NCBI RefSeq assembly: GCF_003967355.1
Contig: NZ_BIFH01000045.1
Coordinates: 1,371 to 65,370 of the forward strand
Reading direction: 5' to 3'
Length of the DNA: 64,000 nucleotides
From: Embleya hyalina
Lineage (GTDB): Bacteria; Actinomycetota; Actinomycetes; Streptomycetales; Streptomycetaceae
In this document: piece after piece, positions 1 through 64,000 of the stretch
How the letters are laid out: each line of letters begins with the position of its first letter
Numbering within the stretch: the first letter of the stretch is position 1
Program-made: the position numbers and the translations under genes
Notes under the pieces: generated by a model
Database searches by the model: none
Told to the model about the DNA's origin: nothing
Seen by the model: the letters and a program-made list of their open reading frames with translations, nothing else

Positions 1-9
1 ACCCCACCC

Positions 10-200
10 GAGCGCCCGCCCTGCCGGCCGCTGCTGGCCGCTTTTCGGTAAGCAACACACTCATCTCGCCGGAACCCCCCCCGTCCCCGAGCCCCGCACG
101 CCGCCGGCGGCCCGCCCCACGAGCCTGACCAGCCCCGCACCGGCCACCACCCCGCAACCACACGCGCAACGCCCGCCGAAAGCCCCGGCCCGGTCGTCCG
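10..200 (+). repeat. Partial copy 1 of a dispersed degenerate repeat
   Basis: Non-coding stretch at the left edge. It resembles the distal (tail) half of the repeats at 7745-8390 and 11540-12225: the order GCTTTTC, AGCAAC, TCTCGCCGGAA, GCCGGCGGCGG-like, then CCCCGCACCGGCCACC is kept. No transposase-like segment is visible here. The copy may begin outside the window. Identity is judged by eye. Confidence 0.55.
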
Positions 201-288
201 TGCGTGGGATTTCGCGTTCTGATGGTTGACCTAGTCCACTATTGTGAGGATGGTGGCAGGCAGTTGTCCGGATCAGGGGAGGGACGCC

Positions 289-1080
289 GTGGTCAAGCGG
301 TTCGAGGGACGTAGGGCATTGATCACCGGGGCCAGCAGGGGAATCGGGGCGGCGTTGGCGGTGCGGCTCGCGGCCGAGGGGGCCGATGTGGCGGTGACCG
401 CGCGTACCGTGCGGCAGGGGAATCTGGCCGGGTCGTTGGAGCGGACCGAGACGCTGATCGCCCGGCACGGTCGCCGCACCGCCGTGGTGCCGGCCGACCT
501 GTCCGACGAGACGCAGCGGGCCAGGATCGTGCCCGCCGCCGAGGAGGGGCTGGGCGGGCCGATCGACATCCTGGTCAACAACGCGGCGATGGCCTCGTAC
601 GCCTCGCTGCGGGTGTACCCGCAACGCCGCGCCCGGCTGCACTTCGAGGTGAACGTGCTGGCCCCGATGGAGTTGTGTCAGGCCGTGGTGCCGGCCATGG
701 CGACGCGTGGCGAGGGCTGGATCGTCAACGTGACCAGCGGCACCGCCCGGCCGTGGGCGGGGCCGCCGTTCGAGTTGGGGGTGCTCGGGACCAAGAGCGC
801 GGTGTACGGGGCGTCCAAGGCGGCGCTGAACAGGATCACCAACGCGCTGGCGGCGGAGCTGTACGGGACCGGGATCCGGGTCAACACGATCGAGCCCCGG
901 GCCGCGGTACTCAGCGAGGGCGCCGAGGAGTTGGTCGGTGGGCAGTTGCGGCCCGATCAGATCGAGACGATGGACCAGATGGTCTCCGCCACGCTGGAGT
1001 TGTGCGACGGGCCGGCGGCGCGGACCGGTGGCGAGTACGTGAGCCTGGACCTGCTGTCGGAGCTGGGCATCAAGGTCTGA
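289..1080 (+). CDS. SDR family NAD(P)-dependent oxidoreductase
   Basis: A 263-residue short-chain dehydrogenase/reductase, predicted cytosolic. Visible motifs are the N-terminal dinucleotide-binding TGASRGIG, the NNAA structural motif, and the catalytic YxxxK as YGASK, preceded by a Ser in VTSG. The frame opens at GTG 244, but GTG 289 is preferred: it has a good Shine-Dalgarno (GGGGAGGG, about 276-283) and starts just before the Rossmann strand, as is usual in the family. The substrate cannot be told from sequence. It converges on the PucR-type regulator gene and shares a hairpin with it. A TTGACC hexamer lies at 226-231, but no convincing -10 goes with it. Confidence 0.85.
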   Translation: MVKRFEGRRALITGASRGIGAALAVRLAAEGADVAVTARTVRQGNLAGSLERTETLIARHGRRTAVVPADLSDETQRARIVPAAEEGLGGPIDILVNNAAMASYASLRVYPQRRARLHFEVNVLAPMELCQAVVPAMATRGEGWIVNVTSGTARPWAGPPFELGVLGTKSAVYGASKAALNRITNALAAELYGTGIRVNTIEPRAAVLSEGAEELVGGQLRPDQIETMDQMVSATLELCDGPAARTGGEYVSLDLLSELGIKV

Positions 1081-1103
1081 GCCGAGCCGGCGGGACCGGA
1101 TCC

Positions 1104-1130
1104 GCCCGGGTGGCGCGCCGTCACCCGGGC
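1104..1130. terminator. Putative bidirectional terminator hairpin
   Basis: Inverted repeat GCCCGGGTG (1104-1112) / CACCCGGGC (1122-1130) between the convergent SDR and PucR-type genes, overlapping the stop codon of the latter. There is no U-tract, as is common for actinobacterial hairpins. Confidence 0.45.
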
Positions 1131-2710
1131 AACCGCAGCAGCAGCGCGGCGAGCAGGCGGGTCTTGGGGTCGGCCCAGTCCAGGCCGGTCAGTTCGCCCG
1201 CCCGGCGGATCCGGTAGCGCAGCGTGTTGGGGTGGATGTGCAGCGCCGCGGCGGCGGCGCGCACGTCGCCCAGCGCGTCCAGCCAGGCCAGCACCGAGTC
1301 CGCGTACTCCGTGTCGTGCTCGCCGTCGTGCGCCCGCAGCCCGATCAGGCGCGGGTCGCGGATCTCCCGATGCTCGGTCAGCAGCGCCTGGACCTCCCCG
1401 TACAGCACCTCCGGGCGTACCTCCGACAGCGCCGCGACGTCGGCCGACACCCCGCCGGTCGCCATCGCGTCCAGCACCCGGTCGGCCGACTCCCGGGCCG
1501 CGACGGTACGGGCCAGGCTCGGCGCCGGATCGCCGACCGCGCCGCGCACCGCCAGGTCGAGGTGGCCGTGCGCGGCGGCGGCGATCTCGTGCGCCCAGCC
1601 GAGCGCGACCGCCTCGGGCGGCGGCGCGGACAGCAGCACATAGACCCTCTGGCCCAGCGGCGCGACCCGGGCGTGGCTGTGTCGCGCCGCCGCGTAGACC
1701 GAGACCAGGTTCGCCAGTTCGGTCCGGGCCAACTCCTGCGCCGACTCGTCGGGGACGTCCGCCCGCACCGCGAAGCCGAGCACGAGCACCGGCCGCACCG
1801 GGTCCAGGCCGAGTTGCGCGGCGGCGGCCCGAGCCGCGATCGAGCCGCCGAGCAGGCCCGCCACGCTCTCCCGGGTCGGCCCGGCCTCCGCGGCCGACCT
1901 GGCCCGCCGGCGCACCAGGTGCAGCGTGGCCACCCGCGCCGCACCGACCAGCACCTCCTCGGCCCGATCGGCGAGCGGCCGGCGGCCCTCCTGGACCCAG
2001 ATCGTGCCCAGCCACCGCCCACCGGCGTGCACCCCGACCGCGAGCCGGCGCCGGATGCCCAGGTCGGGCCGCTCCTCCACGGCGACCACCTGCGCGGTGG
2101 TGCGCAGCCGGTGGAACACGCCCCAGTCGCGCAGCCGGGCCATGTACTCCTCCGGCCCCTGCCACCCCAGGATGGACAACCGCCGCAACTCGTCGGCCTC
2201 GTCCGGCCCGGTGGCCCGCGAGTAGGCCAGCACCCGGTTGGCGCTGTCCTCGATGCTGACCCCGCCGCCGGTGAGCATCGCGGTGGTCTGGGCGAGCGAG
2301 AACAGGTCGCCGCCGTCGGGCGGTTCCGTGTCGGGCCGCTCGTCGAGGGCGGCGTGCGCGAGCGCGGCCACCTGTTCCCAGCGGGCCTCGGGGCGCACCG
2401 ACAGCAGCACCACGCCCGCCGCGTCGGCGACCTCGCGCAGCGCCGCGCTCTCCCCCTTGACCGCGATCGCCGCCGCGCCGGCCGCACCCGCCGCCCGCAC
2501 CGTGCCCGCCGCGGCCCGGCCGCGCAGGCCGACCGCGAGCAGCAGGTCGCCCGGCATCACGTGCGGCTCCTCCTCCGGATCCAGGATCGACACGTGTCGG
2601 ACCGCCGCCTCCAGGCCGCCGGCCGCCGCCGCGACCCGGATCGGGCCGTCACCGACCGGGCCGCCGAGGGCGGCGAGCAGTTCACGCAGCGGGACGCCGG
2701 ATTCGGGCAC
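1121..2710 (-). CDS. PucR family transcriptional regulator (proline catabolism)
   Basis: A 529-residue regulator starting at GTG 2710. The N-terminal part (about 1-125) resembles the PucR/purine-catabolism ligand domain. The middle resembles the CdaR GGDEF-like region. The C terminus (about 475-525, around ALHIHPNTLRYRIRRAGELTG) is the PucR-type helix-turn-helix. It is divergent from the P5C dehydrogenase and proline dehydrogenase genes, an arrangement often seen in actinobacteria, where this regulator controls the proline pathway. That role is inferred from context. A near-palindrome at 2771-2790, just upstream of its start, is a good candidate operator. Confidence 0.85.
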   Translation of the reverse strand: MPESGVPLRELLAALGGPVGDGPIRVAAAAGGLEAAVRHVSILDPEEEPHVMPGDLLLAVGLRGRAAAGTVRAAGAAGAAAIAVKGESAALREVADAAGVVLLSVRPEARWEQVAALAHAALDERPDTEPPDGGDLFSLAQTTAMLTGGGVSIEDSANRVLAYSRATGPDEADELRRLSILGWQGPEEYMARLRDWGVFHRLRTTAQVVAVEERPDLGIRRRLAVGVHAGGRWLGTIWVQEGRRPLADRAEEVLVGAARVATLHLVRRRARSAAEAGPTRESVAGLLGGSIAARAAAAQLGLDPVRPVLVLGFAVRADVPDESAQELARTELANLVSVYAAARHSHARVAPLGQRVYVLLSAPPPEAVALGWAHEIAAAAHGHLDLAVRGAVGDPAPSLARTVAARESADRVLDAMATGGVSADVAALSEVRPEVLYGEVQALLTEHREIRDPRLIGLRAHDGEHDTEYADSVLAWLDALGDVRAAAAALHIHPNTLRYRIRRAGELTGLDWADPKTRLLAALLLRLPG

Positions 2711-2770
2711 GTTCGACCCCTTCGTGGATGCCGCGGGGTGTTGGTCGATGGGCCAAGCGCGGAGTTTCGA

Positions 2771-2790
2771 GTTTAACCGATCGGATAAAC
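2771..2790. promoter_or_regulatory. Candidate operator for the PucR-type regulator
   Basis: GTTTAACCGATCGGATAAAC is a 20-bp near-perfect inverted repeat (18 of 20 positions symmetric). It is AT-containing in a GC-rich gap between the divergent regulator and P5C dehydrogenase genes. Its place suits autoregulation plus control of proline catabolism. The rest of the 2711-2973 gap shows no other clear element. Confidence 0.45.
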
Positions 2791-2973
2791 ACCCGACGGC
2801 GGTCGCGGCCTACCGTTGAGCGCGAGATCCGCGTCCGCACACGGCGCACACGCACCGCACATCCGCACGCGGATCACCGCACGCGCCTCACCGCGCACAC
2901 ATGACCGCGCACGCACTCCGCGCACGCACCTCCACACGCACCCCGCCGCAGATCACCGAACAGGAGCGCCGTC

Positions 2974-4602
2974 TTGGACGCTGTGACCCAGGTTCCCGCC
3001 CCGGTCAACGAGCCGGTACACGACTACGCCCCCGGCACGCCCGCGCGGGCCCGCCTCGAAGCGAAGCTCGCGGAACTGGCCGCGGCCCCGATCGACCTCC
3101 CGATGACCATCGGCGGCAAGCGGCGTATGGGCGCCGGCAAGCGCGAGGACGTGGTCCAGCCGCACAACCACGGCGCGCGCCTGGGCACCTTCGCGCACGC
3201 GGACGCCGCCGACGCGCAGGACGCCGTCGACGCGGCCCTCGCCGCCGCGCCGGGCTGGCGCGACCTGTCCTTCGACGACCGCGCGGCGATCTTCCTCAAG
3301 GCCGCCGACCTGCTCGCCGGCCCGTGGCGCGAGACGCTGGCCGCGGCGACCATGCTCGGCCAGGGCAAGAACGCCCAGCAGGCGGAGATCGACTCCTCGT
3401 GCGAGCTGATCGACTTCTGGCGCTTCAACGTGCACTTCGCCCGGCGCGCGCTGGCCGAGCAGCCGATCAGCAGCCCGGGTGTGTGGAACCGCACCGACCA
3501 CCGGCCGCTCGAAGGCTTCGTCTACGCGATCACCCCGTTCAACTTCACCGCCATCGCGGGCAACCTGCCCACCGCGCCCGCGCTGATGGGCAACGTCGTG
3601 GTCTGGAAGCCGTCGCCGACGCAGACCTTCTCGGCCGTCCTGCTGATGGAACTGCTCGAAGAGGCCGGCCTGCCCCCGGGCGTGATCAACCTGGTCACCG
3701 GCGACGGGATCGCGGTCTCCGAGGTGGCGCTGCGCCACCCGGACCTGGCGGGCATCCACTTCACCGGCTCCACCGCCACCTTCCAGCACCTGTGGCGCAC
3801 GGTCGGCGAGAACATCGCGGGCTACCGCACCTACCCGAGGATCGTCGGCGAGACCGGCGGCAAGGACTTCGTGGTCGCCCACCCCAGCGCCGACCCCGCC
3901 GTGCTGCGCACCGCCCTCGTCCGCGGCGCGTTCGAGTACCAGGGGCAGAAGTGCTCGGCCGCCTCGCGCGCCTACATCCCGCGCTCGATCTGGGAGTCCG
4001 GCTTCAAGGCGGACTTCCTGGCCACCGTCGACGGGCTGTCGATGGGCGACCCGACCGACCTGAGCCACTTCCTGGGCGCGGTGATCGACGAGCGCGCGTT
4101 CGCCAAGAACAAGGGCGCGATCGATCGGGCGCACGCCGACGAGACGGTGGAGGTGGCGGCCGGCGGGACCTACGACGACAGCGTCGGCTGGTTCGTCCGC
4201 CCGACGGTGCTGGTCTCCGCGAACGCGGACCACGAGATCTTCAAGGACGAATACTTCGGCCCGATCCTGGCCGTGCACGTCTACGAGGACGACGCCTACG
4301 ACATGATGCTGGCCCAGATGGAGTCGGTCTCCGCGTACGGCCTGACCGGCGCGATCATCGCCCAGGACCGCGAGGTCATCGCGCACACCGCGCACGTGTT
4401 GCGGTTCGCGGCGGGCAACTTCTACATCAACGACCGACCCACCGGTGCGGTCGTGGGGCAGCAGCCGTTCGGCGGCGGGCGGGCGTCGGGCACCAACGAC
4501 AAGGCCGGCGCGATGCAGAACCTCACCCGCTGGGTCAGCTCGCGCTCGATCAAGGAGACGTTCGTCCCGGCGACGGACCACCGCTACCCACACATGGGCT
4601 GA
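2974..4602 (+). CDS. pruA: L-glutamate gamma-semialdehyde (1-pyrroline-5-carboxylate) dehydrogenase
   Basis: A 542-residue aldehyde dehydrogenase, the normal length for monofunctional P5C dehydrogenase. It oxidises glutamate-gamma-semialdehyde to glutamate with NAD, the second step of proline breakdown. Seen: GETGGKDF carrying the catalytic general-base Glu, and QGQKCSAASR with the nucleophile Cys327. The start is TTG 2974, with AGGAG-like sequence about 10 bases upstream; an upstream open frame is low-complexity and not credible. The proline dehydrogenase gene follows after 31 bp, so the two form an operon covering the whole pathway. Confidence 0.93.
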   Translation: MDAVTQVPAPVNEPVHDYAPGTPARARLEAKLAELAAAPIDLPMTIGGKRRMGAGKREDVVQPHNHGARLGTFAHADAADAQDAVDAALAAAPGWRDLSFDDRAAIFLKAADLLAGPWRETLAAATMLGQGKNAQQAEIDSSCELIDFWRFNVHFARRALAEQPISSPGVWNRTDHRPLEGFVYAITPFNFTAIAGNLPTAPALMGNVVVWKPSPTQTFSAVLLMELLEEAGLPPGVINLVTGDGIAVSEVALRHPDLAGIHFTGSTATFQHLWRTVGENIAGYRTYPRIVGETGGKDFVVAHPSADPAVLRTALVRGAFEYQGQKCSAASRAYIPRSIWESGFKADFLATVDGLSMGDPTDLSHFLGAVIDERAFAKNKGAIDRAHADETVEVAAGGTYDDSVGWFVRPTVLVSANADHEIFKDEYFGPILAVHVYEDDAYDMMLAQMESVSAYGLTGAIIAQDREVIAHTAHVLRFAAGNFYINDRPTGAVVGQQPFGGGRASGTNDKAGAMQNLTRWVSSRSIKETFVPATDHRYPHMG

Positions 4603-4633
4603 CCCCACCCCACCGGTATTTCGGGAGAAGAAC

Positions 4634-5563
4634 ATGCTCCGCAGCCCCATCCTCGCGGCGGCCCGCTCGCCGCGGACCCGCTCCCTGGTCGAGCACCTGC
4701 CGCCGACCCGGGCCATCGTGGACCGCTTCGTCGCGGGCGACGTGCTCGACGACGCCGTCCGGGTCACCCGCGAACTCGTCGGGACCGGGCGCAAGGTGAC
4801 GCTCGATCACCTCGGCGAGGACACCACCGACCGCGCGCAGGCGGACGCCACGGTGGACGCGTACGACACGCTGCTCGACACGCTCGGCGAGACCGGCCTG
4901 GCCCGCGACGCCGAGGTGTCGGTCAAGCTGTCCGCGGTGGGCCAGTTCCTGCCCGGCATCGGCGAGCGGACCGCGCTGGAGAACGCCCGGCGGATCTGTA
5001 CCGCCGCCGCACGGGTGGGCACCACGGTCACCCTGGACATGGAGGACCACACCACGACCGACTCGACCCTGGGCATCCTGCGCGAGTTGCGCGTGGACTT
5101 CCCGTGGGTGGGCGCGGTGCTCCAGGCGTATCTGCGGCGCACCGAGCAGGACTGCCGGGACCTGGCCTACGAGGGCTCGCGGGTGCGGCTGTGCAAGGGC
5201 GCCTACCAGGAGCCGGAATCGGTCGCGTTCCAGGACAAGGGCGACGTGGACCGGTCCTACGTGCGCTGCCTGCGGATCCTGATGGAGGGCAAGGGCTACC
5301 CGATGGTGGCCTCGCACGACCCGCGCCTGATCGCCATCGCGAGGCACCTGGCGGACCGGGCGGGTCGGGCGCCCGGCAGCTTCGAGTTCCAGATGCTCTA
5401 CGGCATCCGCCCCGAGGAGCAGACCCGGATCGTCGAGCAGGGCGACCTGATGCGGATCTATCTCCCCTACGGCGCCGAATGGTACGGCTACTTCATGCGC
5501 CGGCTCGCCGAACGTCCCGCCAATCTGACCTTCTTCCTGCGCGCGATGGCCACGAAGAGCTAG
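4634..5563 (+). CDS. Proline dehydrogenase (FAD)
   Basis: A 309-residue monofunctional proline dehydrogenase, catalysing FAD-dependent oxidation of L-proline to pyrroline-5-carboxylate. Family hallmarks are visible: KLSAVGQ, LDMEDH, VLQAYLRR, VRLCKGAY, and the C-terminal YGAEWYGYFMRRLAERP flavin/substrate region. The start is ATG 4634 after GGGAGAAG. A longer open frame runs back to 4445 inside pruA, but its codons look out of frame there. The gene is second in the pruA operon and is followed by a strong hairpin. Confidence 0.93.
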   Translation: MLRSPILAAARSPRTRSLVEHLPPTRAIVDRFVAGDVLDDAVRVTRELVGTGRKVTLDHLGEDTTDRAQADATVDAYDTLLDTLGETGLARDAEVSVKLSAVGQFLPGIGERTALENARRICTAAARVGTTVTLDMEDHTTTDSTLGILRELRVDFPWVGAVLQAYLRRTEQDCRDLAYEGSRVRLCKGAYQEPESVAFQDKGDVDRSYVRCLRILMEGKGYPMVASHDPRLIAIARHLADRAGRAPGSFEFQMLYGIRPEEQTRIVEQGDLMRIYLPYGAEWYGYFMRRLAERPANLTFFLRAMATKS

Positions 5564-5585
5564 GCAGGGCGGGGCGGTTCGCACA

Positions 5586-5620
5586 GGCGCCGGACGGGAG
5601 CGGTTCTCCCGTCCGGCGCC
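5586..5620 (+). terminator. Strong hairpin terminator after proline dehydrogenase
   Basis: Perfect 15-bp arms GGCGCCGGACGGGAG (5586-5600) and CTCCCGTCCGGCGCC (5606-5620) around a 5-nt loop, 22 bp after the stop codon. Confidence 0.8.
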
Positions 5621-5763
5621 CGCCTTCGTTTCCACCACGGGCACGGGCGACCCGGCTACCCGCGCCCGCACACCCGGCCAGTGCGGGCGGCGCTTCGCGC
5701 ATGGCGCGGCCCGTGTCGCGGGTCCGCGGGATCGGCGTCCGGGCGCACTGACAGCATGGACCG

Positions 5764-6231
5764 ATGGATGCAGTGGGCCTGGGCGACTTCACGGTGCGCC
5801 GCGCGAGCGAGTCGGACACGAACGCGGTGGTCGGGATCGACGTGATCGCGATGACGGGTGACGCCGAGCGGCGGGCGCACATCGCGAGGTGGTGCCGGCA
5901 GGGCGCGGTGACCGTGGCGGAGGACGCGTCCGGCCTGCTCGGCTACTGCGTGGTGGAGTACACCTTCTTCGAACAGGGCTTCGTCGCGATGCTGATGGTG
6001 ACGCCGCCGGCCCGCGGCAGGGGCGTCGGGCGCGGGTTGTTGGACGCCGCGGCGGCCTCGTGTACGACTCCGAAGCTGTTCACGTCGACCAACGTTTCCA
6101 ACCAGCCGATGCAGCGACTCCTCGGGCGAGCCGGATGGAGTCCGGTGGGCCTGGTACACGGCCTCGACGAGGGCGACCCCGAGCTGTTCTACCTCTGCGC
6201 CGCCCGCGGGTCGGGCCGCCGGCATCCGTGA
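5764..6231 (+). CDS. GNAT family N-acetyltransferase
   Basis: A 155-residue protein with the GNAT acetyl-CoA pyrophosphate-binding motif (RGRGVGRGLL, about 84-93) and a C-terminal NQPMQRLLGRAGW segment typical of the fold. The acceptor substrate is unknown. It stands alone between the proline operon terminator and a convergent SDR gene. Start is ATG 5764; ATG 5768 is out of frame. The short gap after it (6228-6262) contains tandem GTGACCC/GTGGACCC repeats of no clear function. Confidence 0.8.
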   Translation: MDAVGLGDFTVRRASESDTNAVVGIDVIAMTGDAERRAHIARWCRQGAVTVAEDASGLLGYCVVEYTFFEQGFVAMLMVTPPARGRGVGRGLLDAAAASCTTPKLFTSTNVSNQPMQRLLGRAGWSPVGLVHGLDEGDPELFYLCAARGSGRRHP

Positions 6232-6286
6232 CCCGTGGACCCGTGACCCGTGACCCGACGCGGGCGGCGTGCCGGTCGGCCGTGGG

Positions 6287-7036
6287 TCAGACCTGGTTCT
6301 CGCCGCCGTCGACGTACAGGTTGGCGCCGAGGATGAAGCTGCTCTGTTCGGAGGCGAGGAACGCCACCACGTCGGCGACCTCGTCCGAGCGTCCGATCCG
6401 ACCGAGCGGGACGCCCGCGGTGAATTCCGCCTTGCTGACGGGCGTGGTTCCCGTGGCCGCCAAGGTGTCGAGTCCGGGGGTGTCGATGGTGCCCGGGGAG
6501 ACCGCGTTGACCCGGATGTTCCGGCCCTTGAGTTCGTTGGCCCAGGTCCGGGCGAAGGACCGGATCGCCGCCTTGGAGGCCGCGTAGGTCCCGAACGCCG
6601 GTACGCCGTCGTCGGCGCGCACGGAGGAGTTCAGGATCACCGACGCGCCGTCGTTGAGCAGGGGCAGCGCTTTCCGCACCGTGAACATCGTGCCCCGGAC
6701 GTTGACGCCGAAGGTCTCGTCGAAGTGCTCCTCGGTGGTCTGCTCCAGCGTCGCGAACGACGCGGCGGCGGCGTTGGCGAACAGTATGTCCAGGCCCCGG
6801 CCCCGGGCGCGGACCGCGTCGTAGAGCCGGTCCAGGTCGCCCGGATTCGCGATGTCCCCCACCACCGCGGTGGCGCTCGCCGCGCCGATCGTCGCCACGG
6901 CCGCGCCCAGTACGGCGGAGCGCCGGCCGGTGACGAACACGTGCGCGCCCTCGGCCGCCAACCGCACGGCGGTGGCCAGGCCGATCCCGGTGCCGCCGCC
7001 GGTGACGACGGCGGTCTTGCCTTCGAACTGCCCCAT
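6287..7036 (-). CDS. SDR family oxidoreductase
   Basis: A 249-residue short-chain dehydrogenase with TGGGTGIG (cofactor binding), the ANAAAA structural motif, SS(V) and the catalytic YAASK, and a C-terminal GANLYVDGGENQV like the usual GxxxxVDGG ending. Start is ATG 7036 with GGAGGG upstream; a long N-terminal extension of the open frame runs into the divergent regulator and is not real. Substrate is unknown. It is probably the target of the divergent TetR-family repressor, through the palindrome at 7056-7077. Confidence 0.88.
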   Translation of the reverse strand: MGQFEGKTAVVTGGGTGIGLATAVRLAAEGAHVFVTGRRSAVLGAAVATIGAASATAVVGDIANPGDLDRLYDAVRARGRGLDILFANAAAASFATLEQTTEEHFDETFGVNVRGTMFTVRKALPLLNDGASVILNSSVRADDGVPAFGTYAASKAAIRSFARTWANELKGRNIRVNAVSPGTIDTPGLDTLAATGTTPVSKAEFTAGVPLGRIGRSDEVADVVAFLASEQSSFILGANLYVDGGENQV

Positions 7037-7055
7037 GTGAACGCCCTCCACGATA

Positions 7056-7077
7056 TTCAGTACCGATCGGTACTGAA
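7056..7077. promoter_or_regulatory. 22-bp perfect palindrome, likely TetR-family operator
   Basis: The half-site TTCAGTACCGA is followed directly by its exact reverse complement, 19 bp upstream of the SDR start codon. A related imperfect site (GTACCGATCGATCC, about 7096-7109) lies nearer the TetR gene. A repressor bound here would control both divergent genes. Confidence 0.7.
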
Positions 7078-7129
7078 GTGGACCGTAGCACATCTGTACC
7101 GATCGATCCCGAAGGGTATGGTGGGCGAC

Positions 7130-7738
7130 ATGGAGACGCTGGGGAAGGCACCGATCGGCCGGCCGAGAGGCTTCGACACCGACGAGGCCCTCGAACGCGC
7201 CATGCGGGTCTTCTGGGAACTGGGCTACGAGGGCGCCGGCCTCACCGACCTGACCAACGCCATGGGCATCACCCGCTCCAGCATGTACGCGGCCTTCGGC
7301 AACAAGGATGACCTGTTCCGGAAGGCGCTGGAGCGCTACACCGAGGGCCCCGCCTCGTACGCGGCCCGGGCCCTCCTCGAACCGACCGCCCGACAGGTGG
7401 CCGGCGCGATGCTCGACGGCGCGGTCCGGGCCACCACCCGACCGGGCTGCCCCACCGGCTGCTTCGGCGTACAGGCCTCGTTGGTCGCCGGCGCCACGGC
7501 CCGGGACGCCCGCGACGCTTTGATCACCTGGCGCGAGGAGGCCATCGCCCGCCTCCGCGACCGCTTCGATCGAGCCGTCGACGAGGGCGACCTGCCCGCC
7601 GACGCCGACCCGACAACGCTCGCCCGCCACCTCATGGCCCTGGCCAACGGCATCGCGGTACAGGCCGCCGGCGGCACACCTCGCGACGACCTACAGCAGA
7701 TCGCCGACGCGGCGATGCGAAGCTGGCCACCGCTCTGA
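7130..7738 (+). CDS. TetR/AcrR family transcriptional regulator
   Basis: A 202-residue repressor with an N-terminal TetR HTH (RGFDTDEALERAMRVFWELG, then the recognition helix region GITRSSMYAAFGNKDDLF) and a C-terminal ligand domain. It resembles TetR members with the C-terminal PTGCFGVQ segment, which often control neighbouring oxidoreductases. ATG 7130 is chosen; in-frame ATG 7118 would add four residues but has poor Shine-Dalgarno spacing. It is divergent from the SDR gene, with the palindromic operator between them. Confidence 0.88.
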   Translation: METLGKAPIGRPRGFDTDEALERAMRVFWELGYEGAGLTDLTNAMGITRSSMYAAFGNKDDLFRKALERYTEGPASYAARALLEPTARQVAGAMLDGAVRATTRPGCPTGCFGVQASLVAGATARDARDALITWREEAIARLRDRFDRAVDEGDLPADADPTTLARHLMALANGIAVQAAGGTPRDDLQQIADAAMRSWPPL

Positions 7739-7744
7739 GGGCCG

Positions 7745-8390
7745 GGTGGGGCGGGTGGGCGGGCGGCGAGCACGAGGCCGACCGACCAGCGACTCGCCTT
7801 CGGGCGGGGACGGATCCCGGCGGGGCGCGGTGGCCGGTCGGGGTGTGTGGCGAGGGTTGGTCTTTGGCTTGCGGGATGCCGGTGCGGGGTCTGTCCGGGA
7901 CGTGGGGTGGGCCGCCGCCGGCGTTCGGGACTGCGGGAACCCGGCAGTTTTGACGAGACTCGCGCGTTGCTCGGCGAAAACCGGCCAACAGCGGGGTGGG
8001 TGGGGAGGCGGTCCGGTCGGGTTGTCCGGGGAGGCTTCCCGGGTGGGTGGAGTATGTGGCGCGGGTCGGTCTCGGCAGGGGCGTTGATGGGGCCGGAGCG
8101 CACGAAACCGGCACTCGACACCTGATTCTCCCTGCCGGCCCCGCAAAACCGCAGGTCACCGAAATGCGACGCCCCCAGCCGTCCGACGCAAACCGGATCC
8201 GGACCCCGGTCGTCCGAACACCGGCGCGGCCCCGAGCGACCACGGCAACCCCCGCCCGCCCACCGCGAGATGGGGCCTCGTCGCCAAGGCGCCCGCCCCA
8301 CGCCACCCGGCTCGTTCCCGCCCGCAACCCCTCCTTGCGTGCCCCGGCCGCGTGTGGGTGGGCGCGGACGATCGAAGAGTCCACGGACAC
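7745..8390 (-). repeat. Copy 2 of the dispersed IS5-like degenerate repeat
   Basis: Read on the minus strand from 8390 to 7745, this stretch matches 11540-12225 in the same order over about 0.5 kb. The 20-mer at 8139-8158 is the exact reverse complement of 11707-11726. It begins with a broken transposase segment and continues with a non-coding tail. With copy 3 it forms an inverted pair around the lasso genes. No intact gene exists in 7739-8638 before the lasso precursor. Confidence 0.7.
8213..8390 (-). pseudogene. Transposase fragment (IS5-like), decayed
   Basis: The minus strand encodes MSVDSSIVRAHPHAAGARKEG, close to the SVDSTxVRAHQHAAGARKKG segment known from IS5-family (IS427-like) transposases. 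The reading then slips frame at the next conserved block (SRGG-TTKLHLAVDGRG-like), which is recognisable only in another frame. Only about 60 residues of a roughly 270-residue enzyme remain, so it cannot be active. Confidence 0.6.
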
Positions 8391-8543
8391 CGCTCAATCG
8401 ACCCGCCGAGCGTGTCGTCCCGCCTCGACGAGGCGGTGCCCCCGGTCGTGGCCTCGTTCGCCGCGCGCGAGCCCGAAGTCCCGCGCCCGACCGGGCCCGA
8501 TCGGCGCCGACGCCTTCCCCGGTCGGCGATCGATCACATGCAC

Positions 8544-8568
8544 CAAATATACCTTTGTCGTATATTTG
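8544..8568. promoter_or_regulatory. AT-rich inverted repeat upstream of the lasso operon
   Basis: Perfect 9-bp arms CAAATATAC (8544-8552) and GTATATTTG (8560-8568) with a 7-nt spacer, 70 bp before the precursor start. It is the most AT-rich spot in its neighbourhood, so it probably marks the operon's promoter/operator. The regulator is not evident. Confidence 0.5.
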
Positions 8569-8638
8569 TTACGCATTTTCCCCTGCTCGGATGACCCGGC
8601 ATCGGCTTCGGGCTCCGGGCGCTCGGAAGGAGCAGGTC

Positions 8639-8773
8639 ATGGAGCGATACGAGAGCACGACGGAACCGCAGGAGTACGTGGCACCCGAGGTGGTCGAGGT
8701 CGGCGGGTTCGCCGAAGTAACCCTCGGCCAGCAGGGGGAACTCCTGGAATTCATCCTGGAACGAACGTCCTGA
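8639..8773 (+). CDS. Lasso peptide precursor (A)
   Basis: A 44-residue peptide. Its leader fits the actinobacterial lasso pattern YxxPx(L/V)xxxGxFxxxTxG exactly: Y13, P16, V18, G22, F24, T28, G30. The conserved penultimate leader Thr (T28) puts cleavage after L29, giving a 15-residue core GQQGELLEFILERTS. Gly1 and Glu8 are correctly placed for an eight-residue macrolactam ring, leaving a seven-residue tail. There are no Cys, so any lasso would be class II. Start is ATG 8639 with GGAAGGAG upstream. Cyclase, RRE and peptidase genes follow. The core itself is not one I recognise; the ring is inferred. Confidence 0.85.
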   Translation: MERYESTTEPQEYVAPEVVEVGGFAEVTLGQQGELLEFILERTS

Positions 8774-8837
8774 CGAAATCGGGTGAACGGCCCCCACACG
8801 GGCGGCCGAGGATCCGGGCTACGAACGGGAGAGGCCG

Positions 8838-10694
8838 TTGTCGGTGGAGGCGGGGTTCGTCGTACTCCCGGACTGTGCCGGCGCGGCGGCCGTGGCCCGG
8901 ATCCTGCTCGCGGACGGTGCGCAGGTGTTGGCGCACGCGTCGGGCCGGCCGTGGCTGGTCGGCCGCCGGCTTCCCGGCACCCTGACGACGGTCGCGGTCG
9001 GACGCGACCGGCTGGCCCTGATCGGCCACTGCCCGCTCGCCGCCGGCGAAGCGGAGCGAGCCCTGGCCGGCGCACACGACGCGGCCGGGCTCGACGCGCT
9101 GGCCCGGCGCCTCCCCGGCAGCGCCCACCTCGTGGCCTCCTTCGACGGCCGGGTCCGCGTCCAGGGCACCCTCTCGGGTGTCCGGGCGGTCTTCCACACC
9201 GGCGTCCACGGCACGCCGGTGGCCTCCGATCGGCCGGCCATCCTGGCCGGCCTCACCGGCGCCGACGTGGACGACGAGGCACTGGCGCTGCGACTGCTCA
9301 CCCCCTTCGCACCCCACCCGCTGGGCCCACGCCCCGTGTGGCGCGGAGTACGGCAGGTGCCCGAGGACTGCTGGCTGCTGCTCGCCCCCGACGGCACCAC
9401 CCGCACCGTGCGCTGGTGGCACCCGCCCCCGGCGGAACTGACCCTCCACCAGGGCGCGCCCGCGGTACGCACGGCGCTGCGCGAAGCGGTCCGCACCCGC
9501 GTCGCCGCCACGCCCGACGGCCTCGTCAGCAGCGACCTCTCCGGCGGCTTGGACTCCGGCACCCTCACCTGCCTGGCCGCCGCCGACAGCCGCCCGGGAA
9601 CCCTGCTGACCGTGTGCGCCCCGCAACTGGACCCCGGCGGCGACGACATGGCCTTCGCCCGCCGCCTCGGCGACCGACTCCCGGGAACCACGCACCTGTT
9701 GCTCGACCACGAACACGCCCCGACCATGTACGCCGGCCTGGATCACCCCGGCGGCTTCGTACTGCCCGACGGGCCGCCTTCGTGGGTACGCGCCGGGGCC
9801 TGGTTCGCCGACATCACCCACCACGTCGCCGGCCGCGGATCCCGCCTGCACCTGTGCGGACACGGCGGCGACGAACTCTTCACCCCGGCCCCGGCACACC
9901 TGCACAGCCTGGCCCGCGCCCACCCCCTCGTCGCCCTGCGGCACGCCCGCGGACACGGCGCCCTCGCCCACTGGCGACCGCGCGCCACGGCCCGCGCCCT
10001 GGCCGACTCCCGCACCTTCCCCGCCTGGCTCGACCACAGCGCCCGGCACCTGACCGCCCCCGCGCCCCCGCAGTTCCACCCCGCCCTGGGCTGGACGCCG
10101 CCACTGCGCATGCCCGACTGGGCCACTCCGGACGCCGTGCACACCGTCCGCGCCCACACCCGCCGGGCCGCCGTCGAACGCCCCGCGCCGCTGGCCCCGG
10201 ACCGCGGGACGCACAGCACCCTGGAGCGGGTACGACAGGCCGGAGCCGCCATCCGCTACGCCGCCGCGCTCATGGCCGCGCACGGCGTCGACTTCGCCGC
10301 ACCGTACCTGGACGACCGCGTGATCGAATCCGCCCTGGCCGTACGCCCCGACCACCGCGGCAGCCCCAACCGCTACAAACCCCTGCTCGCCGAAGCCATG
10401 CGCGGCCTCGTACCCGACGAACTCCTGGTCCGCGCGACCAAGGGCGAGTACGGAGAGGACGCCTACACCGGGCTGCGCCGCCACCGCGCCACCCTGCTGG
10501 GGCTCTTCGAGCACTCCGCCCTCGCCGGCCGCGGCCTGGTCGACGACCACCGTGTACGCGCCACCCTCCTCGGCGACCATCCCACCGTCCGGCCGCTCAT
10601 CGCCCTGGAACCCACCCTGGCCTGCGAGCTCTGGCTCCGCGATCCAACCCACCCGCACCGGTCACCGGCCGCCGCCACCCGAGGAACACCGTGA
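8838..10694 (+). CDS. Lasso cyclase (asparagine synthetase-like, C protein)
   Basis: A 618-residue asparagine synthetase B homologue. The N-terminal half lacks a glutaminase Cys2, and the C-terminal half carries the ATP-pyrophosphatase P-loop SGGLDSG (Ser235-Gly241). A later block, APYLDDRVIE...RYKPLLAEAM, is typical of the synthetase domain. In lasso pathways this enzyme adenylates the Glu/Asp side chain and closes the macrolactam with the Gly1 amine. Start is TTG 8838 (GGAGAGG just upstream); GTG 8844 is an alternative. It lies 64 bp after the precursor, and its stop overlaps the next gene (GTGA), so translation is coupled. Confidence 0.9.
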   Translation: MSVEAGFVVLPDCAGAAAVARILLADGAQVLAHASGRPWLVGRRLPGTLTTVAVGRDRLALIGHCPLAAGEAERALAGAHDAAGLDALARRLPGSAHLVASFDGRVRVQGTLSGVRAVFHTGVHGTPVASDRPAILAGLTGADVDDEALALRLLTPFAPHPLGPRPVWRGVRQVPEDCWLLLAPDGTTRTVRWWHPPPAELTLHQGAPAVRTALREAVRTRVAATPDGLVSSDLSGGLDSGTLTCLAAADSRPGTLLTVCAPQLDPGGDDMAFARRLGDRLPGTTHLLLDHEHAPTMYAGLDHPGGFVLPDGPPSWVRAGAWFADITHHVAGRGSRLHLCGHGGDELFTPAPAHLHSLARAHPLVALRHARGHGALAHWRPRATARALADSRTFPAWLDHSARHLTAPAPPQFHPALGWTPPLRMPDWATPDAVHTVRAHTRRAAVERPAPLAPDRGTHSTLERVRQAGAAIRYAAALMAAHGVDFAAPYLDDRVIESALAVRPDHRGSPNRYKPLLAEAMRGLVPDELLVRATKGEYGEDAYTGLRRHRATLLGLFEHSALAGRGLVDDHRVRATLLGDHPTVRPLIALEPTLACELWLRDPTHPHRSPAAATRGTP

Positions 10695-10948
10695 CGTTCG
10701 CCCTCAAACCCGACGTGAGCCTGACTCCCACCGAGCACGGCACGGTGCTGCTCGACGAGCGCCGCGGCCGATACTTCCAACTCAACCCCACCGGCACCCT
10801 GGTCCTGCGAACCCTCCTGGACGGTGCCACCGCCCATCAGGCCGCCGAACTCCTCAGCGAGCGTTACGGCATCACCCGCGAACAGGCCGCGACGGACGTC
10901 GCGGCCCTGCTCGAGAACCTGCGCAAGAGGAAGCTGGCCGGCCGGTGA
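10691..10948 (+). CDS. Lasso RRE protein (PqqD-like, B1)
   Basis: An 85-residue PqqD-family RiPP recognition element. The pattern TEHGTVLLDERRGRYFQLNPTG..VLRTLLDGAT, then a helical AAELLSERYGITREQAATDVAALLENL, is typical. In split lasso systems this protein binds the precursor leader, chiefly its Tyr/Pro motif, and presents it to the peptidase and cyclase. The start GTG 10691 overlaps the cyclase stop, and its own stop overlaps the start of the peptidase gene. Confidence 0.92.
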   Translation: MTFALKPDVSLTPTEHGTVLLDERRGRYFQLNPTGTLVLRTLLDGATAHQAAELLSERYGITREQAATDVAALLENLRKRKLAGR

Positions 10949-11367
10949 CCACCCCGAGCGCACTCGAGGCAGGCCGCCCCCTGACCCGGCGCCGGAACGT
11001 CACCGCCCGCCTGGCCGTCGGCGCCGCCCGCGTAGTCGCCGCACTCCCACCCCGCGGCATCCGCGCCACCCTGCACCTGGCCCGCACCGGCGCCACCCCC
11101 GCCACCGCCGCCCAGGCCCAGGCCGCCCGCGACGCCGTCGTCGCCGTCAGCCTCCGCTGCGCCGGTCGGGGCTGCCTGCAACGCTCATTGGCCACCGCAC
11201 TGCTGTGTCGACTCGGCGGCACCTGGCCGACGTGGTGCACCGGTGTGCGCACGGGCCCATTTCGCGCCCACGCCTGGGTGGAGGTCGACGGCACCCCGGT
11301 CGGGGAGCTCGAACCCACCGGCTACTACCACCTCACCCTCAGCGTCCCCCCACGCAAAACGCGGTGA
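10945..11367 (+). CDS. Lasso leader peptidase (transglutaminase-like, B2)
   Basis: A 140-residue transglutaminase-like Cys protease of the lasso B2 type. The expected catalytic residues are visible: Cys77 in GRGCLQRSLA, His109 in FRAHAWVEVDG and Asp115. It would cut the precursor after residue 29 once the leader is bound by B1. Start GTG 10945 overlaps the B1 stop. It is the last gene of the lasso unit; no ABC transporter or isopeptidase gene follows. Confidence 0.9.
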   Translation: MTTPSALEAGRPLTRRRNVTARLAVGAARVVAALPPRGIRATLHLARTGATPATAAQAQAARDAVVAVSLRCAGRGCLQRSLATALLCRLGGTWPTWCTGVRTGPFRAHAWVEVDGTPVGELEPTGYYHLTLSVPPRKTR

Positions 11368-11419
11368 CCGCCGGCGGTCGTGCGCACCCGCACCGGTGCT
11401 CAGGTGCCGCGGCAAAGCC

Positions 11420-11617
11420 CGGGCCGAACATCACCGAAGTGTCGCCCGCGCCGGACGGAAACATCGAGCCGATCCCGATCAGCGCGACCGCGCCGATGAA
11501 CAGGCCACAACACGTCGGCGCACAGTACATGCGGCTCACCCACCCCGGCGCACGCCTCACGACGAGGCTGCATCTCGCGGTGGACGGACGGGGGTTGCCG
11601 TTGTCGATCGTGATCAC
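11420..11617 (-). pseudogene. Possible membrane-protein remnant
   Basis: The minus-strand frame contains one hydrophobic stretch (GLFIGAVALIGIGSMF) followed by GAGDTSVMFGPGF, which looks like the end of a small membrane protein. There is no Shine-Dalgarno, and the flanks are the lasso peptidase and the decayed repeat. It may be coincidental; kept only as a weak call. Confidence 0.2.
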
Positions 11618-12225
11618 CCGGGGCAGACCGGGGACGCGCCGGCGTTTCGAAGAGGAAGGAGCCGGGATCCGGTTTGCGATGGACGGCTCGGGACTTCACA
11701 TTTCCGTGACCTGCGGTTTTGCGGGGGCCGGCAGGGAAAGTCGGGTATCGAGCGCCGGTTTCGTGTCCTCCGCCCTCGTGAACGCCCCCACGGAGACCGA
11801 AAGTGCCCGGCGAGAACCAAACCCGGATACCGCGCCCTCCACACAAGGCACCCATCACCGCCGACCAGCGGTCTCCCCCACATCGCGGCCGCAACACCCC
11901 ACCCCATCCGAATCCGCACACCCGCGCCACATACCCCACCCACCCGGAAACGCCACCCGGAGAACCCGACCGGACCGCCACCCCGGCCACCCGCTGCCGG
12001 CGCTTTTCCGCCGAGCAACGCGCCCGTCTCGCCGGAAACTCCCCGCTCCCGCAGCCCCGAACGCCGGCGGCGGCCCATCACCGACTCGGACAGGCCCCGC
12101 ACCGGCCACCCGCAGCCGAAGTCTCAACGCGCGCCGGAACCGCCCGGCCCATTCGGGAAGGCTCCGGAGCAGATTCGACCCGAGCCCCCTCCCCGCCGCA
12201 AGCACCCCACCCACCCGGCAACGCC
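11540..12225 (+). repeat. Copy 3 of the dispersed IS5-like degenerate repeat
   Basis: Plus-strand counterpart of 7745-8390. The transposase-like block is at about 11555-11640 (TTRLHLAVDGRGLPLSIVI, matching the TKLHLAVDGRGxPL block of IS5-type transposases). A well-conserved middle at 11660-11790 and a tail with GCTTTTCCGCCGAGCAACGC (11999-12018) follow. No intact gene is seen from 11368 to 12257. I see no terminal inverted repeats or target duplications that would define element ends. Confidence 0.7.
11552..11645 (+). pseudogene. Transposase fragment (IS5-like), decayed
   Basis: About 30 codons reading LTTRLHLAVDGRGLPLSIVI, a block diagnostic for IS5-type DDE transposases. Reading is lost on both sides, and the neighbouring conserved blocks are missing. 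It belongs to repeat copy 3. Confidence 0.55.
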
Positions 12226-12257
12226 CCGACGACTTCCCCCACTTCCACCATCGGAGG

Positions 12258-12800
12258 TCAGACGGGTCGAGTCATCGGCCCTTCGCGGTACATCTCGGCG
12301 GCAGGTGCGGTGGTGACCCTCTCGGCGAGGGCGCCGTATTCGTATTCGACCATCCACCGGACACCGTCATGCCAAACGCGGGTAATGGTGCCGAGATGAT
12401 GACGTCGCGTGTGGTGGTCGACCTTGCGCCACAGGTGTTCGCCAACAGCCCAGGGAGGCGTGCCGGACATGATCTCTCCTTGCGTATGGAACAGGACGAC
12501 AGGGTCGTGGACTTCGGCACGCGCACGGTGGGCGATCATCCGCACATAGCCCGGAGAAAACCCGGTGACCCGGGCAATGCCCTCCGCCGATATGCCACCC
12601 CGATGCGCATCGGCAACGGCCCCCCGCAACGCAACCCCGGCGACCCGGCAACAGCGGTGGTGATCGCGCCACCGGCACGGTGACGCCGTCGCGGGATCGA
12701 GCCAAAGGCCCTGAAGCCGATTGCGCTCAGCCACAGTTGCGACAAGACGGACGAGAATTGGCGGGTACACAAAGCTGCTTTCGACGGTGGCGGACGGCAT
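12258..12800 (-). CDS. Hypothetical protein with helix-turn-helix-like segment
   Basis: Not recognised. An open frame of 180 codons from ATG 12800, with codon use that is coding-like but less GC-biased than its neighbours. Residues about 65-95 (GISAEGIARVTGFSPGYVRMIAHRARAE) look like a sigma-region-4 or HTH segment. The C-terminal 70 residues are Trp/His-rich. An internal ATG at 12470 has an excellent AAGGAGAG Shine-Dalgarno, so a 70-residue product (12258-12470) may be made instead or as well. It follows the small gene at 12811-12990 by 10 bp, so the two probably form a unit. Confidence 0.5.
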   Translation of the reverse strand: MPSATVESSFVYPPILVRLVATVAERNRLQGLWLDPATASPCRWRDHHRCCRVAGVALRGAVADAHRGGISAEGIARVTGFSPGYVRMIAHRARAEVHDPVVLFHTQGEIMSGTPPWAVGEHLWRKVDHHTRRHHLGTITRVWHDGVRWMVEYEYGALAERVTTAPAAEMYREGPMTRPV

Positions 12801-12810
12801 CGAACGGGGC

Positions 12811-12990
12811 TCAGCCGCTCGAGTCCGAAAGCGACCCAACCGACGGCGCCGGGAAGGTCCGCATCAGGTACATCCGCGACTCGTGCACCAAAGCGGTCAG
12901 TTCGGCTCGCGTGACGTCCAGGGGATTACGACCGGGTGCGGTGATCCGGATCGGACGGACCTCGTCGCCGGACGGGGACACGGAAATCAT
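12811..12990 (-). CDS. Small hypothetical protein (59 aa)
   Basis: A 59-residue protein from ATG 12990, preceded by GGAG at 6-nt spacing. The sequence (SGDEVRPIRITAPGRNPLDVTRAELTALV) is soluble and reminiscent of small DUF397-like or other Streptomyces accessory proteins, but I cannot assign a family. It is first of two minus-strand genes and is divergent from the XRE regulator gene. Confidence 0.5.
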   Translation of the reverse strand: MISVSPSGDEVRPIRITAPGRNPLDVTRAELTALVHESRMYLMRTFPAPSVGSLSDSSG

Positions 12991-13298
12991 GTGGGACTCC
13001 AGCAAGGATGTGAGACCCGGTCTCCGCATCCGCGCCGGTGGCTACGGGGACCGGGTGCCGCCCGCCGGGCATGGCCGGAATCGGACGGCGGCAGGGGACA
13101 GTTCAGGTGCCGTCAACATGCGGTAAGCACGGCGCGAAGATCCGAGCCGCGTCGAAGTCGGGGCCTGAGAAGGTCTGTCCGACACGAATACCAGGCACCC
13201 CTGACGCCTGGTAGACGATGGGCAACCCGCCCGTGGGTTGTTCTGCTGTCATGACCCCAATACTGCCCGTCATCACATACGGTGAGGAGGTATCCGGC

Positions 13299-13341
13299 GG
13301 TTACACCAGGATTCGTAACCTTCATCGAGAAATCCGTAACC
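13299..13341. promoter_or_regulatory. GTAACC repeats upstream of the XRE regulator
   Basis: GGTTAC (13299-13304) and GTAACC (13315-13320) form an inverted pair. A second GTAACC (13336-13341) repeats the latter 21 bp on, i.e. two helical turns. This fits a dimeric regulator site before the XRE gene. The rest of the 12991-13395 gap shows no other clear element. Confidence 0.35.
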
Positions 13342-13395
13342 ACGTGTCCCCGCCGGGCAATCTCCTGTAATCACATCGACCGGGAGGCAGAAACC

Positions 13396-14211
13396 GTGCC
13401 GCCGAAGCCCAAATCCCCGAGCGCTGCCCGACGACTCTTCGGGGGCCAAGTACGCTTCCATCGCAAGAGGAAGGGACTCACACAGGAACAACTGGCCGAG
13501 TTGGTGAACCAGTCCGCATCCCTCATCCACGCCATCGAGTGCGGCAGACGGCCCGCGCTCTCACCTCTGTTGGAACACCTCGACCGGGAACTCGACGCCG
13601 GCGGAGCTCTCATGGATGCGGCCGGGTATCTGGTCGGCGAGAAGGTTGCCGAATCATTCGTTGAGACAGCCGAGTTGGAGAAGCAGTGCGTCGCTGCGGA
13701 CTCGTTCCAGCTCTCGCTCATCCCCGGATTGCTACAGACCGAGGATTACATGCGCGCATTGCTTCGCGCCGCTCGCCCACCGTTGGAGGACGACGACATC
13801 GAAGCCCGTGTCCAAGGTCGCATCGAACGGCAGAAGTTGCTCACGCGGAAGCCGACAGCAATCTGTAGTTACGTCGTCGAGGAGCAGGTCCTTCGACGGC
13901 CCATCGGCAGCAAGGCAATCCTGAAGGCCCAGCTGGGAAGACTCCTCGAATGCTCGGCTATGCGCAATGTGTCAATCCAACTCATGCCGACACAGTGCAT
14001 GGAGCACGTCGGGCTTGACGGGCCGATGCTGCTGCTGGAGATGCCGAACGGACAGGTGATCGCTCACCTTGAGTCCCAAGCCGGAGGCGCGCAGGTGACC
14101 GATCCCGAACTGGTCAGAGTCTTGCGCCAGCGATATGGAATCATCCGAGCACAGGCGCTCACGATGGCGGACTCGGCCGCGCTCATCCGGAAGATGGCAG
14201 GAGAGCTATGA
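13396..14211 (+). CDS. XRE family regulator with DUF5753 domain
   Basis: A 271-residue protein. The N-terminal XRE HTH (FGGQVRFHRKRKGLTQEQLAELV, then QSASLIHAIECGRR) is followed by a DUF5753 domain beginning near LIPGLLQTEDYMRALL. This architecture is abundant in Streptomyces-like actinomycetes and usually comes with a small DUF397 gene; the pairs behave as regulators of development or antibiotic production, or as toxin-antitoxin-like systems. Start is GTG 13396 with GGGAGG 8 nt upstream. The stop overlaps the DUF397 start (ATGA), so the two are translationally coupled. Confidence 0.9.
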   Translation: MPPKPKSPSAARRLFGGQVRFHRKRKGLTQEQLAELVNQSASLIHAIECGRRPALSPLLEHLDRELDAGGALMDAAGYLVGEKVAESFVETAELEKQCVAADSFQLSLIPGLLQTEDYMRALLRAARPPLEDDDIEARVQGRIERQKLLTRKPTAICSYVVEEQVLRRPIGSKAILKAQLGRLLECSAMRNVSIQLMPTQCMEHVGLDGPMLLLEMPNGQVIAHLESQAGGAQVTDPELVRVLRQRYGIIRAQALTMADSAALIRKMAGEL

Positions 14212-14387
14212 AGTCAGATACCACGACGTGGCGTAAGAGCAGTTACAGCGGAACTCAGGGGGACGACTGCGTCGAGGTCGCCGCACTGACCAGCGCGGTC
14301 GGCGTCCGCGACAGCAAGGTCGGCGACTCGCCGGTCATCCGGACCCGCGCCGAGTCCTGGACCACCTTCCTCGACTCGCACCGCTGA
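14208..14387 (+). CDS. DUF397 domain-containing protein
   Basis: A 59-residue partner of the XRE/DUF5753 regulator. The hallmark pattern W(R)KSSYSG...DDCVEVA...VGVRDSK, ending with a W/F segment (SWTTFLDSHR), covers the whole protein. Its start overlaps the regulator's stop by ATGA. Confidence 0.92.
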   Translation: MKSDTTTWRKSSYSGTQGDDCVEVAALTSAVGVRDSKVGDSPVIRTRAESWTTFLDSHR

Positions 14388-14595
14388 GCAACCCGAGTCC
14401 GCTCCGTCTCCGATCGGTCGGCGGCGGGGCGGATGGTGGGTCCACGGTTCCCCACCGGCGCGGTGAGGCGACTTCCGACGGTGATCTCCTGATTCGGCAG
14501 CGCCCCGTTGCGCTCGCGACCATCGTGTTCGCGAGGGTGGCGGCATGTCCTGCACGCTACCCTCGTCGATGCGCCCGGGGTGCCGATTCGTGTGG

Positions 14596-15234
14596 TTACC
14601 GCCCGATGAGGTGCGCGATTTCGGACAGCGAATCGATCGTCCAGTCGGCGCGATTCACCTCGGGATCACCCGCCCACAGGTAACCCCAAGGTCCGCGCCG
14701 TACCAAGGCCGTGCGCAACCCGGCCCGGGCCGCCGGAACGTGGTCGTTCACCGGGTGATCACCTACATACAGGATCTCGTGGGGCTCCCCCGGAGCCCAT
14801 GCGAGCAGCCGCAGGAAGAAGGCATCCTCGGGCTTGGCGACACCCCACTCCTCGGACACCGCCACGGCGTCCACCGGAAGGTCCAACGCGCGCAGCAACT
14901 CGCCCGCTCGCCGCGTCTGGTTGCCCGCGACACCCACCCACACGCCCGCCGCCCGCAACTCCACCAACGCCGGGCGCACATCCGGATACAGGTCCCACTC
15001 CTCCAGTACCTCGCCGACGCCGGCCGCCTCGCGCGCGGTGCGCTCGGCGTCCACGTCGAAACCCGGCCGGATCCGACGCAACGCCTCCGCGTTGTCCATC
15101 CCCAGGGCTGTCACCGCCCCGACCAGGGCCGACATGGTGTGCGCCGGGACTCCCACCCACTCGGCCCAACGCCCCCAGAACCGGGCATCGTCGGTCAGGG
15201 TCTCACCCACGTCGAAAACGACACTCCTGATCAT
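14596..15234 (-). CDS. HAD family hydrolase
   Basis: A 212-residue haloacid dehalogenase-superfamily hydrolase with a small cap domain. Motif I is FDVGETL (nucleophile Asp; the usual second Asp is Gly, as in several HAD branches that carry DxGxT). Motif II is probably VAGNQ, the motif III Lys lies in GVAKPEDAFF, and motif IV is VGDHPVND. It probably acts on a small phosphoester. ATG 15234 places motif I at the N terminus as expected. It stands alone, 81 bp from the end of the MFS gene on the same strand. The gap 14388-14595 holds nothing I recognise. Confidence 0.85.
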   Translation of the reverse strand: MIRSVVFDVGETLTDDARFWGRWAEWVGVPAHTMSALVGAVTALGMDNAEALRRIRPGFDVDAERTAREAAGVGEVLEEWDLYPDVRPALVELRAAGVWVGVAGNQTRRAGELLRALDLPVDAVAVSEEWGVAKPEDAFFLRLLAWAPGEPHEILYVGDHPVNDHVPAARAGLRTALVRRGPWGYLWAGDPEVNRADWTIDSLSEIAHLIGR

Positions 15235-15315
15235 GCGACCCAGGCTATGGCGCGACCGCCTCCGCACCAGCCCGAAGGCTCGCCGCCGAAGCGGGCGAAC
15301 CGCGTTGATGGCCCA

Positions 15316-16497
15316 TCAGATGGTGGACGGGTGCCTGTCCTGGGGCGACGTCGTGCGGGCCCGGTTGCGGCGGCCGGCGGCCAGGTGGTGGAGCAATGTG
15401 GCGGCGGTCAGGGCGGCTGCCGGGTAGCCGAGTTGGGGTGGGGTCAGGGCCGGCCATTGTTGGGTCAGGCCGCCGAGGGCGCCGCCGAGGGCGATTCCGG
15501 TGTAGATGGCGCAGGAGTTGAGGCCCAGGAGTACCGGCGCGGCGGTGGGGTGTAGGGCGATGAGTCGGTGTTGTTGCGGGACGACGATGATGCCGACGGC
15601 CCCGCCCCAGATCACGGCCCACACCATCGCCGAGGCCAAGGTGTGTACGGCCGCGGGCGTGAGGGCCAACGCGACGGTGGCCACCGTGAGCGCGACGGTG
15701 AGGACCCGTGTGGGGTCGCGGCGGTCGACCAGGCGGCCCGCCGCGAGGTTGCCGGCCAGGGTGCCGGTGCCCCAGGCCGTCAGGATCAGGGTCAGCCGTC
15801 CGTCGGAACCGGCGGTGGCGTCGTCGAGCGCGGGTGCGATGTACGTGTAGAGCGTGTAGGAGCCCAGGAACGTCAGCGCGGTGATCGCCAGCAGGCTCAG
15901 CACACGACGCTGCCGCAGCGGGCGCAGGCGGTCGGCCAGGGATGCCGCCGGCAGGACCACCTTGGGCAGGCCGAGCGCCACGCCGACCGCGGCGAGCAGG
16001 CCGAGTCCGGCGACGGCCCACAGGGTGAAGCGCCAGTCGGTGCGGCCGATCAGCGTCCCCAGCGGCAGCCCGACGGCGGTGGCCAGGGTCAGGCCGCCGA
16101 GTACGAACGCCAGTGCCCGCCCGCGGCGTTCGGGCTCGACGATGGCGGCGGCCGTACCGGACGCGGTCGAGGTGATCGTGCCGGCGCCGATCGCGGTGAG
16201 GACGCGGGCGGCCATGACCACCTCGTAGCCGGTGCCGATCGCGGTGAGGGCGTTGCCGACGACGAACACGCCGAGCGCCACGAGCAGGGCCGTACGTCGG
16301 TCCAGGGCACCGGCCACCGCCGCCATGACGGGTGCCGACACGGCGAGGACCAGGGCGAAGACCGTGACCAACTGCCCGGCGGCGGGCGTCGAGACATCCA
16401 GGTCGTCGGCGATGGACGGGAGCAGACCGGCGATGACGTAGCTGTCGGTGCCGACGGCGAAGGTCGCCAGGGCCAACGGCGCGAGTCGTTTGAACAT
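15316..16497 (-). CDS. MFS transporter (DHA1-type drug exporter family)
   Basis: A 393-residue polytopic membrane protein with about 12 hydrophobic segments. The DHA1 N-terminal signature (FAVGTDSYVIAGLLPSIADDL) and the motif A-like GALDRRTALL loop are present, so proton-driven export of small molecules is likely. Start is ATG 16497 with GGAAGG upstream. It is divergent from an ArsR-type regulator across a 163-bp gap holding an inverted repeat, a usual arrangement for regulated efflux. The substrate is unknown; a link to the PKS product is possible but not shown. Confidence 0.88.
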   Translation of the reverse strand: MFKRLAPLALATFAVGTDSYVIAGLLPSIADDLDVSTPAAGQLVTVFALVLAVSAPVMAAVAGALDRRTALLVALGVFVVGNALTAIGTGYEVVMAARVLTAIGAGTITSTASGTAAAIVEPERRGRALAFVLGGLTLATAVGLPLGTLIGRTDWRFTLWAVAGLGLLAAVGVALGLPKVVLPAASLADRLRPLRQRRVLSLLAITALTFLGSYTLYTYIAPALDDATAGSDGRLTLILTAWGTGTLAGNLAAGRLVDRRDPTRVLTVALTVATVALALTPAAVHTLASAMVWAVIWGGAVGIIVVPQQHRLIALHPTAAPVLLGLNSCAIYTGIALGGALGGLTQQWPALTPPQLGYPAAALTAATLLHHLAAGRRNRARTTSPQDRHPSTI

Positions 16498-16561
16498 GGG
16501 GCGGCGCTGCCTTCCGGTGCGGCGGATCGCAAGAGTTGACGAGTCGGCAGCGTAGGCAATG

Positions 16562-16579
16562 CATGGATGCTTGTCCATG
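16562..16579. promoter_or_regulatory. Inverted repeat between MFS and ArsR genes
   Basis: CATGGA-TGCTTG-TCCATG, with 6-bp arms and a 6-nt spacer. The sequence TTGTCC (16572-16577), followed 16 bp later by GATAGG, could be the -35/-10 of the regulator gene, so the repeat would overlap its promoter. Confidence 0.4.
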
Positions 16580-16660
16580 TATCAATGTGTCGGATAGGCT
16601 CGGCGCGACGCGATGAGCGGCGGCGGCAGGAGCCGAAGCGGCAGGAGCAGGAGGCGGACG

Positions 16661-16993
16661 ATGCGTGAGGTGTCACAGCCGACCCGGGACGCCATCCGGC
16701 TCGTGGACGTGTTGCGCGCGCTCGGCGATCCCGTACGGCTCGAACTCGTGCAGCGGCTCGACCGCACGGGCCCGGACAACTGCTCCGCGGCCGGCGAGGA
16801 ACTCGACGTGCACCAGACGACGTTGTCCCACCACTACCGGGTGTTGCGCGAAGCCGGCGTCACCTGGACGACCATCGAAGGCCGGACCCGGCTGGTCCGG
16901 GTACGCCGGGACGACCTGGACGACCTCTTCCCCGGCCTCCTCGACTCCGTCCTCGCCGGAGCACGCCGAAGCCGGCCGACACCCGACCACTGA
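16661..16993 (+). CDS. ArsR family (winged helix) transcriptional regulator
   Basis: A 110-residue ArsR/SmtB-type regulator. ALGDPVRLELVQRL and the recognition helix HQTTLSHHYRVLREAGV match the family. No Cys-based metal motif (such as ELCVCDL) is present, so it is probably not a metal sensor. Start is ATG 16661 with AGGAGG upstream. It probably represses itself and the divergent MFS exporter. Confidence 0.88.
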   Translation: MREVSQPTRDAIRLVDVLRALGDPVRLELVQRLDRTGPDNCSAAGEELDVHQTTLSHHYRVLREAGVTWTTIEGRTRLVRVRRDDLDDLFPGLLDSVLAGARRSRPTPDH

Positions 16994-17019
16994 CACACGG
17001 CCCGCGGGCGCGGGCGCGG

Positions 17020-18426
17020 CTAACCCTTCGCGCGATGGCGTACCTGTACCTCGGTGAACGCCTCCACGCCCCAGCGGCCGTTCTCGGAGCCGACGCCGCT
17101 CCACTTGTGGCCGCCGAAGGGCTGGTCCGGGTGGACCGCGAAGTGCGTGTTGATCCAGGCCGTCCCGCATTCCAGCTCGCCCGCCACCTCGGCGGCGCGA
17201 TCGGCGTCGGCGCCCCAGACCGAGCCGCACAGGCCGAAGTGGGACGCGTTGGCGCGCTCCACCACGTCGTCGAGCGAGGTGTACCGGACCACCGGAAGCA
17301 CCGGACCGAACTGCTCCTCGTCGACGATCCGAAAGCCGTCGTCGACGCCCGCCAGGACGGTCGGCTCGTGGAAGTATCCGGGGCCGTCGATCGCCCTGCC
17401 GCCCGCCGCGACCCGCGCACCTCGACCGACCGCGTCCGCCACCAGTTCGACGACCCGCTCCCACTGCGGCCTGTTGTTCAGGGGCCCGTACTGCACGCCC
17501 TCCTCCAGGCCGTTGCCCACCTTCGCCGTGCGCGCGATCGCGGCCAGCGCCTCGACCAGGTCGTCGTACAGGTGCTCCGGCGCGTAGACGCGCTTGATCG
17601 CCGAACAGAGCTGCCCGTTGTTCTGGAAGGCGGAGCCGAACAACTTCGGCGCGATCTCGGCCGGGTCCGCGTCGTCCAGCACGATCGCGGGATCGTTGCC
17701 GCCCAGTTCGAGCGTCACCCGCTTGAGGTCGCTCGCGGCCGCCTCGGCGACCCGCTTGCCGGTCGCGACGCTGCCGGTGAAGCTGATCTTCCGGGGCACG
17801 TGATGCGCCGTCATGCGCGCGCCGAGCGGATCCCGCCCGCTGACCACGTTCAGCACTCCCGGCGGCAGCACCTCGCGCATCATCTCGCCGAACACCAGCG
17901 TGGTGAGCGGCGTGTAGGGCGAGGGTTTGAGCACCATCGTGTTGCCCGCGAGCAGCGCCGGGGCGACCTTCCAACAGGCCAGCATGAGCGGGAAGTTCCA
18001 CGGAGTGATCGCCGCGACCACGCCCATCGGCCGACGCACCACCTCGACGTGGGCCGCGTCGTCGTCGCGGATCACGTCGTACGGAATCGGCAGATCGGCG
18101 AAGTGCTTCAGCCAGTATCCGGAGCCGATGATCTCGAACGCGGCGTCGGCCAGCGGCTTGCCCTGCTCACGGGTCAGCACGGGGGCCAGCTCGTTCGCCC
18201 TGCCCATCAGCAGGTCGCCCGCCGCGTGCAGGGCCTTGCGCCGCCCGCCCTCGTCCCTGCGCCAGGACCGGTAGGCGTGCGCGGCCGCGTCGAAGGCGGC
18301 GTCGAGCTGCTCCGCGCCACAGTCGGGCGCCTCGGCACGCACCTCGCCCAGGGCCGGATCGACAACCCCGAACGTCGCGTCCGCCGCCACACTTTCGCCA
18401 CCAATGGTCATGGTGTACCGCGGCAT
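17020..18426 (-). CDS. NAD(P)-dependent aldehyde dehydrogenase family protein
   Basis: A 468-residue aldehyde dehydrogenase. Seen are TPWNFPLM, KPSPYTPL, SFTGSVATG (cofactor region), LELGGNDPAIV (catalytic Glu) and NNGQLCSAIKRVY (nucleophile Cys). Start is ATG 18426 behind GGAGGAG. It is divergent from the methyltransferase gene. It could supply or detoxify an aldehyde, conceivably one released by the neighbouring carotenoid-oxygenase homologue, but it lacks the shared promoter element and may lie outside the cluster. Confidence 0.9.
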   Translation of the reverse strand: MPRYTMTIGGESVAADATFGVVDPALGEVRAEAPDCGAEQLDAAFDAAAHAYRSWRRDEGGRRKALHAAGDLLMGRANELAPVLTREQGKPLADAAFEIIGSGYWLKHFADLPIPYDVIRDDDAAHVEVVRRPMGVVAAITPWNFPLMLACWKVAPALLAGNTMVLKPSPYTPLTTLVFGEMMREVLPPGVLNVVSGRDPLGARMTAHHVPRKISFTGSVATGKRVAEAAASDLKRVTLELGGNDPAIVLDDADPAEIAPKLFGSAFQNNGQLCSAIKRVYAPEHLYDDLVEALAAIARTAKVGNGLEEGVQYGPLNNRPQWERVVELVADAVGRGARVAAGGRAIDGPGYFHEPTVLAGVDDGFRIVDEEQFGPVLPVVRYTSLDDVVERANASHFGLCGSVWGADADRAAEVAGELECGTAWINTHFAVHPDQPFGGHKWSGVGSENGRWGVEAFTEVQVRHRAKG

Positions 18427-18517
18427 TTCCGCTCCTCCGAGTCGCCGGGCCTGCTTTCGCACCGTACCGCCGTACCGGTATCGCACCCCACCCTTCAATG
18501 CGGTTCTGGGGGTCACA

Positions 18518-18565
18518 CCTAGGGGCCCTTAGGGGGTTACCCGGCTCTCCCGCTTCGCCAATACT
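18518..18565 (+). promoter_or_regulatory. Shared cluster promoter element, copy 1
   Basis: CTAGGGG and TTAGGGG (18519-18535) stand immediately before TTACCC (18537-18542). AATACT follows 17 bp later (18560-18565), giving a plausible -35/-10 pair. The same layout is at 23708-23755. Tandem heptamers abutting -35 resemble activator sites of the SARP kind. It is the only clear element in the 18427-18785 gap. Confidence 0.6.
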
Positions 18566-18785
18566 CGACGATGCCGGCCCGAGTGCCGCCCGGTGGAGGC
18601 TTCCGCCACGGCGCGAAACGCGAGTGGCACCAATCCTCTTCGCACGCTCGTACAACTTCGCCTGCCCGGGCCACGAGGAATTCGACCCCCACCCCACGGG
18701 TATTCCGAACCCCGCGGGTGCGCCGGGAATCATCACGAAACACGGCACACACCACACGACACACGACAATCGCCAAGGAGTCGGC

Positions 18786-19604
18786 ATGAAAAGCGTTTCC
18801 GCCACCGCCCTGTGGACCGCCGCCGTTCGGGCCGGCGAGTCGCAGCGCGAGGACGCGTTGTTCGTCGACGAGTTGGCCGAGGAACTGGCCGGCGAGGAGG
18901 GCCACGCGCTGCGTGCCCGCTACGAACGGCCCGGCGCGGCGAACAGCCTCGCGATCCGTACCCGCTATCTGGACGAGGTCATCGCCGAGCACTCCGGGTT
19001 CCGGCAGGTCGTGTTCCTCGCGGCCGGCCTCGACACCCGTTCGGTACGCACGAGTTGGCCGGCCGGCACCACGCTCTTCGAGGTGGACCACGCCGACCTG
19101 CTGGAGTGGAAGGAGCAGCGGCTCGCCGAACTCGACGCCAAGCACGGCTGCGACCGGCGCACGGTGGGCGTCGATCTCACCGAGGACTGGCAGCGGGCAC
19201 TGCTCGCGGCGGGCTGGGATCCCTCCGTACCGACCCTGTGGGTCGCCGAGGGCCTGCTCTACTACCTGCCCGAAACGGCCGCGAACGATCTGGTGCGGGC
19301 GATCGCCGACATCGCGCCGATCGGCAGCGTGTTCACCGGGGACATCGTCAGCCACCAGTTCCTGATCTCCGAGCACGACTTCCCGCAACATTGCCTTCCG
19401 CTGTTGGCGGAGGACGGCTCTCCCTGGCAGTTCGGATCCGACCAGCCGGAAAGCCTGCTGTCCGCGGGTGGTTGGGAGCCGACCGTGATCAAGTGCGTGG
19501 GGGACGAGGGCGCTTCGTTCGGGCGCTGGAACGGGCCGCCCATCCCCCGGCACGTTCCCGGGATCCCGCGCTTCTTCCTGTTCACCGCGACGAAGGTCGG
19601 GTGA
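18786..19604 (+). CDS. Class I SAM-dependent methyltransferase (leucine carboxyl methyltransferase/Ppm family)
   Basis: A 272-residue SAM-dependent methyltransferase of the Ppm1/LCMT-like group common in actinobacterial natural product clusters. VVFLAAGLDTRSVR is the SAM-binding loop, FEVDHADLLEWK holds the acidic residue that binds SAM, and WVAEGLLYYLPE is the third motif. Members often methylate carboxyl or hydroxyl oxygens. Start is ATG 18786 with AAGGAG at good spacing. It leads a two-gene unit with the carotenoid oxygenase (45-bp gap) under the shared promoter element. Confidence 0.85.
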   Translation: MKSVSATALWTAAVRAGESQREDALFVDELAEELAGEEGHALRARYERPGAANSLAIRTRYLDEVIAEHSGFRQVVFLAAGLDTRSVRTSWPAGTTLFEVDHADLLEWKEQRLAELDAKHGCDRRTVGVDLTEDWQRALLAAGWDPSVPTLWVAEGLLYYLPETAANDLVRAIADIAPIGSVFTGDIVSHQFLISEHDFPQHCLPLLAEDGSPWQFGSDQPESLLSAGGWEPTVIKCVGDEGASFGRWNGPPIPRHVPGIPRFFLFTATKVG

Positions 19605-19649
19605 GTCACCGCCGGCCCACACGTCCGCAGTTCGAGAGGAACCGGTAGC

Positions 19650-21008
19650 TTGACCACGCCCGCCCCACACCTCGTGGGCAACTTCGCCCCCGTCGTCGAC
19701 GAACTCACCTCCCACGACCTGCCGGTGACCGGCAGCGTCCCCCGGGGGCTGACCGGCTGGTATCTGCGCAACGGCCCCAATCCGCACGAGGCCGCCTCCG
19801 CCCACTGGTTCCTCGGTTCCGGCATGGTCCACGGCGTGCGGCTCGAGGCGGGACGCGCCACGTCCTACCGCAACCGCTGGGTTCGGAACTCGACCTTCAC
19901 CGACGACGCCATGGTCTACGACGAACTCGGCAACCGGGATCTCACCGCCGGGGCCTCGAACACGAGCGTCGTGCGCCACGCCGGTCGCGTCCTGGCCCTG
20001 TCCGAGTCGACCCTCCCCTATCTGCTCACCCCCGAGCTGGACACGGCCGGTGCGCACGACTTCGGGGGGAAACTCCGCACCGCGATGACCGCGCATCCCA
20101 AGACCTGCCCGACCACGGGCGAGCTGCACTTCTTCGGATGCGGGATGCTCACCGCCCCGTACCTCACCTACCACCGGACGAACGCCGCCGGCGAGCTGAC
20201 GGTCAGCCGCGACATCACCGGGGTCGGCTCGACGATGATGCACGACTTCGCGTTGACCGCCGAGCACGTGGTCTTCATGGATCTGCCGGTCGTCTTCGAC
20301 GTCGAACGGGCGATCTCCGGCCTGCCCATGCCCTACCGGTGGGACCCCTCGTACGCCGCCCGCCTGGGCGTGCTGAGGCGCGACGACCCGCACGGCGAGG
20401 TGCGCTGGTTCGACATCGACCCCTGCTATGTCTTCCACGTGCCCAACGCCCACGACGAAGGCGACGGCATCGTCCTGAGCGTCATCCGCTATCCGGAGCT
20501 GTGGCGCACGGACAGCGGTGAGGCGTATCCGGTCGCGTCGCTCTGGCGGTGGACGGTGAACCTGACCACCGGGAAGGTCACCGAGGAGCAACTCGACGAC
20601 CGCAACACCGAGTTCCCCCGCATCGACGATCGGCTGGCCGGGCTCGACGCCCGGCACGTGCACACCGTGGTCGCCGCCTCGCACCCCCGGCACGACCCCG
20701 TCCCCGGGGCGCTGCTGCGCTACGACATGCACACCGGCAGCGTCACCGAGCACACCTTCGGCCCGGGCCGGATCCCCAGCGAGGCCGCCTTCGCGCCGGC
20801 GGACGACCGCCCCGGCGGCGAGGGCTGGCTCATGACGTTCGTCTACGACGCCTCGACCGACAAGAGCGACCTGGTCATCGTGGACGCCGGCGACCTGGGC
20901 GCGCCGCCCGTGGCCACCATTCATCTGCCGCAACGTGTCCCGTACGGCTTCCACGGCAGTTGGCTTCCGGACCCGGGCACCCGCGTCGGGGACGTCGGGC
21001 GCCGTTGA
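19650..21008 (+). CDS. Carotenoid oxygenase family protein (polyene-cleaving candidate)
   Basis: A 452-residue RPE65/carotenoid cleavage dioxygenase homologue, a seven-bladed propeller with a non-haem Fe(II) held by four His. All four are visible in context: His149 (TAHPKTC), His198 (MMHDFALT), His263 (VFHVPNA) and His435 (GFHGSWL); GWYLRNGPNPH is the family N-terminal block. Known members split conjugated C=C bonds of carotenoids, retinoids or stilbenes to aldehydes. No carotenoid genes are nearby, but a pentaene-making PKS is. The start is TTG 19650 after GAGAGGA. Cleavage or other oxidation of the PKS polyene is inference. Confidence 0.88.
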   Translation: MTTPAPHLVGNFAPVVDELTSHDLPVTGSVPRGLTGWYLRNGPNPHEAASAHWFLGSGMVHGVRLEAGRATSYRNRWVRNSTFTDDAMVYDELGNRDLTAGASNTSVVRHAGRVLALSESTLPYLLTPELDTAGAHDFGGKLRTAMTAHPKTCPTTGELHFFGCGMLTAPYLTYHRTNAAGELTVSRDITGVGSTMMHDFALTAEHVVFMDLPVVFDVERAISGLPMPYRWDPSYAARLGVLRRDDPHGEVRWFDIDPCYVFHVPNAHDEGDGIVLSVIRYPELWRTDSGEAYPVASLWRWTVNLTTGKVTEEQLDDRNTEFPRIDDRLAGLDARHVHTVVAASHPRHDPVPGALLRYDMHTGSVTEHTFGPGRIPSEAAFAPADDRPGGEGWLMTFVYDASTDKSDLVIVDAGDLGAPPVATIHLPQRVPYGFHGSWLPDPGTRVGDVGRR

Positions 21009-21143
21009 CCGGCGGCCGATCGACGGAGTCGGGTTACCATCCGGGGAGGGCGGAAATTCTCTGGTAGCCACCGGCGTGCACCGCCTAGCCTGCTCTTGGC
21101 GCGCTCGGCCGAGAGTGGGCCCGGGGACCGCGGAGGCCAGTGA

Positions 21144-22184
21144 ATGCCCGAGTTTGTCGACCCCGACCAGCTGCATGCACGGGCATTCGGGCAGGCGGTA
21201 CGCATCGGGCAGTTCCGGAGCGACCGGATTGCCGAAGTCCTCGGCCTTTCTCCGGAAAAGGTCGACGGCATTCGCCGGGATCTGCTGACCCTCAGACTTC
21301 TCCAGCCGTCGGCGCATGATGCGGACGTCCTTGTTCCGGTGAGCCCGGAGGCCGCGGCAACCGAATTGGTGCGAATTCCGGAGGACGAAATACGCAGCCT
21401 GCAGCAGGAGATCGTGGGGACCAGGCTGCGGCTGCAAAAGCTCCTGCCCGCCTATCTGGAAGGGCGGCGCCTGCGCGCACAGCTCGAACAGAGCCTGGAG
21501 CCGCTGGAAGCCGCCGACCAGATCAGGTGGATGCTCAAGGACCAGACGGAGCGCTGCCGCAGCGAGATCCTGCTCAGCCGCCGCGGCGACCCGCTGCCGT
21601 GCGACTCCGTCGGAAGCATGCATCCGGAACTCCTCGACGCCGCGCGGCGCGGGATCCGGGTCCGGGCGATCTACCGGCACGCGACCCTCGCCGATCAGAC
21701 GGTCCATACGCACATGGCGGAACTCGCCGAGGCCGGGGCCCTGGTCCGGACGCACGCCGAACCGGCCGGTCAGCTGATCCTCTTCGGCACCGAGGTGGCG
21801 ATCGTGTTCGGCCGCGAGCCCTCGCCCACCGCGGAGTCGGGAAGCACCCCGGAGCCTCCCGCCGTCGCCGTGCGCGACGCGACCGTCGTCGGCCATCTGC
21901 GTGCGACCTTCGAACAGGCGTGGGACGCGGCGTCGTCCGCGCCGGACACGACCGGCGACGCCAAGGCGCTGGGCCAGTTACAGCTGTCCATCGTGCGTCT
22001 GCTGGCGCAGGGCTTCAAGGACGACGTGGTGGCGCGACGGCTGGGCATGTCGGTGCGCAAGTGCCGCCGGCACATCAAGGAGATCATGAACGAGCTCGAC
22101 GCCGACAGCCGCTTCCAGGCCGGCGTACAGGCCACGCTGAACGGCTCCGTCAAGGGCGACGACGAGCCGGCGGCCCGCCGCTGA
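21144..22184 (+). CDS. LuxR-type HTH transcriptional regulator (cluster-situated, TTA-containing)
   Basis: A 346-residue regulator without a receiver domain. The N-terminal 55 residues look like a TrmB-type winged helix (DRIAEVLGLSPEKVDGIRRDLLTLRLL). The middle resembles the PLD-like sensor region seen in many Streptomyces cluster regulators. The C terminus (about 280-325: LAQGFKDDVVARRLGMSVRKCRRHIKEIM) is a LuxR-type HTH. Leu279 is encoded by TTA (21978-21980), the rare codon read by the bldA tRNA, so translation is probably tied to development. Start is ATG 21144 with GGAGG. It is a good candidate to activate the shared promoter elements. Confidence 0.85.
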   Translation: MPEFVDPDQLHARAFGQAVRIGQFRSDRIAEVLGLSPEKVDGIRRDLLTLRLLQPSAHDADVLVPVSPEAAATELVRIPEDEIRSLQQEIVGTRLRLQKLLPAYLEGRRLRAQLEQSLEPLEAADQIRWMLKDQTERCRSEILLSRRGDPLPCDSVGSMHPELLDAARRGIRVRAIYRHATLADQTVHTHMAELAEAGALVRTHAEPAGQLILFGTEVAIVFGREPSPTAESGSTPEPPAVAVRDATVVGHLRATFEQAWDAASSAPDTTGDAKALGQLQLSIVRLLAQGFKDDVVARRLGMSVRKCRRHIKEIMNELDADSRFQAGVQATLNGSVKGDDEPAARR

Positions 22185-22277
22185 GGCGGTGGGCGCCGAG
22201 CCGTCCGCCGAGCCGCCGAGCGCCGGGCCGTCGTCCGTTCGGCCCCGAGTGTCGAGCCGTCCGCCCGGCCCCGAACG

Positions 22278-23471
22278 TCAGGCCGTCGCCGGCGGGCGCG
22301 CGGCCGGGTTCTCCACCTCGGCCCGCAGCAGGAAACCGCCCGTGCGTACCCGGCCCGTCGTGAGATCCCCCCCGAGCGCGCGCAATCGCTCGGCGAGGCC
22401 CAACAGGCCGTAGCCGCCGCCCGCTTCCGCCCAGGCGTCCTTGGCGAAGATCCGACCGTTGCCGTCGTCCTCCAGTTCCAGCCACGTCTCCCCGAACCGC
22501 ACCTCGCACCGCCGGGCCCGGCTGTGTTTGATCACGTTGGTCACCCCTTCGCGGAGCACATAGGCGAACACGTCGCGCAGTTCGAGACGCACCACGTCGC
22601 CCGTCCCGGGCAGGGTCGCGGAGATCCCCGCCGCGCGCAGCGCCAGTACGGCGTTCGCCAACTCGTCGTCCAGGGACACCGACCGTGTGTCGAAGATCGT
22701 GCTGCGGATCTCCCGCATCGCCTTGCGGGACAGTTCCTCGATGTCGCGGACCTCCGTGTGTACGGTGTCCCGGTCCACGTCGCTCTCCAGCATCCTGCGC
22801 GCGACGCCCCCCTTGAGCGCGATCGTGGCCACCGTGTGGCCCAGCACGTCGTGCAGATCCCTGGCCAGCCGATTCCGCTCGTCCACGACCGACTGGTGGG
22901 CGATGACCGCTCGGGCGGCGCTCAACTGCGACACGACCCGGGCGAGCAGGAACAGCGACGAGAACGACAACGTCAGCAGCACCAGCAGCCACGTCCCGTC
23001 CCAGTCGACCCGGCCGTCGACCACCCGGGTGGCGATCACCTGGGCCAACGCCACCCCGAGTCCGACCAGTCGGCTCGCCTCGGCCGGCAGCAGCACGACC
23101 GCCGCCACGATCGCGTAGGCGAGGTGGACCAGCATCGTGACATCTCCCGTGACGACCGGCAGGGCCGCACCCACCACGAGGAGCCAGCCGACCATCAGGG
23201 ACCGTCGCCACCGCGATTGCCGCTGCCCGACCTGCGTGACGACCAGGAAGCTCCCCGCGTAGAGCACGAGATCCGCGACCAGGAGCGACCAGCGCAGCCC
23301 CGTCCACCTCCCCCCGTCCATGTGCACGGTGACGAGCGGCACCAGGACGATGAGGAGCACCACCAGGACGTGTCCCCGCAGCCGGGCCGGTCCGGACTGC
23401 TGCCACGCCCCCACGCCCTGTCCCTCGACGGGCCACTGCCGAGGTCCGAAGCGCGTCGAGTCGACGTTCAC
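22278..23471 (-). CDS. Sensor histidine kinase (NarL/DesK type), orphan
   Basis: A 397-residue membrane kinase. About five or six hydrophobic segments fill residues 30-190. The dimerisation/phosphoacceptor box is ERNRLARDLHDVLGHTVATIA (HisKA_3). The ATPase domain shows an N box (LREGVTNVIKHS), G1 (LEDDGNG) and G2 (GGYGLLGLAERL). The start GTG 23471 has no strong Shine-Dalgarno, so the N terminus is uncertain. No receiver-domain gene adjoins it, and the neighbouring LuxR-type regulator has no REC domain. The gene is convergent with that regulator. Confidence 0.87.
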   Translation of the reverse strand: MNVDSTRFGPRQWPVEGQGVGAWQQSGPARLRGHVLVVLLIVLVPLVTVHMDGGRWTGLRWSLLVADLVLYAGSFLVVTQVGQRQSRWRRSLMVGWLLVVGAALPVVTGDVTMLVHLAYAIVAAVVLLPAEASRLVGLGVALAQVIATRVVDGRVDWDGTWLLVLLTLSFSSLFLLARVVSQLSAARAVIAHQSVVDERNRLARDLHDVLGHTVATIALKGGVARRMLESDVDRDTVHTEVRDIEELSRKAMREIRSTIFDTRSVSLDDELANAVLALRAAGISATLPGTGDVVRLELRDVFAYVLREGVTNVIKHSRARRCEVRFGETWLELEDDGNGRIFAKDAWAEAGGGYGLLGLAERLRALGGDLTTGRVRTGGFLLRAEVENPAARPPATA

Positions 23472-23707
23472 CCGAGTTCACCACCGGACGTGCGGCCGGC
23501 CCTGCCCGCGGACGTGCCGCCGGACATCACGCCGGGTCCGACGCCGGGCGCGGCCGGCGCGACGCGGGGACGACGGGCTTCGGTTTCGGATCGTGCATGC
23601 CGCAAGAATCCAGCCTTCCGGGAGCGCACACCCATGATGCGTGTCACGAATCATTGTGCCCCCACCCCACCGCACACCGCCGCAAGGGCCGCCTTCTGGG
23701 GGCAACA

Positions 23708-23755
23708 CTTAGGGGGGCGTTAGGGGTTACCCGCCTCTCACACTCCGGAAACAAT
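23708..23755 (+). promoter_or_regulatory. Shared cluster promoter element, copy 2
   Basis: TTAGGGG (23709-23715) and TTAGGGG (23720-23726) with a 4-nt gap (11-bp period) lead directly into TTACCC (23727-23732). AACAAT lies 17 bp beyond. The downstream CCTCTC also matches the other copy (GCTCTC). It should drive the FG-GAP gene and the PKS-TE-NRPS genes behind it. Nothing else stands out in the 23472-23795 gap. Confidence 0.6.
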
Positions 23756-23795
23756 AAATGCTACTCGGCTCACATATCAAGAGGAGCTCTCCGCA

Positions 23796-24692
23796 ATGGC
23801 GCCGATATTTGCGAACGGTCAATGCCGATCATTCCGAGGCAACGGGCGGCCCGATCTGCTGGTGCGGAATGCCGAGACCGGCGAGCTCTTCGTCCACCCG
23901 CACAGCGGCACGTTCAACGGGACCGACACCTTCGAGGCGCCGGTCAAAATCGCCGAGGGATTCGGCTGGCGGCGCTTCTTCTTCGTGCGCGCGGTGGACG
24001 CCACGGGAGACGGCCGGGCGGACATCTGTGCGTTCAGCGTGAGCGAATTCAACCCGGGCGAGGACGGCGAGTTCGGCTTCTTCCTGCTCCGGAACATCGG
24101 AAAGCCCGGCGAGATCGGCCCGTTCGCCGATCCGCTCCGGGTCTCCGGCAAGCGCGACGACGGCCGGAGGTGGGAGACGATCGGCTTCGCCGACCTGACC
24201 GGCACGGGCACCGACGACACCTTCTCCCGGGGCGAGGGGGCCGGAAACGTGGACGCGTTCGTGCACCTCGACGCCGGAGTGGTGAAAAACCACACCTACA
24301 GCCGCGACCCCGTCCCGCTCACCGAGATCACCGTCGACGACTTCCCGTTCGCCATGGCCGACTTCACCGGCAACGGCAATCTCGATCTGCTCGTGCGCCG
24401 CGCGAACGGGGACCTCGACCTCTACGAGTTCCCGGACCGACCCGGCACCCCGGCCGGGGCGGCCGGCGGCGGCACCTGGTACACCATCGCGCACGGTTGG
24501 CACGACATGTCGATGATGACGCTCACCGACATCGACCTCGACGGCCGGCCCGACCTGCTGGGTCTGCGCCCCGACGGCACCCTCAATGCCTACGCGCACT
24601 CCGGGAAGTTCGACCCGGACAACCCGCTCGCCACGCTCCGGGAGCCCGTCGCCGTCGGGACCGGATTCGAGAAATGTGACGTGATCAGCTGA
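23796..24692 (+). CDS. FG-GAP/VCBS repeat beta-propeller protein without signal peptide
   Basis: A 298-residue protein with at least four Ca-binding-type repeat loops (DATGDGRADI, DLTGTGTDD, DFTGNGNLDLL, DIDLDGRPDLL), each near an FG-GAP-like strand. This suggests a beta-propeller of the kind found in integrin alpha chains and secreted bacterial VCBS proteins. The N terminus (MAPIFANGQCRSFRGNGRPD) has no hydrophobic signal, so it is probably cytoplasmic, which is unusual. Start is ATG 23796 after AAGAGGAG. It sits directly behind the shared promoter element and ahead of the giant PKS. Function is unknown; a binding or scaffold role is speculative. Confidence 0.75.
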   Translation: MAPIFANGQCRSFRGNGRPDLLVRNAETGELFVHPHSGTFNGTDTFEAPVKIAEGFGWRRFFFVRAVDATGDGRADICAFSVSEFNPGEDGEFGFFLLRNIGKPGEIGPFADPLRVSGKRDDGRRWETIGFADLTGTGTDDTFSRGEGAGNVDAFVHLDAGVVKNHTYSRDPVPLTEITVDDFPFAMADFTGNGNLDLLVRRANGDLDLYEFPDRPGTPAGAAGGGTWYTIAHGWHDMSMMTLTDIDLDGRPDLLGLRPDGTLNAYAHSGKFDPDNPLATLREPVAVGTGFEKCDVIS

Positions 24693-24704
24693 TCCCACCC
24701 GCCG

Positions 24705-24736
24705 TCACCGGTCGATCCCGTAAACCCGACCGGTGA
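24705..24736. terminator. Inverted repeat between FG-GAP and PKS genes
   Basis: TCACCGGTCG (24705-24714) and CGACCGGTGA (24727-24736) with a 12-nt loop, flanked by partly matching GCCG/CGGC. It lies 13 bp after the FG-GAP stop. It could be a weak terminator/attenuator or a protein-binding palindrome controlling PKS expression; sequence alone does not decide. Confidence 0.35.
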
Positions 24737-24811
24737 TCCGGCGTGTCCCGATCGGCCGATGCGCAAGAGAGTCCCCGCCTTTTATCGCTCCGCTGGAATC
24801 TGGATTGGGTT

Positions 24812-59842
<35,031 letters not shown>

Positions 59843-59965
59843 AGCGGGAAGGTCCGGCGGGAAGGTCCGGACCGGGGTCCCCGCTCCGCCCACCATTCAC
59901 CGACTCGGCGTGTCGTCCACGGTGACGCCGCGCTCCGAAGGAAGCAAGGAAGCAGGGAAGTACCG

Positions 59966-60817
59966 ATGAACCTCAACACCACTTGGACCACCCTTCGTTC
60001 GAGCTCGAAGGCCACTGTTTCGGGCGGCTCGGACGAACTGATCCTCTGCGCGGATTTCCACACGACGGGCCGTCCGGAAGCCGGATTCGCCGAGCTGGTG
60101 GCGCGGCTCGACCACGACGCCACGTTCTGGCATGTCAACCCTCCGGTCGTCGCCCCCGACTCCGGGACGGCGGCGCCGGCCTACGTGCGTTCCTGGCTGG
60201 AGCCGGTGCGCGCGCAAGGGGCGCCGGTGCGCGCGGTCTTCGGGTACTGCGTGGGCGCCGTGTACGCGGCGGCGCTGGCCGACGAGTTGGCCCTGGTGCA
60301 GGAAGAGGCGCCCCAGGTCCTGCTGTTCGATCCCGAGCCGACCGCCATGGCGACCATTCGCCATCAGTTCGGCAATGTCTTCGGCATGCTCTCGTCGATC
60401 CTCGTCGAGGAGGACGTGGCGGAGACCGAGGGCGAGGTGGAGCGCCTGATTCGGGTCGAGGGCATGACGGTGGGGAACTACGCCGCGCAGCTGTACACGA
60501 CGTTCCGCCGGGTCGGTGAGCGGGCGTTCGAGCGGGCGGGCCTGGATCAGGAGTACGGCGCCGAGATGTGGGCGCTGTTCAGTTCGTTCCTCTCCTACCT
60601 GAGCTTCGCCGACGGGCTGGATCCGCGCGATCGGTGGCTGACGTCCACCGCGCTCAGCTCGTCCGGCGAATACAACGGCCTCAACCGCCTGCGCGGCACC
60701 GGCGAGTTGGGCGGGGGCGAGTTGGTCGCCCGGGAGATCCGCTTCGAGGCCGGCCACGGCGATCTGCTGCGTTCGGACGGCGTCGCGCAGACCGTCGGCA
60801 AACTTTTGGAGAGGTGA
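59966..60817 (+). CDS. Thioesterase-like alpha/beta hydrolase with Cys nucleophile
   Basis: A 283-residue alpha/beta-hydrolase-type protein. The nucleophile elbow is GYCVGA, with Cys95 where type II thioesterases have Ser. LLFDPEP could supply the acid, and His264 (EAGHGDLL) is the likely base. Cys-type thioesterase domains are known in some NRPS systems, where they form strained or amide products. It may release, edit or cyclise intermediates here. Start is ATG 59966 behind AGGAAGCAGGGAAG. Its stop overlaps or nearly touches the NRPS start, so the two are coupled. The overall match is distant, so a non-catalytic role cannot be excluded. Confidence 0.65.
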   Translation: MNLNTTWTTLRSSSKATVSGGSDELILCADFHTTGRPEAGFAELVARLDHDATFWHVNPPVVAPDSGTAAPAYVRSWLEPVRAQGAPVRAVFGYCVGAVYAAALADELALVQEEAPQVLLFDPEPTAMATIRHQFGNVFGMLSSILVEEDVAETEGEVERLIRVEGMTVGNYAAQLYTTFRRVGERAFERAGLDQEYGAEMWALFSSFLSYLSFADGLDPRDRWLTSTALSSSGEYNGLNRLRGTGELGGGELVAREIRFEAGHGDLLRSDGVAQTVGKLLER

Positions 60818-60819
60818 CG

Positions 60820-63800
60820 GTGACCACCGATCGTATGTCCGAGCAGGTCTCGCAGTTCGACATCCCGCGGCAGCAGGTCGGGCCCGATCCGGTCCCGCGG
60901 GCGGACGGCGAGCGGGCCTCGCACAAGGAGGAAGCACTCTGGCTGCTGGAGGAGTTCGTGCCCGGCACGGGTGTGAACAACCTCAGTGTCGCGTTCCGGG
61001 TGGAGGGGCGGCTGCGCCGGTCGGTCCTGCTGGAGACGGTCACGCGGCTGCTGCGCCGGCACGAGGTGTTGCGGACGGTTTTTCGTACGAAGGCCGCCGG
61101 GTTGATGCGGGAGGTGCTGCGGCCGGAGGAGAGCGATCTTCGGATCGTGGCGGGCGATCCGGGACCGGAGGGCGCGCGGGCGTGGCTCACCCGGTTCGTC
61201 GCGGAGCCGTTCCGGCCGGACGGCGGGCTGCTGGTGCGCGCCGCGGTCGTGCCGGAGGCGTCCGGTGAGGTGTTCTGTCTGGCCGTCCACCACTCGGTGT
61301 TCGACGGCCTGTCGTCGGCGCTGCTGCTGACCGAGTGCGTTTCCCTGTACAACACCCTCGCCTCGGGCGGTGTGCCGGGACCGGAGACCGTGGTGCCCGC
61401 TTGGCGGGAGCCGACACCGAACCCCGCCAGTGCGCGGTTCTGGCGCGGGAAGCTGGACGGGTTCCGGGCCACCGAGCTGGATCTGTGGTGTCAGAAACCG
61501 GATGCGTCGGTGACCACGCTCGCCGGCGACGTGCTCAACCACGCGCTCTCCCCGGCCGCCCGCGACGCCGTGCGCCGGATGCGGCGCGAGTTGCGGGCGC
61601 CGGAGTCGGTCGTGTTGTTGGCGGCGTACAGCGTGCTCCTGGCCGCGCACGGCGCGGGGCCCGACCTCACGGTCGGATCACCCGTGAGTGTGCGCTCCGC
61701 GGAGGCGGCGCGGACGATCGGCTACCACATCAACGTGCTCACGCTGCGCACCCCGGTCGATCGGGCGGAGTGTTTCCGGGAGTTCGTGCGTTCGACACGG
61801 CGGACGTTCATGGAGGCGATGGCGCACGCCGACTACCCGGTGGACGATCTCCTCGAGGTGGTGGAGCGGGACGGCGGATCGTGGCGGAACAACCTGTTCC
61901 GGCACACGTTCAACTATGTCCCGGCGGCCACGGACGGGGAGTTCGTGCTGGACGGGCAGCGGGCCGAAGCGGTGGTGGTGGAGAACAGCTCCAGCAAGTT
62001 CGACCTGGAGTTCTTCGTGACCTCCACCGCGACGGACATCAAGGTGCGGGCGGCGTTCTACGTCGACGTCCTGGACCGGGCGGACGTGGAGCTGCTGGTG
62101 GCCCGCTACGACGAGTTGCTGGTGACGCTCGCGCAGTGGCCCGACCGGGCGCTGGCGGAGATACCGGTGTGGTGCGAGCGGGACCGCCGGGTGATCGGGT
62201 CGGCCAATGCGACGGATCGCCCGGTGGAGCCGACGACCGTGCTGGAGTCGATCGCCCGCCGCGTCCGCGCGTCCGGCGCGGCGGAGTCGGGTGCCGACGC
62301 GGAGGCGGTCCTCGACGGGGGACGCCGGGTCGGTATCCGGAGGTTGTGGGCCGCGGCCGAGGCGACCCGCGACCGGCTGTTCGAGGCCGGCGTCGGCCGG
62401 GGCGACGTGGTCGCCCTGCTGGCCGCGCGGGGGCCCGAGCTGGCCGCGGCGACGATCGGCGTGTGGTTGGCCGGGGCCGTGTATCTGCCGCTGGAGCCGA
62501 GCCATCCCGAGCAGCGCATCTCCTACCAACTCGACGACTCGGGCGCCGCCGCGGTTGTGGTGGGCCCGGGGATCACGGTCGCCGGGGAGCGCAGGGTCCT
62601 GCCGCTGGTGGACGTGGACTCGGTGCGGCCGGTGACCGGCGACGTGCTCGCCGTGAACCCCGTCGGGCCGCTGGACCACGCGTACCTGATCTACACCTCG
62701 GGCTCCACGGGCCTGCCCAAGGGAACCCTGCTCGACCACCGCAACCTCGCCAACCTCGTCGCGCACTTCGCCGACGAGTTGTCGGTGGGCCCCGAGGACA
62801 CCGTGTTGTGGCTGACCACGTTCAGCTTCGACATCTCGGCCCTGGAACTCTTCCTGCCGCTGGTGTCGGGCGGGCGGCTGGCGGTGGCCCCCGACGACGC
62901 CCGCACGCAGGGCGAACCACTGGCCCGGGTGCTGCGCGACCACGACGTCTCGGTGCTGCAGGCCACCCCGACCACCTGGCGTCTGGTCGTCGAGGAGGTC
63001 GCCGAACACCTGGCGGGCCGTCGGGTGCTCAGCGGTGGCGAGCCGCTGCCGGCGGTGCTCGCCCGGCGGCTGGGCGCGACGGGGTGCGACCTGTACAACG
63101 TGTACGGCCCCACGGAGACCACGATCTGGTCCACCTCGGGCCGGATCGACCGGGAGTCCGCCGACGGCCGGGTGGACGTGGGCCGCCCGATCGCCAACAC
63201 CCGGGTGTACGTGGCGGATCCGGACGGTCGGGCGCTGCCGCTGGGGGTGCGCGGCGAGTTGTGCATCGCGGGCGAGGGCGTGGCGGTCGGCTACCACGAT
63301 CGTCCGGAGCTGACGGCGGCCCGGTTCGGCGAGCATCCGCCGTACGGCCGTTTCTACCGCACGGGCGATCTGGCGAGGTGGACCGGGGACGGGCGGCTGG
63401 AGATCCTCGGGCGGCTGGACCGCCAGGTCAAGCTGCGGGGCAACCGGATCGAACTCGGCGAGATCGAGGCGGTCCTGCTGTCCCACCCGGACGTGGTCGC
63501 CGCCGCGGTGGTGGTCGCCGGCGACCCGAGTGCCGATGCGCTGCTGTGCGCCTTCGTGGTGGCTCCGGAGCGGCCCGAGGTGGTTTCGGAACTGTGGGAG
63601 TACGCGCACGGTTCGCTGCCTGTTTCCGCGACGCCTCAGGAGTTCGTGGCCGTGGACGCCTTCCCGATGACCGGCAACGACAAGGTGGATTATCCGGCAC
63701 TCGCCCGGCAGGCGTCGGCACGGCGTCGGTCGGCCGCCGAGGAGCCGCGCGCCGACGCGTCGGCCGCCGGCGGCTCCGGTGACCGGGACGAGCTGGTGGA

Positions 63801-64000
63801 GGTACTGGTCGGGTTGTGGGGCACGCTGCTCGAACGCGGCGGGCTGCACGCGGACGCCAATTTCTTCGCGCATGGCGGGCATTCGCTGCTCGGTGTACGG
63901 CTGTTGCAGGAGGTCCGGGTGGCGACGCGGGTGCGTCTGAAGCTCAAGGACCTCTTCGACGCGCCGACTCCGGCCGGGCTCGCCGCGAAGGTGCGTACGG
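60820..64000 (+). CDS. Non-ribosomal peptide synthetase, C-A-PCP (partial, runs off the window)
   Basis: Over 1,060 residues are visible. The condensation domain has an intact HHSVFDG (His157-Gly163). The adenylation domain has YTSGSTGLPKG (about 623), FSFDISALELF, NVYGPTETT (about 760) and the A10 Lys in NDKVDY. The PCP has GGHSLL with Ser1022. Aligning by eye to GrsA gives the pocket code D-I-L-Q-L-G-V-I-W-K, one change from a glycine code I recall (DILQLGLIWK). The first 45 residues may be a docking segment for the PKS tail. GTG 60820 is preferred (GGAGAGG 5 nt upstream); GTG 60814, overlapping the previous stop, is possible. The end lies beyond 64000. Confidence 0.92.
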   Translation, partial: MTTDRMSEQVSQFDIPRQQVGPDPVPRADGERASHKEEALWLLEEFVPGTGVNNLSVAFRVEGRLRRSVLLETVTRLLRRHEVLRTVFRTKAAGLMREVLRPEESDLRIVAGDPGPEGARAWLTRFVAEPFRPDGGLLVRAAVVPEASGEVFCLAVHHSVFDGLSSALLLTECVSLYNTLASGGVPGPETVVPAWREPTPNPASARFWRGKLDGFRATELDLWCQKPDASVTTLAGDVLNHALSPAARDAVRRMRRELRAPESVVLLAAYSVLLAAHGAGPDLTVGSPVSVRSAEAARTIGYHINVLTLRTPVDRAECFREFVRSTRRTFMEAMAHADYPVDDLLEVVERDGGSWRNNLFRHTFNYVPAATDGEFVLDGQRAEAVVVENSSSKFDLEFFVTSTATDIKVRAAFYVDVLDRADVELLVARYDELLVTLAQWPDRALAEIPVWCERDRRVIGSANATDRPVEPTTVLESIARRVRASGAAESGADAEAVLDGGRRVGIRRLWAAAEATRDRLFEAGVGRGDVVALLAARGPELAAATIGVWLAGAVYLPLEPSHPEQRISYQLDDSGAAAVVVGPGITVAGERRVLPLVDVDSVRPVTGDVLAVNPVGPLDHAYLIYTSGSTGLPKGTLLDHRNLANLVAHFADELSVGPEDTVLWLTTFSFDISALELFLPLVSGGRLAVAPDDARTQGEPLARVLRDHDVSVLQATPTTWRLVVEEVAEHLAGRRVLSGGEPLPAVLARRLGATGCDLYNVYGPTETTIWSTSGRIDRESADGRVDVGRPIANTRVYVADPDGRALPLGVRGELCIAGEGVAVGYHDRPELTAARFGEHPPYGRFYRTGDLARWTGDGRLEILGRLDRQVKLRGNRIELGEIEAVLLSHPDVVAAAVVVAGDPSADALLCAFVVAPERPEVVSELWEYAHGSLPVSATPQEFVAVDAFPMTGNDKVDYPALARQASARRRSAAEEPRADASAAGGSGDRDELVEVLVGLWGTLLERGGLHADANFFAHGGHSLLGVRLLQEVRVATRVRLKLKDLFDAPTPAGLAAKVRT

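Follow-up and report, generated by a model that had tools for sequence, protein, structure and literature searches.

A carotenoid cleavage oxygenase gene of a polyene tetramate-type PKS-NRPS cluster in Embleya hyalina encodes a candidate polyketide-polyene cleaving enzyme

A gene of the carotenoid cleavage oxygenase (CCO) family was found to belong to a modular polyketide synthase (PKS) cluster in a 64,000-nucleotide stretch of Embleya hyalina DNA (hereafter the window; its contig extends past it on both sides). We propose, with a probability of about 0.55, that this CCO has been recruited to a cluster for a long-polyene tetramic acid and cuts the polyene of that cluster, the neighbouring aldehyde dehydrogenase (ALDH) oxidising the product and a methyltransferase (MT) possibly esterifying it. 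Action of the CCO on the polyene of its own cluster seems likely, while the full succession of cutting, oxidation and methylation has somewhat less than an even chance. Module order, product, substrate, cut site, order of steps and ester are all what we infer from the sequences.

The CCO gene apparently encodes a functional RPE65-family oxygenase

The gene under study occupies positions 19650 to 21008 on the forward strand, where the ORF list of the window gives an open frame of 452 codons for amino acids, beginning with a TTG start codon preceded by a ribosome-site-like GAGAGGA. A reading of this DNA made earlier without database searches (the sequence-only reading) had called a CCO homologue here, and the Pfam profile PF03055 agrees along its entire length (1-469 of 469, E 3.2e-113, 379.7 bits against a cut-off of 27). 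In an alignment of 43 sequences, H149, H198, H263 and H435 were invariant, as was E378, and E119 and E321 were kept in at least 90% of the sequences. The four histidines, already picked out in the sequence-only reading, are presumably the iron ligands, and we take E119, E321 and E378 to be the second-shell glutamates. An AlphaFold model built from 28 sequences reached a mean pLDDT of 88.7, and its top PDB match in Foldseek was plant carotenoid cleavage dioxygenase 1 (CCD1; TMq 0.86); structures of CCD1, VP14, LsdA and ACO were among the 50 matches listed, with TMq values of 0.82-0.88. Taken together, the protein is apparently a functional non-haem-iron oxygenase of the RPE65 family.

Its best NCBIfam model was that of the 8'-apo-carotenoid 13,14-cleaving dioxygenase (NF052295), at 408.2 bits and below the equivalog cut-off of 675. 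The lignostilbene dioxygenase model (NF053778) gave 213.1 bits, below its equivalog cut-off of 800. Thus, the CCO is a member of the family and no confident member of either named subfamily.

Gene order and a common promoter element tie the CCO to the PKS cluster

The CCO is preceded, at a distance of 45 bp, by a gene for an LCM-type SAM methyltransferase (MT; 18786 to 19604, forward strand; PF04072, E 1e-49; TIGR00027 over cut-off; start chosen by eye), with which it is probably co-transcribed. The solved relatives of the MT are putative methyltransferases, and the LCM family includes carboxyl methyltransferases. Divergent from this pair runs the ALDH gene (17020 to 18429, reverse strand; PF00171, E 3e-145; likely start at 18429 by eye), whose product carries GQLC and ELGG motifs. 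On the other side of the CCO follow genes for a LuxR-type regulator (21144 to 22184, forward strand; PF00196), a sensor histidine kinase (HK; 22278 to 23471, reverse strand; PF07730) and an FG-GAP repeat protein (23796 to 24692, forward strand; PF13517), and then the first PKS gene.

The nearest relative of the CCO in the genome collection (83% identity) is found in Streptomyces sp. AcH 505, where ALDH, MT, CCO, LuxR, HK, FG-GAP and PKS genes stand in the same order and orientation as in the window. Beyond the PKS, the AcH 505 stretch continues with cyclase, NRPS, response regulator and minus-strand PKS genes, as does the window's contig, and the large LuxR-type regulator with an AAA domain that the contig also carries is conserved there too. 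Identities were 84.6% for ALDH, 80.5% for MT and 87.6% for FG-GAP, and dN/dS ratios were similarly low for CCO (0.21), ALDH (0.21), MT (0.25) and four other genes (0.19-0.32). The conservation of gene order ends on the left at the ALDH: only one of the 22 AcH 505 ORFs to its left, a histidine kinase at 30% identity, matches the window's contig anywhere. Hence, the CCO belongs to the PKS cluster, as the sequence-only reading had held, and queries of the genome collection with CCO, FG-GAP and cyclase found the full arrangement from CCO to PKS in two genomes only.

Some further features of these loci were observed. Just left of the ALDH, AcH 505 has a second pair of HK and response-regulator genes that the window lacks; its kinase is the 30% match already mentioned, and its response regulator (L013:6805-7404), not one of those 22 ORFs, is 48% identical to that of the window's cluster. 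The FG-GAP gene, located between HK and PKS, showed the highest identity of the seven genes compared with AcH 505, and it is also present in the related clusters of genomes G053 and G313 described below. A relationship of its product to the enediyne UnbV protein was considered and rejected (best E 0.086, no meaningful similarity).

Two copies of the pattern TAGGGGN{3,4}TTAGGGG occur in the window, against 0.00 expected from 100 shuffles: TAGGGGCCCTTAGGGG at 18520 to 18535 (forward strand), in the divergent region between ALDH and MT, and TAGGGGGGCGTTAGGGG at 23710 to 23726 (forward strand), ahead of the FG-GAP gene and the PKS. The 12.05 Mb genome has three copies, two of them in the cluster, and none of a control pattern. 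Close forms were seen by eye at both equivalent promoters of AcH 505. These counts are post hoc, since the pattern was derived from the counted sites, but its rarity and conservation stand. The first copy precedes the MT gene, itself separated from the CCO by 45 bp, and would therefore serve MT and CCO together as their promoter; the promoter element that the sequence-only reading had described as common to CCO and PKS is thereby located ahead of the pair. The third genomic copy lies at G000:C27:157144-157160, away from the cluster.

The assembly line is predicted to make a polyene of up to ten conjugated double bonds

The PKS had been described from the window as one for a conjugated pentaene, a description that we reject: five double bonds are what the first PKS alone would give, and the contig goes on with three more PKS proteins and an NRPS, so that this first protein is just one section of a PKS-NRPS-Dieckmann tetramate line with four PKS proteins and up to ten consecutive DH-KR modules. 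Domains were called with HMMs made from the window's own PKS, and modules were ordered by colinearity. PKS1 (24743 to 59842, forward strand) has a KSQ-AT-ACP loading module, a first module (M1) in which the DH is degenerate, without the active-site His motif, while the KR looks intact by eye, and five KS-AT-DH-KR-ACP modules (M2-M6), in each of which a KR accompanies a DH that retains the motif. PKS2 (85897 to 112359 in window numbering, minus strand) contributes five further DH-KR modules. These also retain the DH His motif, which is thus kept in 10 of 10 modules from M2 to M11. PKS3 comprises a KR-only module and one with a GHSQG/YASH-type AT, presumably methylmalonyl-specific by the usual rule, and room for an ER; this ER, in M13, is suggested solely by a gap of ~530 residues. 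PKS4 has a second AT of the GHSQG/YASH type with DH-KR, then the final module M15, whose KR matched weakly (44 bits) and has a nucleotide-binding motif that looks degenerate by eye.

PKS1 is followed by a gene for an NcmC-type Dieckmann cyclase (59966 to 60817, forward strand; 283 aa; no Pfam match; phmmer to the NcmC chain 6e6t, E 3.2e-45) and by an NRPS module, C-A-PCP (60568 to 64000, forward strand, with the ORF ending at 64038, beyond the window, and translation probably starting downstream of the cyclase stop codon). The residues D-I-L-Q-L-G-V-I-W, read by eye from the A domain, resemble what we take to be a glycine code. A C-A-PCP module and a Dieckmann cyclase are features of tetramate PKS-NRPS clusters, as is a beta-keto final PKS module, the point on which M15 with its weakly matching KR bears, and the predicted product is a polyene tetramic acid. 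By colinearity, this would be an acetate-started chain with a beta-hydroxy group and at most ten conjugated C=C bonds, followed by a few methylated positions and a tetramic acid derived from glycine, and the predicted polyene would be of carotenoid length.

The products of the window and AcH 505 clusters may differ, given the differences between their PKSs. The AcH 505 PKS1 ORF has four intact DH-KR modules after M1, compared with five in the window, and holds one of the 10 runs of N in the AcH 505 stretch; one AcH 505 PKS2 fragment carries a GHSQG/YASH-type AT that is absent from the window's PKS2.

Tetramate PKS-NRPS clusters with a discrete Dieckmann cyclase, such as that of nocamycin, resemble the window's cluster in their NcmC-type cyclase and terminal C-A-PCP module, whereas a run of as many as ten DH-KR modules and the presence of CCO, ALDH and MT genes set the window's cluster apart. 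Alpha-lipomycin is an example of a polyene tetramate. Among the open-licence papers listed for polyene tetramates and for AcH 505, none had a cluster that could be matched to that of the window or of AcH 505, and no chemistry was found for either; oleficin is mentioned solely as a name in the excerpt of PMC6155160.

Proposed role of the CCO and its absence from related clusters

According to our proposal, the CCO would catalyse an Fe(II)-dependent dioxygenation of one of the up to ten C=C bonds installed by M2-M11, yielding two aldehydes. The cut would most likely fall near the starter end, with loss of a small hydroxy-aldehyde, while the polyene aldehyde would stay. The divergent ALDH would oxidise this aldehyde to an acid, which the LCM-type MT may cap; a methyl ester is plausible, although MTs of this type do not necessarily have carboxylates as substrates. 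In this way, an oxidised terminus would be introduced into a plain acetate-started chain.

Related clusters offer a comparison. When 394 genomes of the family were queried with the FG-GAP protein, two relatives beyond the own genome were found, G053 and G313, both of which carry homologous PKS, NRPS and cyclase genes. A cyclase query of 384 genomes of the class added G527 and G022 (43%); in G527, on a contig of only 9.2 kb, the end of PKS1, the cyclase and the NRPS are 58-66% identical and keep their order. The genomes of G053 and G313 had no CCO match at E <= 1e-20 in a search in which AcH 505 was positive, and G527 and G022 had none at the same threshold in a search set holding no positive control. 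The presence of related PKS-NRPS-cyclase clusters in genomes where no CCO was detected (G053, G313 and G527) implies that its step is not needed for this class and, judging from these searches, the CCO is an accessory of one cluster branch. Thus, the expectation of the sequence-only reading that homologous clusters would contain the gene holds for the closest one, AcH 505, while three more distant ones lie in genomes (G053, G313 and G527) that gave no CCO match. In the G053 cluster, two AMP-binding enzymes stand ahead of an ACP-KS-AT-DH start and probably provide another starter acid, whereas the window's line starts via KSQ. This contrast between G053 (no CCO match, probably another starter) and the window, a single comparison, fits a role of the CCO at the chain end.

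The same absence from related clusters is also expected if the CCO acts on the cluster's polyene for turnover, self-protection or control of photo-damage, with the ALDH clearing the aldehydes, and the common promoter element and the proximity of the genes fit such a role equally well. Nevertheless, we regard it as unlikely: MT and ALDH are conserved together with the CCO at similar dN/dS, a degradation route has no evident place for an MT, and the MT-CCO pair bears the promoter element of the PKS and no separate control.

Carotenoids as the substrate, and the origin of the CCO

A more conventional explanation is that the CCO cleaves carotenoids or apocarotenoids, either of foreign origin or produced by other genes of the genome, and stands in the cluster by chance or as a signalling accessory. 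The sequence-only reading had found no carotenoid genes in the window, and our profile searches extend this, as far as they reach, to the genome, which is 97.9% complete. Only two SQS_PSY matches were detected in it; they are adjacent and correspond to the hopanoid enzymes HpnC (309.0 bits against a cut-off of 250.45) and HpnD (288.6 against 278.6), so that no phytoene synthase was found in this genome with that profile, and its best crtI_fam match stayed below cut-off (215.9 against 238.1 bits). The search is able to find a carotenoid operon, as demonstrated by a genome of the same genus (G003) in which an SQS_PSY match and an over-cut-off crtI_fam match lie side by side. Therefore, the host has no detectable carotenoid pathway, and the usual CCO substrate seems to be missing. 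In AcH 505, a third gene scores over the SQS_PSY cut-off in addition to two that are likely HpnC and HpnD, so this is claimed for the window's genome only.

Several data speak for a carotenoid substrate: the top-scoring NCBIfam model, even if matched under its cut-off, is an apo-carotenoid dioxygenase, AcH 505 has the third SQS_PSY gene just mentioned, and the window's genome contains three further CCO genes, which make scavenged carotenoids or other roles possible in general. In addition, the relatives of the CCO by sequence are ordinary stand-alone actinobacterial CCOs, mycobacterial ones included, and carotenoid or apocarotenoid activity may consequently persist in it. Set against this are the lack of a detected phytoene synthase or over-cut-off crtI_fam match in the own genome and the fact that position in the cluster and promoter are kept in another species, which render this explanation improbable.

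Apart from that of AcH 505, the other 79 of 80 CCO loci encode proteins with 47-70% identity to the window's CCO. In the tree, the CCOs of the window and AcH 505 were joined with full support within a group of 13 rows, mostly from Streptomyces and Nocardia; L062, L066, L099 and L009 (frame) and L080 and L095 (stops) had been left out, and L103 was kept despite an abnormally long branch.

A conserved protein of ~200 aa, membrane-bound-looking by eye, is encoded just upstream of the CCO in all 16 relatives tested (L014-L026, L030, L080 and L123; 62-70% identical, plus one plasmid homologue), the query protein coming from one of them; seven of these upstream proteins were scanned, with no Pfam match at E <= 1e-5. 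The protein is absent from the window's contig, the AcH 505 stretch and two paralogue loci, and its presence in 16 of 16 relatives suggests that the window's CCO has changed partners. Thus, the window's CCO shares with other actinobacterial CCOs the PF03055 profile, the four His and three Glu residues and the predicted fold, but differs from them in its location in a PKS-NRPS cluster with ALDH and MT, the lack of the ~200-aa partner and a host in which no carotenoid pathway was detected.

RPE65 is an isomerohydrolase within the CCO family, and the CCO could accordingly bind or isomerise the polyene without cleavage and set its double-bond geometry. We consider this very improbable: both sequence and fold place the CCO nearest to solved dioxygenases that cleave their substrates, and the ALDH next to it points to an aldehyde as product. 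The CCO also has weak similarity to RPE65 chains, restricted to ~70 N-terminal residues, a point not decisive alone because the animal beta-carotene oxygenase 7wh0, a cleaving enzyme, gave a similar result.

Precedents for oxidative processing of polyketide polyenes

CrtP, an enzyme that enters the comparison below, is CrtI-like and unrelated to RPE65. The sequence-only reading had presented a polyketide polyene as a new use for the CCO family. As a reaction, this has been proposed before: in the text available from PMC11727611, a polyketide polyene is suggested to be cleaved oxidatively, or oxidised at its end, with participation of an aldehyde dehydrogenase in the limocrocin (Lim18/Lim16) and simocyclinone (SimC4/SmcC4) pathways, and cleavage of a polyketide polyene by Fma-ABM is described for fumagillin. 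Both the simocyclinone and limocrocin systems resemble the window's cluster in combining an oxidase, an aldehyde dehydrogenase and a polyene-making PKS, the product being a predicted one in the case of the window. Lim18, by contrast, is an ABM-type monooxygenase, and SmcC4 is grouped with CrtP in a carotenoid-oxygenase family (PMC11727611), a comparison made here by description. Moreover, the chains of simocyclinone and limocrocin come from discrete iterative enzymes, unlike that of the window's modular PKS. For simocyclinone, the excerpts of PMC5812520 and PMC5321127 attribute the tetraene to such enzymes, the former leaving the role of the simocyclinone type I PKS unknown, and the earlier PMC4451461, in the part available, still calls the assembly of the tetraene unclear. 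Fma-ABM matches the role proposed for the CCO, oxidative cleavage of a polyketide polyene, but is a fungal monooxygenase of a clade apart.

What would be new is an RPE65-family enzyme doing this chemistry, whose type has a precedent as a proposal; no relevant paper on an RPE65-family CCO in a modular PKS or enediyne cluster was found in the open-licence PMC literature. If our proposal is true, a family of carotenoid and stilbene enzymes gains polyketide polyenes as a class of substrates, and an oxidised chain end from an acetate-primed modular PKS is explained. It would also provide a handle for genome mining of shortened polyenes and a testable oxygenase for enediyne clusters.

A second CCO clade near enediyne-type genes

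On the Streptomyces plasmids of NBC_00887, NBC_00726 and NBC_00523, a different CCO was observed beside an annotated enediyne biosynthesis protein and a type I PKS. These enediyne-side CCOs are 39-40% identical to that of the window. Among the 394 family genomes, 32 have a CCO matching the plasmid enediyne-side CCO at E <= 1e-110. All 21 CCOs with at least 61% identity are on one contig with a UnbV-type gene, 7-30 kb apart, compared with none of the 11 at 50% identity or less; in these 21 genomes, it is the UnbV-type gene alone that marks the link to enediynes. Conversely, 21 of the 30 genomes with a UnbV of at least 68% identity have an enediyne-side CCO on the UnbV contig, while none of the 18 genomes whose UnbV is more distant (44-52%) has a match to this CCO at E <= 1e-110. 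The enediyne-linked CCO clade is set apart from the window's CCO in the tree.

Enediyne PKSs make linear polyenes. The association supports, without proving, the idea of repeated pairings between CCOs and polyene-making PKSs. More tentatively, RPE65-family oxygenases might be recurrent, overlooked cutters of polyketide polyenes that were separately recruited by tetramate and by some enediyne clusters and set the chain end, a generalisation to which we give roughly one chance in three.

KS domains were detected in the flanks (up to 10 kb, many shorter) of two of the 80 CCO loci, those of AcH 505 and L017, in the latter ~8 kb away and near the locus edge. They were commoner near hand-chosen loci: three of nine plasmid loci (L128, L138 and L139), the nine (H1, H4-H7, H9 and H25-H27) having been selected among the matches listed, 30 of 104 records with a CCO. 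Two of the three paralogue loci of the own genome also have a KS nearby, on C55 (148 bits) and C18 (96 bits). The CCO on C55 (L010:2772-10809) appears in the tree as sister to the enediyne-linked clade, on a long branch that makes its placement unsure, and lies 76 bp downstream of the gene for a 2204-aa KS/KR/DH protein with no AT by Pfam.
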